Assembly: GCA_015709495.1 (NCBI GenBank)
Contig: CP054189.1
Location: 620,001-684,000, forward strand
From: Chthonomonadaceae bacterium
GTDB lineage: Bacteria > Armatimonadota > Fimbriimonadia > Fimbriimonadales > Fimbriimonadaceae
Direction of reading: 5' to 3'
DNA length: 64,000 nucleotides
Part shown: in pieces, positions 1 to 64,000 of the stretch
How the letters are laid out: every line of letters begins with the position of its first letter
How positions within the stretch are numbered: position 1 is the first letter of the stretch
Notes under the pieces: generated by a model
Seen by the model: the letters and a program-made list of their open reading frames with translations, nothing else
Databases searched by the model: none
Told to the model about the DNA's origin: nothing
Made by a program: the position numbers and the translations under genes

Positions 1-1008
1 CGTACGAAAGCGTTGGGGGTGACTTTGCCAGCCCTCGTTGCCGCGGGGTTGGTTTGGGGAGGTTGCCAGGGCGGTGGCCCCTCGCCGGAGGGCGGCGCTT
101 CCCTTCAAGGCAAGGTTCAGATCGACGGGTCGAGCACGGTTTTTCCGATTTCTCAGGCCGTGGCTGAGGAGTTCATGAACGGCCAGCCTGGGGTCAACGT
201 GACCGTCGCCGAAAGCGGCACGACAGGAGGGTTCAAGAAGTTTCTTAACGGAGAAATCGAGATCGCCGACGCCTCGCGGCCGATCGACGTGTCCGAGGTT
301 CAAAAGGCCGAGGAAGTGGGCATCGAGTTCTTCGAACTGCCCGTGGCTTACGATGGCCTAACCGTCGTCGTCAACCCCGCCAACGACTGGTGCGATAGCC
401 TCACCGTCGCGGAACTGAAGCGAATCTGGGAGCCGGGTTCCGGCGTCAAGACCTGGCGCGACCTTCGGCCGGAGTGGCCCAATGAGCCCATCAAGCTGTT
501 CGGGCCTGGTTCGGATTCAGGCACGTTCGACTACTTCACCGAAGCCATCGTCCAAGAGAAGCGCGCCAGCCGCGCCGATTACACCCAAAGCGAGGACGAC
601 AACATCCTGGTGATGGGCGTTGCGGGCGAAAAGTACGGGCTTGGATACTTCGGGCTCGCCTACTACGAAGAGAACAAGTCCAAGGTGAAAGCAGTTGCGA
701 TTGACGGCGGATCGGGGCCAGTGTCACCTTCTGCCGAGACAGTGGCGAACGGAACCTATAGCCCGCTGTCGCGGCCGATTCTAATCTACGTCAACAAGAA
801 GGCGCTCGAAAGAAGCGAAGTGAAGGCGTTCGTGGCCTACTATCTCGAACACGCGGGCCAACTCGCGAGCGAAGTGGGGTACGTGCCGCTGTCCGATGCC
901 GCTTACGCCGCCGCGAAAGCCATCATCGAAGAAGGCAAGTCGGGTACCCGGTTTGGGGGCTCTTCGGTGATCGGCAAGCCGATGGAGGAAGTGCTCTCAG
1001 GATCGTAG
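1..1008 (+). CDS. pstS: PstS phosphate-binding protein (5' end cut by window)
   Basis: Extracytoplasmic substrate-binding protein that captures phosphate for the PstC/PstA channel encoded next. The frame is already open at base 1, so the true start is probably just upstream of the window; the TTG at 13 is only a fallback. A hydrophobic stretch ending in GGC (about residues 5-18 from base 13) looks like a lipoprotein signal with Cys as the lipid-attachment residue. The phosphate-coordinating loops of the PstS family are visible: DGSSTVFPIS near the N-terminus, then GTTGGF, then GPGSDSGTF. It ends one base before the pstC ATG, so the pst genes form one operon. The family call is firm; only the start is uncertain. 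Confidence 0.92.
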   Translation, partial: RTKALGVTLPALVAAGLVWGGCQGGGPSPEGGASLQGKVQIDGSSTVFPISQAVAEEFMNGQPGVNVTVAESGTTGGFKKFLNGEIEIADASRPIDVSEVQKAEEVGIEFFELPVAYDGLTVVVNPANDWCDSLTVAELKRIWEPGSGVKTWRDLRPEWPNEPIKLFGPGSDSGTFDYFTEAIVQEKRASRADYTQSEDDNILVMGVAGEKYGLGYFGLAYYEENKSKVKAVAIDGGSGPVSPSAETVANGTYSPLSRPILIYVNKKALERSEVKAFVAYYLEHAGQLASEVGYVPLSDAAYAAAKAIIEEGKSGTRFGGSSVIGKPMEEVLSGS

Positions 1009-1009
1009 A

Positions 1010-1939
1010 ATGGGCGTCGTACCCGCATCGAAAACTCAATCCGGGTGGAAGAAGCGACGTAGCGTTCGCTCGATACAAGAGAGCTTCGTTCGGTTGGTTT
1101 GCTTTCTGTGTGCCGCGGCGTCGGTCGTCGTGACGTTCGGCATCATCTTCGTGCTGTCGAAGGAAACGTGGATCTTTTTCCAGCGGGTTTCGCCGGTCGA
1201 GTACTTCACGGGAACCGAGTGGTCGCCGACGATTCGCCCGGAAAAATACGGCGTTCTCCCTCTGATCAGTGGCACCTTGCTGATCACCGTCGGCGCGGGC
1301 TTCATCGCCGTGCCTCTGGGCCTGATGGCGGGCGTGTATTTGAGCGAATACGCGTCGCCCCGGATTCGAAACTTCCTCAAGCCTGGACTCGAACTGCTCG
1401 CCGGAATCCCGACGGTCGTGTACGGCTACTTCGCGGTTTTTTTCGTAACGCCCCTCTTGCGGAAGTTCTTCGATGTCGAGGTGTTCAATGCCGCTTCCGG
1501 CGCGATCGTCGTGGGGATCATGATCCTCCCACTGGTGAGTTCGCTCTGTGAAGAGGCGCTGAGGGCGGTCCCAAAGTCGCTCCGCGAGGCCGCTTATGGC
1601 ATGGGCTCGACGAAGCTCGAGGTGACTCTGAAGGTGGTGCTCCCGGCCGCTCTCTCCGGAGTGATGGCCTCGTTCATTCTCGCTCTCTCGCGCGCGATCG
1701 GCGAGACGATGGCCGTTACGCTCGCGGCAGGTTCGACCCCTCGGATGACCCTCAACCCAGCGGAAAGCATTCAAACCATGACCGCCTTCATCGTCCAGAT
1801 TAGCCGTGGGGACACCCCCGCAGGCACGACGCCCTACTACACCCTGTTTGCGGTCGCCCTCACGCTCTTCGTGATGACGCTCGCGATGAACATGGCCGCC
1901 TCGATGCTCGTCAAGCGGTTTCGGCAGGTGTACCATTGA
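1010..1939 (+). CDS. pstC: PstC phosphate ABC transporter permease
   Basis: Inner-membrane permease that forms, with PstA, the phosphate translocation channel. The 309-residue protein has about six hydrophobic segments and the binding-protein-dependent permease loop (EALRAVPKSLREAAYGMGST) that contacts the ATPase. The ATG at 1010 directly follows the pstS stop, and the gene overlaps pstA by 4 bases. The size fits the family. The cognate ATPase PstB is not encoded downstream in this window, so it must lie upstream of base 1 or elsewhere. Confidence 0.95.
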   Translation: MGVVPASKTQSGWKKRRSVRSIQESFVRLVCFLCAAASVVVTFGIIFVLSKETWIFFQRVSPVEYFTGTEWSPTIRPEKYGVLPLISGTLLITVGAGFIAVPLGLMAGVYLSEYASPRIRNFLKPGLELLAGIPTVVYGYFAVFFVTPLLRKFFDVEVFNAASGAIVVGIMILPLVSSLCEEALRAVPKSLREAAYGMGSTKLEVTLKVVLPAALSGVMASFILALSRAIGETMAVTLAAGSTPRMTLNPAESIQTMTAFIVQISRGDTPAGTTPYYTLFAVALTLFVMTLAMNMAASMLVKRFRQVYH

Positions 1940-2811
1940 CCCGCCGACGCTACGCCAAGAAACTCACGATGAGGAGCGCGGCCAACTCGGTCTTCACCGT
2001 CCTCACCTTCGTCGCGACGAGTTTCGCGGTCGTCCTCCTTGTCGTGCTGCTCTGGAAGATCGCGGTCGACGGCCTGCCCGGGCTCAGTTGGGACTTCCTG
2101 AAAAGCGTCCCCTCTCGGTTCCCTGAAAAGTCCGGGATTTACTCTCCCCTGATGGGGTCGCTGTGGGTGATCGTCCTGACGGGGCTGATTTCGATTCCGA
2201 TTGGGATCGCCGCGGGAATCTACCTCGAAGAGATGACCAACCAGAAGAACCGCGTGGCGGCGTTCATCCAGATCAATATCTCGAACCTAGCCGGAGTGCC
2301 CTCGATCGTCTACGGGATGCTGGGTCTGGCGCTGTTCGTGCGGTGGATGGAACTCGGCCGCAGCGTGCTTTCGGGCGCCCTGACCCTCAGCCTACTGATC
2401 CTCCCGATGCTCATCACGGTGACCCAGGAGGCGCTTCGGGCCGTGCCCGGTTCGTTGCGCGAGGCCTCCTACGCGCTGGGGGCAACCCAACTCCAAACCA
2501 TCCGTCGCCAAGTCCTTCCGAACGCGGCTTCGGGAATCTTCACCGGCATCATCCTTTCGCTATCGCGGGCGATGGGGGAGACCGCGCCGCTGATTATGGT
2601 CGGAGCGGTCGCTTACGTGCGGTTCGCGCCCAAGCATCCGCTCGATTCGTTCACCGTCCTTCCCATGCAAATCTTCAGTTGGAGCGAGAAACCCCAACCA
2701 GGGTTCCACGAGGCTGCGGCATCGGCGATCATCGTTCTCGTTGTGCTCCTCCTCGTGATGAACTCGGTCGCTATCGTGCTCCGAAGCCGCAACCGCAAGG
2801 CATACAAGTAG
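1936..2811 (+). CDS. pstA: PstA phosphate ABC transporter permease
   Basis: Second permease of the Pst phosphate importer. The 291-residue membrane protein carries the same ATPase-contact loop as PstC (EALRAVPGSLREASYALGAT), followed by a GETAPLIMVGA segment typical of PstA. The start is TTG at 1936, overlapping the pstC stop by 4 bases (TTGA), which indicates translational coupling. In most genomes pstB follows directly; here a different transporter family (MlaE) follows 34 bases later. Confidence 0.95.
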   Translation: MTRRRYAKKLTMRSAANSVFTVLTFVATSFAVVLLVVLLWKIAVDGLPGLSWDFLKSVPSRFPEKSGIYSPLMGSLWVIVLTGLISIPIGIAAGIYLEEMTNQKNRVAAFIQINISNLAGVPSIVYGMLGLALFVRWMELGRSVLSGALTLSLLILPMLITVTQEALRAVPGSLREASYALGATQLQTIRRQVLPNAASGIFTGIILSLSRAMGETAPLIMVGAVAYVRFAPKHPLDSFTVLPMQIFSWSEKPQPGFHEAAASAIIVLVVLLLVMNSVAIVLRSRNRKAYK

Positions 2812-2833
2812 TCGCCGACTCGTTGGGGAGGGG

Positions 2834-2839
2834 TAATGT
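2834..2839 (+). promoter_or_regulatory. Candidate leaderless -10 element for mlaE
   Basis: TAATGT fits the TANNNT form of a -10 element and ends 6 bases before the ATG at 2846. No good -35 hexamer is seen. It is one of six such arrangements in the window (see findings). Transcription would start at or next to the start codon. A purine-rich GGGGAGGGG at 2825-2833 could instead be a distant ribosome binding site. Confidence 0.45.
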
Positions 2840-2845
2840 TGCCAA

Positions 2846-3628
2846 ATGGCACGCCCCGAGGCATGGAGTCCGGCTCAGGTGCTTTGGCGCACCCCCGAAG
2901 CGGCTCTGTCCTTCGTCGGAGAGGTGACGCTGATCGGGCTCGACGCCTTTCGGAGGCTGTTCCGTCGACCGTTCGAGTGGAGCGAGACCTTGGCTCAAAT
3001 GGCGTTCGTCGGGGTGGCCTCGGTTCCCATAGTGGCCTTGACGACGTTCTTTTCCGGGGCCGTGCTGGCGCTCTACACCTCGGAGTTCCTTCTCAAGTAT
3101 GGCGCGGGCCAGTTCGTGGGCAGCGCGGTCGGGCTCGCCGTGACGCGCGAGATCGCCCCGGTCCTCGCCGGAATCATGGTCTCAGCCCGATGCGGGTCGG
3201 CGATGGCCGCGCAGATCGGCACGATGGCGGTGACCGAACAGATCGACGCCCTTCGGATGCTCTCGGTCCACCCCACGAACTTCCTCGTGATTCCCCGCCT
3301 TCTCGCATCGATCGTCATGCTGCCCGTGTTGGCCCTTGTGGGCGTGTACTCGGGGATCATCGGCGGGTGGATGGTAGCGGTTTCCGCGGGTCTGCCGAGC
3401 GGTTCGTTTTGGCGCTCGCTTCAAACGTGGGTCGAGCCCTGGGACGTGGTCGGCGGGCTGCTCAAGACCCCCTTCTTTGGCCTCATTATCGCCCTCGTCG
3501 CTTGCCAGCAAGGGCTTGCGACGACGCAGGGGGCAGTCGGAGTCGGGAAGGCCACGACGCGCACCGTAGTGCTTTCGATGGTGCTGGTCTACGTGGCGAA
3601 CTACTTCCTCGCAGAGATTTTCTATTGA
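2846..3628 (+). CDS. mlaE: MlaE-family ABC transporter permease
   Basis: Predicted inner-membrane permease of the MlaE/YrbE (DUF140) family, whose members move phospholipids or other lipids between membranes with an MlaF ATPase and an MlaD substrate-binding protein. The 260-residue protein has an amphipathic N-terminus followed by about five membrane segments, with the conserved family stretch REIAPVLAGIMVSARCGSA near residues 97-115. No mlaF or mlaD is adjacent: pstA precedes it and der follows convergently 4 bases after its stop. The substrate cannot be told from sequence. The start at 2846 is supported by length and by the upstream hexamer. Confidence 0.88.
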   Translation: MARPEAWSPAQVLWRTPEAALSFVGEVTLIGLDAFRRLFRRPFEWSETLAQMAFVGVASVPIVALTTFFSGAVLALYTSEFLLKYGAGQFVGSAVGLAVTREIAPVLAGIMVSARCGSAMAAQIGTMAVTEQIDALRMLSVHPTNFLVIPRLLASIVMLPVLALVGVYSGIIGGWMVAVSAGLPSGSFWRSLQTWVEPWDVVGGLLKTPFFGLIIALVACQQGLATTQGAVGVGKATTRTVVLSMVLVYVANYFLAEIFY

Positions 3629-3632
3629 GCCT

Positions 3633-4982
3633 TCAGTCCGACTTCTTGTCGTGACTCGATCTCAGGCGGAGACGAACCGGCGCGCCCACCAGCGGGTACT
3701 CCTTTCGAACCTGGTTCAGAAGGTAGTTCTGGTATGAGAAATGCACGAGATCGGCGTCGTTGAAGAACAGCGCGAAGGTGGGGGGCCGCGTCGAGACTTG
3801 GGTCGAGTAGTACAGCTTCACAGGCCGCCCCTTCCGAGTGAGAGGTTTGGCGAAAACCGCCTCCTGCATGAGCCTATTAAGCCTCCCTGTGCTGATCCGG
3901 AAATTCCAGTTCTCGATAGCCGCCAGCGCGGCGTCGAGGATCGGTTCGAGGCCCCAACTTTCTTCGGCGCTCGTAAAAAGCACCGGGGCGTAGTCGATCT
4001 CGGGCATCTCGTTGCGAAGGGTCTTGACGAAGTGTTTCTTGGCGTCGGAAGGAGCCGCCGGCCGGCCCAATTCGGGCTCGATGAGGTCCCATTTGTTCGC
4101 GACCACGACGAGCGCCTTCCCCTCGTCATGGCTCATTTTTGCGACTCGCTTATCGCCGTCGGTAAGGCCCTCTTCCGCATCGACCACCACGATCGCGCAG
4201 TCCGACCGGTCCAGTGCGCGAGCCGCCCGATGAACCATGTAATACTCGACGCTTCCCTGAATCTTCCCTCGTCGCCGGATCCCTGCCGTATCGACGAGGC
4301 GGATCGTCTCATCGGCATACCGAATCATTGTGTCGATCGCGTCTCGGGTCGTGCCGGGAAGGTTGGAAACGATCGCCCTTTTCTCGCCGGTGAAGGCGTT
4401 CAGCAAGGACGACTTGCCCACGTTCGGACGGCCCAAAATCGCGATCCTCACCTCGGAGGACTCAGTCCCCTCCGGGACCTCCGGCAGAAGCTCCGCCACC
4501 TCATCCAACAAGTCCGCGACACCGCTTCCATGCAGCGCGCTGACCGACCGCACCTCCCCAATGCCCAGTTCGAAATACTCGCTCGCAAACGCCTCACGCT
4601 GGGGGCTGTCCACCTTGTTTACGACCACGAACACCGGAGACCGTGAACTTCGCAGTCGGTTTGCGAGTTCCCAATCGTCAGCGGTCGGACTTGTCGTCGC
4701 CTCCGTCAAAAAGAGAACCACCGCGGCTTCTTGCAGCGCGACCTCCGCTTGAACTCGAATCTGCTCGATCAGGGGGTCATCGTCGCCAAACAGGATTCCC
4801 CCGGTATCGACGACGTGGAACCTCTTCCCCCGCCACTCCGCTTCCGCATATAGGCGATCCCGAGTCACGCCAGGCTCGTCCTCGACGACGGCGACCCTTT
4901 TCCCCACGACCCGGTTGAAGAGCGTGCTCTTACCGACATTGGGTCGGCCCACGATGACGACAGAAGGGAGGGAATCGACCAT
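3633..4982 (-). CDS. der: Der (EngA) ribosome-assembly GTPase
   Basis: Double-domain GTPase that acts in maturation of the 50S ribosomal subunit. Two tandem G domains are clear: each has a P-loop (GRPNVGKST near residue 11, GRPNVGKSS near residue 185), a DTAG/DTGG switch and an NKxD motif (NKVD, NKWD). They are followed by the C-terminal KH-like domain (VKLYYSTQVSTRPPTFALFFN region). The ATG at 4982 (MVDSLPSVVIVGRPN) is preferred because it places the first P-loop at the family's usual distance; an in-frame TTG at 5015 would add 11 residues. It follows tmk closely on the same strand, so the two probably share a transcript. Confidence 0.96.
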   Translation of the reverse strand: MVDSLPSVVIVGRPNVGKSTLFNRVVGKRVAVVEDEPGVTRDRLYAEAEWRGKRFHVVDTGGILFGDDDPLIEQIRVQAEVALQEAAVVLFLTEATTSPTADDWELANRLRSSRSPVFVVVNKVDSPQREAFASEYFELGIGEVRSVSALHGSGVADLLDEVAELLPEVPEGTESSEVRIAILGRPNVGKSSLLNAFTGEKRAIVSNLPGTTRDAIDTMIRYADETIRLVDTAGIRRRGKIQGSVEYYMVHRAARALDRSDCAIVVVDAEEGLTDGDKRVAKMSHDEGKALVVVANKWDLIEPELGRPAAPSDAKKHFVKTLRNEMPEIDYAPVLFTSAEESWGLEPILDAALAAIENWNFRISTGRLNRLMQEAVFAKPLTRKGRPVKLYYSTQVSTRPPTFALFFNDADLVHFSYQNYLLNQVRKEYPLVGAPVRLRLRSSHDKKSD

Positions 4983-5015
4983 GACGAGGCCTGCGGCGCA
5001 TCGCAGGGTACCCAA

Positions 5016-5615
5016 TCAGCGGCATTCGATCCGGGACATCACTGCCTCGACGCACTCCGCGCTCACTTCGCTGGCGGGCCGGGACGCATCGATCACGCGC
5101 CAGCGCCCGGGGTCCTCGGCCGCGAGCGCCAAAAAGCCCTCTCGGATTCGCCGGTGGAAGTCGAGCGCCTCCTTGTCGAGCCGGTCCTTCGACTCCAGCC
5201 TCCCTAAGCCAACCTCGGGCCGCAAGTCCAGCAGGAGGGTCAGGTCCGGGCAAAGGCCTCCCGTCGCAAGCCCGTTCAATTCCTTCAGCAAAGCCACGTC
5301 CAGCCCCCGCGCATACCCCTGATAAGCGACCGTCGAATCGCCATAGCGGTCGCAAAGAACGACATCGCCGCGCTCCAAAGCAGGGCGAACGATGCGTTCG
5401 ACGTGCTGGTTGCGATCGGCCAGAAACAAGAACAACTCGCTCAGAGCAGGCATCTCACGGTGAAGGAGAAGTTGGCGGATGCTCGGCCCCAAAGGACCGT
5501 CCCCAGGTTGACGGGTCACGATGGCGCGGATGCCGTTCGAAGCGAGGGCCGTCGCCACTGACTGAACCGCCGTCGACTTCCCCGCGCCGTCCCCTCCCTC
5601 GAACGTGATGAACAT
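5016..5615 (-). CDS. tmk: Thymidylate kinase
   Basis: Phosphorylates dTMP to dTDP with ATP, an essential step of dTTP synthesis in the cytoplasm. The 199-residue protein has the family's P-loop (FEGGDGAGKST, residues 5-15), the substrate and lid signature DRYGDSTVAYQGYARG, and the usual length. The ATG at 5615 is preceded 6 bases upstream by TATGAT. der follows after it on the same strand. pepF is divergent, only 41 bases away. Confidence 0.96.
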   Translation of the reverse strand: MFITFEGGDGAGKSTAVQSVATALASNGIRAIVTRQPGDGPLGPSIRQLLLHREMPALSELFLFLADRNQHVERIVRPALERGDVVLCDRYGDSTVAYQGYARGLDVALLKELNGLATGGLCPDLTLLLDLRPEVGLGRLESKDRLDKEALDFHRRIREGFLALAAEDPGRWRVIDASRPASEVSAECVEAVMSRIECR

Positions 5616-5621
5616 GGCGCA

Positions 5622-5627
5622 ATCATA
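5622..5627 (-). promoter_or_regulatory. Candidate leaderless -10 element for tmk
   Basis: On the minus strand the bases read TATGAT, then 6 bases, then the tmk ATG. This is a near-consensus -10 with room for no leader. No clear -35 lies 16-18 bases further upstream. The 41-base divergent intergenic region also holds the matching pepF element. Confidence 0.5.
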
Positions 5628-5644
5628 CTCGCGGTTCGCCGCAT

Positions 5645-5650
5645 CATAAT
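5645..5650 (+). promoter_or_regulatory. Candidate leaderless -10 element for pepF
   Basis: CATAAT (5 of 6 to TATAAT) ends 6 bases before the pepF ATG at 5657. The spacer GGGGGC could also work as a weak Shine-Dalgarno sequence, so leadered transcription from further upstream cannot be excluded, but the divergent region is only 41 bases long. Confidence 0.45.
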
Positions 5651-5656
5651 GGGGGC

Positions 5657-7459
5657 ATGAGCGTCACGAGCCCCCCTCCCGCAGTTCGCTGGGACCTCTC
5701 GCAGTTCTTTCGCGGCATCGACGACCCCCGGATCGACGAGGCCTGGGCGGACCTGAATCGAAGGGCGGACCAGTTTTCCGCGACGTACAGGGGGAAGTTG
5801 GCGACAGGCGACCCTGAGGTAGTCGGGAAGGCGATTCGAGAGATCGAGGCCCTGCTTCAGGACGCCACCAAACCGGGCGTTTATGCCGAGCTGCTCTTTG
5901 CGGCCGACGCCTCAGATCCGAAGCTCGGCGCATTCTTGCAATCCCAAAGGGAAAGGGGCACGGAGCTTCAAGTCAAGCTCCTCTTCTTCGAACTCGAACT
6001 GCAGCTCATTCCTTCGGAAAAACTCGAAGCGATGGCCGGGCTGCCCGGGCTCGAGCCGTATCGGCATTATCTCCAACAGGTCCAAGCGTATCGGCCTCAC
6101 CGCCTCACCGAGCCAGAGGAGATCATTCTCGAAGAGACCGCCAATACCGGGGTGCGCGCCTGGGTTCGGCTTTTCGAAGAGATCACCGCGAATCACAAGT
6201 ACGCCTACCGGGACCCGATTTTGGGCGAGGAGAGGGAACTCTCCCAAGAGGAAGTTCTGACCCTCTTGCGAGACGCCAACCGCGAGGTGCGCGCGGCGGC
6301 GGCCCACAGCTTCACCCAGGGACTCCATCAACTGCAGCGCGTGATCGTGTACACCTACAACAACCTCTTGCAGGACAAAGCGGTCGGCGACAGGCTCCGC
6401 AAGCATCCCTACCCCGAACACTCCCGCCACCTGGCGAACGAGTTGGATCAGGGCGTCGTGGACCTCGTTGTGGGGCTATGTAGGGATCACTATGGCATGG
6501 TGTCCCGCTTCTACAACGTCAAGCGGGAGATTCTGGGCCTGCCCGAACTCACCCATATCGATCGTTATGCGCCTCTCCACGACACGCAGCGAGTCGTCTC
6601 GTTCGATGAGGGAAGAGCGATCGTGCTGGAGTCGTTTTCGGAGTTCAGCGAAGAGTTGAGCCGCCGGGCCGAAGAGTTCTTCGCGGGCAGATGGATCGAC
6701 GCTGAACCCCGCCCGGGCAAGACCGGCGGAGCCTTTTGCTCGTTCAACACGCCCGACACGCACCCGGTCGTCATGATGAGCTATCTCAACAAGCTCGACG
6801 ACGTCATGACGCTCGCTCACGAGTTGGGCCATGGCGTCCATGCCTCACTCTCTCGTAAGCAGTCGTACTTCAACTTCCACGGCACGCTTCCCATGGCGGA
6901 GCTCGCCTCCATCTTTGGCGAGATGCTGGTGTTCGAGCGGCTTGTCGAGGAGTCCGAACCCGCCGACCGGCTCGCCCTCTATGCTCAGAAGATCGAAGGC
7001 GTGTTCGCAACGGTGTTTCGGCAGGCCGCCATGTACCGATTCGAGCAGCGCTGCCACGAGAGGCGCAGGGAAAGCGGCGAAATCGAGCCCGAAGAGTTCG
7101 GGCAGATGTGGCATGAGGAACTCCAGGCCATGTTCGGCGACTCGCTGAAGCTGGGCGAGGAGCACAGGGTCTGGTGGAGCTACGTCGGGCATTTCTTTTT
7201 TGCGCCGTTCTACGTGTATGCCTACTCGTTCGGCGAGTTGTTGACGCTGTCGCTGTACCAGCTCGCCAAGCGGGAAGGGCCGGGGTTCTCGGACAAGTAC
7301 CTCGCCTTGCTCGAACTGGGAGGTTCCCGCTCGCCCAAAGAGTTGATGGAGACGGTCGGCGTCGACCTGAGTTCCCGCGAATTTTGGCTCGGCGGTTTCG
7401 CGGCGATGGAAGGGCTGGTCGAGGAGTTCGAACGGCTCTGGAAAGAGCGAGGTTCCTGA
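5657..7459 (+). CDS. pepF: PepF-like oligoendopeptidase (M3 family)
   Basis: Cytoplasmic zinc metallopeptidase that cleaves short oligopeptides. The 600-residue protein has the M3 zinc motif HELGH at residues 388-392 (the two His are ligands and Glu is the catalytic base), preceded by the substrate-side stretch GKTGGAFCSFNTPDTHPVVMM and followed by a downstream glutamate-rich helix (FGEMLVFERLVEE) that supplies the third ligand. The length is normal for PepF. It heads a plus-strand run with pyk 31 bases downstream. The family assignment is strong; the exact peptide preference is unknown. Confidence 0.93.
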   Translation: MSVTSPPPAVRWDLSQFFRGIDDPRIDEAWADLNRRADQFSATYRGKLATGDPEVVGKAIREIEALLQDATKPGVYAELLFAADASDPKLGAFLQSQRERGTELQVKLLFFELELQLIPSEKLEAMAGLPGLEPYRHYLQQVQAYRPHRLTEPEEIILEETANTGVRAWVRLFEEITANHKYAYRDPILGEERELSQEEVLTLLRDANREVRAAAAHSFTQGLHQLQRVIVYTYNNLLQDKAVGDRLRKHPYPEHSRHLANELDQGVVDLVVGLCRDHYGMVSRFYNVKREILGLPELTHIDRYAPLHDTQRVVSFDEGRAIVLESFSEFSEELSRRAEEFFAGRWIDAEPRPGKTGGAFCSFNTPDTHPVVMMSYLNKLDDVMTLAHELGHGVHASLSRKQSYFNFHGTLPMAELASIFGEMLVFERLVEESEPADRLALYAQKIEGVFATVFRQAAMYRFEQRCHERRRESGEIEPEEFGQMWHEELQAMFGDSLKLGEEHRVWWSYVGHFFFAPFYVYAYSFGELLTLSLYQLAKREGPGFSDKYLALLELGGSRSPKELMETVGVDLSSREFWLGGFAAMEGLVEEFERLWKERGS

Positions 7460-7490
7460 TCGCTGCCAACCGGAGCCCGCTGGGTCGGCC

Positions 7491-8897
7491 ATGAGAACCC
7501 GCACCAAGATCGTATGCACCCTCGGCCCCGCGGTCGATAGCCGCGCGAAGCTCAAGTCGTTGATCCGAGCAGGGATGAACGTCGCCCGCATCAACTGCGC
7601 TCACGGCGACTGGCCCACGCGGCGTCGGTGGATTCAGTGGATTCGCGAACTGAGCCCCGAGGTGGGTCCGATCGGTGTGCTCGTCGACCTGCAGGGTCCC
7701 AAGTTTCGCTTGGGGGAGATCGTAGAGGGCCAGATTCACGTTCGAGCGGGGGAGAGGCTGACCCTCGGCAAAGGGGGCCTCATTCCCATCCACCAGGCGG
7801 AGATTCTCGAGTCCTTCGCGCCGGGCCTTCGGGTCCTGGTAGCTGACGGCGCCCTCCAACTGCGGCTCAAGGAACGCGTCGAGGAGGGTCAGTTCGAGGC
7901 CGTGGCCCTGACCTCCGGGGTCGCATCGAGCAGGCAAGGGGTCACTTTGGCGGGCCATCGCTTCCATACCCCTGCGTTCACGGAACGGGATCGCCTGGAC
8001 GCTCAAGAAGCTGTCCGTTCCGGCGCGGACTTCATCGCCCTGAGCTACATCCAGCAAGCGAGCGACCTCGACGACCTAAGGGAGGCGATTCGCACCGTCG
8101 GCGGAAGCGCGTTCGTCTGCGCGAAGATCGAGACCCGAGACGCGCTCGACCATCTCGTTTCGATCGTAGAGAGCGCGGATGTCGTGATGGTTGCCAGGGG
8201 TGACCTGGGGCTCCAAATCGACCTCGAAGACGTTCCGCTCTGGCAGAAGCGGATCATTCAAGTCTGTAGGTTCGCCGGGAAACCGGTTATCACCGCGACG
8301 CAAATGCTGGAGAGCATGATCTCCGCCCCACGGCCTACGCGAGCGGAGGCGGCCGACATCGCAAACGCCGTTCTCGACGGTACCGATGCGCTCATGCTGA
8401 GCGGCGAGACCGCGACCGGCCAATATCCCATGCAAGCCGTTCAGACCATGGCCCGAATCGCTCACCGCGCGGAGACTTTGCTCTTCAAAGAACCCCTGCG
8501 ATACGCGGTAACCCAACCCCCAGCGTACCGATGGGAACCCACCGACGCGGTCGCGCACGCTGCGGTCGAGTTGTCGCAAGCGCTGCGGCGCAAGGCGATC
8601 GTCACCACCAGCACCTCCGGCCAGACCGCCCGGCTCGTCAGCAAGTTCCGCCCATCCGCGCCCATCCTCTGCGCGACGTACCGACCCGAAACGCACCTGT
8701 ACCTTAGCGTCGTATGGGGAGTTGAGGCCATCCGTTTCGATCCGCCGCGCTCGACCGATCAAAGTGTGCAAACGGCGATTGAGGGTTTCGTTCGGAATCG
8801 GCGACTCAAGTCGGGGGATTCGGTCGTCATAACCGCAGGCGTGCCGGCGGGGGTCGCTGGACAAACGAACATGATTCTGATTCAGGTGGTGCCCTAG
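7491..8897 (+). CDS. pyk: Pyruvate kinase
   Basis: Converts phosphoenolpyruvate and ADP to pyruvate and ATP in the last step of glycolysis. The 468-residue protein begins with the classic MRTRTKIVCTLGPA, has the active-site and metal-binding stretch FVCAKIETRDALDH, then MVARGDLGLQI and TATQMLESMI, and a complete C-terminal regulatory-type domain (ending about residue 468). The gene starts at an ATG 31 bases after pepF and is followed after 2 bases by an FtsB-like gene, so it sits in an operon. Confidence 0.96.
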   Translation: MRTRTKIVCTLGPAVDSRAKLKSLIRAGMNVARINCAHGDWPTRRRWIQWIRELSPEVGPIGVLVDLQGPKFRLGEIVEGQIHVRAGERLTLGKGGLIPIHQAEILESFAPGLRVLVADGALQLRLKERVEEGQFEAVALTSGVASSRQGVTLAGHRFHTPAFTERDRLDAQEAVRSGADFIALSYIQQASDLDDLREAIRTVGGSAFVCAKIETRDALDHLVSIVESADVVMVARGDLGLQIDLEDVPLWQKRIIQVCRFAGKPVITATQMLESMISAPRPTRAEAADIANAVLDGTDALMLSGETATGQYPMQAVQTMARIAHRAETLLFKEPLRYAVTQPPAYRWEPTDAVAHAAVELSQALRRKAIVTTSTSGQTARLVSKFRPSAPILCATYRPETHLYLSVVWGVEAIRFDPPRSTDQSVQTAIEGFVRNRRLKSGDSVVITAGVPAGVAGQTNMILIQVVP

Positions 8898-8899
8898 CG

Positions 8900-9178
8900 A
8901 TGAAACGAAGTTTCGGATGGACGCTCGCGCTCCTTGCGTTTGCCGTCGCTCTGGGCGCGGCCCTCAGCTTCAAGCCCTGGCAGGCCTATGTCGAGCAGAA
9001 GTCGGAGACCGAAGACCAGCGCAAGGCCATGCGCGCGCTCGAAGCCGAAAAAGCGCGACTCATCGAGGAACGGGGCCGATCCGAGTCGGTGGTCGGGGTC
9101 GAACAACTCGCGCGCGAGCAAGGGTTCCACCGGCCCGAAGAGGTCCCCCCTGAGAAAGTGAAAGGCGGATCGAAGTGA
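8900..9178 (+). CDS. FtsB/DivIC-like septum formation initiator protein
   Basis: Small bitopic membrane protein of 92 residues: a short cytoplasmic start (MKRSFGW), one membrane helix (about residues 6-24), a charged coiled coil (about residues 30-62), and a terminal segment AREQGFHRPEEVPPEK that matches the pattern after the coiled coil in FtsB/DivIC proteins. In that family the protein bridges FtsL and FtsQ/DivIB in the divisome. Its start lies 2 bases after the pyk stop and its end overlaps the next gene by 4 bases. The call rests on architecture more than on residue identity. Confidence 0.7.
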   Translation: MKRSFGWTLALLAFAVALGAALSFKPWQAYVEQKSETEDQRKAMRALEAEKARLIEERGRSESVVGVEQLAREQGFHRPEEVPPEKVKGGSK

Positions 9179-9894
9179 TCGCGGGATGGTTCGTCGCCGC
9201 CTTGTTGCTATCCCAAGGCGAACTTGCTCCGCAGGACGCGCTTCAGTTCACCGCGCAGCCGGGGATTTCGTGGAAGGCGACCTTCAAACAGAGCTTTTAC
9301 GCCCCGCGCTCGGCGCAGCAAGAGATCGCCTTTGAGTTCACGGGAAGCCACCGAATTGTGCGCAGCGCCGACGGTCAACTTCAAGTCGAAGGCGGGTGGC
9401 TCATGTCGCAAATGTGGATGGACGATGACAAGCTGCCCGGAGTCAAGGGAGAGCCGATCCCTTACCGCTGGGACCTGGCCTCCAATGGATTTCCCAGGTT
9501 GGTGATGGACGAACTGGGCGATAGCCGGGCCTTCCGACTGGCCCGGATCGTGGCGTTCGCTTGTCCGATGAAGCCCTCACCCTATTGGTTGGAAGAACAC
9601 CCGGCAAGCGACGTCGGGCAGGTTCCCCGCGCCCAGCACACATGGAAACCGCTCGGAACCGAGACCTGGAACGGCCGCAAAGCGCTTCGCATCGAGTTCG
9701 AGTTCAAGGAACTGGAACGGCAACACCCGCTCTTGGCCACCGGAAAGCTCCTGGCCGATTGGAGCACCGGGATGCTCGTCGAACTGTACGCCGAAGGGAC
9801 GAACGCACAGCTCCCGGGCGGAGAAAATGAACAGTACGACTTCCGCGTCGAATACCGCGTCGACCCTTCGACGGCAGTCAAGTGGCCTCGTTAG
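9175..9894 (+). CDS. Secreted protein of unknown function
   Basis: 239 residues with a short hydrophobic N-terminus (MIAGWFVAALLLSQG) that looks like a cleavable signal peptide; the rest is soluble and rich in beta-type sequence, with Trp and Gly scattered. I recognise no family. The GTG start at 9175 overlaps the FtsB-like gene stop (GTGA), so the two are translationally coupled and probably act in the same compartment. The 3' end overlaps the stop of a convergent gene by 4 bases. Confidence 0.7.
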   Translation: MIAGWFVAALLLSQGELAPQDALQFTAQPGISWKATFKQSFYAPRSAQQEIAFEFTGSHRIVRSADGQLQVEGGWLMSQMWMDDDKLPGVKGEPIPYRWDLASNGFPRLVMDELGDSRAFRLARIVAFACPMKPSPYWLEEHPASDVGQVPRAQHTWKPLGTETWNGRKALRIEFEFKELERQHPLLATGKLLADWSTGMLVELYAEGTNAQLPGGENEQYDFRVEYRVDPSTAVKWPR

Positions 9895-10322
9895 CGGGGT
9901 AGTCCGGGGAACATATTGCGGGAGATTCCCCTCACGTCCACTCGCCAGCCGTCCTTCGTGAGCACGAGAGGCAGGTCGAAGTTCTCCGGAAACGAATTGG
10001 GTCCGAGCGCCCGCTCGACCTTCAGCTTCACCGCGGCGGTGTCGGGTCCAGATTCCTTCACTGTTTCGAGGCTCCATCGGAACAGAAAATGCTTACCGGC
10101 GACGTTGACCGCGTAATCCCACCCCTTTCGAAGTTGTTCCGGGTCGCCCTCATAGAAGCTCAGAGAAGTCAGTTCTTCAACGTCGTGCCGCGCCAACGCA
10201 GACATGAATCTCGAAGCGACGTTGGCCGGAGACTCCTTGCCGGCAAAGAGCAGCACGACGAGCGCCACAATGCCCAAGAGGCCGACGACGGTGATCCAGT
10301 GGACTCTTCCCGATTGGCGCAT
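9891..10322 (-). CDS. Small membrane-anchored protein, NTF2-like/DUF4878-type layout
   Basis: 143 residues: one N-terminal membrane helix (about residues 9-27) followed by a domain that begins PANVASRFMSALARHDVEELTSLSF, the helix pattern seen in DUF4878 and other NTF2-like lipoprotein or anchored domains, and ends with KDGWRVDVRG, typical of the last strand of that fold. Its layout matches the neighbouring gene at 10379-10819, suggesting an old tandem duplication. Function is unknown. The start is ATG at 10322; the stop overlaps that of the convergent secreted-protein gene. Confidence 0.65.
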   Translation of the reverse strand: MRQSGRVHWITVVGLLGIVALVVLLFAGKESPANVASRFMSALARHDVEELTSLSFYEGDPEQLRKGWDYAVNVAGKHFLFRWSLETVKESGPDTAAVKLKVERALGPNSFPENFDLPLVLTKDGWRVDVRGISRNMFPGLPR

Positions 10323-10378
10323 GACCCCGCTATTAAACCCGGAACGGGGTCGCGGGGGCTCTCGGTGAACTCATCGCC

Positions 10379-10819
10379 TCAATGAGTGAGTTCGTCCAGG
10401 CTCGATACGCCCACAGCCCGAGGCAAGTTGCGAAGGGTCTCGTCTGCATCCACGCGCCAACTCCTGCCCTCCTTCCGGACCGACCACAGCATCGAGATCA
10501 CGAGCCCGCGGTAGGGGAAAACGTAGGCCACCTCAGCACGGGCGCTCCCTGGACCCCGCTCAATGCCAAGAAGTTGGTATCTCCCGCCACTGCGAGCGAG
10601 CTCGAGCACCCGGCTCGCCAAAAGGGAAACCGCGCCCTCGCTTGAGTCCGAAGTCACGACGCGTCCCATCGCCCGGGAATCGCCGTTGAGCGCGGCCTCG
10701 TGGAATCTGCGAACCGCGCTTTCAGGTCCGTAGTCTTGGAGCGTGGCAAACACAGCAAGCGTCAGCCCCGCCAAGACGATCGAGGCGGCGAGTTTCGTCC
10801 ATAGCGGCTGGCCAGTCAC
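10379..10819 (-). CDS. Small membrane-anchored protein, paralogue of the next gene
   Basis: Taken to start at GTG 10819, which shares its first base with the stop of the upstream polymerase gene (TAGTG), giving 146 residues; a longer in-frame start at 10876 would overlap the polymerase by 58 bases. The protein has one membrane helix (about residues 7-26), then AVRRFHEAALNGDSRAMGRV and a C-terminal GRSWRVDADETLRNLP, the same plan as the 143-residue protein encoded next (9891-10322). It resembles NTF2-like/DUF4878 domains, facing outside. The tight junction suggests it is translated together with the polymerase; a functional link to DNA repair is only a guess. Confidence 0.65.
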   Translation of the reverse strand: MTGQPLWTKLAASIVLAGLTLAVFATLQDYGPESAVRRFHEAALNGDSRAMGRVVTSDSSEGAVSLLASRVLELARSGGRYQLLGIERGPGSARAEVAYVFPYRGLVISMLWSVRKEGRSWRVDADETLRNLPRAVGVSSLDELTH

Positions 10820-12117
10820 TACCCCATTGTAGCTGAAGGCGGGGACGGCCGCCGTCCTCGAAAGGTATCGACCCACGCACGATCCCCGCCCTCGTCAAAG
10901 AGCCGCGTCTTTCCGAATGCGATCCTCTCAGGAGCCGTGTTGCGCGCCGAAAGCGTCTCCGCCAGGAGGACCGTGTGCTTTCCAAAGCGTCGGTTGAGTT
11001 CGTCGACCGTATGGCTGAGTCGGGTCCTTGCGACCGAATCATCGAAGAGGCTCGGTGTGATCGAACTGGCCGGCCGAAGTCCCGACAATACGACGCTCGC
11101 CTTGACCGGAGTCTCGAAGTCCGCCTGCTTCCACATCGACGCGAAGGCATCCATCAACGTAACCGTGTCTTGCGTCGGGTCCAACACACGGCGATCTCCC
11201 CAACTCTGGCGGCCGGATACCGCAACCTCCAGGATGGAAGCGGTCAGTCCCTCAGACCTGAGCCGGGCGGCCGCTTTGTGCAGCAAGCGAAGCGCAACCT
11301 GTTTGCAGCCCTCGGGCGTGCGAAATCGGGGGCTCATCACATGAGAGTGGCTGAGCGTCTTGCGCGAGGTTTCCTTGCGAGATAGATCGTATCCCCTGAG
11401 AAGCCAGTACCAAACCTCACCCACCACCGAGCCGAACCCCCGGCGAAGGAGTTCCGGGCTCGCGCGGCAAAGGTCTCTCGCCGAGAACAAGCCCACGGCG
11501 TTCAATCTGGCCTTCATCCGGCGGTTGATCCCTGGAAAATCCGTCAGCTTCAGCGAGTCGAGCGCGTGGGGTAGCTCGTCGATCGGGAGCATCACCAGGC
11601 CGTCCGGCTTCCGCATCTCCGTGCCGATTTTCGCCAGGAACGGATTGGGGCCGATCCCGATGGAAGCGGTGATGTACTGCCCGACCTCGTATCGAAGCGT
11701 CCGTTTCATTTCAAGAGCCAACTCCATCGCTCGGGCGGGCCGCCGCTCCTCGCCAAGGAGCTTGAAGTACATCTCGTCGATGCTGCAGACTCGCTCGATC
11801 GGGAGTACCCGCTCCACGGCTTCGAGGATGCGGTCGTGGTACTGGACATACACTCGGCCCCGCGCAGGGGTGAGGACCAAGCCGGGGCACATTCGCTTGG
11901 CGTCACCGACCCTCGTGCCTGTACTGACCCCGAAACGCTTGGCCTCGTAGCTTGCAGCGATCACAAAGGTCGTGTCGGCGATCATGGGCACGACCGCGAC
12001 CGGCCTCCCGCGAAGATCGGGCCGTTCCTGCTGCTCCACCGAGGCGAAGTACGCATTCAGATCGAGGTACAAGTACCTGAACTCCGGCCTGGTCGCATTG
12101 CCTTGCAGTCGATACAT
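10819..12117 (-). CDS. dinB: Y-family DNA polymerase (DinB/Pol IV-like)
   Basis: Error-prone translesion polymerase of 432 residues. The two metal-binding acidic sites of the Y family are present: DLNAYFASVEQQ (about residues 19-30) and SIDEMYF (about residues 112-118). The helix-hairpin-helix stretch LTDFPGINRRMKARLNAVG and the little-finger region follow. Residues around YLDLNAYFASVEQQ and the GRPVAVVP stretch place it in the DinB/UmuC-like branch found in many environmental bacteria. I see no SOS-type operator in the 121 bases before it; a TATTCT hexamer lies 18 bases before the ATG on the minus strand. Downstream are two small membrane proteins. Confidence 0.9.
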   Translation of the reverse strand: MYRLQGNATRPEFRYLYLDLNAYFASVEQQERPDLRGRPVAVVPMIADTTFVIAASYEAKRFGVSTGTRVGDAKRMCPGLVLTPARGRVYVQYHDRILEAVERVLPIERVCSIDEMYFKLLGEERRPARAMELALEMKRTLRYEVGQYITASIGIGPNPFLAKIGTEMRKPDGLVMLPIDELPHALDSLKLTDFPGINRRMKARLNAVGLFSARDLCRASPELLRRGFGSVVGEVWYWLLRGYDLSRKETSRKTLSHSHVMSPRFRTPEGCKQVALRLLHKAAARLRSEGLTASILEVAVSGRQSWGDRRVLDPTQDTVTLMDAFASMWKQADFETPVKASVVLSGLRPASSITPSLFDDSVARTRLSHTVDELNRRFGKHTVLLAETLSARNTAPERIAFGKTRLFDEGGDRAWVDTFRGRRPSPPSATMG

Positions 12118-12239
12118 GTCTACTGATCAGGACGAAGAATACCCCTATTTGGGTCCCTCCATCGTACCGACGGATTGCGGCAGCCGAAGCAAACCGGCCC
12201 AGCCCGCTTGTCTGAGGGTTGGTACACTTGGCCACGTTC

Positions 12240-15023
12240 ATGAACCTACGCGATACGCTCAATTTGCCCGACCCCACGTTTACGATCCCGATGAAAGCCG
12301 ACCTCGGCAAGCGTGAACCGGAAACCCTCGCGCGATGGCAGGAGGAGGGGCTCTATGAGCGCATCCAGGAAGAGCGAAAAGACGCGCCTCTCTTCGTCCT
12401 CCACGACGGCCCGCCCTACACGAACAGCCTCATTCATATCGGTACCGCGCTGAACAAGGTCCTGAAGGACTTCGTCGTCAAGTCGCGCTCGCTCATGGGT
12501 TATCGAGCGCCCTACGTGCCTGGGTTCGACAACCACGGGCTCCCGATCGAGCAATCGGTCGTCCGAGCGCTGCATGAGCAAGGCATCGAGCCCGACACGG
12601 TGACCCTTCGCAAGGCGTGCCGCGAACACGCCGCAAAGTTCGTCCGCCTGCAAAGTGAGCAGTTTCAGAGGCTCGGCGTTTTCGGGATGTGGGATCGCCC
12701 GTATACGACGATGGAGTATCGGTATGAAGCCGAAATCGTCCGCATCTTCAAGCGGCTTCTGGAACTCGGATTCGTGTATCGGGGACTTCGCCCCACCCTA
12801 TGGAGCCCGACCTCTCGAACTGCCCTTGCTGACACAGAGATCGTTTATGCCGATCACACCAGCCAGTCGATCTTCGTTTCCTTTCCGTTGAAGGAAGACG
12901 AGGTTGGATGGTCGGAGGGGCTCGACGACGTAAGCTGCGTCATTTGGACCACCACTCCTTGGACGATCCCCGCGAACTTGGCCGTCGCCTTCAATCCCGC
13001 GCTCGAATATGCCGTCGTGAAGGTCGAGGGCCGCCATTACGTTCTCGCGAAGGACCTTGTGGGACGCGTGGCGGAACAGTTGGGTTGGGAAAGCCCCGAA
13101 GTGGCCCGCATCGTCGCGGGGGCGAGCTTCGAGGGAACCCAATTCCGGCATCCGATCTTCGATCGCGCTTCGGTTGGCGTGCTGGCCGATTACGTGTCTG
13201 TCGAGGAAGGCACGGGCGTCGTACACACTGCGCCCGGCCACGGTAGAGACGACTTCAACACGGGGGTCCAATACGGGCTTCCCATCCTTTGCCCGGTCGA
13301 TGAGCGGGGAATCCTGACCGAAGAGGCCGGGGAGTTCGCGGGCGCTTCCTACAAGGATTGCGACACCGTCGTCGTCGATCGCCTTCGAGAACTGGGAAGG
13401 TTGCTCAAGTCCGAGCCGTACGTCCATAGCTACCCGCATTCCGAACGGGACGGCAAGCCGGTGATCTTCCGTGCGACCGAACAGTGGTTCATCGGAATCG
13501 ACGTGGAGGACCTTCGGGGGCGCATGGTGGAACAGGTGGACCAGGTCGATTGGCTTCCCCAAACGGGTCGCTCTCGGATTCGCTCGATGGTTGAAAACCG
13601 CCCCGACTGGTGCATCTCCAGGCAACGGCCCTGGGGAGTGGGCATTCCGATCCTCTACGGCGCAAAGTCGAAGAAGCCTGTTACGCACCCCGATGTGATC
13701 GAAAACATCGCTCGGGCGATCGAAACCGAGGGGTCGGACGTTTGGTTCAAGGCCGAAGCCGCCTCCTTTGTCCCGGCAGGATTCGCCCATCCCGAAACCG
13801 GGGAGACGGAGTTCGTTAAGGAAACGGACGTTCTCGATGTGTGGTTCGATAGTGGATGCACCAGCCTCTGCGTGCTCGATGGAGCGGTGGAACCCCGATG
13901 GCGGCAGCATTGGCCTGCAGACGTCTATCTCGAAGGCAGCGATCAGCACCGGGGCTGGTTCAATAGTTCCCTTGTTATATCGACTGCTATACGTGGCGAG
14001 GCACCCTATAGAGCGGTCATTACACACGGATTCGTCGTCGACGAGATGGGCCGCAAGATGTCCAAACGGCTCGGGAACGTGGTCGATCCTCAGGAAGTCT
14101 GCGACACCTACGGGGCAGACGTGCTTCGCTATTGGGTCGCCAGCGTCAATTGGGAGAACGACGTGCCCTGCGGCGACCAACTGCTCAAGCAGGTCGGCGA
14201 AAGCTACCGCAGGGTCCGTAATACCCTTCGGTTCCTCCTGGGCAACCTCTTTGACTACGACGGCCAACCTGTAGCTCACGTTATAGAAGAGGATCATTGG
14301 ATGCTTGAAAGGCTCGACCTCCTCGCTGACGACGTGGTCTGCGCCTATGAGCGTTATGACTTTGGCAGCGTCATCTCCGCGATCCACAATTTCTGCGTGA
14401 ACGAGCTCTCTTCGTTCTATCTCGACGCGATCAAGGACCGGATGTATTGCGACGGAGCGGACTGGGAGAGTCGCCGCTCGGGCCAGTGGGCCTGCTCGAG
14501 CGCGCTTCTTCAACTCTGCCGAATGATCTCCCCTTTGCTGCCGTTTACGGCCGAAGAGGTCTGGGCGCGGATTCCCGCTGGCCCAGGTGGGGGCGCCCGA
14601 CGAAGCGTTCACTTCGAGGTGATCCAAAGGCCGTCGGGAAACCGGCTTGCCGACATCCGGAGCGGGGAGCGGCAGCGTCGATTCGCCGCGATGCTCGAAG
14701 CCCGGGAGTGGCTGTTCGCCCAATTCGAAGGCTGGAAGGCGGCCTCCGAGATCAAGGACAGCCAAGACGTAATCGCCGACCTCGCCTTCGACGGGGATTC
14801 CTACGAGCTGACCCAATCGTTCGGTTCGAGCCTGGCCAACTTCTTCAAGTTCAGCGAGGTGAGGCTCACCAAAGGCCCCAGGTCGGTCGCTTTCAGCCCC
14901 AGCCCTTACCTGAAGTGCGAGCGAAGCCGGATTCGACGCTCGGATGTGGCTCTGCGCGAAGGAGGCCTGCCCCTGAGTGATCGCGACTGGAAGGCGGTGC
15001 AGGAGGCTCTGTCGCGAGCATGA
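12240..15023 (+). CDS. ileS: Isoleucyl-tRNA synthetase
   Basis: Charges tRNA-Ile with isoleucine. The 927-residue class I synthetase has the expected order: N-terminal catalytic half with HIGT at residues 66-69 (variant of HIGH), the GFDNHGLPIE stretch, the editing domain, KMSKR at 606-610 (variant of KMSKS), then the anticodon-binding region. The start at ATG 12240 (MNLRDTLNLPDPTF) is chosen because IleS proteins begin this way; a TTG/GTG start at 12219 is less likely. A TACACT hexamer ends 11 bases before the ATG and could be its -10. The C-terminus lacks an obvious four-Cys zinc finger. lspA overlaps its stop by 4 bases. Confidence 0.96.
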   Translation: MNLRDTLNLPDPTFTIPMKADLGKREPETLARWQEEGLYERIQEERKDAPLFVLHDGPPYTNSLIHIGTALNKVLKDFVVKSRSLMGYRAPYVPGFDNHGLPIEQSVVRALHEQGIEPDTVTLRKACREHAAKFVRLQSEQFQRLGVFGMWDRPYTTMEYRYEAEIVRIFKRLLELGFVYRGLRPTLWSPTSRTALADTEIVYADHTSQSIFVSFPLKEDEVGWSEGLDDVSCVIWTTTPWTIPANLAVAFNPALEYAVVKVEGRHYVLAKDLVGRVAEQLGWESPEVARIVAGASFEGTQFRHPIFDRASVGVLADYVSVEEGTGVVHTAPGHGRDDFNTGVQYGLPILCPVDERGILTEEAGEFAGASYKDCDTVVVDRLRELGRLLKSEPYVHSYPHSERDGKPVIFRATEQWFIGIDVEDLRGRMVEQVDQVDWLPQTGRSRIRSMVENRPDWCISRQRPWGVGIPILYGAKSKKPVTHPDVIENIARAIETEGSDVWFKAEAASFVPAGFAHPETGETEFVKETDVLDVWFDSGCTSLCVLDGAVEPRWRQHWPADVYLEGSDQHRGWFNSSLVISTAIRGEAPYRAVITHGFVVDEMGRKMSKRLGNVVDPQEVCDTYGADVLRYWVASVNWENDVPCGDQLLKQVGESYRRVRNTLRFLLGNLFDYDGQPVAHVIEEDHWMLERLDLLADDVVCAYERYDFGSVISAIHNFCVNELSSFYLDAIKDRMYCDGADWESRRSGQWACSSALLQLCRMISPLLPFTAEEVWARIPAGPGGGARRSVHFEVIQRPSGNRLADIRSGERQRRFAAMLEAREWLFAQFEGWKAASEIKDSQDVIADLAFDGDSYELTQSFGSSLANFFKFSEVRLTKGPRSVAFSPSPYLKCERSRIRRSDVALREGGLPLSDRDWKAVQEALSRA

Positions 15024-15559
15024 GTGGACGCTGGATCTTCCTGGCGGTCGCCCTTTCAGCGATCGCGGCGGACCAAGCAGTCAAGGCGTGGGTTCGCGCA
15101 GCGTTGGTCGAGCGGGAGTCGATCGGGTCTCCGTGGCCGGGGGTTTTTGAAATCACCCTCACGTACAACGACGGGATCGCGTTCGGGATGCTGCGGGGGG
15201 CGGGTGTCCTACTCGCGCCCATCGCCCTTGCGATCGTGCTTGTGGCGGCGATCTACAGCTTCCGACATTCTTATCAAGGCAGGGCGATCCACTTTGCGAT
15301 GGGGGCTCTGGCGGGCGGCGCGGTGGGCAATCTCATCGACCGTCTTTGGCTCGGAAAGGTCACCGATATGTTCTGGTTTCGATGGATCGACTTCCCAGTC
15401 TTCAACGTTGCAGACGCCTGCATCACGGTTTCCGCGGTCATGATGATGTTGGTATGGACCTTCGAACCGAAGGTCGCGCCGGCTCCGCAGGAATCGGAAC
15501 CGGCGGCCGAATTGCCTAACGCTGAAACCCCGCAAGCGGATTCTCGTAACGAAGCTTAG
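15020..15559 (+). CDS. lspA: Lipoprotein signal peptidase (signal peptidase II)
   Basis: Membrane aspartyl protease that removes signal peptides from prolipoproteins. The 179-residue protein has four hydrophobic segments and the family's two catalytic-Asp regions: GAVGNLIDRLW (first Asp) and FNVADACITV (second Asp), plus the NDGIAFGML stretch before them. An extra C-terminal tail of about 35 residues, rich in Ala, Pro and Glu, follows the last membrane helix. The ATG overlaps the ileS stop (ATGA); ileS-lspA is a common bacterial pairing. Confidence 0.95.
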   Translation: MSGRWIFLAVALSAIAADQAVKAWVRAALVERESIGSPWPGVFEITLTYNDGIAFGMLRGAGVLLAPIALAIVLVAAIYSFRHSYQGRAIHFAMGALAGGAVGNLIDRLWLGKVTDMFWFRWIDFPVFNVADACITVSAVMMMLVWTFEPKVAPAPQESEPAAELPNAETPQADSRNEA

Positions 15560-15592
15560 GACCCCAGAAAGAACCCAGTGAGGTGAGATGAA

Positions 15593-15898
15593 ATGGTACA
15601 CGCGCCCCTGCGAGCGCTCGCGGTGCTCGCCCGAACCACGGTCATCGTCGGAGCGGCAGTCGCGATTCCCTATGTCCTGAAGCGGTGCAAACCCGTCGCG
15701 AAGAACCTCGGCGATACTCTTGTGAAGATAGGAGAGGACTTGAGGAAGTCGTCGGACGAACCCGCCAGCGAGTCTCGAACCGCCGCCCCCAAAGCTGAAA
15801 CCGCCCCCAAACCCAATGTGGCGGCGACTTCAAAGCCCAAGAAGCCAGGAAAAACCTCTGCCCGAACCCGGCGAACGCCCAAAACCCCATCGGAATAG
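15593..15898 (+). CDS. Small membrane protein with basic Ala/Pro/Lys-rich tail
   Basis: 101 residues: an N-terminal hydrophobic segment (about residues 8-27) followed by a short amphipathic helix (LGDTLVKIGEDLRKS) and a low-complexity tail rich in Lys, Pro, Thr and Ala, ending in a cluster of Arg and Lys. The layout resembles small anchored proteins such as DUF5132, but I cannot assign a family. A GAGGTGAGATGAA stretch before the ATG provides a ribosome binding site. It may be co-transcribed with lspA, 33 bases upstream. Confidence 0.6.
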   Translation: MVHAPLRALAVLARTTVIVGAAVAIPYVLKRCKPVAKNLGDTLVKIGEDLRKSSDEPASESRTAAPKAETAPKPNVAATSKPKKPGKTSARTRRTPKTPSE

Positions 15899-15954
15899 GA
15901 CAAAGGGCACGGACAGACCCTTCGGCACCCCTGAGCGGCCCTCCGGCTGCAATA

Positions 15955-18900
15955 ATGCACCCAAGCAAAACGACTGGAGGGTTCAACTGTTCGATGACTG
16001 CTTTACTACTCGGCGCATGCCTCGCTAGCCCTGTGCTCGCGGAAGAAATGCGCCTCATGAGGTTTCCTGATATTCATGGGGATACGGTGGTGTTCACCTA
16101 CGCCTCCGACCTTTGGACGGCCAAGCGCGAGGGAGGGCTCGCTCGCAGGATCACGTCCCATCCAGGGCAAGAGACTCGCGCGCGCATCTCGCCGGACGGC
16201 AAGTTCGTCGCCTTTTCGGGGGAATACGACGGTAATGTCGACGTGTTCGTCGTTCCGATTGAGGGCGGAGAGCCCAAGAGGCTCTCGTATGATCCCGTTT
16301 CGGACCTCGTCCTCGACTGGACGCCGGACGGCAAGATCGCTTACAAGTCTCTATCCGGCACTTTCAACTCCAAACAACCGCGCATGTGGGTCGTCGACCC
16401 CAAAGGCGGACTCCCGGCGGCCTCTGCCCTGCAAGAGGTTTCGGACGGCACTTTTTCACCCGATGGAAAGTCGATGGCGTTCAATCGCGTGTCCTCGCAC
16501 CAGTTCAACTGGCGCAGATACCGCGGAGGCACGCAAGGGCGGATTTCCCTCTACGAATTCGCGACGAACAAGTATTCCGAACTGCCTGCCAAGGGTGAGA
16601 ACTCCTGGCACCCCATGTGGATCGGCAACGCCGTTTTCTATGCGAGCGATCGGAACCAGGGAACGGTCAACTTATATAGGTACGACCTCGGCAACCGCCA
16701 GGATCGGCAGTTGACCACCTATGCCGACGCCGACATCAAGTGGCCCGCAAGCGACGGCAAGTCGATCGTTTTCGAGCGGGACGGCTCCTTGCACGTCTTC
16801 GACATCGCGACTTCGAAAACGGAGAAGCTCGCGCCAATGGTCTTGAGCGACTTCCTGAACGCAAGGCCAACCGTGCGCTCGCTGGGCGATCAGATCACAA
16901 GCCTCTCGCTTTCTCCGAGCGGAGTGCGGGTCGCCGTCGAGGCTCGCGGCGAGGTGTTTAGCGTCCCCAAGGAGAATGGGGAAACCCGCAACATGACCCA
17001 CTCGACCCGGTATCGAGAGCGATTCCCCGCCTGGTCGCCCGACGGCCAGAACATCGCCTTCGTGAGCGATGCTTCCGGCGAGAACGAGGTCTATACGCAG
17101 CCCCAAATGGGCGGCGAGTCGGCTCGGCTGACGACCGGCTTCCAGGGTCAGATCACCGGCATCGAGTGGACACCGAACTCAAAAAAGATCGCGATTTCGA
17201 CTCGATCCAACGAGCTTTGGCTCCTCGACGTCGAATCGAAGAGCCTGCGGAAGGTCTTTCGAGCGAACTACGGACTGGTGGGTTGGGACATTTCGCCAGA
17301 CAGCAAGTGGATCGTGTATGTGAACCAGAAGCCCAGCCAATTGGGGGCGATCTACCTCTACAACATCGAATCGGGGCAGGAGCACGAGGTCACGGACGGC
17401 AGGTATGACGACGCGTCCGTTACGTTCGACATGAACGGGAAGTACCTCTACCTGGTCTCGGCCCGGACGTTCGGCCCGACCATGGGCCACTTCGAACTCG
17501 CGATGGCCCCGATGGACGTTCAGCGGGTCTACGTTGTGCCCTTGGCGAAAACGACGGCCAATCCGCTGCTCGCCTCGGTCGATGAAGAGCCCGTCAAGAA
17601 GCCGGGCGCAGAGGGCGAAAATCAGGGCGGCGCGGGTCAACAGCCTGCAAGCCAAGACGTGAAGATCGACCTGGACGGACTTGCCGACCGCGTGCTGCCC
17701 TTGCCGATGCCTGCGGGCAATTACGCAGGGGTGATCGGGCTCAAGAACGGGTTGCTCTACCTTGCGGAAGGCGGCTTGTTCAAGTTCAGCTTGGACGACC
17801 GGCAGTCGCAGCAGATCGCTCCGATGATCCCCGGCCAGTTCTCACTCAACGCTTCGCGAACGAAGATCGCTTACTTCGCGGGCGGAACCTTGGGGATCGC
17901 GGACATCCGACCGGGGCTCCAAGTGGGTCAGGGTCGGGTGAGCACAGCGGGAATCACCGCGCCATGGAGCCCGACCGACGAGTGGGAGCAGATCTTCGAC
18001 GAGGCGTGGAGGTACTTCCGGGACAACTTCTACGATCCAGGTCTCTTGGGACTGGACTGGAAGGCGGTCGGCGACCGATACCGGGGTTACCTTCCCTACG
18101 TTCGCCACCGTGACGACCTCAACTACATTCTTGGGCTGATGATTGGCGAACTGGGCACCGGCCACGCCTACGTGGGCGGCGGCGACATGGGCGCGGGCTC
18201 TCCGGGAGTGCCCGTGGGGATGCTCGGCTGCGACTACTCGATCGAAGGGAACCACGTCAGGTTCAAGAAGATCTACCCAGGCGCGAACTACGAGGAGTCC
18301 TTCCGAAGTCCGCTTCGCGACCCGGGCGTGAACGTTCAAGAGGGCGACTACCTGCTGGAGATCGACGGCCAACCGGTGGACGCAACCGTTCATCCGGCTT
18401 CGCTTTTGATCCGCAAGGTGGGGCGCACCGTGGTCCTTACGGTCAATTCCACTCCTTCGCTGGAGGGGGCGCGGAAAGAGCGCGTTCGGCCCATTTCGAC
18501 CGAAAACCAGCTCCGCTATTGGTCTTGGGTCGAGGACGCTCGAAAGTACGTTCAGGAGAAGTCGGGCGGCAAGATCGGATATATGCACATCCCGGACACG
18601 CAGTTCTCCGGCACGACGGAGTTCATGCGGGGCTTCTGGAGCCAGACCGATAAGGAGGCATGGATCGTCGACGAGCGCTGGAACGGAGGCGGGTTCGTGC
18701 AGCCTTGGTTTGTCGATACGCTCGCTCGTCGGATCAGGGCGGGAATCATCGCCCGGAACACGAACGAGTGGACCGACGCCGTCGCAATGGAGGGGCCTAA
18801 GGCGATGCTGATCAACCAGTACGCGGGTTCCGGAGGCGACTTCTTCCCGTGGATGTTCCGCCAAGCACGTCTCGGCCCGCTGATCGGCATGAGGACTTGG

Positions 18901-19176
18901 GGCGGACTGGTGGGGATCAGCGGAAGCGCTCCTCTCGTCGACGGGGGCTTCCTGACCGCGCCGGAGTTCGGGCTCTACGACCGCGAGACCGGTAAGTGGA
19001 TCGCCGAAAACACCGGCGTCGCCCCGGACATCGAGGTGGACTTGAAGCCGGACGACGTAGCCGCGGGACGCGACCCCCAACTCGACCGAGCGATCGAGTA
19101 CCTGCTCAACGAACTCAAGAAGGGGAAACAGGGTATCAAGCGACCGCCCTTCCCCGCGATCAAACCGGGTTCGTAA
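15955..19176 (+). CDS. Tricorn protease homologue
   Basis: Large exported serine peptidase of up to 1073 residues, expected to degrade peptides. Order of parts: signal sequence, two beta-propellers built of WD/TolB-like repeats with SPDGK and SPDG turns (about residues 35-650), then the C1, PDZ and C2 parts of the peptidase core. In Tricorn the catalytic His and Ser come from C1 and C2; here they match H737 in GTGHAYVGG and S959 in YAGSGGDFFPW. The start is uncertain: ATG 15955 gives a basic N-region, while ATG 15994 (MTALLLGACLASPVLA) follows a GGAGGG at 15976. Either way the N-terminus is a signal peptide. A strong terminator follows. Confidence 0.9.
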   Translation: MHPSKTTGGFNCSMTALLLGACLASPVLAEEMRLMRFPDIHGDTVVFTYASDLWTAKREGGLARRITSHPGQETRARISPDGKFVAFSGEYDGNVDVFVVPIEGGEPKRLSYDPVSDLVLDWTPDGKIAYKSLSGTFNSKQPRMWVVDPKGGLPAASALQEVSDGTFSPDGKSMAFNRVSSHQFNWRRYRGGTQGRISLYEFATNKYSELPAKGENSWHPMWIGNAVFYASDRNQGTVNLYRYDLGNRQDRQLTTYADADIKWPASDGKSIVFERDGSLHVFDIATSKTEKLAPMVLSDFLNARPTVRSLGDQITSLSLSPSGVRVAVEARGEVFSVPKENGETRNMTHSTRYRERFPAWSPDGQNIAFVSDASGENEVYTQPQMGGESARLTTGFQGQITGIEWTPNSKKIAISTRSNELWLLDVESKSLRKVFRANYGLVGWDISPDSKWIVYVNQKPSQLGAIYLYNIESGQEHEVTDGRYDDASVTFDMNGKYLYLVSARTFGPTMGHFELAMAPMDVQRVYVVPLAKTTANPLLASVDEEPVKKPGAEGENQGGAGQQPASQDVKIDLDGLADRVLPLPMPAGNYAGVIGLKNGLLYLAEGGLFKFSLDDRQSQQIAPMIPGQFSLNASRTKIAYFAGGTLGIADIRPGLQVGQGRVSTAGITAPWSPTDEWEQIFDEAWRYFRDNFYDPGLLGLDWKAVGDRYRGYLPYVRHRDDLNYILGLMIGELGTGHAYVGGGDMGAGSPGVPVGMLGCDYSIEGNHVRFKKIYPGANYEESFRSPLRDPGVNVQEGDYLLEIDGQPVDATVHPASLLIRKVGRTVVLTVNSTPSLEGARKERVRPISTENQLRYWSWVEDARKYVQEKSGGKIGYMHIPDTQFSGTTEFMRGFWSQTDKEAWIVDERWNGGGFVQPWFVDTLARRIRAGIIARNTNEWTDAVAMEGPKAMLINQYAGSGGDFFPWMFRQARLGPLIGMRTWGGLVGISGSAPLVDGGFLTAPEFGLYDRETGKWIAENTGVAPDIEVDLKPDDVAAGRDPQLDRAIEYLLNELKKGKQGIKRPPFPAIKPGS

Positions 19177-19200
19177 TCAGGTCCTCCCCGACCCGAAAGA

Positions 19201-19232
19201 AAGAAGCCCCCGCGAATCTGCGGGGGCTTCTT
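19201..19232. terminator. Strong bidirectional intrinsic terminator
   Basis: A perfect 13-bp stem, AAGAAGCCCCCGC pairing with GCGGGGGCTTCTT around a 6-base loop, lies between the convergent tricorn protease and secreted-protein genes. The A/T-rich stem base gives U-rich tails on both transcripts, so it should stop both. It is one of the few convergent junctions in the window that has room for a terminator. Confidence 0.9.
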
Positions 19233-19252
19233 CTTAACCGGAGGTCCCGCTC

Positions 19253-21547
19253 TTAGCGGAATATCTTCCAGTTCGACTGGTCGATGTCTACGTTCCAGAG
19301 GCCCGCGACCTCAGACGCGAGGTCGTCCCACGCGATGTACGCCCGCATTAACCGATCGGAAGCGCGGATGTAGTCGGAGGCGCTGGAGGTGAGGGACACC
19401 GTAAACGAGGAGTCCGACAGGCCCGGGAACCGATAGTCGACCGTGTCGTACCGGTTCGTCGCCCAGTTGAACAGCATGAGCCTTTGACCTCGGAAGGTCG
19501 TGCTCGCTCTCGTTTCCAACGTGAACTCCAGCTTGCTCGGATTCGCGACCGGAGCCGTTGCGCTGAGGAACAGTTGGACGGGAGGGAACTGATCGACGCC
19601 AGGATCGACTCCGAGCCGCATGCGGTCGTCGTCGCTGGCAAACAGCGAGTTCAGGTTTCCGGAGATGTGGATGCCCACCTTCGCAAACGAAGACGGGTTC
19701 ACAATCACCCAGGCCCACTGAACGGTCAGGCCCACGGTGCGGTTCGTTCCACGGAACGAGGCCGTGATCGTCACGGCAGTGTCTACGGAGACAACGCTCG
19801 TGCTGACCGTGAATCCGGCGGTCGAACTTCCCGAAGGCACGGTGACCGTGCTGGGTACCGTCGCGGCGGCAGGCACGTTACTGCTCAGCGAGACGACATA
19901 TCCGCCACTCGGAGCGTTACCGCTCATGTTCACTTGGCCACCCACGCTGTTCCCGCCGATGACCGTCGAAGAGTTCAGCGTGACGCTGTTTAGGGTAACG
20001 GGCAGCGTGACGTTCCAATCGCGGATCGCCGTTCGCCAAGCGGAGCTGGTCGTTCCGGTCATTCCGACGCCCCAAAACGTAGTTTCGTTGTTGGGGTTGG
20101 TCTCGATGCCGAAGTAGTCGCCCCACCTATTGAAACCACTGAACCCGTAGGTCGAACCCGAAGCCGACTCGAGGAGAACCGGAGCCCCCATCGTTCCCGG
20201 CGCATCGGTGGTCTTCCGACCTGCGACCATGATGTCCGCGACGATCGCCGATGAGCTTCGAGTGAAGATCATCGAAATGTCGCCAAACTCATTGATGAAC
20301 AGCGCGGGCATGAAGTAGTGCTGCCCTGCCGTGCCAGCGACGTTTCCTGATTGCGCGACCGTCATTGCGCTCGAAGGGTAGTTGTTGGTATTCAACTCGT
20401 ACCAACGAACCACGTTGTCGCTCGAAGTCGGCGACCGCACGCCGTGGGCGGTGACCATTTTCCCGTTCCGAAAGACGACGTTGATGAGCCGCCCGTCGAG
20501 TACGTCGAGTGACCTCCCTCCGGGGCTCGTCGCGTTGGTCGACGGATAAGTAAATGACGGAATTGCAAGGAACGCCGAGTCCATCAACGGCGTTGTCGTC
20601 AGGTTCCGGAACGCGTGAATCTTCATGTTGCCCGAATTGAAGTCGCTCGCCGTGTATACGCGATCAATCGACGAATCGACCATCTCGGCGACCTGCGCTC
20701 CGAACTCGTTGGTGTCCAAGAAGTAGTGGGTGGTCGCCGCGCCTCCGCTGAGGACGGTCGACTTCCGAATCACGATGAACTGCACCCCTCGGAACGCGAA
20801 TCCGGAGAAGGTGAACTGGTTCATGCTGACGACGTAGGCGTCCTTGTTGTAGCCCGCGCCGGGATAGTCGGCCCAAGTGTTCGAGCCGCTGATCACGCGC
20901 GCCGCTTCGAAGCGGTACAGGTACCAGGTCCCGTTGGGGTCGGCATCGTCCGAAACGCCGAACAAGACCTTGCTCGTTTGAGGCGAGGTCTTCATTTCGA
21001 GGCAGACCACGACGAACCGCTGGTGAATCCGGTCGAAGAACACCTTGGGGTCGAAGAGGTCCGAGGTGGGGCCTGCGCCGACAGACGCAAAGAACGTCGA
21101 GATCGGCTGCTGGAATGTCTTCGATCCGGCGTGCGTAAAGAACGCGAGGTCGACGTTGACGACGCCAATGATATGGTTGGGGCCAACGCCAATATCGGGG
21201 TCCGGCGGAATCCAGCCCGTGTATCCGATGCCGGGAAAGAGCGCTCGTCCGTTGCGGAGTTCGATGCGCTGGTAGTCCTGAACTTCTCCGACGGGCAAGC
21301 TATTGGGCTCGACCTTCATCTCCCTCCAAGGTGGCTTGAAAGGGTTCTCAGGTCGGACGATCAAATCTCGCTTTTCGACATTGACCTGCGGAAGGAATTG
21401 CCGAGTGTCTACGGCGACGGCTTTGGCGGTGGTCAGTTGCTGAACGGGCTGTTGGGGGCCCACAGGAATCTGCTGCATTTCCTGTGCGATCGCTCCTGAA
21501 CTCACCGTTACTGCCAGGGCAAATAACGGAATTAGTCTGTGATGCAT
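19253..21547 (-). CDS. Large secreted protein with propeller-like and Ig-like parts
   Basis: 764 residues with a clear signal peptide (MHHRLIPLFALAVTVSSGAIA). About residues 60-510 contain sequence such as GYTGWIPPDPDIGVGPNHIIG and repeated aromatic-Gly-Asp segments that suggest a beta-propeller. Then a Ser/Thr/Val-rich Ig-like domain (about residues 525-625, starting VTLNSVTLNSSTVIGG) and a C-terminal beta domain of about 130 residues with FAKVGIHISGNLNS. No anchor is visible at the C-terminus. It resembles uncharacterised extracellular proteins common in Armatimonadota; the ligand is unknown. An AAGGTG ribosome binding site lies 7 bases before the ATG at 21547. Confidence 0.75.
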   Translation of the reverse strand: MHHRLIPLFALAVTVSSGAIAQEMQQIPVGPQQPVQQLTTAKAVAVDTRQFLPQVNVEKRDLIVRPENPFKPPWREMKVEPNSLPVGEVQDYQRIELRNGRALFPGIGYTGWIPPDPDIGVGPNHIIGVVNVDLAFFTHAGSKTFQQPISTFFASVGAGPTSDLFDPKVFFDRIHQRFVVVCLEMKTSPQTSKVLFGVSDDADPNGTWYLYRFEAARVISGSNTWADYPGAGYNKDAYVVSMNQFTFSGFAFRGVQFIVIRKSTVLSGGAATTHYFLDTNEFGAQVAEMVDSSIDRVYTASDFNSGNMKIHAFRNLTTTPLMDSAFLAIPSFTYPSTNATSPGGRSLDVLDGRLINVVFRNGKMVTAHGVRSPTSSDNVVRWYELNTNNYPSSAMTVAQSGNVAGTAGQHYFMPALFINEFGDISMIFTRSSSAIVADIMVAGRKTTDAPGTMGAPVLLESASGSTYGFSGFNRWGDYFGIETNPNNETTFWGVGMTGTTSSAWRTAIRDWNVTLPVTLNSVTLNSSTVIGGNSVGGQVNMSGNAPSGGYVVSLSSNVPAAATVPSTVTVPSGSSTAGFTVSTSVVSVDTAVTITASFRGTNRTVGLTVQWAWVIVNPSSFAKVGIHISGNLNSLFASDDDRMRLGVDPGVDQFPPVQLFLSATAPVANPSKLEFTLETRASTTFRGQRLMLFNWATNRYDTVDYRFPGLSDSSFTVSLTSSASDYIRASDRLMRAYIAWDDLASEVAGLWNVDIDQSNWKIFR

Positions 21548-21861
21548 GACATGTCACCTTCGAAGTGCTCCGCGGAGACCCCAAGAAAGGCTGCCGCGAA
21601 AGCGACGAAACTCATTTACTTTCCCCCAATCCCTATGCCATTGCGACAAGAACCGTCGCCAGGCAGGTGCGATCCAGCATTCCTGCCGGGTCAAGGGAGG
21701 TTGCAACTCTCTCTATGACTCCCGAAAGCGCGCCTGTGTTCTGTGTGCGGCAAACTTTCCCCGTCCGACCAAAGAACCATGCGATGCGCGCGGGCGATGA
21801 GGTACACAAGCAAGCGGTTGCGCGGAGAGCGTGACCGATTCTTTGCGCTGATACCACGAGC
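21548..21861. other. Gene-free divergent region, 314 bases
   Basis: Upstream region shared by the secreted-protein gene (minus) and nuoG (plus). No convincing reading frame, tRNA or classical promoter pair is visible. A weak GGCAGG/CCTGCC inverted repeat around 21660-21690 is the only structure noted. Confidence 0.5.
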
Positions 21862-24027
21862 ATGGCCGCCGTATCGACCTCTACCGAAACCGTCCTCCTC
21901 ACCATCAACGAGGTCGAAATCGAGGTTCCCAAAGGCGAACTGATCGTCGAATCCGTGAAGCGCCTTGGACTCGAAGTCCCGATCTTCTGCTACCATTCTC
22001 GACTCGATCCCGTCGGGATGTGTCGCATGTGCCTGGTCGCCGTGGGCTTCAAGCAGCAAGACGGCAGCGTGCGGTTCATGCCCAAGCCCCAAACCGCTTG
22101 CACGCTCCCCGCTTCGGAAGGGATGGTAGTCCTTACGGACTCCCAGCAGATTCACACCGACCGAAAGGGAGTGCTCGAGTTCCTCCTGATCAACCACCCG
22201 CTCGACTGCCCCATCTGCGACCGAGGCGGCGAGTGTCCCTTACAAAACAACACGATCTTCTACGGCCCGTCGACAAGCCGCTACCTCGAAATCAAACGGC
22301 ACCTACCGAAGGCCTATCCCCTCAGCGAGCACGTGACGCTCGACCTCGAACGGTGCATTCAGTGCGGGAGGTGCGTGAGGTTCACCGAGGAGATTTCCGG
22401 GGACGCCCAGCTTGCCTTTCGCTTTCGCGGAGCGATGATGCAGCCTTCGACGTTCCAACTGGGAGAGTTTCAGTCGAAGTTCTCCGGAAACACGATTGAG
22501 ATTTGCCCGGTCGGTGCGCTGACGAGCACCGAATACCGGTTCCGCGCGAGACCGTGGGACCTGGAAACGAAACCCGCGATCTGCACCGAATGCTCGAACG
22601 GATGCAACGTGTGGTTCGATTACAGACTCGGGAAACAGGTTCGGATCAACGGGCGAACCAACGAGGCCGTGAACGAGGAGTGGACCTGCGACCGAGGCAA
22701 GTTCGGGCACGACTGGTACAACGAGAACCGCTGCACGAAAGTTCTGATTCGCGAAGATGACGTCCTGAAGGAATCCGACTGGCCTACGGCGCTGGCGAAG
22801 ATTCTCGATTCGATCCCCCGCAAGGGCGATGCAGCGGTCCTCGCCGGACCCCGCGTCTCAAACGAAGGGATGTACCTCCTGCAAAAGCTATTTCGGGCGG
22901 AGTTCAACAGTTTTCACCTCGATCATAGGTTCACGTCGCACCTGCCGTCGCGCGATCAGGCGCTTGAACAGACGCTGGGGATCGACGAAGCCCAGGCCTC
23001 CTTCTCCGACCTCGAAGCAGCGAAGTCAGCCCTCGTTTTCGGCACGTCGCTCGCCGACGAATCGCCGATGGCCTTCCTCCGGCTGCGAAAGGGCTGGCGT
23101 AAGTCAGGCGCGAGAATCATCGCGGCAACCTCGGCGAAAACCGAACTCGAAGAGTTTGCGGACCTCGTCTTGCGGTTTCGTGCAGGAACCGAAAACACCC
23201 TCGCCCAGGGCCTGCTGTTCGCCGCAGTTGAAGCGGGAATGGGGAAGGTCCCTGCGGCCACGCTTGAATCGATCCGAAAGTACACGCCGTCCTTTTTCGA
23301 AAAGGAAACCGGCGTACCGGCCGATGCGCTGGTCGAGGCCGCGAGAGCGATTGGCCCCGGTTCGGTTGTGGTCACCTCACGGAGCCTCTTGAACGCCCCC
23401 GAAGCGCAAAGCCTATGGGAGACTCTTGGCGGATGGGCAATGGTCGCGGGCGCGAAGCTGCACTGCATGGCCTTGGGGGCGAATGAGCAAGGCGCGCTTG
23501 AACTTGGGTTCCTACCGGACACATTGCCGGGCGGCAAGGCGGCTCCTGCCGAAAAGCGGGGCCTCAACACCTGGGAGATACTGAGCGGTTGTCGGAGCGG
23601 CGCCATAAGGGCGCTCTGGCTAGCCGATATCGACCTTTTCGAAGCGGTCGGAGACCACGAGTTGGTCAGAGAGGCGCTCGAAGCAGTGCCGTTCCTAGTC
23701 GTACAGACCATCAACGACAACCCCTGCATCCCATACGCGAGCGTGGTTTTGCCGCTCGCCGCCCCCGCCGAGCAGGATGGAACTTACGTTAACGTCGAGC
23801 GAAGGGTGCAAAGGCTTGACCGCGTGATCGTCGCGCCGGGACAAGCCAGGCCTGCGTGGCTCGTTTGTTGGGAGTTGGCGATGAAGATCAGCCCCAGAAG
23901 CCCCTACTTCCATGCCGACGACGTATTTGCCGAGATCGTCCGTAGCGTCCCCACCTTCGCAGAACTGAGTTACGACGGGCTCGAAGGTGAAGGCATCCGT
24001 CTCGCCACTAGGGGGCGAGTACACTGA
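21862..24027 (+). CDS. nuoG: NADH-quinone oxidoreductase subunit G
   Basis: Peripheral-arm subunit of respiratory complex I that carries several iron-sulfur clusters between NuoEF and NuoI/B. In the 721-residue protein the N-terminal [2Fe-2S] site is seen at C43, C54, C57 and C80, followed by the CDRGGECPLQ motif, the CIQCGRCVRF motif of a 4Fe-4S site, and a further CTECSNGC site before a molybdopterin-oxidoreductase-like C-terminal domain that has lost its cofactor role in complex I. The ATG at 21862 opens a run of complex I genes: nuoH begins just after the nuoG stop, with its ribosome binding site overlapping it. Confidence 0.95.
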   Translation: MAAVSTSTETVLLTINEVEIEVPKGELIVESVKRLGLEVPIFCYHSRLDPVGMCRMCLVAVGFKQQDGSVRFMPKPQTACTLPASEGMVVLTDSQQIHTDRKGVLEFLLINHPLDCPICDRGGECPLQNNTIFYGPSTSRYLEIKRHLPKAYPLSEHVTLDLERCIQCGRCVRFTEEISGDAQLAFRFRGAMMQPSTFQLGEFQSKFSGNTIEICPVGALTSTEYRFRARPWDLETKPAICTECSNGCNVWFDYRLGKQVRINGRTNEAVNEEWTCDRGKFGHDWYNENRCTKVLIREDDVLKESDWPTALAKILDSIPRKGDAAVLAGPRVSNEGMYLLQKLFRAEFNSFHLDHRFTSHLPSRDQALEQTLGIDEAQASFSDLEAAKSALVFGTSLADESPMAFLRLRKGWRKSGARIIAATSAKTELEEFADLVLRFRAGTENTLAQGLLFAAVEAGMGKVPAATLESIRKYTPSFFEKETGVPADALVEAARAIGPGSVVVTSRSLLNAPEAQSLWETLGGWAMVAGAKLHCMALGANEQGALELGFLPDTLPGGKAAPAEKRGLNTWEILSGCRSGAIRALWLADIDLFEAVGDHELVREALEAVPFLVVQTINDNPCIPYASVVLPLAAPAEQDGTYVNVERRVQRLDRVIVAPGQARPAWLVCWELAMKISPRSPYFHADDVFAEIVRSVPTFAELSYDGLEGEGIRLATRGRVH

Positions 24028-24037
24028 GGAGCGACTC

Positions 24038-25321
24038 ATGACGGAGTGGATGCTGCAACAACCGCCGGCACTGCAAGCGCTCATTCGGGTCGCGTTGGTC
24101 GTTCTTCCTCTGCTCATGATCGTGCCCGGCCTGATTTGGTGGGAGCGCAGGCTCCTCAGTTGGTTTCAAGATCGGATCGGTCCCAACAGGGTCGCCACGC
24201 TCACGCTTCGGTCGGGACGGAAGATTCGTCTGAAGGGCCTGCTCCAGCCCATCGCCGACGGTGTCAAGCTGTTCCTCAAGGAAGACATCACCCCGGCCGC
24301 GGTGGACCGGCTGGTCTACGTCGTCGCTCCGGCGATCGCGCTTTTCCCCGCATTCGCGCTCGCCGGCACCCTTCCCTGGGGGCCCCTCACTCCCGAATGG
24401 CTCGTCTGGCAGCCCATCGCCGACGTGAACGTGGGAATCCTCTACGTGCTTGCCATCAGTTCGCTCGGCGTTTACGGCGTGGTACTGGGCGGATACGCTT
24501 CGAACAACAAGTACTCCCTGATGGGCGCCCTGCGGTCGTCGGCTCAGCTCATCAGCTATGAACTCGCCATGGGCATGGCACTAGCTGGCATCGTGCTGGC
24601 AACCGGCTCCCTGCGCATGACCGAAATGGTGGCGGCCCAATCGGGTCCATTTTGGGGAGTGTGGCCGGTGGTTCAGAACTGGAACATCCTCACCCCGTTC
24701 GGCGCAGTGGCGGCAATCGTGTTCTTCATCTGTATGGTCGCCGAGACCAACCGTGCTCCGTTCGATCTTCCCGAGGCAGAAAACGAACTGATCGCAGGTT
24801 ATCACACCGAGTATTCCTCGATGAAGTTTGCCGTGTACTTCATGGGCGAATACGCGGCGATGCTGGTCTTCGGGGGGGTGTTCGCGGCCGTGTTTCTCGG
24901 CGGCTTCAATATGCTGCCCATCAACTTTGAACCCGGCTCGTTCCTGCACACCCTGAACATCAAGTTGGGGCCGATTTGGTTCATCGGAAAGGCGGTGGCG
25001 GTGTTCACCGTGTTCATCTGGCTCAGGGCGACCCTCCCTAGGCTGCGGTATGACCAGCTCATGAACCTCGGTTGGAAGGTGCTTCTGCCCGTGGCGGTCG
25101 CTAACTTTCTGGTCGTCGCGATTTGGATCGTTTGCACTGAAGTCTATGGCCCCGCGGGAGGATGGATCTCCGTGGTCGCTGCCGCCGTCGCACTGCTGTT
25201 CCTCTACGTCGGCATCTTGAGGACATACTCCGACCGATTGAGCGTCTACGGGAAGCGCTCGATTCGGATGGTCGATCCTCGCCCGGCCGTTCCGGAATCT
25301 CAGGAGGCGCCTTTGGCATGA
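24038..25321 (+). CDS. nuoH: NADH-quinone oxidoreductase subunit H
   Basis: Membrane-arm subunit at the junction with the peripheral arm, helping to form the quinone pocket. The 427-residue protein has about eight or nine membrane helices and the family signatures DRIGPNRV, GLLQPIADGVKLFLKED and AETNRAPFDLPEAENELIAG. The ATG at 24038 is preceded by GAGGAG, which partly covers the nuoG stop; an upstream in-frame start inside nuoG is unlikely. In most operons nuoI follows nuoH; here nuoJ starts 4 bases inside its end. Confidence 0.95.
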   Translation: MTEWMLQQPPALQALIRVALVVLPLLMIVPGLIWWERRLLSWFQDRIGPNRVATLTLRSGRKIRLKGLLQPIADGVKLFLKEDITPAAVDRLVYVVAPAIALFPAFALAGTLPWGPLTPEWLVWQPIADVNVGILYVLAISSLGVYGVVLGGYASNNKYSLMGALRSSAQLISYELAMGMALAGIVLATGSLRMTEMVAAQSGPFWGVWPVVQNWNILTPFGAVAAIVFFICMVAETNRAPFDLPEAENELIAGYHTEYSSMKFAVYFMGEYAAMLVFGGVFAAVFLGGFNMLPINFEPGSFLHTLNIKLGPIWFIGKAVAVFTVFIWLRATLPRLRYDQLMNLGWKVLLPVAVANFLVVAIWIVCTEVYGPAGGWISVVAAAVALLFLYVGILRTYSDRLSVYGKRSIRMVDPRPAVPESQEAPLA

Positions 25322-25824
25322 CGCTGACGGCCCACACCCTTACGTTTGGCGTACTTGCCGCAATCGCGGTTTTCTCGGCTCTTGGCGTGGTGCTGCAACG
25401 CGACCCGGTCCGGTCGGCGATCATGCTTGTGGTCAACTTTTTCAGCCTGGCGTTTCTCTACTTCAGCCTGCAGCACGAGTTTCTCGGCATCGTTCAGATC
25501 ATCGTCTACACGGGCGCGATCATGGTGCTGTTCCTGTTCGTGGTGATGCTGCTCCGTGTGGGGGGCGGGTCCATGCTGGAATCTCGTGACCTCAAGCGCG
25601 CCTTAGGCGGTGGGTTCGCGTTCGCCTTGCTCGCCCTTGTTGCGTCTCAGGCCGTCTTGCCCTTCCTCACCTACAAAGACCCGGTCATGCCGGCCAGCTT
25701 GGGCGCGCCACAAGCAGTCGGCACGGCGTTGATGACCGATTACGTCGCTCCGTTCGAGGTTGCGAGCGTGCTGCTGCTCGTTGGCCTCGTCGGCTCCATT
25801 CTATTGGCAAAGAGGCGCACATGA
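25318..25824 (+). CDS. nuoJ: NADH-quinone oxidoreductase subunit J
   Basis: Proton-pumping membrane-arm subunit of complex I. The 168-residue protein has five predicted helices and the conserved VQIIVYTGAIMVLFLFVVMLL segment of NuoJ, which contains the pi-bulge helix. The ATG at 25318 overlaps the nuoH stop (ATGA). A longer frame reading through nuoH exists but is not needed. nuoK follows after 40 bases. Confidence 0.94.
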   Translation: MTLTAHTLTFGVLAAIAVFSALGVVLQRDPVRSAIMLVVNFFSLAFLYFSLQHEFLGIVQIIVYTGAIMVLFLFVVMLLRVGGGSMLESRDLKRALGGGFAFALLALVASQAVLPFLTYKDPVMPASLGAPQAVGTALMTDYVAPFEVASVLLLVGLVGSILLAKRRT

Positions 25825-25864
25825 GGATGTTCGTCGCGTTTGAAGCGAAGAAGGGGGAAGGCCA

Positions 25865-26203
25865 GTGACGCCGCTCGCAGCTTACTTGGGGCTTGGTCTG
25901 TTCCTTTTTTGCGTGGGAGTCTATGGAGTGGTCTCCCGCCGCAACCCCATCGTGATCTTCATGTGCATCGAGTTGATGCTCAACGCCGTCAACCTCACCT
26001 TTCTGGCGTTCGCAAGGTACATGCCCGCGAAGCTCGGACTCCCGGACGTGGCCACCGAAGCTCACATGGCCGGACAGATGATCGTGATTTTCGTGATGGC
26101 GATCGCAGCGGCTGAGGTTGCAGTCGGGCTTGGGATCATCATGGCGATCTTCCGATTGCGCGACAACGTCGATATCGACGAAATGAACCTGATGAGAGGA
26201 TGA
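25865..26203 (+). CDS. nuoK: NADH-quinone oxidoreductase subunit K
   Basis: Small antiporter-like subunit of complex I with three membrane helices. The 112-residue protein carries the two conserved membrane glutamates (in IFMCIELMLNAVNL and in AIAAAEVAVGLGI). The GTG start at 25865 is preceded by GGGGGAAGG, a good ribosome binding site. It is about ten residues longer at the C-terminus than typical. nuoL begins one base after its stop. Confidence 0.94.
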   Translation: MTPLAAYLGLGLFLFCVGVYGVVSRRNPIVIFMCIELMLNAVNLTFLAFARYMPAKLGLPDVATEAHMAGQMIVIFVMAIAAAEVAVGLGIIMAIFRLRDNVDIDEMNLMRG

Positions 26204-26204
26204 C

Positions 26205-28415
26205 ATGGACCAAGGCGCGCTGAATCTCATCTGGTTGGTATTGTTCTTGCCGCTCCTTGGCTCGCTGATCCAAGCCCTGCTCGGAGGGTGGGTGGTTCGT
26301 ACGGCGGGCGAAGTCAAAGGAAAGCGGATTCTCGGCGCGTTGGCGGTCCTTCCGGTAGCGACTTCATTTGTACTGGGCGCGTACTTGACCTACCTTCTCA
26401 TTGGGCTCCCGAACACGGAAAGGTCGCTCCCGCCGGTCTCGCTGTTCGATTGGATCACTTTGGCGAGCATCCGGATTCCGTTCGAAGTTCTGATCGACCC
26501 GCTCTCCATGACGATGGTGCTGGTCATCACCGGGATCGGCGCGCTGATTCACCTGTACGCCACGGGTTACATGGCCGACGACCGCGATTATCCGAGGTTC
26601 TTCACGTACCTCAACCTCTTCATCGCCTTCATGCTCGTGCTCGTTTTGGGCAACAACTTCGCTCTGATGTTCATCGGGTGGGAGGGTGTCGGACTCTGCA
26701 GCTACCTGCTGATCGGGTTTTGGTACAAGGACATCGCGAACGCGAAGGCGGCGAACAAGGCTTTCATCGTCAATCGGATCGGCGACTGGGGGATGACCCT
26801 CGGGCTCCTCATCCTGATGGCTGTCGTCGCCGGCAACTTCATGGGCCAAGAGCAACTCGGCAATCGCTGGCTCAGCTTCGACGTGATCTTGCCCCGTGTT
26901 GGCGACGTCGTCCCCTTCGACAGCAACCTTGCTGCAATCATCGCCCTGCTGCTTTTCATCGGCGCGTGCGGAAAGTCGGCGCAGTTTCCGCTCTACTTCT
27001 GGCTTCCCGACGCGATGGCCGGCCCCACTCCCGTTTCGGCCTTGATCCACGCCGCCACGATGGTCACCGCGGGCGTCTTCATGCTCAATCGCTTACACGC
27101 GGTGTTCCTCCTCAGCCCGACCGGCATGGCGATCGTCGCCTTGATCGGAGCGTTCACCGCCTTGTTTGCCGCCCTGATCGCCTTTGGGCAGACGGACATC
27201 AAGAAAGTCCTCGCTTACTCGACCGTCTCCCAGTTGGGCTTCATGTTCGTTGCCTGTGGAGTCGGCGCGTTTTGGGCCGGGATGTTCCACGTCGTGACGC
27301 ACGCCTTCTTCAAGGCGCTTCTGTTCTTGGGCTCGGGCGCGGTGATCTACGCCATGGCTCACGAACAAGACATGCGTCGGTACGGCAACCTGATCAAGTA
27401 CATCAAGATCACCGCCGGCACGATGATCGTGGGTTGGCTGGCGATCGCAGGCATCCCTCCGCTCGCGGGCTTTTGGTCGAAGGAGTCGATCCTGGGAGGC
27501 GCCTTGGGCAACAGCGTCGCAAGCTTGGGAAGAACTCTGTATGGCCCCTTCACCGGGTGGGTATTGCTGGGCGTGGCGGCCCTCACCGCAGCCTACATGA
27601 CCCGTCTGACGTGGCTGACGTTTTTTGGCGGTGAAGAGAGGTGGCGAACGGCTTTGGCGAGCGCATCACCTCACGGTGACCTCCACGAACCCGAACACGC
27701 CGCGCACTCGGCCGAGGAGCTGGGCCATGAGGGCTCCGACGAGGCGCACGATGACCCCCACGGGTTCTTCTTTACGGACGACGAATTGGCCGCGCGGCAC
27801 GAGGAGCACGGCCACCCTCACGCACTGGAACCCAGCCACGAGCCCAAGGAGCCGCCGCCCAGCATGACGATCCCGCTGATCGTGCTCGCGGCGCTTTCGG
27901 TGATCGGAGGCTGGGCCCTCGCCGCGGGAGATACCTTCAAGAACTGGCTGTATCCCAGCGGGCTGCCGATCGTGAACCCGGAAGCCGTTTCGGGTCACCC
28001 GCATGGATGGGTGGGCCAAGCGCTGCTCTACCTTTCGATCGCGGCGGCGGTGGCCGGCATCGGCTATGGGCTTTGGGTTTACCGCAAGGGCCTGCCGGAG
28101 TCTGAAGGCGACGAGTCCAAATGGCACTGGTTCCGGAGGCGCGCCGGGAAGCAGTTCGGCTATGACGAGGCGATCGTCGATGCTGGAGTCGAAGGCGGCG
28201 GCGCGTTCGCGGTCGCCCTTTGGAGGAAGTTTGACGCGGGGATCATCGACGGCTTCGTCAACGGCTTGGCGTTCCTTGCGGGCGAAATTGGTTACGGGCT
28301 CAGAGTGCTTCAAACGGGCATTGTGCGAACCTACGCGCTCTGGATCCTCATCGGCGCCGTCGCGATTCTTGTGTACTTCTACAACGTGCTTTCGAGCCTC
28401 GGAGGGGCTGGGTAA
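26205..28415 (+). CDS. nuoL: NADH-quinone oxidoreductase subunit L
   Basis: Distal antiporter-like proton pump of complex I, 736 residues, about sixteen helices with the long lateral helix at the C-terminus. Signatures seen: GWEGVGLCSYLLIGFW, the Lys-bearing CGKSAQFPLYFWLPDAMAGP, HAATMVTAGVFM and the later HAFFKALLFLGSG. An insertion of about 65 residues (about 487-552) is rich in His, Glu and Asp and separates two membrane helices. The ATG directly follows the nuoK stop, and nuoM starts on the base after its own stop. Confidence 0.95.
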   Translation: MDQGALNLIWLVLFLPLLGSLIQALLGGWVVRTAGEVKGKRILGALAVLPVATSFVLGAYLTYLLIGLPNTERSLPPVSLFDWITLASIRIPFEVLIDPLSMTMVLVITGIGALIHLYATGYMADDRDYPRFFTYLNLFIAFMLVLVLGNNFALMFIGWEGVGLCSYLLIGFWYKDIANAKAANKAFIVNRIGDWGMTLGLLILMAVVAGNFMGQEQLGNRWLSFDVILPRVGDVVPFDSNLAAIIALLLFIGACGKSAQFPLYFWLPDAMAGPTPVSALIHAATMVTAGVFMLNRLHAVFLLSPTGMAIVALIGAFTALFAALIAFGQTDIKKVLAYSTVSQLGFMFVACGVGAFWAGMFHVVTHAFFKALLFLGSGAVIYAMAHEQDMRRYGNLIKYIKITAGTMIVGWLAIAGIPPLAGFWSKESILGGALGNSVASLGRTLYGPFTGWVLLGVAALTAAYMTRLTWLTFFGGEERWRTALASASPHGDLHEPEHAAHSAEELGHEGSDEAHDDPHGFFFTDDELAARHEEHGHPHALEPSHEPKEPPPSMTIPLIVLAALSVIGGWALAAGDTFKNWLYPSGLPIVNPEAVSGHPHGWVGQALLYLSIAAAVAGIGYGLWVYRKGLPESEGDESKWHWFRRRAGKQFGYDEAIVDAGVEGGGAFAVALWRKFDAGIIDGFVNGLAFLAGEIGYGLRVLQTGIVRTYALWILIGAVAILVYFYNVLSSLGGAG

Positions 28416-30167
28416 ATGGAACCCACCGGTTTCGGGCTGCTGTCCCTGCTGACGTTCTTGCCGCTGTTCGGCGGACTGTTGCTCCTCTTGATCCCAGGTT
28501 CTCAAGAGCGACTCCTGAAAAACTCGGCGCTGGCAATATCGGCTGTGACGTTCGTGTTGAGCTTGTTCCTCGTGGTTGGGTTCAACGGCGCAACGTACCA
28601 CTTCCAACACGTCGAGTTCGTTCGCTGGATCGACTCGGCGGGGATCCATTACCGGATGGGGGTCGATGGGATCAGCATCTGGCTGGTCGCTCTCACGACA
28701 TTCCTCACGTTCATCAGCATCTGGTTCAGTTTTTACATCAAGCAACGCGTACGGACGTACTTGATCGCCATGCTCGTGCTCGAAACGGCGATGCTCGGGG
28801 TGTTCCTTTCGCTCGACCTGATCCTCTTTTACACCTTCTTTGAAGCCTCGCTGATCCCGATGTGGCTGCTGATCAGCGTCTGGGGAGGGGAACGCCGGAT
28901 TTATGCGGGCCTGAAGTTCTTCCTCTTCACGTTTGCCGGGTCGATTTTCATGCTGATCGGAATGATCGTGCTCTGGATGCTTCATAAGGAAGCGACCGGG
29001 GTCGCGAGCTTCTCGCTGATCGACATCCAAACCGCCGTCGCAGGGGGGCAGCTTTGGGCCGGAGCGCTGCAAACCCAGGCTTGGGTGTTCTGGGCTTTCT
29101 CGATCGCTTTGCTCGTGAAATGTCCGGCCTTTCCCTTCCACACCTGGCTTCCCGACGCCCACGTGGAAGCCCCGACGGCAGGGTCGGTGATCCTGGCCGG
29201 GGTGCTCTTGAAAATGGGCACTTACGGTTTCCTTCGGTTCGTGATCCCGCTGTTCCCTGACGTTCTGCCCCAAAACGTACCTATCCTGATGCTGCTCGCG
29301 GTGATCGGAATCATCTATGGCGCGATCGTCGCCGCCGTTCAGCCGGACGTCAAGAAGCTGATCGCCTACTCCAGCGTCGCGCACATGGGGTTTGTGCTGC
29401 TCGGCATCTTCTCGCTCACCCACAGCGGCCTCATGGGCGGCTCGATGCAGCAACTCAACCACGGGGTCAGCACCGGCGCGCTGTTCCTTTTGGTCGGCCT
29501 CATTTACGAGCGGCGTCACACGCGAGTGTTCACCGCGTTCGGCGGGCTGAAGGCGCAAATGCCCATCTACGCCGCGGTCTTTCTGATCATCATGCTCTCG
29601 AGCGTCGGCCTGCCGGGCACGAACGGGTTCATCGGTGAGTTCCTGGCCCTGATGGGGGCGGTCGAGGCGTGCCTCAGCGGGCAGTTTGGGCTCAACTTCT
29701 GGTACGCGGGTATCGCGGGCGGGGGCGTCGTGCTCGCCGCTGTTTACCTGCTCTGGATGTTCCAGAAGATGTTCTACGGCCCCAACGCCGTCCCGGCCAA
29801 TCAAAGGCTCAAGGACATCAAGGGTTGGGAGATCGCCCTTTGCGCCGGGTTCGTCGTACTCGTTTTCTGGGGCGGATTGTTCCCCAATACATTCCTCAAG
29901 CCAATGGAGGCGAGCGTCGGGGCCGTGAGGATGATGGCTCTCAACCCCGTCGGGCAGCGGCCCGTTTGGTCGGACACTTCGATGGAGGTCGAGGAAAACG
30001 GCGACTTGGTTCGAGTCTTGCCGCGCTCTCCCCAAGAGTTGCTTTCCGGCGAGGTCAAGGTTCTCGAGGTGATCGCCCCCGCCAAACTGCACTTCGAGCC
30101 GCTTCCTCCTGACGAACCGGAGCCGCTTCACGTCCAATCCGAGATCGGTCGGGGAGGCGGGCTGTGA
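28416..30167 (+). CDS. nuoM: NADH-quinone oxidoreductase subunit M
   Basis: Antiporter-like proton-pumping subunit of complex I, 583 residues with about fourteen helices. Diagnostic segments include the Glu-bearing FFEASLIPMWLLI, CPAFPFHTWLPDAHVEAPTAGSV (split here only for naming: CPAFPFHTWLPDAHVEAP), SVAHMGFVLLGI and LNHGVSTGALFLL. A hydrophilic C-terminal tail of about 70 residues after the last helix is longer than usual. The ATG abuts the nuoL stop (TAAATG) and its stop overlaps the next gene. Confidence 0.95.
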   Translation: MEPTGFGLLSLLTFLPLFGGLLLLLIPGSQERLLKNSALAISAVTFVLSLFLVVGFNGATYHFQHVEFVRWIDSAGIHYRMGVDGISIWLVALTTFLTFISIWFSFYIKQRVRTYLIAMLVLETAMLGVFLSLDLILFYTFFEASLIPMWLLISVWGGERRIYAGLKFFLFTFAGSIFMLIGMIVLWMLHKEATGVASFSLIDIQTAVAGGQLWAGALQTQAWVFWAFSIALLVKCPAFPFHTWLPDAHVEAPTAGSVILAGVLLKMGTYGFLRFVIPLFPDVLPQNVPILMLLAVIGIIYGAIVAAVQPDVKKLIAYSSVAHMGFVLLGIFSLTHSGLMGGSMQQLNHGVSTGALFLLVGLIYERRHTRVFTAFGGLKAQMPIYAAVFLIIMLSSVGLPGTNGFIGEFLALMGAVEACLSGQFGLNFWYAGIAGGGVVLAAVYLLWMFQKMFYGPNAVPANQRLKDIKGWEIALCAGFVVLVFWGGLFPNTFLKPMEASVGAVRMMALNPVGQRPVWSDTSMEVEENGDLVRVLPRSPQELLSGEVKVLEVIAPAKLHFEPLPPDEPEPLHVQSEIGRGGGL

Positions 30168-30841
30168 GAGGACGCCAGCGACTGCAAGCCGTCTGCGAGG
30201 GTGCTTCACCCGGCTTCCAACCCGTATTGGCCGAGTACGGCCTCAATTCGGAACTCCCCGACGGACTCATCGTCACGCGCGCCGAAGACCTCGCCGCAGC
30301 CCGCTCGCGCCACCCCGACGCCGCGGTGTTTTTGGCGGTTCCCAACGCCTTCGCTCGTGCTGGGAATGAGATCGTCGAGTTGCTTCGGCTTTCCGAGCAG
30401 GACCCCGGCCAAGCCGACGAAAGACTGTCGGGCTTCGCCGAGCAGACCCTTTCCCAAATTGAAGCAGCAAAACGCCTGGGGGCAGACGGAGTCTTCTACG
30501 TTCTTTCGGGCGCAGACCCCGCGCGCTCGACCCCGATGCAATATGGCGGTTTGTTTCTTGAACTCGATCGGGAGGCGCTAGCCAAGGCTTGCGAGATGGG
30601 AATGTGCCTTCTGTACCTCGACGCCGCGAAGGGCGCTTACCTCGACTTCGTGGCCGATCTGCCCGCAAGCGCCTTCGGCTGGGACCGCGCGGGAACAGGC
30701 ATTGAAGTGGCGGCGGTGAGAGAGATTCGCCCAGGGGCGCTATTTGCGGACGACCCCGAAGCCGACATCCTCCTGAAGCCGTCGAGTTCGCAGAGTGCCG
30801 TTGCTCCGCGCTCGGACTCACGGGAGGGTGCCTATGCGTAA
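30164..30841 (+). CDS. URO-D-superfamily-like protein inside the nuo operon
   Basis: 225 residues, soluble. The central part (FAEQTLSQIEAAKRLGADGVFYVLSG, about residues 89-115) and the later DLPASAFGWDRAG resemble the C-terminal half of uroporphyrinogen-decarboxylase-like proteins, but the N-terminal substrate-binding part of that family is not recognisable and the protein is about 120 residues short. It may be a truncated or highly diverged relative; haem synthesis is not implied. The GTG start overlaps the nuoM stop and its end overlaps the nuoN start, so it is embedded in the complex I operon and translated with it. Confidence 0.55.
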   Translation: MRGRQRLQAVCEGASPGFQPVLAEYGLNSELPDGLIVTRAEDLAAARSRHPDAAVFLAVPNAFARAGNEIVELLRLSEQDPGQADERLSGFAEQTLSQIEAAKRLGADGVFYVLSGADPARSTPMQYGGLFLELDREALAKACEMGMCLLYLDAAKGAYLDFVADLPASAFGWDRAGTGIEVAAVREIRPGALFADDPEADILLKPSSSQSAVAPRSDSREGAYA

Positions 30842-32390
30842 TCCGCTGCTCGATGGGTTCCATCCACCGGCGACCGATTGGGTTTCGTTGGGTCCGGTGC
30901 TGCCCATCATGGTGGTGATGGTGACTGGGATCGTGGGCCTCCTGATCGAGATGGCCCGGCCCAAGCGCAACAACAACTTCATCGTCGCGATCAGCCTCAT
31001 CGGATTGGCGGGAGCAGGCGTGTTGCTGGCCAACCAGACGGGTGAACCTCGCGCGTCGGCGCTCGCGGATATGGTCCTGCGCGACGGTCTGGGAGTCGTC
31101 CTTCAATTGCTCATGGTCGGGTCCGCTCTGGTGGCGACCCTCTTCAGCGAAGGCTACTTGCGTGAAAAGCGCATTCCGTTCGGAGAGTTTTATCCCCTCA
31201 TGCTCTGGTCGCTTTCCGGCGGGATGCTCATGGTCGCCACGACCAACCTCCTGATGCTCTTTCTGGGGTTGGAGGTTCTCTCCATCTCCCTTTACGTCAT
31301 GGCGGGCTTGAGTCGTGGCGAAGGCAAGTCCGAAGAGTCCGCGCTCAAATACTTCTTGCTGGGCGCGTTTGCGAGCGCGTTTCTGCTCTATGGCATGGCG
31401 TTCCTCTACGGAGCCTCGGGCAGCCTCGAATTAGAAGCCATCGCCGGAGCGTGGAAGTCCGCTGACGGAACGCTCCAGCCGCTCGTGCTCTTTGGGCTGG
31501 GACTCATGCTCGTGGGCTTCTCGTTCAAGGCGGCGTTTGTCCCCTTCCACCAATGGACCCCCGACGTTTACCAAGGCGCGCCCACGAACGTGACCGCGTT
31601 TATGGCCGCCATATCCAAGATCGCTGCGATCGGCGCATTGGTTCGGGTCCTCGACGCTTCGTTGCCTCTGAGTGACATCGTGACCCCCGTTCTGTTCTGG
31701 CTCGCGATCCTCACGATGACCGTTGGGAACCTGATCGCACTCGTCCAGACCGATCTCAAGCGAATCCTCGCCTACTCTTCGATCGGCCACGCCGGATACC
31801 TCTTAGTCGGGTTGATCGCCCATTACAAGAACCCCTCCGAGGTCGGTTTCGGAAGCGTGACGTATTACCTGTTCGCTTATGCGGGAATGACCCTGGGCGC
31901 GTTTGCGGTGATCTCGCTCATCGCCAAATCCGGCCGCGAGGGAACTCTTGTGCGCGATCTCAACGGTCTCTGGAGGCGATCCCCCGGCTTGGCGGTAGCG
32001 ATGGTTCTGTTCATGGCGTCCCTCATCGGAATCCCGTTCACATCAGGGTTCTTGGGCAAGCTCAACATCATCTCCGACGCGGTGGGTTCCGGACTCACGT
32101 CCCTCGCGGTTGTGCTCGTCGTGAACTCCGTGATCAGCGTCTATTACTACCTGGGCATCGCGATGGCTGCCTTCGTGAGCGACGAATCGGACTCCAAGCG
32201 TCCTCTTGCCTCGCCCAATTTGGGGCTCACCCTTGCGACTTCGATCTGCGTTGCCGTGGTGATCGGCGGGTTTGTGTGGGCCTCGCCGGTTCTCAAGTGG
32301 ACTTCAGGCGAGGGACCGTCCTACGAGGTTCAAGCCCCGCAAGCACCCAAGACCGCGCAAACGTTCGACTCCGGTTCGCAAAGTCTCTAA
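30834..32390 (+). CDS. nuoN: NADH-quinone oxidoreductase subunit N
   Basis: Third antiporter-like proton pump of complex I, about 518 residues with fourteen helices. It shows the NuoN-typical SLYVMAGLSRGEGKSEESALKYFLLGAFASAF region (quoted only in part: EESALKYFLLGAFASAF), FVPFHQWTPDVYQGAPTNV and LAYSSIGHAGYLLVGL. The ATG at 30834 follows a GGGAGGG ribosome binding site and lies inside the end of the URO-D-like gene. Its stop overlaps the stop of the convergent DUF1800 gene by 4 bases, with no terminator between. Confidence 0.95.
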   Translation: MRNPLLDGFHPPATDWVSLGPVLPIMVVMVTGIVGLLIEMARPKRNNNFIVAISLIGLAGAGVLLANQTGEPRASALADMVLRDGLGVVLQLLMVGSALVATLFSEGYLREKRIPFGEFYPLMLWSLSGGMLMVATTNLLMLFLGLEVLSISLYVMAGLSRGEGKSEESALKYFLLGAFASAFLLYGMAFLYGASGSLELEAIAGAWKSADGTLQPLVLFGLGLMLVGFSFKAAFVPFHQWTPDVYQGAPTNVTAFMAAISKIAAIGALVRVLDASLPLSDIVTPVLFWLAILTMTVGNLIALVQTDLKRILAYSSIGHAGYLLVGLIAHYKNPSEVGFGSVTYYLFAYAGMTLGAFAVISLIAKSGREGTLVRDLNGLWRRSPGLAVAMVLFMASLIGIPFTSGFLGKLNIISDAVGSGLTSLAVVLVVNSVISVYYYLGIAMAAFVSDESDSKRPLASPNLGLTLATSICVAVVIGGFVWASPVLKWTSGEGPSYEVQAPQAPKTAQTFDSGSQSL

Positions 32391-33817
32391 GCCATCTGAA
32401 ATTCGGGCGAGCCGAAAATCAGCCGGCTCACGGCCGCGGCTACTTGATTCGCGTTCTGAGCCGTCACCCTTCCTTCGGACGCCTTTTCCGCGGCCGCCAC
32501 GAGCTGCCCAACTTGCTCCTCGCTCAACTCCGCATCGAATACGGAAAGCAGCTTGTCCACGACGCCTCGAGGAGAGGGGTCCGATGAGAAAAGCGAAAAA
32601 GCGGGCAGCCTCACTTGCGCTCTCGCCCTCCCGCCCCGCTGAGCCCCCACGCCAAACAACCGATCGGCCCAACTGATTCTCTCGACCATCGTCGCTGTGC
32701 TGATCCAGGCCTGGCCGCCGTCCCAACCCGCCACATCGGGTGGGAACATCAAGTCCATTCCCATCGCGGCCATACCTTGTTGGAGGGCCACAGCAGGAAG
32801 GAAGAAGCGCCTTGCGTTTTCGGCTTCGCGGTTTTGGCGATACAGGTCCATCGTCGCCTCCCCGATTCCAAGCTGGCGTAGCGTCGGAACGCAGAAGTCC
32901 ACAGGGTTCTTGTAGATCGCGCGAACCGCCTTTTCCGAAACGAACTCGCTGGACAGCATGATTTCCTTCAGGAGCGACCCAACGTCGAGGCCCGACTTCT
33001 GGAAATTGCCGGCAAACCTCTCGACCAGCGCCGCCTCAGGATTCGGATACACAAACCACTCCCACAGCTTCTTGGTCAGGTAGACCGGGGTCTGAGGGTG
33101 GCCGCAAAGGATGTCGATGACGTCTTCGCCGCGGAACGGCCCTTTGTTTTCGAGAATGGTCTTGAATTCGGTGTCGTGAAGCCGAGGCACGAAGAGGAAT
33201 TCGGCTTGGCTGTAGCTGCCTTCGGCGACCTCGGCCGGCCTCCTCCTTCGAATCGACCACCCCGTAAACGCCCTCGCGGCCTCCTGGATGTCCGTCTCGG
33301 AGTAGTGCCCCACGCCGAGGGTGAACAACTCCATGACTTCGCGGGCGAAGTTCTCGTTAGGTTTGCCCCGCACGTTGAACTGGTTATCGAGCCAAAAGAC
33401 CATCGCCGGGTCCTTGCTGGCCTCGAGAAGGAGCTCTCGGAACTTACCCGTGCCATTCTTTCGGAGCAACTCGTTCTGCTGATACATCATCAGCGGGGCG
33501 TTGACTTTCGAGGCGCTCGTTGCAAAATGGTCGTGCCAGAAGAGCGTCATCTTCTCCTGGAGCGGCCTGCGCGTGCTGAGGATTCTGAGCACCCACCACT
33601 GCTGAATCCCTCGAATGTTGAAGTTGTTGTTGTCAGGCTGCCGAAACGCCTCGAGGCTCACGTCGAAGCCTTCGTCCTGGCTCCGAAAGTCGAGTAACCG
33701 GTCTACGGCTCCCCGAAAGCCGTCCTTCCCGTAGTAGTCGACTTCTGCCTCACTAGCGCCTAGGCCGAATCGGCGCAGAAGATGAGCCACCTTCGCTTTT
33801 TCAGTGGTGAGTTGCAT
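32387..33817 (-). CDS. DUF1800 family protein
   Basis: About 476 residues. The family pattern is clear: an N-terminal HLLRRFGLGAS, then KMTLFWHDHFATS, NENFAREVMELFTLGVG, and YTEEDI-type sequence (here YSETDIQEAARAFTGW), followed by PVDF and a C-terminal helix bundle. DUF1800 proteins are usually encoded next to a DUF1501 partner and are thought to act outside the cytoplasm; no partner is present here and no signal peptide is visible. ATG 33817 is preferred over TTG 33865 because a hairpin lies just upstream of the longer start. Confidence 0.85.
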   Translation of the reverse strand: MQLTTEKAKVAHLLRRFGLGASEAEVDYYGKDGFRGAVDRLLDFRSQDEGFDVSLEAFRQPDNNNFNIRGIQQWWVLRILSTRRPLQEKMTLFWHDHFATSASKVNAPLMMYQQNELLRKNGTGKFRELLLEASKDPAMVFWLDNQFNVRGKPNENFAREVMELFTLGVGHYSETDIQEAARAFTGWSIRRRRPAEVAEGSYSQAEFLFVPRLHDTEFKTILENKGPFRGEDVIDILCGHPQTPVYLTKKLWEWFVYPNPEAALVERFAGNFQKSGLDVGSLLKEIMLSSEFVSEKAVRAIYKNPVDFCVPTLRQLGIGEATMDLYRQNREAENARRFFLPAVALQQGMAAMGMDLMFPPDVAGWDGGQAWISTATMVERISWADRLFGVGAQRGGRARAQVRLPAFSLFSSDPSPRGVVDKLLSVFDAELSEEQVGQLVAAAEKASEGRVTAQNANQVAAAVSRLIFGSPEFQMA

Positions 33818-33873
33818 ATCGGAAGAGACGCTCTGCGCCAATTGGGGTTCAGTGACGGGAGCCAAGAAAGCAT

Positions 33874-33907
33874 GAAGGGACGCCAGACACTAGCCCGACG
33901 TCCCTTC
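33874..33907 (-). terminator. Hairpin after the small basic protein gene
   Basis: GAAGGGACG pairs with CGTCCCTTC across a 16-base loop, just past the stop of the 64-residue protein gene on the minus strand. The following bases (ATGCTTTCTT on that strand) are only moderately T-rich, so termination may be partial, with some read-through into the DUF1800 gene. Confidence 0.55.
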
Positions 33908-33927
33908 CCTGGTCGAAAGCAGCCTAC

Positions 33928-34122
33928 TTAGCCTTCGGGAACATTGGTCGACTTGTAGGTCGCCTCGTTCACGAACTTGTACAGCTTGCTGCCCTGATAC
34001 TCGGCAGTAAGTGCATAGCGCACTTGCTTCCCGGACTTCGTGTTGCGCTCCATCTTGATCTTCTTCACAGAAGACTCGGGAACGTCCACGTGCGAACGGG
34101 TTTTCAAGTTGTAAAACTTCAT
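33928..34122 (-). CDS. Small basic protein, unknown family
   Basis: 64 residues, MKFYNLKTRSHVDVPESSVK at the start and a Lys-rich middle, ending KFVNEATYKSTNVPEG; no Cys, no membrane segment. It reads like a small conserved nucleic-acid- or ribosome-associated protein, but I cannot name a family. Of the possible starts, ATG 34122 sits 9 bases after an AGGAGGG ribosome binding site; ATG 34128 would sit too close. It is divergent from a Fur/Zur-family regulator, and both promoters cover one palindrome, so it may be a member of that regulon. Confidence 0.72.
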   Translation of the reverse strand: MKFYNLKTRSHVDVPESSVKKIKMERNTKSGKQVRYALTAEYQGSKLYKFVNEATYKSTNVPEG

Positions 34123-34185
34123 GTTCATTTCCCTCCTATGGCCCTCGCGGCCCGTGCCATGCACGTTCCGCTCGCGCACGAATTC

Positions 34186-34215
34186 AGCATATCACAAAAA
34201 TCAGGTTCGATTGAA
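34186..34215 (-). promoter_or_regulatory. Candidate promoter for the small basic protein gene
   Basis: On the minus strand: TTCAAT (-35-like, 34210-34215), an 18-base spacer, then TGATATGCT, an extended -10 (TGn before TATGCT, hexamer 34186-34191). The -35 lies inside the AGGTTCGATTGAACCT palindrome. Confidence 0.5.
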
Positions 34216-34260
34216 CCTAAGTTTGCGACACTCTATGAAAGGACGCTCTTTTAGGTTCAA
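34203..34260. promoter_or_regulatory. Palindromic operator with a third half-site
   Basis: AGGTTC-GATT-GAACCT at 34203-34218 is a perfect inverted repeat. TTAGGTTCAA at 34251-34260 is an exact inverse copy of TTGAACCTAA at 34211-34220, so the half-site occurs three times. The palindrome covers the -35 of both divergent promoters and the third site lies in the leader of the Fur/Zur gene. This is the expected arrangement for an autoregulated metal-responsive repressor. The sequence does not match the classical Fur or Zur boxes I know. Confidence 0.6.
34211..34239 (+). promoter_or_regulatory. Candidate promoter for the Fur/Zur gene
   Basis: TTGAAC (34211-34216), 17-base spacer, TATGAA (34234-34239): each hexamer matches the consensus at 4 of 6 bases with ideal spacing. 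It overlaps the palindromic operator and would give a leader of about 60 bases before ATG 34304. Confidence 0.5.
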
Positions 34261-34303
34261 CAGCTTCAGATTTGTTGCGTTCCTTTTCGCCATTCGTTGC
34301 ACA

Positions 34304-34828
34304 ATGGAGTCAAGAGCTGCGCCCATGAGAGCCTCGCAAGACCCAATCGAAGCCCGCAAATGCAACGTCGCCGACCAAAAACTCGCCGAATCCTTCGAAC
34401 GAGCCGCCATCGCCCACCTGAAAAGCGAGGGCTACCGCGTGACCAACCCCAGAAGGCTCGTGGTGCGCGAACTCGCGGCCGTTAACCGCCCCCTCCCTCC
34501 TTCCGAAATCCACGAAAAGATCGCCGGGTCAGGCAGTTCCATCGACCTGGTGAGCGTCTATCGCATCCTTCATGCGCTAGAGTCCGTCGGGCTCATCCAT
34601 CACATCGCCGCCATGGACGGCTACCTCGCTTGCCGATCGGATGCGGGCTCCGAGCACCATGCTGCGCACTTCATTTGCAGTCGGTGCGGCTGCGTTGATG
34701 AGCAAGTCCTCGATGAGACGGCTTGTCGGAGCATCGAGGGTCAAGGGCGCGAAGCCGGGTTCGCGACGGGCTCGTTCCGAGTCGAAGTGCTTGGTACTTG
34801 CCGCCATTGTCGTGGGACGGAAGGCTAG
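34304..34828 (+). CDS. Fur/Zur-family metal-responsive regulator
   Basis: About 174 residues from ATG 34304 (a second ATG at 34325 is possible). The winged-helix part contains YRVTNPRRLVVRELAA and the recognition-helix region SSIDLVSVYRILHALESVGL. The metal-binding C-terminal part has HHAAHFICSRCG and a final CRHC, giving two Cys pairs for a structural zinc and several His. Spacing and the VEVLGTCRHC ending look more like Zur than iron Fur, but the metal cannot be fixed from sequence. Palindromic sites upstream suggest autoregulation and control of the divergent small protein. Confidence 0.85.
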   Translation: MESRAAPMRASQDPIEARKCNVADQKLAESFERAAIAHLKSEGYRVTNPRRLVVRELAAVNRPLPPSEIHEKIAGSGSSIDLVSVYRILHALESVGLIHHIAAMDGYLACRSDAGSEHHAAHFICSRCGCVDEQVLDETACRSIEGQGREAGFATGSFRVEVLGTCRHCRGTEG

Positions 34829-34938
34829 CTCAGCACCCACACCGGCTCGCTGAAGGGTAGACTCCGAGGTGGAATCGGAGCCCAATCCACCGCTTTTGCC
34901 GTTGCGCCGAGCTGTCGAAGGCTCCGCGCGAGTGCATC

Positions 34939-37686
34939 ATGAACAGCTTCGAAACCCGATCGATCCTCTCTGTTGGCGGCAAGGAATACGGCTACTTTAG
35001 CCTCCTCAAGCTGGAAGAACGCGGTTTCGATCTTCAGAAGCTGCCCTATTCGATCCGAATCCTCCTCGAAAACTTGCTCCGCACCGAAGACGGCGCCAAC
35101 GTAACTGCGCAAGACATCGAGGCCGTTGCGAACTGGGACCCCACTGCCGCGCCTTCGCAAGAGATCTCGTTTACCCCCGCCCGAACCCTCTTGCAGGACT
35201 TCACGGGCGTGCCTTGCGTGGTGGACCTCGCAGCGATGAGGGACGCGATGGTGAACCTTGGATGCGATCCCCTCAAAATTGATCCGCTCCAACCTGTCGA
35301 ACTCGTGATCGACCACTCTGTCCAGGTCGACGCGTACGGTTCGCAGGCCGCCATCGAGATCAACAGAGACCTGGAATACCAGCGAAATGAGGAGAGGTAC
35401 AGGTTCCTCAAGTGGGGCCAGAACTCCCTGCGCAACCTGCGCGTCGTGCCCCCGAACACAGGCATCGTCCATCAGGTCAACCTCGAATACCTCGCGCGCG
35501 TCGTTATGGACGACGGCGTTCCGGGGCTGCTCTATCCCGACACCCTCGTGGGAACCGACTCGCACACGACTATGATCAACGGACTCGGCGTGCTCGGATG
35601 GGGCGTGGGTGGGATCGAAGCCGAGGCCGCAATGTTAGGCCAGCCGATCAGTATGCTCCTGCCCCAGGTCGTCGGTTTTCGAATCACTGGGTCGCTTCGG
35701 GAAGGCTCCACGGCCACGGACCTAGTCCTGACGGTCACCGAAATGCTGCGCAAGAAGGGCGTTGTGGGCAAGTTCGTCGAGTTCTTCGGGCCGGGCATCG
35801 CCAGTCTCCCCGTGGCGGACCGGGCAACGCTCGGCAACATGGCACCCGAGTACGGCGCGACCTGCGGCCTCTTCCCGGTCGATCACCAGACGCTGAAGTA
35901 CCTTGACCTGACCGGAAGATCGGCGGAGCGCGTCGCCCTGGTCGAAGCCTACAAGAGAGCGCAAGGGTTGTTTGCAACGGCAGATTCTGCCGAGCCGCGC
36001 TACAGCGACGTCCTCGAATTGGACCTCGCTACGGTCGAGCCTTCGGTCGCCGGGCCCAAGCGTCCCCAAGATCGCATTCGCTTATCCGCCGCTAAAGGGT
36101 CATTTCAGTCGGTCCTCGCAGGTTTGAACCGCGAAGGCTGGCAACAGCCTTCGGGCGAGGCGTCGCAGCCTCAAGCGAAGAAGAGTTCCGTGGCACTGAT
36201 GGATTGGGAGGGCCCTGTTGCGACGGAGCCCAATGACCGGGCTCACCTTCTGGAAGACGGATCGATTGTGATCGCCGCGATTACGAGCTGCACCAACACG
36301 TCCAACCCCTCCGTCATGGTGGGGGCCGGGCTGCTCGCCAAGAAGGCCGTCGAACGAGGGCTGATGACTCGGCCGTGGGTGAAGACCTCGCTGGCTCCGG
36401 GATCGCGCGTCGTGCAGGACTATCTCGAGAGGTCGGGCCTGCTTCCGTATCTGAATCAGCTCGGGTTCAACGTGGTTGGGTTCGGCTGCACCACCTGCAT
36501 CGGCAACTCAGGACCCTTACCCGATCAGGTCGCCCAGGAAATCCGCGACCGTGATCTGGTCGCGGTGAGCGTTCTTTCGGGGAATCGCAACTTCGAAGGC
36601 AGGATCAACCCCGACGTCAAGGCCAACTACCTGATGTCTCCGCCGCTCGTCGTCGCCTATGCCCTGGCAGGCACGATGAACATCGATCTTCAGAACGACC
36701 CCGTCGGGGTTGGCGAAGATGGGCGTCCTGCCTACCTCCGCGACATCTGGCCTTCGCAATCGGAGATCGCCAAGGTCATTGTGACCGCTCTGCGCGCCGA
36801 CGTGTTTGCCGAGAACTACAAGTCGGTCTTCGACGGTGACGAAAAGTGGCGGGCCCTCGACGCACAGCCCAGCGACGCGTACCCTTGGGACCCAAGTTCG
36901 ACCTATGTGCGGCGACCGCCTTACTTCGATGGCATGTCCGTCGAGCCTCCGGCCCAGCGCTCGCCGATCGGCACGATGAAGGCGCTTGCGGTTTTGGGCG
37001 ACAGCGTCACGACCGATCACATCTCCCCTGCCGGTAGCATCAAGCTCGATTCTCCGGCAGGCAAGTACCTGGTGGAACACGGAGTCGAGCCTAAGCTCTT
37101 TAACAGCTACGGGTCTCGCCGGGGCAACCACGAAGTGATGATGCGAGGGACCTTTGCCAACGTGCGCCTGCGGAACCAGCTCGCGCCGGGGACAGAAGGC
37201 GGATTCACGACCTACCTTCCAACGGGCGAAGTGACGACGATCTTCGACGCCGCGATGAAGTACGCGGCCGACGGGACCCCGCTCCTCCTGATCGCAGGTA
37301 AGGAGTACGGCTCGGGTTCGAGCCGAGACTGGGCCGCCAAAGGGCCCGCGCTTCTGGGCGTGAAAGTCGTCCTCGCAGAGAGTTTTGAGCGGATTCACCG
37401 AAGCAACCTCGTCGGCATGGGGGTGCTGCCGCTCGAATTCTCGCCCGGGGAAAGCCTCGGTTCCCTGGGCCTTTCGGGAACGGAGGAGTTCGAGGTCGTT
37501 GGCTTGGAAGAGGCGCTCGCCGCGCGGCTGTCTCGCGGCCGAACGCTCCAGGTTCGAGCGCGATCGTCCGACGGGCGCACGACGGAGTTTAGAGTCACCG
37601 CAAGGATCGACACCCCCCGCGAAGTCGATTACTACCTGCACGGCGGGATATTGCAGTACGTGCTCCGATCGTTGGCGGCCGGATAG
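34939..37686 (+). CDS. acnA: Aconitate hydratase (AcnA type)
   Basis: Interconverts citrate and isocitrate in the tricarboxylic acid cycle using a [4Fe-4S] cluster. The 915-residue protein is full length for the AcnA/IRP group. Cluster ligands are C451 in SCTNTSNPS and C517 and C520 in GCTTCIGN. The swivelling C-terminal domain carries [17 protein letters not shown]. The start at ATG 34939 ([20 protein letters not shown]) fits the family; no ribosome binding site is evident before it. It lies 110 bases after the Fur/Zur gene, with a small CTCCG/CGGAG hairpin between that may end that transcript. Confidence 0.96.
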
Positions 37687-37738
37687 GAATTCGAGGGAAC
37701 GCCGAGAAACGCGCTCGGGACTCAGAAGTCAGACTCCT

Positions 37739-38761
37739 GTGAGATCGATTCTTGCCACACTTGTGGGCTTGCTTTGCGCGAACGCTTCCGCGCAGCTTTC
37801 GTGGAGTTCCATGACCTCGTCGCCGATTCAGTGGCGCGAGTACAAATCGGGCCTCTACGGCGGCGTACCGGTTCCCCGCCAACTCGTCATGAACACCGGC
37901 GCCCAGTGGCAAAGGTATTGGTCCGAGATCACTGGAGAACTCCCGCAGTCCGCGCCCGACGACATCTCCTGGCCCCAAGAGCAGCTCATCGCGATTCACA
38001 TCGGACAAAGGCCAAGCGCAGGCTATGAAGTGGCCGTCGAATCCATCCAAACGGTTCGCCCTGGCGAGATCGTGGTCCGGTACGTCGAGGTGACGCCCGC
38101 GCCGGGCCAGATGGTGGCGAAAGTGATCACGAGCCCTTGGGTCGTGGTGCGCATGACCCGCGCGCCGGGAGTCGTGCGATTCGAGGGCCGAACTCAGCCT
38201 GGCCCGATCGCCCGCCGAATCCCCGGCAGGTGTTGCGACCGATGCACCGGAATTCCCTCGAACCTGGTGATCGGCTATCTGCCCGTCCAGTATCCCAAGG
38301 TCATGGGCGATCCGTTCAACCCTCTTTATTCGATCCAATGGCGGACCCATTCCGAGGGTTCGGAGAGCAACATCGACCGGTCGCGAACGCAGGTCCTGGT
38401 GACCGAAGGTGATTGGCAGAAGTACTGGTCGGAAAGCACCGGGCAACCTCCCCACCTTGCCCCCAAGGGAGCCGATTGGAACAAGGAACAGCTCATTGCG
38501 ATCCACGTTCCCCGACTGAGGCCGGGCTCCAAGGTTATGGTGGAGTCCATCGAGCGAGTTTCTGCGGCGACAATTCAAGTGAGCTACCTGGTGCTGACGG
38601 CGCCTTCGCGCACAGCCGTTACCGAACCTACAAACCCTTGGGTGGTGGTGCGTATGGACCGTAGCCCAGGATCGCTCCAGTTCAAGCGGCAGGATGTCGC
38701 CGTGCCCGAGGTCCCGCCCGTCCGGTGTGACTGCGGCTGCTCGACATGCCCAGGTAGATAG
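37739..38761 (+). CDS. Secreted protein with two PrcB-like domains
   Basis: 340 residues from GTG 37739. A signal peptide (MRSILATLVGLLCANASAQ) is followed by two copies of a PrcB C-terminal-type domain: each has a QxYWSE segment (QRYWSEITGELP; QKYWSESTGQPP), then EQLIAIH with a following Gly, and an NPWVVVRM or SPWVVVRM strand. PrcB domains occur in extracellular protease complexes. Each copy is followed by a short Cys-rich motif: RCCDRCTG after the first, CDCGCSTC at the C-terminus. It sits 53 bases after acnA, possibly with its own promoter. Confidence 0.72.
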   Translation: MRSILATLVGLLCANASAQLSWSSMTSSPIQWREYKSGLYGGVPVPRQLVMNTGAQWQRYWSEITGELPQSAPDDISWPQEQLIAIHIGQRPSAGYEVAVESIQTVRPGEIVVRYVEVTPAPGQMVAKVITSPWVVVRMTRAPGVVRFEGRTQPGPIARRIPGRCCDRCTGIPSNLVIGYLPVQYPKVMGDPFNPLYSIQWRTHSEGSESNIDRSRTQVLVTEGDWQKYWSESTGQPPHLAPKGADWNKEQLIAIHVPRLRPGSKVMVESIERVSAATIQVSYLVLTAPSRTAVTEPTNPWVVVRMDRSPGSLQFKRQDVAVPEVPPVRCDCGCSTCPGR

Positions 38762-38857
38762 CATCTGGCACGTCAACGCGGGACGGAACGGACAATCTCA
38801 GGCCGTATCGAGCAAAATGGAGATCGCCGTCACCGTTGGGTGGCAGTTTTCAGCAGA

Positions 38858-40018
38858 ATGAAGAGGATTGGAGTTCTTACGGGCGGGGGCGATGTTCCCG
38901 GCCTCAACCCTTGCATCAAGGCCGTTGCCCACCGCGCGATCGACGACGGTCTCGAAGTTTTGGGCATCCGGCGGGGATGGGCGGGCCTCCTGAATTACAA
39001 CCCCGACGATCCGGAAGACTCGGTGCAGTGGACCGTGCCCCTACACAAAGCCAACACGAGGACGATCGATCGGTTTGGAGGCACGTTTCTCCACACCTCC
39101 CGCACCAACCCGTGCAACGTTGCCGCAGACCGAATCCCTGGGTTCCTCAAAGGAAAAGCCGGGGAACCCCGGCCAGACGGAAGGTTCGACTTCACTCGCC
39201 ATATCCTGAAGAACCTCGAAGTCCTGGAACTCGACGCTCTGGTAACCATCGGCGGAGACGACACGCTCAGTTACAGCTACAGGCTTCACACGGAGGGATT
39301 TCCTGTCGTGGCCATCCCCAAGACGATGGACAACGACGTTTTTGGGACCGACTACTGCATCGGCTTCTCCACGGCCGTGACGCGAAGCGTCGACTTCATT
39401 ACCGCTCTTCGGACGCCGACGGGCTCGCACGAGAGGATCTGCATCGTCGAGTTGTTTGGTCGGAACTCGGGTGAAACCTCCCTCATATCCGCATACCTCG
39501 CCGGGGTGGACCGAGCGGTGATCTCCGAAGTGCCGTTTGACCCTCAAAGGCTCGCCGAATTCCTCGTGCGGGATAAGCGCAACAACCCGAGCAACTACGC
39601 CGTCATGACCATTTCCGAGGGCGCGCAGATGATCGGAGGGAGCATTGTGGAGTGCGGGCAGGCCGATGAGTACGGGCACAGGAAGCTCGGCGGCATCGGT
39701 GCGATCACGGGGGACGCGATCAAAGAGTTGACCGGCGAGAACATCATCTATCAGCAACTCGCCTACCTGATGAGGAGCGGCGAACCCGACGCTCTCGACC
39801 GGATGGTGGCGATCAGTTTTGGGAATCTGGCCGCCGATCTCCTTCAGCAAGAGGTTTCGGGCAAGATGACCGCCCTTCGGGACGGCAAGTACGCGGTGGT
39901 GCCCCTCGACGTCGTTCATGACGGAACCAAGCGAGTGGACGTGAGCGAGCTTTACGACGCAAGCGAGTATCGTCCGAAGGTCGCCAAGATGTTCGGCAAG
40001 CCGATGTTTCTATACTAA
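38858..40018 (+). CDS. pfp: Phosphofructokinase, probably PPi-dependent
   Basis: Phosphorylates fructose 6-phosphate at C1. The 386-residue protein has the PFK fold markers: GGGDVPGLN near the N-terminus, GGDDT at residues 132-136, PKTMDND at 154-160 and a MTISEGAQ segment. Two residues decide the phosphoryl donor in this family: Asp after GGD (here D135, Gly in ATP enzymes) and Lys before TxDND (here K155, Gly in ATP enzymes). Both are of the pyrophosphate type, which would make the step reversible. ATG 38858 is chosen over GTG 38840; neither has a clear ribosome binding site. Confidence 0.9.
40011..40016 (+). promoter_or_regulatory. Candidate leaderless -10 element for the MFS gene
   Basis: TATACT (5 of 6 to consensus) covers the last codons of the PFK gene and ends 5 bases before the GTG at 40022. 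It could give a leaderless transcript of the transporter gene in addition to read-through from the PFK gene. Confidence 0.4.
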
Positions 40019-40021
40019 GGC

Positions 40022-41248
40022 GTGTCAGGCCCCCCATTCCCGAGCGTTTCCCCTTCGCCGAGACTCCTGACCCGGCTCCGTCGCCTGCCCGTCTCCGTCT
40101 GGGCGCTTGGGATCGCCAGCCTGCTTGCAGACGTTGCGAGCGAGATGATCTATCCGATCCTCCCCTCTTTTGTCACCCGCACACTCCGAGCCGGGCGAGG
40201 GGCCTTGGGTCTGATCGAGGGCGGAGCCGACGCGGTTGCTTCTCTCACGAAAATCGCTTCGGGGCTTTGGACCGACCATTACCAACGTCGCAAAGCGCCC
40301 ACCGTAGCTGGCTATGCGCTATCCGGCATCGCCAAACCCTTGCTGTTTCTTGCGGCCGCCTGGCCTACGGTGCTCATCCTGAGGCTGATCGATCGGCTCG
40401 GTAAGGGCGTCCGCACCTCACCCCGAGATGCCCTCATCGCCGACGTAACTCCGCCCGAAGGAAGGGGGATGGCTTATGGGGTTCACAGATCGATGGACCA
40501 CTTGGGCGCGGTGATCGGGCCGATCGCCTGCTGGGCGCTGTTGACCCATGTCGGGGCCAGCGTCGGGACAATCCTGTTGTTATCCGCGATCCCGGCGGTG
40601 GGGGCCGTTTTGACCGTCGCATGGTTCGTCAAAGAGCCCGCTACGAAGCGTCCCTCGACGCGGCCTTTCCACCTTTCGAACGTGGGACGCTTGAGCCCCA
40701 ATTTCCGGAGGTTCTTGTTGGCCGTCACCCTCTTCGCCCTCGGGAATTCGAGCGACATCTTCCTGTTTCAGCGGCTGGAAGAATCGGGAGTTGCGGTGGA
40801 CAGCATTGCGCTTCTCTGGGCCTTGCACCATGTCGTCAAGAGCGCAGTTTCGTTCTTGGGCGGCGGAGCGGCCGATCGATTCGGGTGCAAGCAGATGATT
40901 CTCGCGGGGTGGGCCGTCTATGCAGTTGCCTATCTTGGGATGGGTTGGGGAAAGAGCGAAGGCGTTCTCATTGGAATGTTCCTCCTGTACGGCGCGTTTC
41001 ACGGTCTTTCGGAGCCGGCGGAAAAGAGCCTCGTTTCTCAGCTCGCTCCAAGCGATTTGCGCGGCACGGCCTTTGGAGCGTTTCACGGCGCGGTGGGACT
41101 CGCCGCCCTTCCTGCAAGCCTGACTTTCGGGTTGTTGTGGCAAGCGTGGGGTGTAGAGGTCGCCTTTGGATTCGGGGCGGGAATGGCGGCGCTCGGCGCA
41201 CTGGCTCTCATGGCGGTGCGGCCCGGACGCCTCAGCGAGGCCGCTTAG
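40022..41248 (+). CDS. MFS transporter
   Basis: 408-residue membrane protein with about twelve helices in two halves. The GKGVRTSPRDALIAD loop (about residues 123-137) between helices, and ADRFGCKQMILAGWAVYA in the second half, place it in the major facilitator superfamily, in a branch of uncharacterised exporters. Substrate unknown. The GTG start lies 3 bases after the PFK stop. Its stop overlaps that of the convergent nuoF by 4 bases. Confidence 0.85.
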   Translation: MSGPPFPSVSPSPRLLTRLRRLPVSVWALGIASLLADVASEMIYPILPSFVTRTLRAGRGALGLIEGGADAVASLTKIASGLWTDHYQRRKAPTVAGYALSGIAKPLLFLAAAWPTVLILRLIDRLGKGVRTSPRDALIADVTPPEGRGMAYGVHRSMDHLGAVIGPIACWALLTHVGASVGTILLLSAIPAVGAVLTVAWFVKEPATKRPSTRPFHLSNVGRLSPNFRRFLLAVTLFALGNSSDIFLFQRLEESGVAVDSIALLWALHHVVKSAVSFLGGGAADRFGCKQMILAGWAVYAVAYLGMGWGKSEGVLIGMFLLYGAFHGLSEPAEKSLVSQLAPSDLRGTAFGAFHGAVGLAALPASLTFGLLWQAWGVEVAFGFGAGMAALGALALMAVRPGRLSEAA

Positions 41249-42573
41249 GCCGATGGCGCGGCGACAGGCTCGGGGAACATGGCGATCGCTTCAGACGTCT
41301 CCACGAGGCTCCTTCCCGTTCGGATGAAGTGTTCAAACTCCTCGCGAAACACGCGAATCGCGCCCTGAACCGGCCAAGCGGCCGCATCCCCCAGCCCGCA
41401 GAACGACCTGCCGTCGATTTGCGAGCAGATATCCAGCAACAGGTCGATGTCGCCCGGTTGGCCTGCCCCCCGACGAATGCGGTCGAGCACCTGAACCAGC
41501 CACCTCGTCCCCTCGCGACAGGGCGTACACTTGCCGCAAGACTCCCGCGCGTAGAACTGCGCCGTTCTCCAAATGAACGTCACGATGCAAGTGTGCTCAT
41601 TGAGGAACATACACCCGCCGGAGCCAACCATCGATTGAACGTCCGCCATCTCTTCATAGCCGAGAATTGCGCGCTCAGTGCGTTCAGCGTCGAGGATCGG
41701 TACCGAGCTTCCTCCCGGAACGCAAGCCTTCAACTTCCCGCCCTTCATCCCCCCAGCGAGGTCGAGGAGTTCCTTCAGTGGCGTTCCAAACTCGATTTCG
41801 TAATTCCCGGGGCGGTTCACGTGCCCAGAGACGGAGAAAATCTTGGTTCCGCGAGAGTTCTTGGTGGATGCGCCCAAGGTGGCGTACCACTCGCCGCCCC
41901 TATCGAGAATGAACGGCACGCAGCAGAACGTCTCGACGTTGTTGATCAGCGTCGGCGTATCCCAAAGCCCTGCGATCGTCGGGAGGGGCGCATGGGGGAA
42001 CTTCAGCCGGGGCATACCCCGTTCACCCATGACGGAGCTCATCATCGCAGACTCCTCTCCGCACTCATACGACCCCGCGCCCATGTGGATATGGATTTCA
42101 TAATCCCATTTGCTGCCCAGAATGTTCTTGCCGAGGTACCCGGCTTTCCGCGCTTCGTCGATCGCCTTCCTCATGGACCGGGCCGCGTCGACGAATTCGC
42201 CGCGAATGTAGATGTAGCCTACGTCGGCTTGGGTGGCGTAGCCGGCGATGATCATGCCCTCGACCAACTCGTGGGGACACTGCTCCATGAGCTGCTTGTC
42301 CTTGAACGTTCCCGGCTCGCCCTCATCGGCGTTGCAGAGGACGTTATGTCGCAGGTTCTTGTTCTTGGGAATGCCGTTCCACTTGATCCAAGTAGGAAAC
42401 CCCGCGCCTCCCCTTCCGCGCAGGCCGGAGGCTTTGACTTCGTCGATCACTTGCTGGCGCTCCCTCTTGAGCGCCTTTTTCAGCGCGCGATAGCCTCCTT
42501 TGGCCTCATACCCCTCGAGGGTCGCGAACGAAGGGTCGCCCGCGTGTTCGAACAACAGCTTAACTTCGCCCAT
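41245..42573 (-). CDS. nuoF: NADH-quinone oxidoreductase subunit F
   Basis: NADH- and FMN-binding subunit of complex I, which takes electrons from NADH. The 442-residue protein has the flavin/NADH glycine-rich loop GLRGRGGAGFPTWIKW, the FMN segment VLCNADEGEPGTFKD, and the C-terminal 4Fe-4S site CGKCTPCREGT with a further Cys in SFCGLGDAAAWP. Unlike in most genomes it is not next to nuoE: a prepilin-like gene and a small membrane protein lie between them on the same strand, with a terminator before nuoF. Confidence 0.96.
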   Translation of the reverse strand: MGEVKLLFEHAGDPSFATLEGYEAKGGYRALKKALKRERQQVIDEVKASGLRGRGGAGFPTWIKWNGIPKNKNLRHNVLCNADEGEPGTFKDKQLMEQCPHELVEGMIIAGYATQADVGYIYIRGEFVDAARSMRKAIDEARKAGYLGKNILGSKWDYEIHIHMGAGSYECGEESAMMSSVMGERGMPRLKFPHAPLPTIAGLWDTPTLINNVETFCCVPFILDRGGEWYATLGASTKNSRGTKIFSVSGHVNRPGNYEIEFGTPLKELLDLAGGMKGGKLKACVPGGSSVPILDAERTERAILGYEEMADVQSMVGSGGCMFLNEHTCIVTFIWRTAQFYARESCGKCTPCREGTRWLVQVLDRIRRGAGQPGDIDLLLDICSQIDGRSFCGLGDAAAWPVQGAIRVFREEFEHFIRTGRSLVETSEAIAMFPEPVAAPSA

Positions 42574-42583
42574 GGGTAGCCGA

Positions 42584-42589
42584 ATTGTA
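42584..42589 (-). promoter_or_regulatory. Candidate -10 element for nuoF
   Basis: TACAAT on the minus strand ends 10 bases before the nuoF ATG and begins just past the terminator of the upstream gene. No convincing -35 is seen. It would let nuoF be transcribed independently of the genes before it. Confidence 0.45.
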
Positions 42590-42604
42590 CTTGAAGGCCG
42601 GGGG

Positions 42605-42642
42605 GAAAAGAAAAAACGCCCACAGGGAAGTCCTCCGGGCGT
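42605..42642 (-). terminator. Intrinsic terminator between small membrane protein and nuoF
   Basis: On the minus strand the transcript would form AACGCCC/GGGCGTT (42614-42620 with 42636-42642), with inner CCT/AGG-type pairing possible, followed directly by a run of six T and then TCTTTT. This is a canonical intrinsic terminator placed after the small membrane protein gene. Confidence 0.8.
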
Positions 42643-42669
42643 TCCAACAATTGCGAAAACGAACGGGAA

Positions 42670-42930
42670 TTACATCTTCTTCTTGGGTCCCTTCATGTTG
42701 GCCGGGGTCCCCGAGGGGCTTGCTCCCATGGTCATCATGTCGCCGCTAGCCTCTTGTTGCGAAATCGGCTTAGCGTCTTTCGGAACGTCCTTCTTCATTT
42801 CGGCTTGGATCGAATCGACGTTCGTTCCTGCCCCAGAGTTGCGGGTCTGATAGATCCCGAACGCCACAGCAACGACGATCAATGCCGCCAAACCGACGAT
42901 GGTCAGTGTTTTCTTTGCGTCTTCACCCAT
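42670..42930 (-). CDS. Small single-pass membrane protein
   Basis: 86 residues: a short charged start (MGEDAKKT), one membrane helix (about residues 9-26), then a hydrophilic stretch with KKDVPKDAKP and a Met/Gly/Lys-rich end (KGPKKKM). No family recognised. A GGAGGGATC ribosome binding site precedes the ATG. It follows the prepilin-like gene after a stem-loop; small anchored proteins of this type often accompany DUF1559 genes, so a joint role at the cell surface is possible but unproven. Confidence 0.68.
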   Translation of the reverse strand: MGEDAKKTLTIVGLAALIVVAVAFGIYQTRNSGAGTNVDSIQAEMKKDVPKDAKPISQQEASGDMMTMGASPSGTPANMKGPKKKM

Positions 42931-42960
42931 TTGTGTGATCCCTCCTGATAAATGAAGGAC

Positions 42961-42985
42961 GGGAGGCGACGGCTTGTCGCCTCCC
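42961..42985 (-). terminator. Stem-loop between prepilin-like gene and small membrane protein gene
   Basis: GGGAGGCGAC pairs perfectly with GTCGCCTCCC over a 5-base loop. On the minus strand it is followed by GTCCTTCATTTATC, which lacks a T run, so it is better read as a partial terminator or an mRNA-stabilising hairpin that sets a lower level of the downstream gene. Confidence 0.55.
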
Positions 42986-43006
42986 GAGACCTACACTAAG
43001 TTGAGC

Positions 43007-43882
43007 TTAGAACAGGTCCCAAACGTACTTGTTGATGTCGAAGATCGTGCCGGTCCACGACGGGAGCACGTTGCAACCCGCAGTGAGCTGGCTGATCCGC
43101 TTCGGCGTCGCGTGCCCATCGGCCCAGCCGACGTTCGCGATTTCACCGTGGTACGGCCAAGCGCCACCAAACACGTTCCAAGCGAGGGGAAGGTCAGGTC
43201 GCCAACCGCCCCACCACCAGCGGCCCGTGCAGCCGGAGACGAGGGGAGGAAGGGTGTCCGTTCCATCGGCAAGCCGTCGGCAAGGAGGATCGATTCCCCA
43301 GTTGCCGCCGCCGCGAGGAGCGCCGCTCGACGTGCGATCCCACACCGAGTTCACGAAAAGGATCGTGTCCGCGGGGGAGTTCACACGGCTCTGCTCGGTA
43401 CCCGAGGCCATGAAGATCATCCCGATGCTCGGGCAGTAGTTCATGACGCTGAAGTACTGAGTGTTGTAGCCATAGTCGGCCTTGATCGCCCGGTTGAACT
43501 CGTATTGAGCTTGCGTGTAGGCCACGCTGGCCGGGTCGATCAGGTCGAGGTCTCGGTCGGCATCGCCAACAGGAGAACCCGGAGACGTCAGCATCGGATA
43601 GCTCTTGCGGTAAGGCTGGAGCAGGTTGCCGATGGCCTGGTCGGGGTTCGCCGGATTCGCATCGTACGTGTTAAGGTACTGAATCAGCGGTGCAGTGTCG
43701 TTGTTGTCTGAAAAGTACATCATCACAGACATCGCGTGCTGCTTCATGTTAGAAAGACAGCTCGTCTTCTTGGCCGCGACCTTGGCCTGTGCGAACACAG
43801 GGAACAGGATAGCGGCGAGAATCGCGATGATCGCAATGACGACCAACAGTTCGATGAGCGTAAATGCAGATTTTCGGCTCAT
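43007..43882 (-). CDS. DUF1559 prepilin-like protein
   Basis: 291 residues. The N-terminus is a type IV pilin/type II pseudopilin signal: MSRKSAFTLIELLVVIAII with the cleavage site before Phe and the conserved Glu at +5 of the mature protein. The rest is a DUF1559 domain, with LFPVFAQAKVAAKKTSCLSN after the helix and, near the end, the NVGWADGHATP segment of the H-x9-DG motif. A GGAGG ribosome binding site lies 9 bases before the ATG. Proteins of this group are abundant in Armatimonadota and Planctomycetota; their role is unknown. It interrupts the nuoE-nuoF pair. Confidence 0.88.
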   Translation of the reverse strand: MSRKSAFTLIELLVVIAIIAILAAILFPVFAQAKVAAKKTSCLSNMKQHAMSVMMYFSDNNDTAPLIQYLNTYDANPANPDQAIGNLLQPYRKSYPMLTSPGSPVGDADRDLDLIDPASVAYTQAQYEFNRAIKADYGYNTQYFSVMNYCPSIGMIFMASGTEQSRVNSPADTILFVNSVWDRTSSGAPRGGGNWGIDPPCRRLADGTDTLPPLVSGCTGRWWWGGWRPDLPLAWNVFGGAWPYHGEIANVGWADGHATPKRISQLTAGCNVLPSWTGTIFDINKYVWDLF

Positions 43883-43998
43883 AAAAAGAACCTCCGTTTA
43901 GTACTGAGTACAAAACGCATTCTACAAGACTTTTGCCAAAAGTGCGAGAGGTTTTTTCATTTTCTGTGGAAACCAGCAAAAAGCAGGTTCACACGAGC

Positions 43999-44031
43999 AA
44001 AAAACGCCCCCCGCTGGCCTGCGAGCGGGCG
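43999..44031 (-). terminator. Intrinsic terminator after nuoE
   Basis: On the minus strand CGCCCGCT pairs with AGCGGGGGGCG (two-base bulge) around an 8-base loop, followed by six T. It lies 35 bases beyond the nuoE stop and should separate nuoE from the prepilin-like gene. Confidence 0.78.
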
Positions 44032-44065
44032 TCGTGGGGAGTACTTGGGAGTGCGTACGCCCGTC

Positions 44066-44677
44066 CTACAGCTCGCTGTCGCTCAGATGAGCCTTGACGA
44101 TCTCATCGGACAGGACTCTCGTAGTCGGTACTTGAGTCCTCCGCAGTTCATCCAGAAGCCGATCGACGTAAGCAGGATCCACCGGGCCGTGATACTGGTC
44201 GCCGACTTGAAGAAGCGGCGCTCGATCGCACGCGTCGAGGCATTCCACCTCTTCCAGCGTGAACATCCCATCCGGAGTGGTCTCGCCAAACTCGATTCCG
44301 AGTTTCTCCTTAAGGTAATCGGCGATCCGATAGGCTCCGCACACATGGCAACTGAGGCAGGTGCAGACCTCGATCTTGTGCAGCCCCGGCTTGTGAGCGG
44401 TGTCGTACATCGAGTAGAACGTTGCGACCCCCTCGACTTCGGCAAAACTCCGCTTCAGCCGCACTGCAACTTCGGCGATCGCCTCAGGAGGCAGCCACCC
44501 GTACTCCCGCTGGGCGATCCAGAGCGCGGGCAGCACGCACGACTTGAGGTCGGGATAGTGGCCCTTGAGGGCTTCGAGTTGCTTGACGGCTTCCGGCGAG
44601 AACCGGAGCTCGACTTCTTCGGGTTTGGGCGGGGCAACCCGCAGAGGCGCTTCACCGAACGAGATCGGGTCTGACAT
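44066..44677 (-). CDS. nuoE: NADH-quinone oxidoreductase subunit E
   Basis: Thioredoxin-like [2Fe-2S] subunit of complex I. The 203-residue protein shows the ligand pattern CTCLSCHVCGA (first Cys pair) and later ECLDACDRAP (second pair), with the helical N-terminal part YPDLKSCVLPALWIAQREYG. The ATG at 44677 (MSDPISFGEAPLRV) is preferred to a TTG 87 bases upstream. A TACACT hexamer 15 bases before the ATG could be its -10. It is followed by a terminator rather than by nuoF. Confidence 0.93.
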   Translation of the reverse strand: MSDPISFGEAPLRVAPPKPEEVELRFSPEAVKQLEALKGHYPDLKSCVLPALWIAQREYGWLPPEAIAEVAVRLKRSFAEVEGVATFYSMYDTAHKPGLHKIEVCTCLSCHVCGAYRIADYLKEKLGIEFGETTPDGMFTLEEVECLDACDRAPLLQVGDQYHGPVDPAYVDRLLDELRRTQVPTTRVLSDEIVKAHLSDSEL

Positions 44678-44712
44678 GGCTGTTGTGAAGCCAGTGTACC
44701 GCGGGATTCCAG

Positions 44713-45699
44713 CTATCCGGCGACAGCCGTCTCTTCTCTCAGGTGCGCGTTGTCTCGGTACCAAGGCACGGTGAGCCCGAGCCCTTCGCGGAGCGAGACG
44801 TTCGGCTTATAGCCCAGCCGCGAAACCTTCGTGATATCGGGGCAGCGCCTTGGAGTCTCGCCTTCGGGAGTCTCGCCCGTTTGCACGTCGGCCTCACGTC
44901 CGAACTGCCGGACGATTTCCTCGGCAAGCGTTCGGATCGTGATCTCTTCTTGGGTTCCCACGTGATAGATCCCCAGGTGCTCCCCTTTGAGGAACGCGCG
45001 CGCGCACCCTTCGGTGAAGTCGTCGATGTAGCAAAAAGCGCGAGTTTGCAGACCGTCGCCCTTGATGGGAAACGGAACGCGCCCCTCCGGGTTCTCACGA
45101 ACCGCCTGCGCCGCTCGCAGCGACATTTGAGGGACCACGTGCTCCCAACCCATGTCGGGCCCATAAACATTGTGGGGCCGAACGACCACCACCTGCTCAA
45201 AGGACTTGCGGCCGTAATTGATCGCGAGCAACTCCGAGATCAGCTTCCCTCCGCCGTAGGAATAGCGCGGGTTGAGCGGATCGGGAATAAAGAACGGCGC
45301 CGACTCGTCGGTCGGGACCTGTTGGGGGGTTTGATAGACTTCCGAGGAAGACATCAGCCAGTACTTGCCGACCCCGTGGCGTATGGCGCTGTCCAGAGTG
45401 TGGATCGCGCCCTTCACGCCGACCTCGAGCACGAGTTCGGGTTTTGAATAGAAGAACTCGGTCCCGTTCACAAAGGCGAGATGGGCGACGGCATCGACTC
45501 CCCGCATGGCCTCGTCCACATGGTCCGCATCCCGAATGTCGCCCACGAGGAACTCGACATCGTCGATCACGGGAGCCAATCGCCTCGCGTGCCCCCTCGA
45601 GTTGTTATCAAACACGCGAACTCGATGCCCTTCGCGCAAGAGGTGAATGACGAGGGCGCTTCCGATGAAGCCCGACCCTCCAGTGACTAAGACATGCAC
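44713..45699 (-). CDS. NAD-dependent nucleotide-sugar epimerase/dehydratase
   Basis: Extended short-chain dehydrogenase of 328 residues acting on a nucleotide sugar. The NAD-binding TGGSGFIGS is at the N-terminus; the catalytic region has SSSEVYQ and the Tyr/Lys pair in RYSYGGGKLISE (YxxxK). RPHNVYGPDMG follows. The start is GTG 45699, placed 8 bases after AAGGAG and inside the end of the preceding dehydrogenase gene (13-base overlap). It belongs to the exopolysaccharide locus, presumably supplying a modified sugar; the exact substrate is unknown. Confidence 0.85.
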   Translation of the reverse strand: MHVLVTGGSGFIGSALVIHLLREGHRVRVFDNNSRGHARRLAPVIDDVEFLVGDIRDADHVDEAMRGVDAVAHLAFVNGTEFFYSKPELVLEVGVKGAIHTLDSAIRHGVGKYWLMSSSEVYQTPQQVPTDESAPFFIPDPLNPRYSYGGGKLISELLAINYGRKSFEQVVVVRPHNVYGPDMGWEHVVPQMSLRAAQAVRENPEGRVPFPIKGDGLQTRAFCYIDDFTEGCARAFLKGEHLGIYHVGTQEEITIRTLAEEIVRQFGREADVQTGETPEGETPRRCPDITKVSRLGYKPNVSLREGLGLTVPWYRDNAHLREETAVAG

Positions 45700-47042
45700 T
45701 CCGTTTTCTCCTTGAGCGACGAGGCTCGTACCGATCCCAGTTGAACGCAACGGACTCCCTCAGGAGCGTCGGCCGGACTGATCTTCAGAACTCCCCAGCA
45801 ATCGAAAACGACGGCCGGACGGGCCATCGAAGCCAACAGCGGATCGAGTTCAAGCCATTCGTATTTGACGTTGTTGTTGGCGATGACGACGGCGCTCGCT
45901 CCCCGGAACGCCTCTTCGACGGACGCCGGCTCGATACCCAACTCGCGAATCGCATCGTCCGACACGGCAAAATCCTGCGCCACGAGCCGAGCCTTGGGGA
46001 ACGACGTCCGTAAGGCATCGGCGAGGATCGTCGAGGGCGTGCCACGGGTGTCGTCGGTCTCAGGGCGGCCCTTGAAAGCCACGCCGCAAAGGGCGATTTT
46101 CGCATCCGCCTCGTCGACTCCGCGAAGGAGGTCCGAAAGGGCGCGAGCCACCCAGTAAGGGAGCTCCTCGTTGAGGCGCCTTCCGGTTGCGATCAGGTCG
46201 GGACGAAATTCGTGGTCGCGCAGGGAGTGTTCGAGGATGTGAGGGTCCTTTTCGAGGCACGGGCCGCCTACGAATCCAGGATTGGCGATATTGGTTCGCG
46301 CATAGCCCGTCTTACCCGCGTTGATGATCTCAGCCGCGTCGAGTCCGGCCGCTTCGCAAAGCAGCGCGACTTCGTTGCCGAACGCAAACATCAGATCGCG
46401 GTAGGAGTTATCGAGGAGTTTGATCACCTCGGCCGATTCGAGAGAGGAAACTCGCAGCGTGGTGGGCGTCATGTGCTGGAACACCGAAGCCGCTCGCCAC
46501 GCGTCCGACTCGGTGAGCCCCCCTACGATTTGCGGGAGCACGCGAAGTTCATGCAGCGCGTTTCCTTCGATCGTCCGTTCTGGGCAATAAGCGAGTTGGA
46601 ACGACTTACCCGACTTCTCGAGGATCGGCTTCACGACGCGGCGAGTGGTGCCGATCCGAACCGTCGATCGAAGGATGACGAGCGAGCCGTCCTGCATAGC
46701 CGAAGCGACCTCGGTTGAGGCGCGCTCCACCATATCCATCCTTGGATTTCCGGTCTTGTCGAGGGGCGTTCCCACCGTAAGAATGAATAGGGAGCATCCG
46801 CGAGCGCTTTCTTCGGTGAGATGCTGAACGAAGCGGAGCCGTCCCCGGTCGAGCTGCCTCCGCAGCCGATCCTTGAGTCCGACTTCGTAAAAGTGAACGT
46901 CCCGGTTTTCCAGACGCTCGATTACGTCGGGGTTGATCTCGACGCCCAGAACGTTGAAGCCGCACTCCGCCATCACAACGGCCAGCGTTAGCCCAACGAA
47001 CCCCATTCCCAAAATACATACGTTTTCGTCGTTTTGAACCAT
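45687..47042 (-). CDS. Nucleotide-sugar 6-dehydrogenase (UDP-Glc/ManNAc type)
   Basis: Oxidises the C6 hydroxyl of a nucleotide sugar to a uronic acid, using NAD. The 451-residue protein has the N-terminal Rossmann motif GMGFVGL, the middle domain EVIKLLDNSYRDLMFAFGNE and the catalytic Cys in GFVGGPCLEKDP, then a C-terminal Rossmann domain (CGVAFKGRPETDDTRGTPS). Sequence feel is nearer to UDP-N-acetylmannosamine dehydrogenases (WecC) than to UDP-glucose dehydrogenases, but this is not certain. An AGAGG ribosome binding site precedes the ATG. Part of the exopolysaccharide operon. Confidence 0.87.
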   Translation of the reverse strand: MVQNDENVCILGMGFVGLTLAVVMAECGFNVLGVEINPDVIERLENRDVHFYEVGLKDRLRRQLDRGRLRFVQHLTEESARGCSLFILTVGTPLDKTGNPRMDMVERASTEVASAMQDGSLVILRSTVRIGTTRRVVKPILEKSGKSFQLAYCPERTIEGNALHELRVLPQIVGGLTESDAWRAASVFQHMTPTTLRVSSLESAEVIKLLDNSYRDLMFAFGNEVALLCEAAGLDAAEIINAGKTGYARTNIANPGFVGGPCLEKDPHILEHSLRDHEFRPDLIATGRRLNEELPYWVARALSDLLRGVDEADAKIALCGVAFKGRPETDDTRGTPSTILADALRTSFPKARLVAQDFAVSDDAIRELGIEPASVEEAFRGASAVVIANNNVKYEWLELDPLLASMARPAVVFDCWGVLKISPADAPEGVRCVQLGSVRASSLKEKTECMS

Positions 47043-47051
47043 AAATCGCCT

Positions 47052-47993
47052 CTACCTCGACTGGAGGTACCACTCAATCGTCTTTCCCAGTCCCTCGCGG
47101 ATTCCTATTCTCGGTTCGAATCCAAGAAGTTCTTGCGCCTTGCCTGGGTCGAGGGCCCGCCGCGGCGCGCCTCCCGGTTTGGTTGTATCCCAAGTCAACC
47201 GCCCTGGATAGCCAACGAGTTCGCAGATCGTCTCCGCCATTTGGCGTACCGAGACTTCTTGGCCCGAGCCCAAGTTGAAAACCTGCCCCAACGCCCGGTC
47301 TTGGAGCGCAAGATGGATCCCTCGTGCTGCGTCTTCGACGAACAGGAGATCGCGAGTCTGCGTCCCATCGCCCCACACGACCACCTCGTCCTGCCCCGAC
47401 TCCTTAGCTTCGACGACCCGCCTGATCAGGGCCGGAATCACGTGCGACTTTTCTTCTTCGAAGTGGTCACCTGGGCCGTACAGGTTCGTCGGGATCACGT
47501 AGCTATATTCGAGTCCGAACTCGCGCGAAAGCCCCTCGGCGACCGTCAGCAGAGTCCGCTTGGCGATCCCATAGAACGAAGTGACCTCGGAAGGAAACCC
47601 GTCGAACATCTCGGTCTCCTTCGTGGGGACTGATGCTCTTTCGGGATAAACGCAGACCGTCGAGACGATCACGACACGGCAGGCTCCCTGCCTTGCAGCG
47701 GCTTCGAGGACGTTGAGGCCCATGCGCAGGTTGTCGGTCGCCATTCGCCCTGGGTGCTCTAAGTTGAGGCCGATGCCCCCCACAAACCCGGCTGCGTGGA
47801 TGATCTTGCGAATTCGCCCCTGACGGAGAAAGCCGCACACCGCATCCAAGTCGAGCAAATCGACCTCGCTGCTCCGCGTGCAAATTGGCGGGGACCCCGT
47901 TTCAACAGCGGCCAGGTACTTCCCCAGGAAGCCCGAACCACCGGTGATCCAAAGCTCTCCTTCGGGGACATCCGCAGCCGACATAGATTCCAT
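47052..47993 (-). CDS. GDP-L-fucose-synthase-like epimerase
   Basis: Short-chain dehydrogenase of about 313 residues with N-terminal TGGSGFLGKYL, the fucose-synthase-like region IHAAGFVGGIGLNLEHPG, and a catalytic YGIAKR (YxxxK) after SFYG. NLYGPGDHFEEEKSHVIPALI is strongly reminiscent of GDP-fucose synthetase (WcaG), which converts a 4-keto-6-deoxymannose to GDP-fucose. Start at ATG 47993 or 47984; the longer frame from 48071 overlaps the upstream gene. It lies between the TagA-type transferase and the sugar dehydrogenase in the same operon. Confidence 0.83.
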   Translation of the reverse strand: MESMSAADVPEGELWITGGSGFLGKYLAAVETGSPPICTRSSEVDLLDLDAVCGFLRQGRIRKIIHAAGFVGGIGLNLEHPGRMATDNLRMGLNVLEAAARQGACRVVIVSTVCVYPERASVPTKETEMFDGFPSEVTSFYGIAKRTLLTVAEGLSREFGLEYSYVIPTNLYGPGDHFEEEKSHVIPALIRRVVEAKESGQDEVVVWGDGTQTRDLLFVEDAARGIHLALQDRALGQVFNLGSGQEVSVRQMAETICELVGYPGRLTWDTTKPGGAPRRALDPGKAQELLGFEPRIGIREGLGKTIEWYLQSR

Positions 47994-48016
47994 TATGGCA
48001 GCCAGGGGCGGCTCGC

Positions 48017-48808
48017 CTAGGAGCGCCGGACTCGGGCCGAGGACGAAAATCGAAGCTTCAACAGGTGCCACAAGAAGAGAGAGTTGTAGCGGAGATAACG
48101 GGCAAACAGCCGACGCGGGTTGCTCAAAAGCCTATGCAGCCATTCGAGCCCCACCCTGCGCATCCACTTCGGAGCGCGCTTGACCACGCCCGCGTGAAAA
48201 TCGAACGCTGCGCCTACCCCGAGCAACACGAGCGGTAACTCGGGCGAGTGCGCGGCCATCCACTTTTCTTGCTTCGGACACCCCAACCCTACGAAGAGCA
48301 GCCGAACCCCGGAACCGAGAATCTTCGCTCGCTCGACCGCCCATTCCTCATCGCTTAAGGGCCGAAAGGGAGGGGAGAACGAATAGGCGATTTGAAGCGC
48401 AGGGAACCACGTTTTCAAGTTCTGTTCGAGTTTCGGCAAGCTCGATTCCTGGCCCCCAAAGAGGCCGATCGGCACTCCCCGTTGCGCCGCGAGTCGGCAG
48501 ACTTCGAGCATCAGGTCAGGGCCTGCGACGCGGGGTTGATCCGGGAACCCTTGGAGCCTCAAACTCAGCGCCACCGGCAGCCCATCCGGAACCAAGAGCG
48601 AAGCTCCTCTGAGCGCCTCGCAAAAGGACGGGTCTTCCGCGCCCACGCCGATCGCATGGGTCGCTGCGGCGACGACGTAATGCGATTCGGGCCGAGCCGC
48701 GAGTTCGAGGACCCGCTCAGATGCCTCTTCCATCGTGACCGCGTTCACCCGCGTCCCCATAACTTCACCACTGGGGAGATCTCGAAGGACAGGTTGGTTC
48801 GGGCTCAT
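48017..48808 (-). CDS. WecG/TagA/CpsF-family glycosyltransferase
   Basis: 263-residue transferase of the GT26 family, which adds an N-acetylmannosamine-type or other sugar to an undecaprenyl-linked acceptor. Diagnostic parts: ATHAIGVGAEDP, GLFGGQESS, FVGLGCPKQEKWMA, and the C-terminal GVGAAFDFHAG followed by RAPKWMRRVGLEWLHRL. The basic, amphipathic C-terminus fits peripheral membrane binding. It is the first gene of the minus-strand half of the exopolysaccharide locus; AATAAT lies 9 bases before its ATG. Confidence 0.9.
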   Translation of the reverse strand: MSPNQPVLRDLPSGEVMGTRVNAVTMEEASERVLELAARPESHYVVAAATHAIGVGAEDPSFCEALRGASLLVPDGLPVALSLRLQGFPDQPRVAGPDLMLEVCRLAAQRGVPIGLFGGQESSLPKLEQNLKTWFPALQIAYSFSPPFRPLSDEEWAVERAKILGSGVRLLFVGLGCPKQEKWMAAHSPELPLVLLGVGAAFDFHAGVVKRAPKWMRRVGLEWLHRLLSNPRRLFARYLRYNSLFLWHLLKLRFSSSARVRRS

Positions 48809-49050
48809 TCGTTCAGGATTATTGCCTTTTGGCGAGAAATCCGTACGCCGCCTGCGGGCAGGAAACGACCCGACGCCGGACGGCGAAGCAGCGTTTTCGG
48901 CACCATCTACTAGCTCCCTGCGTCATGGAACTTGGAGCGGCTCATTTCGGCTTCTACGATCTTCGGACTCCGTTCGAGGGCGTTTTAGCCGATAATGGGC
49001 AATGTATAATGGCTCGCAGCAGAGTTCTGTAAGGTCCACGGTAGAACGCG
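48809..49050. promoter_or_regulatory. Divergent promoter region of the exopolysaccharide locus
   Basis: 242 bases between the divergent TagA-type and Wzc-like genes. A perfect TATAAT at 49005-49010 lies 40 bases before the Wzc-like ATG, but with a poor -35 (GTTTTA region). On the other strand AATAAT lies 9 bases before the TagA-type ATG. A short palindrome CCTGCGGGCAGG lies near 48856. No operator could be assigned. Confidence 0.5.
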
Positions 49051-51126
49051 ATGTATAAAATTCACCTTCGACGTGTGTTGACATTTGGCTTCTTGGGCTT
49101 GGTTGGGGCGATCATCGCCGTTGTCGCCAGTCCCAAAGTCTACGAGTCGCAGGCGGGACTGATCTTGGGATCGGACTTGCGTCAAGGCGTGACTCAACTT
49201 TCTGACGACGTCATGCAGATTCTGAGACTGGGCCTCGCGCAGGACCCCTTGAGCGAGGCTGCCGTATTGCGAGGCAAGGGCCTCTTCTTGCAGGCCGTCC
49301 GGAACGTATCGGAGCGCCGAAACGACCCCGGACTCGCCGAAGACGCCGAGGACCTGTTCTTGATGTACGACGTACAGAACGAGCGGATCGTCAACGTGGT
49401 CTCGAACGTGTCGATCATCGTCGCTAAGGCCCATGACGCCGAAGTGGCCGCGGACATCGCGAACGAGATTACGGTCCTCTACAACGAGTTCCGCCGTCGG
49501 AGCATGAACGAGAACGTTAACCAGGCGATCACTTACCTCGACCGCCAGGTGGAACTTACCGGCGCCGCGCTCAACGCCGTCGACTCCAAGATTCGGCAAT
49601 TCCGAACAGAAAACGGGGTTCTCAATCTGGAAGTCGCGGGCGCGGAGGTCACCAAAGACGACCTCACCTACCGGCAGCAGATCGAGAATCTGATGGCCGA
49701 AATCACGGCCGTGAAGGGCAACCTCGCCGTGGATCGTGCGGAGTACAACCGGACGCCAGACCTGATCGACGACCAGATCGTCGACATTCGCGATCCCGTC
49801 GTCCAGCAATACGAGGCCCAAATGGCTGACTTGCAGCGGGAAAAGGCGCTCTTGCTGGGTCGATATTTGCCCGACCACCCGAACGTCAAGCAGGTTTCGG
49901 AGGCTCTTGCTTCGGTCGAAGCCCAACTGGATACTTACAAGCAGTCCGGGGAGTTCCGGCGCAACTCATCAGCACAGCGGCCCAGCCCATTCAAGGAATC
50001 TCTGCGAACCCGAATCGCGCAGAACCAGGCCGCGCTCGCAGGGCTGGAGCGAAGGCTGATCGTGGCGTATCAGGCGCAGGCTTCCAACAACAAGCTGATG
50101 GGAGTGATCGTGGCTAAGGAGGGCGATTTGCTCGACTTGGCTCGCGAAAAGGACGTTCTCGAAGCGAACTACCGAAGGTTCCGTTCCCAGATGGAGGACC
50201 TCAGCAATCGGCGCGACACCGCGGGACGCGCAGCCGAAGTGTTCTTCCCTGCGCAGCCGAACCCGATTCCCGTTGCGCCCGACGCGACGAAGCTGGTTTT
50301 CATCAGCGTGATCGGCGGGATCTGCTTGGGCGTCGTCTACACGTTTGCCATCGAATCGATGAAGCTCCGAGTCCACACATCGGGCCAGTTGCAGGAACTC
50401 ACCGGTCTTCCGGTCGTCGCTTCCCAACTCGCCCTGGGGCGAGGGCAGTTGCGCCAGAAGATGCGGTCGTTGGCCTCAGGCAAAGCCGATCCGAACGAGG
50501 CGTTTCGCTATCTTGCGGTCTCTATGATCGCTGGAGAGCGGGGCCGCAAGCGATCGGTCTTGTTCACCAGCGCGGGAGCGGGCACGGGGCGAGCCACCTC
50601 GGCAATGTCGTTTGCGATCTCCTCAGCGCGCATGGGTGTGCCCACGGTGATCGTGGACTGCGACTTTGGGCAGCGGGGAGTCACTCGCGCCTTTGAGATG
50701 GGCGATCAGCCGGGCGTAACCGACATCCTTCAAAAGGGCGCGCTTCCGAGCGCAGAAGAAGGGGCTCCGGGCAAGGCGACGCCTCATGCCAACCTCTTCG
50801 TCATCCCCACCGGCACGGCTCAGAATGCGGCGCTTGCCGACTTTGGCCCTGCGAACGTCGAGGCGTGGCTCGAATCTTTGAAGGAGCACTACGATCTCGT
50901 TGTCACCATCGCTCCTCCTTGCGATGAAGCCGCCGATGCTGCGGTCCTCGGGGGATTCGTCGAGGATGTGTTCTTGGTGGTTTCGGCGCGAAACACCCCG
51001 TTCCGAAACATCCCGCTTGCGGCCGAGCTGCTGAAGCGGGCTGGCGCACGGTCGGTCAGCGTCGTCCTTAGCGACGCTTCCCCGGGCGACGAGCCCTTTA
51101 CTGCGCGGTCAGCATCGATGAATTAG
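49051..51126 (+). CDS. Wzc-like polysaccharide co-polymerase with degenerate kinase domain
   Basis: 691 residues. N-terminal Wzz-type part with a membrane helix (about residues 10-28), a long periplasmic coiled-coil stretch (about 150-390) and a second helix (about 415-435), then a cytoplasmic BY-kinase-like domain (about 490-690). In active kinases the Walker A is GxGKS/T; here it reads GTGRAT with Arg514 in place of Lys. The Walker A' region VIVDCDFGQRG is kept, but the C-terminal Tyr cluster is absent. It probably controls chain length or export without kinase activity. Polymerase and flippase genes follow on the same strand. Confidence 0.83.
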   Translation: MYKIHLRRVLTFGFLGLVGAIIAVVASPKVYESQAGLILGSDLRQGVTQLSDDVMQILRLGLAQDPLSEAAVLRGKGLFLQAVRNVSERRNDPGLAEDAEDLFLMYDVQNERIVNVVSNVSIIVAKAHDAEVAADIANEITVLYNEFRRRSMNENVNQAITYLDRQVELTGAALNAVDSKIRQFRTENGVLNLEVAGAEVTKDDLTYRQQIENLMAEITAVKGNLAVDRAEYNRTPDLIDDQIVDIRDPVVQQYEAQMADLQREKALLLGRYLPDHPNVKQVSEALASVEAQLDTYKQSGEFRRNSSAQRPSPFKESLRTRIAQNQAALAGLERRLIVAYQAQASNNKLMGVIVAKEGDLLDLAREKDVLEANYRRFRSQMEDLSNRRDTAGRAAEVFFPAQPNPIPVAPDATKLVFISVIGGICLGVVYTFAIESMKLRVHTSGQLQELTGLPVVASQLALGRGQLRQKMRSLASGKADPNEAFRYLAVSMIAGERGRKRSVLFTSAGAGTGRATSAMSFAISSARMGVPTVIVDCDFGQRGVTRAFEMGDQPGVTDILQKGALPSAEEGAPGKATPHANLFVIPTGTAQNAALADFGPANVEAWLESLKEHYDLVVTIAPPCDEAADAAVLGGFVEDVFLVVSARNTPFRNIPLAAELLKRAGARSVSVVLSDASPGDEPFTARSASMN

Positions 51127-51142
51127 CTGAATCGGGAGCCCC

Positions 51143-52504
51143 ATGAGCCAACTCGCGATCATCGCACGGACTGAGTTCGCGGCTTGGCGCACCATCCCCA
51201 AGGCGTTCCTCATTTGGGGTTACGCCACCATCGTCCTCGCCGTCGCCGCGAGCCACATGGTGGGGCTGGAAATCGTGACGCTCCTGCGAAACACGGCGGT
51301 CGTGAGCGGCGTGCTTTGGATCGCCGTAGGCGCGTTTCGGCAGAGGATTCCGCTGAAGGTCGCCCTTCCCGTCGCGCTTCTCCTGATCCTTCAGGCTTGG
51401 GGTGCGATCAGTTCGGCTCTGGTGGCTGCGTCGGTGGGAAGGTCGTTCCCGATCAACTACTTCGACGTGCTGTTCCTGCGGTACATCTTCTTGTTCTTCA
51501 TGGCGTCGATGCTGGTCTATATCGACGTCAAGAACCGCCAGCGCCTGACACTGGTTCTCTACCTCTACATCGGGGTGAACGCCGTCTTGCAGTACCTCCA
51601 GTTTCTGCACTTCGGCCCCGCCCTAGCGCTCGCCCAAGCCAACCCTTGGGACATCGACCCCACGAACTGGGACCTTCGAGGAGGAACTCGCGCAGGGGGA
51701 TTCAGCATCTTCCCCGGCCCGGCGGCGCTCTCCGATATGATGATCTGCGCCCTGATCGTCGGGCAGACCTTCGTGCGACGGCTCAAAGGCTGGGAGCATA
51801 TCCTCTTCCTCTTCTTTGCCGGCGCCTCGCTGACGGCGCAAGCCCGAACTCACATGCCGGCCCTCGCGCTCGTCAGCCTGGTGTATATGGTCCAAGTCAT
51901 CCGAACCGAGCGGGCACGGGCAGTGTTTTACATGACCGTCCTCACGATCGTCGGGATGGTGTTCGTAGTGTTCGGATGGGAACGGCTGGGCTATGCGTTC
52001 GGCGAGAACTGGCTCGACGCCGGAAGCTTGAAGTGGCGCCAGAACGTGTCGTGGACTCAGGCCAACATGATCAACCAGAACTTCCCGTGGACCGGACTGG
52101 GGCCCGACCCGGCTCTCCTGACGAACCTGAAGTTGGGCGCGGACAAGTGGTCCCCGAAGAGGTCTCTCGAAAGTGGATGGCTGGCGATTGAGAGCGCCTA
52201 CGGCCTAGTCGGATTGGCTCTGGCGGCGGGAGTGGCGGCGGCCACGCTATTGGTTCCGTTCGTCGTTTGGGGAAACCGGAGGTCGTCGGCAGACCGGAAG
52301 GCGCTTTCGATTACGATCCTGCTCTCGGCGATCGGCCTCTTTATCGGAATGACGGGCAACACCGTCATCCACTGGGAGTGGCCGTTCTTTATTCTCATGA
52401 TCGTAGGTGGAATGTGCATGCCCAGCGCGGATGAAGAGGTCGCGCTCCATCGACGCTACACCCTGTTTGACGAAGACGAACGCGAGCCTCTGCCCTCTTC
52501 CTAA
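51143..52504 (+). CDS. O-antigen-polymerase/ligase-like membrane protein
   Basis: 453-residue membrane protein with about eleven helices and a large extracytoplasmic loop (about residues 290-345, containing SWTQANMINQNFPWTGLGPDP with Gly-Pro turns), the pattern of Wzy/O-antigen-ligase-type proteins. The stretch NFPWTGLGPD in that loop matches the GxG-like site seen in this superfamily. GGGAG lies before the ATG, 16 bases after the Wzc-like gene. Likely polymerises exopolysaccharide repeat units; sequence alone does not separate polymerase from ligase. Confidence 0.75.
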   Translation: MSQLAIIARTEFAAWRTIPKAFLIWGYATIVLAVAASHMVGLEIVTLLRNTAVVSGVLWIAVGAFRQRIPLKVALPVALLLILQAWGAISSALVAASVGRSFPINYFDVLFLRYIFLFFMASMLVYIDVKNRQRLTLVLYLYIGVNAVLQYLQFLHFGPALALAQANPWDIDPTNWDLRGGTRAGGFSIFPGPAALSDMMICALIVGQTFVRRLKGWEHILFLFFAGASLTAQARTHMPALALVSLVYMVQVIRTERARAVFYMTVLTIVGMVFVVFGWERLGYAFGENWLDAGSLKWRQNVSWTQANMINQNFPWTGLGPDPALLTNLKLGADKWSPKRSLESGWLAIESAYGLVGLALAAGVAAATLLVPFVVWGNRRSSADRKALSITILLSAIGLFIGMTGNTVIHWEWPFFILMIVGGMCMPSADEEVALHRRYTLFDEDEREPLPSS

Positions 52505-52540
52505 GCTTCGATTCAGCTATGGCTTCGTTGGCTTGAGACG

Positions 52541-54073
52541 ATGACGAACACCCGCAACGTCGTCCCGCTGGTCGCCGCAAGGGTCGTCACGCTCGGTCTC
52601 CAGATCGCCTCCATCCGAACCTACGTGCGGGTTCTGGGCGACGATGCCTACGCGGTGTTCGTGTACTTCACGGCGATCATGGGGTATGTCCTGCTCGTCG
52701 ACCTTGGCATCCTTTCAGCCCTCCAGCGCGAGTTGCTCGAGGTTTACGCCAAAGACGAGCGGTGGGCGATCCGGCGAACGATCAAAGACGGTGCGAAGAT
52801 GCTGGCCCTCTCGCTCGTGGCGGGCTGGGGAGTCTACGCCGTTTTGGCGGCCGTTCTGAAGCTGCCGTTCTCCGAGACCGTACGGGTCTCCATGCCGCTC
52901 ATGGCCCTTTTTGGGGGCGTTCACCTCCTTGGCAACCTGACGTTTCTCTTTCTCAACGCAGTCTTGGCCGGTGCGGCCCGGTTCCGCCGACTTGGAGTCT
53001 CGCTTCTTGCGGGCGGTGCCGCGGCCCCGGCTCTGGGAATCGTCGGCGCCTATGTGTCCCGATCCCCCCAGGGCGTTGTGGCCGGGACCTCCCTCGGCTT
53101 CTGCCTGGCCGCTCTCACCGCCTTCGTGTTGGCGGCCCCGATTTGGAAGGAAGCGCCCCACGGCCACGAGGCCCCTTCCCGCACGAGAAGCATCCTGCAA
53201 GCCGGACTTCGAGGGTTTGCCTCGAGGGTGTCCGCGCAGTTTGGAACTTCCATCGACCGGATCCTCATCGGCAACACGGTGCCTACGGTGCTCACGCCCT
53301 ACGCCCTCTGCTACCAAGTCGCCCAGCTTCTTCAGGAACTCCTCGTGCCGGTCTATCAGACGATGTTCCCTGAGATTTCGAGCGCGATGGTCAAGGGCCC
53401 CAAAGAACTCTCCGTCGCCGTCGAGCGCACCGTTCTGATCGGCGTCAGCTTCGCGAGTTCCATGATTCTCGTCGGGAGCGCGTATGGGGACCCCATTTTG
53501 CGGCTCTGGGTCTCGAAGGAAGTCGAATACGCGCTCTGGACCACCCTCTTGCTCGGCGTATACCGGTCGGCCGACTTCCTGAACAACATCATCGGCATCG
53601 CCCACTTCTCGGCCGCGCGCATGGACCGATTGATCCCCTATACCGCGACGAATGCCACTCTCACGATCGCCCTTACCGCCTTTGCGGTGAGAGGGTGGGG
53701 CATCGTCGGCGTGGGAGTGATGAACGCCGCGATCTCGACGCTCATTCTCGTGCCGCTACTTTACGGAGTGAAACGGCGCTATGCGCCCGACCTCGCTCTA
53801 CGCAGGTTGTTTGCCAAGAGCGTGGGGATGGTCGCGGTCGCGGGGGTCTTCGTAGGGCTGGTGGGCTGGGGCACGACCTTCGTCGACTCAACCCGCGAGA
53901 GCTTGTGGCTTTGCCTGACCGCGCCGTTTGCTGTGGGCGGCTGTTATCTGCTGCAAGTGAAGCTCTGTGGAGCGCCCTATCCAAAAGCGCTGGCAAACAA
54001 GATTCTAGCGAAGTGGCAACGCGACCACTCACCCGCTCCCAACGAAAAAGTCGATTCAATCGAGCCCGAGTAG
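52541..54073 (+). CDS. Wzx-type polysaccharide flippase
   Basis: 510-residue membrane protein with twelve to fourteen helices, of the MOP/MATE-like polysaccharide exporter group. The N-terminus (NVVPLVAARVVTLGLQIASI) and the segments LGDDAYAVFVYFTAIMGYV and QFGTSIDRILIGNTVP fit Wzx proteins, which flip lipid-linked repeat units to the outer face of the membrane. It is third in the plus-strand half of the exopolysaccharide locus. Its end overlaps the convergent GT4 gene by 18 bases. Confidence 0.85.
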   Translation: MTNTRNVVPLVAARVVTLGLQIASIRTYVRVLGDDAYAVFVYFTAIMGYVLLVDLGILSALQRELLEVYAKDERWAIRRTIKDGAKMLALSLVAGWGVYAVLAAVLKLPFSETVRVSMPLMALFGGVHLLGNLTFLFLNAVLAGAARFRRLGVSLLAGGAAAPALGIVGAYVSRSPQGVVAGTSLGFCLAALTAFVLAAPIWKEAPHGHEAPSRTRSILQAGLRGFASRVSAQFGTSIDRILIGNTVPTVLTPYALCYQVAQLLQELLVPVYQTMFPEISSAMVKGPKELSVAVERTVLIGVSFASSMILVGSAYGDPILRLWVSKEVEYALWTTLLLGVYRSADFLNNIIGIAHFSAARMDRLIPYTATNATLTIALTAFAVRGWGIVGVGVMNAAISTLILVPLLYGVKRRYAPDLALRRLFAKSVGMVAVAGVFVGLVGWGTTFVDSTRESLWLCLTAPFAVGGCYLLQVKLCGAPYPKALANKILAKWQRDHSPAPNEKVDSIEPE

Positions 54074-55177
54074 CTTCCGGAGAGTCGATCTCTCGTAGTC
54101 CCACGAGAACCTCTCACCGCCCCGTTTCCAGCCAGCCCGGCCCATTTCCTCCCTCAGCGGCGCGTCGCTTGCGAGCCTCGACATCGCTTGACCCATGCCT
54201 TCGACGTCGCCCTCATCGACGAGAAGCCCCGTCTCGCCTTCGACGACTGCCTCGGGAATCCCGGCGTGGCGAGTGGACACCACCGGCAGCCCCGCTCCCA
54301 TCGCCTCCAAGACGGCCACGGGGAGCCCCTCTCGGTCGCCATCGACCGGGCTGACCAGGCTGTGCTGCGCGTAAATGTGCGCGCGGGACAGCAGCGGCAT
54401 CACGAAATCGGGGCCCTTCGCGCCGTGGAGCAATACGACCCCGCCCAGACCCTTTTCCCGCACGTACTCGCGCGCCTCCTCGAAAAGCGGCCCATCTCCC
54501 ACCATTTCGAGCCGCAGCGAAGGGTTGCCTCGATGCGCGATTTCAAATGCTCGGATGGTGTTCAGCGGCGCCTTCTTGGGTACGAACCTCCCGACGGCGA
54601 CGACGACCACGGTCTCGCCCTGCGACCTGGGGTGAAACTCCGTCGGCTGCACCGCCCCGCATGGGATCACGTGGATCGGGACCTTCGAAAGGCCGATCTC
54701 TCGCAGCCTTCGCTTCCCCTCTTCGGCAACCGTGATGATCCCCGTGACCCGATCCAGGTCTTGGTATCGCTTCACCCACTTGGCGCTGTTGAGCCGAGTG
54801 CTAATGTCGTAGCCGTGAGCGTGGGCAAAGAGGCGCACCCCAGCCTTGTCGCAAGCGTTCATAAACCGCCACGAGAAGTCGAGGTACTCCCCGAGAACCA
54901 CCTGCACGCCATGCTGCCGAAAGAACGTCCCGATCCGCGCGGTGTCGATGATGGGAGCAAGGCTGCGTGCAGCCCGAGCGATCGCCCGAACGGGCTTCGA
55001 GTGGATGGGTTCGAGAAGCAGCGTCGGGCAATCGACATCCCAGCCCCTTTGTTCTTCGGGCACCCTTCGCAATGCGATCGCCGTCACTTTGCCCGGAGCG
55101 AGTTCGACAACGTGCCTTCGGATGAAGGTCTCCGACCGTTGGCCGATCAAGGGACAGATTACGCACAACTGCTTCAT
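54056..55177 (-). CDS. GT4-family glycosyltransferase
   Basis: 373-residue GT-B-fold transferase. The C-terminal sugar-nucleotide-binding half shows VAVGRFVPKKAPLNTIRAF and EGLPVAVLEAMGAGLPVVST followed by HAGIPEAVVEGETGLLVDEGD, the EX7E region of GT4 enzymes. The N-terminal acceptor half starts MKQLCVICPLIGQRSETFIRR. Expected to add a sugar to the lipid-linked repeat unit in the cytoplasm; donor and linkage unknown. Convergent with the flippase gene. Confidence 0.88.
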   Translation of the reverse strand: MKQLCVICPLIGQRSETFIRRHVVELAPGKVTAIALRRVPEEQRGWDVDCPTLLLEPIHSKPVRAIARAARSLAPIIDTARIGTFFRQHGVQVVLGEYLDFSWRFMNACDKAGVRLFAHAHGYDISTRLNSAKWVKRYQDLDRVTGIITVAEEGKRRLREIGLSKVPIHVIPCGAVQPTEFHPRSQGETVVVVAVGRFVPKKAPLNTIRAFEIAHRGNPSLRLEMVGDGPLFEEAREYVREKGLGGVVLLHGAKGPDFVMPLLSRAHIYAQHSLVSPVDGDREGLPVAVLEAMGAGLPVVSTRHAGIPEAVVEGETGLLVDEGDVEGMGQAMSRLASDAPLREEMGRAGWKRGGERFSWDYERSTLRKLLGLD

Positions 55178-55217
55178 GGGGAAATGCTTCTCCTCAGGGG
55201 TGCAGGGACCGTGCCAT

Positions 55218-56426
55218 TCACCACCTTCCCAACAAAGGAATCTGAGGCCACCTGCGGGTCAGCCACTTCGCCCCCGACTCTGTTACGACGACCATCTCTT
55301 CCAAACCGAGATACCCGCGTCCCTCGACGTCGACTCCAAGTTCGAGTGTGTACACGTGGCCGGGTTCGACCGGAAGAAACGGGGTGTCGCCATATCGCTC
55401 CCACCGAGGACCCAAAATCGTTCCCCCGTCGTGGGCCAATCGACCGACTTGGTGGCCTAGGGCGTGCCAGTACTCGGGATAGCCTTGGTCCTGAATCGCT
55501 TCGCGCGCGGCTGCGTCAACCTCCCATCCAAGGGCGCCAGGGCGCAAACCTCGGAAACCGGCCTCGATCGCCGCGGTGACGGCCCCGAAGGCCCGAAGGA
55601 CGTCTTCGGGCGCGGTAGCCTCACCCGACGCCGGCACGTACCAGCAACGCTGAATGTCCGAACTGTATCCCTCGACGACCACACCCAAGTCTACATGGAA
55701 AATGTGGCCGGGACTCACGAAGATCGCTTCGGACGGAATGCCGTGCCCCACCATCGAATGGGGGCCGCTATTCACAATCGGGTTGCCCGCTCGCTCCCAT
55801 CCGAAGCCCCAGCCCCGCTCGTCGATGAGCGAGTGGACGAACCGCTGGACCCCGGCTTCGCTCTTTCCGACCGAAGCAAAACGAGCGATTTGGGAGAATA
55901 AGGAGTCGGTGTGCGCGATGGCGGTCTGAATCCGCGCGACCTCTTCTTCGGTCTTGCGCGCCCGTAAGGCTCTCACTAGCGGCGCAGCGCTCACGAAACA
56001 GCCTTCGAATCGGGTGTCTTGGGCGTATCGCTGCAACAGCAGGTACATCCCGTGGGTTAAGCCGTCCGCTTTGTCGTCGTCCGGGGAGAAGTTGACTCCG
56101 ATTCTTGGCTGGGCAACGGAGTCGCACAACGAATCGAGCGCTTCGACAAGAGCTTCCCGAATATCGCTAACGTAAGGGTGAACCTCATCCCAATCGCCCG
56201 AGGCTTCGAGGGCAGGAGCGTCGTAGTTTCCTACCACCGCGACTTTCCGCCCGTTTCGGGAGACCAGCAGCGCGCTCTGCCAGGTCAGGCTCCCCTCGAT
56301 GAGAAGCGGCAAGACGGGATCGCTCCCCGCAGAGGTCTCTCTGACAAATGTCAGCCAAACGTCGATGCCCGATTCCGTCATCAGGCTAACGGCCTGGTCG
56401 AGCTTCTGACGGGTGATCGAGGGCAT
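55218..56426 (-). CDS. M24-family metallopeptidase (Xaa-Pro peptidase-like)
   Basis: 402 residues with the pita-bread fold of aminopeptidase P and prolidase. Metal ligands of the family can be placed: Asp in FHVDLGVVVEGY and SSDIQR, His in GHQVGRLAHD, Glu in YTLELGVDVEG and Glu in GLEEMVVVTE. The N-terminal creatinase-like domain spans about residues 1-150. The start ATG at 56426 is preceded 6 bases upstream by TAAAGT. It is 41 bases from the GT4 gene downstream but not obviously part of that locus. No signal peptide: cytoplasmic. Confidence 0.88.
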   Translation of the reverse strand: MPSITRQKLDQAVSLMTESGIDVWLTFVRETSAGSDPVLPLLIEGSLTWQSALLVSRNGRKVAVVGNYDAPALEASGDWDEVHPYVSDIREALVEALDSLCDSVAQPRIGVNFSPDDDKADGLTHGMYLLLQRYAQDTRFEGCFVSAAPLVRALRARKTEEEVARIQTAIAHTDSLFSQIARFASVGKSEAGVQRFVHSLIDERGWGFGWERAGNPIVNSGPHSMVGHGIPSEAIFVSPGHIFHVDLGVVVEGYSSDIQRCWYVPASGEATAPEDVLRAFGAVTAAIEAGFRGLRPGALGWEVDAAAREAIQDQGYPEYWHALGHQVGRLAHDGGTILGPRWERYGDTPFLPVEPGHVYTLELGVDVEGRGYLGLEEMVVVTESGAKWLTRRWPQIPLLGRW

Positions 56427-56432
56427 GGGGTG

Positions 56433-56438
56433 ACTTTA
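56433..56438 (-). promoter_or_regulatory. Candidate leaderless -10 element for the M24 peptidase gene
   Basis: TAAAGT on the minus strand (TANNNT form) ends 6 bases before the ATG at 56426. No matching -35. One of six similar sites. Confidence 0.4.
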
Positions 56439-56470
56439 CCCCTGCCGCAAACCGTGCTCCGCGGGCGGAA

Positions 56471-56884
56471 TCACCGGACGAGGCCGTCAGGAAACCACAG
56501 CGAGAGCTCCCGTTCGGCTGCTTCGATGTCGCTGCTGCTGTGGGTGAGGTTGTCCTCGATCGAAAGGGCGAAGTCGCCCCGCACCGTGCCCGGAAGCGCC
56601 TCAATCGGGTTCGTGGCGCCCATCATGGCCCGAATCGCCTTCACTGCGTTGGTTCCTGAAACCGCCATCGCGACGACCGGGCCGCTGCAAAGATAGCCCA
56701 CGACGCCATCGAAAAACGGTTTGCCGCGATGCTCAGCGTAGTGCTCCTCGACGAGGGCGCGCGCGGGAACAACCAGCTTGAGCCCGCCCACTTGCAGGCC
56801 ACGCTGTTCGATCCGTTGGGTGATCGTGCCGATAAGATTGCGGGCGACTCCGCCCGGCTTAATCAAAACAAGTGTGGTTTCCAT
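56471..56884 (-). CDS. ndk: Nucleoside diphosphate kinase
   Basis: Transfers the terminal phosphate from ATP to other nucleoside diphosphates through a phospho-histidine. The 137-residue protein begins METTLVLIKPGGV, has HYAEHRGKPFF, and the active-site region RGDFALSIEDNLTHSSSD, where the His in NLTHSSSD is the phosphorylated residue. In most NDKs the sequence is NLIHGSDS, so the site is slightly altered but complete. The ATG at 56884 follows AGGGAGGGG by about 14 bases; the longer frame to 56923 is not needed. Confidence 0.95.
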   Translation of the reverse strand: METTLVLIKPGGVARNLIGTITQRIEQRGLQVGGLKLVVPARALVEEHYAEHRGKPFFDGVVGYLCSGPVVAMAVSGTNAVKAIRAMMGATNPIEALPGTVRGDFALSIEDNLTHSSSDIEAAERELSLWFPDGLVR

Positions 56885-56986
56885 ACCTTGAGATCGGCCC
56901 CTCCCTGTTCGGGCCGAAACCAAGGATACCTGCGCTCAATCCGTGACATTTTCCTCATCGTTGCAGCCCCTCGGTCCCGGTTCGCG

Positions 56987-56992
56987 TAAACT
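56987..56992 (+). promoter_or_regulatory. Candidate leaderless -10 element for the ABC cassette
   Basis: TAAACT (TANNNT form) ends 6 bases before the GTG at 56999. There is no Shine-Dalgarno sequence before the GTG, which fits leaderless initiation. Confidence 0.45.
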
Positions 56993-56998
56993 TCTCTC

Positions 56999-57916
56999 GT
57001 GGCTGTCGCCTCGATCAAGGATTTGACCGTCCAGTACGGATCGCTCACCGCACTTGACGGTTTTTCTGTCGAGATCCCCGAAGGTTGCGTTGGACTGTTG
57101 GGTCCCAACGGGGCCGGCAAGACCACGCTCATCAAGACGCTGCTCGGGTTTCTCGATGCCTCTCGCGGATCGGGAACGGTGCTGGGCTTCGACATCTTTC
57201 GGCAAGGCAAGGAAATCCGCCAGCGGGTCGGGTTCATGCCCGAACAAGACTGCCACATTCCGGGCATGAGCGCCGTGCAGTTCGTCGCCTTCGCAGGCGA
57301 ACTCGCCGGGATGCCGCCCGAAATGGCCGTCGCGAGGGCGCATGAGGTGCTTGAGTATTGCGGATTGGGCGAGGCCCGGTATCGCAACGTGGAGACCTAT
57401 TCCACCGGCATGAAACAACGCATCAAGCTGGCGCAGGCAATCGTCCACGGCCCCAAGCTCTTGCTCCTCGACGAGCCGACCAACGGCCTCGACCCCAAGG
57501 GCCGCGAGGAGATGCTCGAACTCGTCCGGTCGATCTCCCATGGGAAGGGCATCAACGTGCTCGTCAGCAGCCACTTGCTTCCCGACATCGAAAGGATCAG
57601 CGACGAAGTGATCGTCTTGGTCGGGGGAAGGATGCGCGCGTGCGGGAAGATTCAGGACCTGCAGCAGATCGAGGGCCAGCCAGTCGATGTGGAACTCAAG
57701 CTCCCCAGCGGGGCGTTCGCGAGCGCGATCATGGCCTCGGGAGGCGAACTGCTCTCCGCGCGGGGGGCAGTTTATCGCGTCCAGCTTCCCGGAACTCCCG
57801 AAGAGGTCATTCGCAAGCTGTTCGAGTGCGCCCGGTCGGTGGATTCGCAGATTCGCGGGTTCCAAGTCGCCCAAAGATCGCTCGAAGATGCGTTCTTGGA
57901 GGCCGTGAATGGCTAG
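56999..57916 (+). CDS. ABC transporter ATP-binding protein (first of two)
   Basis: 305-residue ATPase of the ABC-2 export type. Walker A GPNGAGKTT is at about residues 36-44, the signature is YSTGMKQRIKLA, and Walker B is LLLLDEPTNGLDP. The last 90 residues form the extra C-terminal domain usual in this group. Start is GTG 56999; the stop overlaps the ATG of the permease gene. It is the first gene of an ATPase-permease-ATPase-permease cassette; substrate unknown. Confidence 0.93.
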   Translation: MAVASIKDLTVQYGSLTALDGFSVEIPEGCVGLLGPNGAGKTTLIKTLLGFLDASRGSGTVLGFDIFRQGKEIRQRVGFMPEQDCHIPGMSAVQFVAFAGELAGMPPEMAVARAHEVLEYCGLGEARYRNVETYSTGMKQRIKLAQAIVHGPKLLLLDEPTNGLDPKGREEMLELVRSISHGKGINVLVSSHLLPDIERISDEVIVLVGGRMRACGKIQDLQQIEGQPVDVELKLPSGAFASAIMASGGELLSARGAVYRVQLPGTPEEVIRKLFECARSVDSQIRGFQVAQRSLEDAFLEAVNG

Positions 57917-58871
57917 TTCGCCGATTGCGGATCTCTCCTATCGGGACTACACCGGGCCTCTCTCGTCGCCGGTGGGCCGATGGTGGGTGATCGCCCGCGT
58001 CGGCTTCCAGCAGAACCTCAAGAAGAAGAGCCTCTGGTGGCTTACGGTCATGTCCGGCGGCTACTACTTCGTGTTTCAGGCGGTCGTGTTCTTCATGGAG
58101 CAGTTCGCTCTGTCGTCGTCGCGCGGCGAAGAGACCCTCCGCGAGTTCCTCAGCCGGATCGTTTGGATCGACCAGTTCGTTCACGGGATCTCTACGGGCC
58201 AGCTTTGGTTCTTCATGATCGTGCTTCTCGTCGGCGCGGGCTCGATATCGAACGACTTTCGAGCCAACGCGTTGCTTGTTTATCTGAGCAAGCCCTGCGA
58301 CAAGCGGGACTACCTGCTAGGGAAGTGGTTCGGCCTGTTCCTGACGCTGATTCTGGCGATGGGATTGCCGAGCGTGTTCTTCTATGTGTACGGGGCGCTC
58401 ACGTACGGCGACTACGGCTTCTTTTCGGACAAGTGGCTGCTGCCGAAGCTACTGTCCTTTCTCGTGCTCTCGTCGGCGTTCCACGCGAGCATGATGATCG
58501 GCATCAGCTCGATGTTCAAGCAAGGACGCGTCGCCGGGGCAGTGTATGCGGCGCTCTACTTCCTCACCAACTTCTTCACTCAGATGATGGTTTTCACGTG
58601 GGTGGCCGCGCAAGGACGGAGGGGTGGGGGCGTTGCCGACATCGTTCCGCTGGTGAAGAAACTCTATTACGCCTCAGTCGACGGACAGCATATCGGGCTG
58701 GCAAAAGCCGTTTTGGGAACGGATGGCACCCCGTATTTTGGGTTCCCTTCTCCCATCCAGACCGTGCCCGCGCCGCCTTTGTGGTGGTCGCTCGCGATCA
58801 TCACGCCCCTTAGCCTACTCATGCTTTGGGTCGCCTGGACGCGGATTCGGGCCGTGGAGGTGGTGAAGTGA
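57909..58871 (+). CDS. ABC-2-type permease (first of two)
   Basis: 320-residue membrane protein with about six helices: a basic cytoplasmic N-terminus, then KKKSLWWLTVMSGGYYF, the ISNDFRANALLVYLSKPCDKRDYLLGKW region typical of ABC-2 permeases (quoted in part: DFRANALLVYLSKPCDKRD), and helices to the C-terminus. The ATG overlaps the end of the first ATPase gene by 8 bases; the GTG of the second ATPase overlaps its stop. Confidence 0.85.
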   Translation: MASSPIADLSYRDYTGPLSSPVGRWWVIARVGFQQNLKKKSLWWLTVMSGGYYFVFQAVVFFMEQFALSSSRGEETLREFLSRIVWIDQFVHGISTGQLWFFMIVLLVGAGSISNDFRANALLVYLSKPCDKRDYLLGKWFGLFLTLILAMGLPSVFFYVYGALTYGDYGFFSDKWLLPKLLSFLVLSSAFHASMMIGISSMFKQGRVAGAVYAALYFLTNFFTQMMVFTWVAAQGRRGGGVADIVPLVKKLYYASVDGQHIGLAKAVLGTDGTPYFGFPSPIQTVPAPPLWWSLAIITPLSLLMLWVAWTRIRAVEVVK

Positions 58872-59785
58872 TCGAGTTGAGATCGGCCTCTCGCTGGTAC
58901 GGACAAGTCATCGGGCTCAACGACGTGTCGGCCACGATATCGGGCGGCGTTACCGCGCTTCTCGGAATGAACGGTGCGGGCAAAACCACGCTGATGCGGC
59001 TCGTCACCGGACAGATGAGGCCCACCGCGGGGGAGGTTCGGGTGTTTGGCGAGGACCCGTTTGCGAACCCCAGCGTCTACCGCAAGATGGGCTATTGCCC
59101 CGACGTCGACAACTTCTACGAGGAGCTCACTGGCCGCCAGTTCTTGAATTTGATGGGACGAATGTCGGGCTTCACGCAGCAGGGCGCAGAGAAACGCACG
59201 CAAGTGATGCTGGAGAAGGTCGGGATGGCGGACCGCGCCGACCGCAAGATCGGGGGCTTCAGCAAGGGCATGAGGCAGAGGATCAAGCTCGCGCAGGCCA
59301 TGCTCCACGACCCGGAGATCATTCTTCTCGACGAACCCCTCAACGGGCTCGACCCCGTCGGACGCCGGGAGTTTATCGATGTGCTTCACGAGTTGGGAGA
59401 CCAAGGCAAGGCGATCCTCGTCAGCAGCCACATCCTCTTTGAGGTCGAGCAGATGACGCGAAGCATCCTGCTATTGCATCGAGGCAGGCTGCTCGCCACG
59501 GGCGACCTGAAGGTGATTCGCGAGTTGATCGACAAGCATCCCCATCGCGTTCGCATTCGATCGACCGCCGCGCGCCAAGTGGCCGAGCAGATCGTTGCGC
59601 TCCCCTACGTGATCTCGGTCCACCTTGAACCAGGAGGCGACGCACTCGAATTGCAGACCCGCGAAGTCGATCAGTTCTTCCAGTTCTTGCCGACCCTGGC
59701 GCTCGATAAGGGTCTTCCCCTCCACGCCATTGAGAGCCCCGACAACAACCTGGAATCCGTATTCCGGTACTTGGTGGGCGGATGA
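58868..59785 (+). CDS. ABC transporter ATP-binding protein (second of two)
   Basis: 305-residue ATPase from GTG 58868 (GTGA overlap with the permease stop). Walker A GMNGAGKTT, signature FSKGMRQRIKLA, Walker B IILLDEPLNGLDP. Same length and plan as the first ATPase, so the two are likely to be paralogues or to form a heterodimer. Followed by a permease with ATGA overlap. The longer frame starting at 58826 runs inside the permease gene and was not chosen. Confidence 0.93.
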   Translation: MIELRSASRWYGQVIGLNDVSATISGGVTALLGMNGAGKTTLMRLVTGQMRPTAGEVRVFGEDPFANPSVYRKMGYCPDVDNFYEELTGRQFLNLMGRMSGFTQQGAEKRTQVMLEKVGMADRADRKIGGFSKGMRQRIKLAQAMLHDPEIILLDEPLNGLDPVGRREFIDVLHELGDQGKAILVSSHILFEVEQMTRSILLLHRGRLLATGDLKVIRELIDKHPHRVRIRSTAARQVAEQIVALPYVISVHLEPGGDALELQTREVDQFFQFLPTLALDKGLPLHAIESPDNNLESVFRYLVGG

Positions 59786-60552
59786 TCCAGGGCTTTTTGG
59801 TCGGCGCGGCCCTTCGGCAGTTCACTCGGCCTCAGCGCGTCGTGGGCTGGTTGATTCTCATCGCGGCGCTCTTCGGCATTGCGCTGCTGTTCAGGTTCGT
59901 CAACGGCGAGATGTCCCGAGAGGACGCTTACAACCAACTTAGCTCTCTCCTGGTCTACCGGCTCCTGATGCTTGCCGCAGCCCTTTTCAGCACGGCCGTG
60001 CTGACCCAAGAGATCGATCAGAAAACGATCGTGTATTGGGTGACCCGGCCAGTCCCCAGGAGTTCGCTGATTCTTTCGCGGATGCTCGCAGCCGCCATCG
60101 CGACCGCCGTCCTCACGACCTTGGCGGGCCTGACAGTATCGCTCGCGGTGTTTCAGGGACAGTTTCTCTCCAACGAGTTCTTTTGGCGGGACCTGAAGTC
60201 GTTCGCGATGGGTTCCGCGGCTTACATCGTGCTCTTTACGCTGTTCAGCCTTTGGATCAACCGCGCGATGATCGTCGATCTCTTGTTCGCGTTCGGCTGG
60301 GAATCGATGGTCGCGAACATGGCCGGCAACATATATAAGATTTCGATCTTCAGTTACCTAAAGGCGATCGCCGAGAAGCCCAATTCAGGGTCTGCCGGCG
60401 CGCTCGGCGCACTCGCGGGCGAAAGGTCGATTGAACATATCGCCGCATCGACAGGCTGGATCGTTTTAGGCGTATTTGTAGTCGTCGGAAGCTGGCTGGC
60501 GGCTTTGTGGTTTAGCACGCATTCGTATCTGCCTCGCGAAGACGCGGAATAG
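59782..60552 (+). CDS. ABC-2-type permease (second of two)
   Basis: 256-residue membrane protein with about six helices; TQEIDQKTIVYWVTRPVPRS in the middle is the ABC-2 permease hallmark region before the helix bundle. Smaller than the first permease. Its ATG overlaps the preceding ATPase stop. The stop is the first base pair region of a strong hairpin that precedes the isomerase gene. Confidence 0.83.
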   Translation: MIQGFLVGAALRQFTRPQRVVGWLILIAALFGIALLFRFVNGEMSREDAYNQLSSLLVYRLLMLAAALFSTAVLTQEIDQKTIVYWVTRPVPRSSLILSRMLAAAIATAVLTTLAGLTVSLAVFQGQFLSNEFFWRDLKSFAMGSAAYIVLFTLFSLWINRAMIVDLLFAFGWESMVANMAGNIYKISIFSYLKAIAEKPNSGSAGALGALAGERSIEHIAASTGWIVLGVFVVVGSWLAALWFSTHSYLPREDAE

Positions 60553-60584
60553 CGCTCCCCGGTAGACTTACCGGCAGGGAGCGC
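60552..60584 (+). promoter_or_regulatory. Hairpin that covers the isomerase ribosome binding site
   Basis: GCGCTCCC (60552-60559) and CGGTA (60560-60564) pair with TACCG (60569-60573) and GGGAGCGC (60577-60584); loop GACT, three-base bulge GCA. The 3' arm contains AGGGAG (60576-60581), the ribosome binding site for the ATG at 60588. No T run follows, so it is not a terminator. Folded, it would block initiation; ribosomes ending the permease gene, or a ligand or protein, could open it. Confidence 0.65.
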
Positions 60585-60587
60585 ACT

Positions 60588-61718
60588 ATGAACTTCGACT
60601 CACGCACGCTGGCTAAGCTTGACTCTGAATACGACGGTTATCTCGAAGGACCGGCCGTCGACGAGTTTCTCAGGGACTTCGGCATCAAGTTCGCCGCGGG
60701 GCACTGGTGCGCCGGAGAGTTCTTCGACCGGTTCTGCCCCGTCGGCTATAACTCCGACAACCCCGACTTCGACAACTCCGTCGTCGCCCAGATTGAACGG
60801 GTCGCAAAGGCAGGAATCGCCGGAATCGAGTTCCACGAGGCGGTTTTCCTCAACCCAGATGGATCGGTGAACCACGCCGAACTGCAGGCAGTGAAGGACG
60901 CCCTGAAGACGTTCGACGTGATCCCCACGAACATGAACTTCAACACCTGGACGAACCCTCAATACAAGTTCGGCGGGATCACGCACCCGGACGCGGGAGT
61001 TCGGAAGGCTTGCCTTTCGCAGATCCACAAGGGAGTGGACCTCGCCAAGGAACTCAGTTGCGTGTCCTGCAACTTGTGGCCCGGCTCTGACGGCTGGGAT
61101 TACCACTTCGAGGTCGATTACGGCCAGAGACTGCGCTGGTACATCGAGGGCAATACAGAAATCGCCGAGCACTGCGACCGAAACGGCCTCAAATTCGGGA
61201 ACGAGTCCAAACAGAAGGAACCCCGCGAAGGCAACATGATCATCAACACCGTCGCCAAGGCTGCGCTGGTGGCGCTCGAGGTGAACAAGAACCTCGGTAA
61301 GACGGTCATGGGGGTCGTCATCGACTACGGGCACGAGCAAATGGTAGGGAACACTCCGGCCGACTCCCTTTATCTGCTCAAGACGATGGGCGTGCCAATT
61401 GCCAACTTCCACATCAACGGCGCGAAGTTTAACTCGAACGACGAAGACCGCATCGCCGGGACGGACGACATCTGGAGGTTGGTCGAGTTCTGCTACGCCG
61501 CCGTCGACACGGAATACGACGGTTGGTTTGGCGAAGATCAGTTCACCTACCGCACGGAGCAGGTGGAGTCGATGGCGCTCTCGCGCGAGTTCTTTGCGAA
61601 TTGCATGAAGAAGGCGCTGAAGATTTATGCCAAGAAGTCGGAATTGGAGATTGCCCAGGCAACGGGCGATGCAGGGAAGGTGATTCAAGTAGTGAAGAAG
61701 GCCATTTACTGCGGATAG
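60588..61718 (+). CDS. Xylose-isomerase-like TIM-barrel protein
   Basis: 376-residue protein of the xylose isomerase-like (AP endonuclease 2) TIM-barrel superfamily. Features that fit: KFAAGHWCAGEFFDRF near the start, GIAGIEFHEAVF, LKFGNESKQKEPREG and VMGVVIDYGHEQM, with acidic and His residues that could bind two metals at the barrel mouth. It is closer to sugar isomerases than to endonuclease IV, but the substrate is not determined. AGGGAG lies 6 bases before the ATG and is buried in a hairpin. No terminator seen after it. Confidence 0.72.
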   Translation: MNFDSRTLAKLDSEYDGYLEGPAVDEFLRDFGIKFAAGHWCAGEFFDRFCPVGYNSDNPDFDNSVVAQIERVAKAGIAGIEFHEAVFLNPDGSVNHAELQAVKDALKTFDVIPTNMNFNTWTNPQYKFGGITHPDAGVRKACLSQIHKGVDLAKELSCVSCNLWPGSDGWDYHFEVDYGQRLRWYIEGNTEIAEHCDRNGLKFGNESKQKEPREGNMIINTVAKAALVALEVNKNLGKTVMGVVIDYGHEQMVGNTPADSLYLLKTMGVPIANFHINGAKFNSNDEDRIAGTDDIWRLVEFCYAAVDTEYDGWFGEDQFTYRTEQVESMALSREFFANCMKKALKIYAKKSELEIAQATGDAGKVIQVVKKAIYCG

Positions 61719-61782
61719 CGGCGACTCGTGACGCCCTCTATTCACTAGTAAATGAAGAAATCAACCGCAGAAACTGCGACAC

Positions 61783-62349
61783 TTGTCTGCTATACCGGCA
61801 CAAGTGCCGCACGACCTTGAGATCAAATATGGGCTGACGGCTCAAGAACTGCTCGATGCGATCAACCGGAGTTTCCGGCTGAAGGTTGCTCTTGAGGGGG
61901 CGGTGGCCGAGGTCCACTTCGAGCGCAAGCTGAAGGTCGCGACGCGAGAAGGATGGCTTTCCAGCTACGAAGGCTTCGACATCGACGGAAAGCACGATTT
62001 CAGCGCGGAAACGCTGAGGCACACGGAGATCAGGGTTGAGGTGAAAACGGTTCGCAACGGTCCCAAGCTGCAAGTGGAGCTACAGAAGACCCGAGCCGCT
62101 AAGGGCGATCCATCGAGCCGATACTACAACCGCGACCACTTCGATCTCGCCGCCGTCTGTATGGGAAGGGCCACGGGCGAATGGAGCGAGTTCAGGTACG
62201 CGCTATGCATGGAGCTTCCTTCCCACAAGCTCCACGGGGACAAGCTTCAGGTTATGCATCCGATCACGCTCGAGGAAGGTTTACCCGTCCGTTGGTTTGG
62301 GAGATTACAGGACGCAATCGACGCCTATGAAAGACTTGCTGGTCTATAA
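61783..62349 (+). CDS. Putative restriction endonuclease (PD-(D/E)XK-like)
   Basis: 188 residues if started at TTG 61783 (GTG 61804 is an alternative; no ATG is available). I do not recognise the family. The middle fits a PD-(D/E)XK nuclease: Glu in [13 protein letters not shown], Asp68 and Asp72 in IDGKHDF, then E86-V-K88 in VEVKT, and a [10 protein letters not shown] strand-helix further on, as in many restriction enzymes. It overlaps the following DNA methyltransferase by 23 bases, the usual type II arrangement. The nuclease call is an inference from context and motif; DNA cleavage is not shown. Confidence 0.62.
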
Positions 62350-63247
62350 GACGGAACTCGGAGAGATGCACTGCGCGGACAGCTTGGCTTTCATGCGCGG
62401 GCTCAAAGAGGCGTCGGTGGACCTCGTGATGACATCGCCGCCGTACGCCCTGCACTTCAAGAAGGAATATGGCAACGCGGATCAGCACGAATACATCGCT
62501 TGGATGCTTCCGTTCGCCGCCGAGATCAAGCGAATCCTCAAGCCCGAGGGCAGCTTCGTTCTGAACATTGGTGGAGCCTGGACGCCGGGAAAGCCCGTTC
62601 GGTCGCTTTACCACTTCCGCCTGCTTCTGGCACTGTGCGACAAGGTGGGCTTCCATCTCGCGCAGGAAATGTTCTGGTACAACCCGGCGAAGATGCCCGC
62701 GCCCGCCGAGTGGGTCAACGTTCAGCGAATCCGGGTCAAGGATTCGGTCGAATACCTGTTCTGGCTCTCGAAAACAGCCCGACCAAAGGCCAACAACAAC
62801 AACGTGCTTCTCCCGTATAGCCGCGATATGCAGCGGCTTGTCGCCAGGGGAGTGAAGCAGACCGTGCGACCGTCGGGCCACGTAATCAAGAGCTCGTTTA
62901 CGTCCGAAAACGCCGGGTCGATCCCCAGCAATCTGATCCAATGCGGAAACAACGAGAGCAATAGCAATTACATTCGGGGGTCCAAGGAGAAAGGAACCCA
63001 GATTCACCCCGCCCGGATTCCGGCCGAGCTGCCCAGGTTCTTCATTCGTTTCCTCACCGACCCTGGCGACCTTGTGCTGGACCCGTTTGCGGGTAGCAAT
63101 ACGACTGGAGCAGTCGCCGAGACTCTTGGTCGGCGTTGGCTGGGCGTGGAAATCAACGAGTCGTATGCCCGAGATTCGGAGCTAAGGTTTTCAGACCCTG
63201 ATCTGCTTCGCAACGGTCAGGTCAAGCTCCAAGAGTCGTTGCTTTGA
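62327..63247 (+). CDS. Type II DNA methyltransferase, M.PvuII-like (N4-cytosine)
   Basis: 306 residues from ATG 62327. Beta-class order: TSPPY at 36-40 (motif IV) precedes [10 protein letters not shown] at 252-261 (AdoMet-binding motif I). SPPY rather than DPPY points to N4-cytosine. From memory of M.PvuII the two share many blocks: KKEYGN, QHEY, GGA, EWVN, IRVKD, SKT, RPSGH, GSIP.NL.Q, HPAR, FFIR, GSNTTG.VAE. M.PvuII modifies CAGCTG. The gene overlaps the putative nuclease upstream. Specificity needs a sequence search or methylome data. Confidence 0.88.
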
Positions 63248-63367
63248 CCAATCCGACCTTCAATATGGACATTGAAACGCTGATCTCTGTTGGGGAAGCG
63301 GACATTTGTGTCGGACGCTGTCGTCCAGAAAAGGAAGTTTTCGAGATTGCCGATTGAAGCCCACTCC

Positions 63368-63907
63368 GTGATCATTTCCACCTCACGCCTCACCATCCGC
63401 CCGTGGACCTTCGACGACCTCGAAGCGTTCTTTGCCGTCTATGGCGATCCCAAGGTTATGGAACCGCTCCTCGCCACCGCCATTGGGTCACTTGAAGAAG
63501 CAGAGGAACGGATGGCCAAGAACTTTCAAACCGCAGAGTCTTATCCACCTGGTTTGGGGTTCTGGGCTATTGAACGGACCGAAGATGCGCGGGTTGTCGG
63601 TTCGCTCATTCTGAAGCCGCTCCCCCAAGACACGCGGGTCGAGGTCGGGTGGCACTTAGGAAGCGCCTATTGGGGCAACGGGTACGCCACCGAAGCCGGG
63701 GGAGCTGCCCTCAGATATGGATTTGAAACGAGGGGCCTTGAGGAGATATTCGCCATTGTGAGGGCCGAAAACGATAAATCCCTCGCCGTTTGCGACCGGA
63801 TTGGCCTAAAGTTCCTCGAACTGACCGATCGTTACCATGACCTGACGCTCAGGCTCTACGGCCTCACCCGGGACGAATGGAACATTTCTTGCAGTCAGAG
63901 TGCCTAG
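63368..63907 (+). CDS. GNAT acetyltransferase (RimJ/RimL-like)
   Basis: 179 residues from GTG 63368 (MIISTSRLTIRPWTFDDLEA with Met replacing Val), the normal start of this family; a TTG at 63290 would add 26 residues. The acetyl-CoA-binding region is YWGNGYATEAGGAALRYGF and the later NDKSLAVCDRIGLKFLE is also typical of RimJ/RimL-like N-acetyltransferases. Substrate unknown. It follows the restriction-modification genes after 120 bases that hold no other gene. Confidence 0.83.
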   Translation: MIISTSRLTIRPWTFDDLEAFFAVYGDPKVMEPLLATAIGSLEEAEERMAKNFQTAESYPPGLGFWAIERTEDARVVGSLILKPLPQDTRVEVGWHLGSAYWGNGYATEAGGAALRYGFETRGLEEIFAIVRAENDKSLAVCDRIGLKFLELTDRYHDLTLRLYGLTRDEWNISCSQSA

Positions 63908-63934
63908 TTGGCTCGTAGCTAACTTGGGGAATCC

Positions 63935-64000
63935 ATGCCACACATTCATCTGATCACCAGCGCCGACCTCGTTGAAAACGTGGACATCCCCGACATCCTC
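63935..64000 (+). CDS. Tautomerase/CHMI-like protein, 3' end cut by window
   Basis: Only 22 codons are visible: MPHIHLITSADLVENVDIPD then IL. Pro2 after the initiator Met, and the pattern MPH-x-hydrophobic followed by a DIP segment, recall 5-carboxymethyl-2-hydroxymuconate isomerase-like tautomerases, whose N-terminal Pro is catalytic. GGGGAATCC lies before the ATG. Too short for certainty. Confidence 0.45.
   Translation, partial: MPHIHLITSADLVENVDIPDIL

Follow-up and report, generated by a model that had tools for sequence, protein, structure and literature searches.

The region of interest lies between two divergent genes in the 64-kb stretch of DNA that was analyzed (here called the window), which belongs to a genome of one contig of 2.90 Mb. 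The gene on the minus strand (33928-34122) encodes a basic protein of 64 residues without cysteine and is preceded by a strong ribosome-binding site, and a DUF1800 gene lies beyond it. The gene on the plus strand (34325-34828, with an alternative ATG at 34304) encodes a Fur-family regulator (PF01475) with Zur-like metal ligands, and an aconitase gene lies downstream of it. Between the two genes is a palindrome, AGGTTCGATTGAACCT (34203-34218, no strand assigned), that recurs in perfect or near-perfect form at orthologues of this promoter across many genera and for which the family consensus is YAGGTTCMnTTGAACCTR. An extra half-site, AGGTTCAA, is located at 34253-34260, in what is presumably the leader of the regulator gene. 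Both elements are where an earlier note on this DNA, made from the sequence alone, had placed them. We define the palindrome as the putative operator of the locus. The literature searched had no account of this operator, nor of regulation by Fur-family proteins in the phylum.

An extended −10 element for the small-protein gene, TGATATGCT, was identified on the minus strand at 34186-34194 (reading from 34194 to 34186). The pattern TGnTAtnnT is kept at the same place across relatives, and this predicted −10 is well supported by that conservation. In promoters of the window type, the palindrome ends approximately 10 nt upstream of the extended −10 and covers the −35 region of the small-protein gene. 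In other lineages, the operator is in the spacer or follows the −10, and because its placement shifts from lineage to lineage, a repressor would fit better than an activator. For the regulator gene, a possible plus-strand promoter can be read from the sequence as TTGAAC (34211-34216) and TATGAA (34234-34239) separated by 17 nt, with the −35 inside the palindrome. The match is weak (8/12, below the scan threshold), and a consensus promoter scan found no promoter. The extra half-site at 34253 had no counterpart at a fixed position in relatives, and a part for it in looping or cooperative binding, as the earlier note suggested, is hypothetical; across 81 loci, 25 half-sites upstream of the small-protein gene lie outside the main site, compared with 1.2 half-sites in all in shuffled sequences.

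Counts within the window and the genome did not separate the motif from chance. Matches with up to two mismatches numbered 4 in the 64-kb window versus 2.8 expected, and 236 in the whole genome versus 264 for the reversed control; the window site is the best match to the motif model in its own genome. For comparison among relatives, the 300 bp upstream of the small-protein gene were taken from 95 distinct loci, 81 of them from the order (Fimbriimonadales-type Armatimonadota). Within these 81 loci, which are related by descent such that the counts are not independent trials, a perfect palindrome (12/12 bases) was found in 12 promoters, at least 11/12 bases in 24, and at least 10/12 bases in 40, compared with 0, 0.09 per 81, and about 1, respectively, in first-order Markov resamples. 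When diverged promoters were aligned, the operator and the −10 were the main conserved blocks and the rest of the intergenic sequence had diverged. Moreover, two lineages had changed both arms symmetrically, to AGCTTC...GAAGCT (L046, L107, and L114) and to AGGTTG...CAACCT (L036), and the symmetric operator variants are AGCTTCGATTGAAGCT, AGCTTCGCTCGAAGCT, AGCTTCGAACGAAGCT, and AGGTTGAAATCAACCT.

The octamer half-site (AGGTTCAA/TTGAACCT) occurred 43 times in 23.8 kb of upstream regions (1.80 per kb) and 20 times in the remaining 347 kb of the same loci (0.058 per kb), where the reversed control occurred 19 times. The half-site is 31 times denser upstream of the small-protein gene than across the remaining sequence of these loci, where it is at the control level, which argues for a functional element specific to that promoter. 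The genome search for the motif that the earlier note had proposed gave no enrichment genome-wide; enrichment at orthologous promoters was strong. We judge the palindrome to be real because of the comparison of orthologous promoters and not because of the window or genome counts. The comparison confirms the earlier observation of a palindromic operator shared by the genes of a Fur/Zur-type regulator and a small protein, and does so more strongly than that note could know. The comparison shows an operator that is conserved, promoter specific, and symmetric in a way that selection maintains.

The regulator matched the Fur profile PF01475 over residues 35-154 with 55.4 bits (cut-off 23.1; E 8.4e-15), which places it in the superfamily, and it is the single Fur-family protein of the genome. 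Its closest solved relative is 7dh7, a Fur-family structure. The regulator resembles E. coli Zur (4mtd) in its Fur-family fold, its helix-turn-helix, and its possession of all eight zinc ligands, four of them in site B (His77, Cys88, His96, and Glu111) and four in site A (Cys103, Cys106, Cys143, and Cys146). For this comparison, the E. coli Zur reference sequence was checked against 4mtd and the ligand list was taken from PMC4219657. The NCBIfam Zur equivalog NF008646 gave 44.8 bits, below its cut-off of 167, and none of the Fur, PerR, and Irr equivalogs was reached, the best being a Fur model at 51.3 bits versus a cut-off of 220, with the others lower. As every NCBIfam Fur/Zur/PerR cut-off was missed, we file the protein as a divergent Zur-like member of the Fur family and not as Zur, in agreement with the earlier suggestion of a distinct branch. 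The operator also departs from the E. coli precedent, as had been remarked: it is an even-length, GC-containing palindrome, AGGTTCA-nn-TGAACCT, unlike the published Zur box, GAAATGTTATA-N-TATAACATTTC (PMC4219657).

The regulator gene is divergent from and adjacent to the small-protein gene in 63 of the 81 loci, and the metal sites vary among these linked orthologues. Site A cysteines were wholly or partly lost in 20 of the 63, and His96 was variable among the 63 members. Perfect operators were present beside orthologues without an intact site A, including those of L043, L101, L117, L118, L120, and L146. One mutation in site A, or one in site B, is enough to abolish both DNA binding and repression by E. 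coli Zur (PMC4219657). Orthologues without site A, if they bind the operator, would manage without that site, and sensing in family members that lack the structural Cys4 site would have to be different or absent. One protein for comparison is PgFur of Porphyromonas gingivalis, which keeps and needs a CXXC structural zinc site and is without the regulatory histidine motifs (PMC6613475). Like the regulator family, PgFur is a divergent Fur-family protein missing part of the metal-binding apparatus, but PgFur keeps the CXXC and many of the orthologues here have lost the CXXC site instead. Co-variation of regulator and operator was considered and rejected as separate support: in L046, L107, and L114, which have the AGCTTC variant, a Pro of the helix-turn-helix is replaced by Thr, but the three form a single clade and count once.

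Perfect palindromes were found only beside the regulator, in 12 of the 63 loci that have it and in 0 of the 18 loci that do not; at some of these 18 (L102 and L052), a truncated contig or an incomplete assembly may be the cause. The motif in a broader sense (a site of at least 10/12 bases or a half-site) was present in 15 of the 18 loci without the regulator, mostly as a degraded site or a half-site, versus 38 of the 63 loci with it, and the other 25 of those 63 had no clear site. A regulator-family search found no orthologue in G005, G019, G041, G043, G044, G045, and G047; the only matches in G012 and G042 were distantly related Fur-family proteins. Genomes G019, G044, G045, and G047 lack such a regulator yet keep TTGAACCT just downstream of the −10, and the half-site TTGAACCT is conserved just downstream of the −10 at loci L050, L127, L131, and L134. 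If the regulator was lost recently and the operator decays slowly, degraded palindromes would be expected; the conserved half-site of L050, L127, L131, and L134 would be harder to explain in this way. We consider binding by the regulator likely but, since many regulator-less genomes keep the motif, unproven.

The explanation we favor, with a rough probability of 0.52, is that the palindrome serves locally as an operator dedicated to the small-protein promoter, most likely bound by the adjacent Zur-like regulator with repression of the small-protein gene as the result. We infer that a dimer of the divergently encoded Fur-family protein most likely binds the palindrome, over the −35 region in the window, and that the bound regulator would repress the small-protein gene and probably also the gene that encodes it. 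The signal, likewise inferred, could in the window be zinc because the regulator there retains the full set of eight E. coli Zur ligands. Counting for the regulator as the reader of the site are the adjacency at 63 of 81 loci, the restriction of perfect sites to its vicinity, its being the sole Fur-family protein of the window genome, and the lack of a detected regulon; counting against it are the motif in regulator-less genomes, the siteless regulator loci, and the palindrome's unlikeness to the E. coli Zur box. More tentatively, the regulators may be a Fur-family branch that serves a single operator and a single small protein and reads an even-length, GC-containing palindrome unlike the published Zur box; the part of the branch that has lost the structural zinc site but kept the operator would then sense something other than a metal, or nothing.

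The conservation of TTGAACCT at regulator-less loci puts the regulator at about even odds and keeps a second reader as the main rival, and one candidate for such a reader is the small protein itself. The small protein was found in 41 of the 41 order genomes searched, with two copies in one genome. Named relatives are Fimbriimonadaceae/Armatimonadota metagenome-assembled genomes, and relatives of the small protein also occur in Chloroflexota, Lentisphaerota, and other groups, where the regulator is not alongside. Searches of Pfam, NCBIfam, and the sequences of solved structures gave no family match for the window protein, and two of its relatives gave weak matches to eukaryotic Pfam models that are not meaningful. 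An origin as a degenerate zinc ribbon (DUF5679-like), suggested by a motif, was rejected, as Pfam gave it no support. AlphaFold2 predicted five strands and a C-terminal helix with confidence (pLDDT 94). With this model, the best Foldseek hit, at rank 1, was an affitin derived from Sac7d with a weak E of 0.42, and VIA-align gave a best Z of 4.0, also weak, and 2.8 or less for Sac7d. The predicted model resembles Sac7d, affitins, and OB-like ribosomal domains in size, basic charge, strand-rich topology, and C-terminal helix, but the structural matches are weak and no sequence relation was found. The small protein is possibly a small nucleic-acid-binding barrel, with fold matches too weak to mean function.

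Under this alternative, another order-wide factor would read the motif, either an unlinked regulator or the small protein by autoregulation, and the Fur-like neighbor may share the site without being the principal protein that reads it. The alternative would account for a motif that is kept in genomes without any such regulator, and a basic, predicted beta-rich protein present in every order genome searched, with very weak similarity in fold to small barrels that bind DNA, single-stranded DNA, or ribosomes, is consistent with it. Among the order loci, however, every perfect palindrome had the regulator next to it, no further regulator came to light, and the fold matches fall short of indicating a function. 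We therefore treat a different reader as possible and somewhat doubtful.

A zinc response, as the earlier note had envisaged, is improbable. Here, Zur would free a zinc-free small ribosomal protein in zinc scarcity, and metal-uptake genes would belong to the same regulon. The retention of all eight E. coli Zur ligands in the regulator and the small, basic, cysteine-free nature of the small protein are what such a response would predict. The small protein, however, occurs in all of the order genomes searched, whether or not the regulator is present, and in other phyla, and it matched no ribosomal family, such that the role of a zinc-free ribosomal substitute finds no support. The zinc regulon fared no better: a genome-wide regulon was rejected because the two-mismatch count was that of the control and most of the strong copies examined elsewhere were ends of mobile elements or of islands by tRNA-Ala, dispersed repeats, or intragenic sites. 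The promoter of the znuA operon, read by eye, had no AGGTTC palindrome upstream. Unlike Zur, the window regulator has no detected regulon or znuA site, and many of its orthologues are without the structural zinc site that E. coli Zur needs (PMC4219657).

Other elements were noted in the course of these searches. The znuA operon is preceded by a porin-like gene, and upstream of that gene is a TGCAA-N5-TTGCG-like element (L250:3090-3200), possibly the site of a metal regulator. A LexA/SOS box was rejected as the identity of the palindrome, as the box at lexA promoters in the order is of the GTAGAC type and not AGGTTC; that box is conserved and overlaps the lexA promoter in the order (loci L214-L243), and it is probably a LexA-binding site.

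Apart from the operator, the high-scoring copies of the motif in the window genome were an att-like pair next to tRNA-Ala (at 810 and 820 kb) and chance sites at scattered positions, most of them intragenic. At approximately 810.3 to 820.7 kb (G000:C1; L278:1850-12188), tRNA-Ala(CGC) is followed by an island of approximately 10 kb that is bounded by an 89-nt direct repeat consisting of the tRNA 3′ end, AGATTCAAATGAACCT, and GGTTCCTAA repeats. The island contains apparent copper/heavy-metal genes and a transposase, its att-like repeat resembles the operator palindrome, and its signature recurs in relatives (L199, L200, L205, and L206). Many of the repeated perfect copies read in relatives lie in dispersed repeats or mobile-element ends. 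Dispersed repeats with perfect AGGTTCAAATGAACCT-type palindromes were found at L195, L197, L198, L201, and L202 (G005 and G038); they usually adjoin a CCGC/GCGGG stretch and represent a mobile or repeat family.

That the palindrome is a transcription terminator, an RNA hairpin, or a mobile-element end and not an operator, as its listing in a scan as terminator-like on the minus strand and the near-identical palindromes at mobile-element ends elsewhere in these genomes might suggest, is very improbable: the window-type palindrome precedes the conserved −10 and is therefore outside the small-gene transcript, its location varies among lineages, neither a tRNA nor an integrase adjoins it, and the second signature of the tRNA-Ala copies (GGTTCCTAA repeats) is absent at the operator.

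If the adjacent Zur-like regulator reads the operator, as we favor, the palindrome would be a new kind of binding site for the Fur family. The locus would moreover offer a natural series of relatives in which the zinc sites decay while the operator stays, and that series would directly test how far the Fur family depends on metal. A conserved small protein, present in every order genome searched, would likewise gain a defined regulatory handle.
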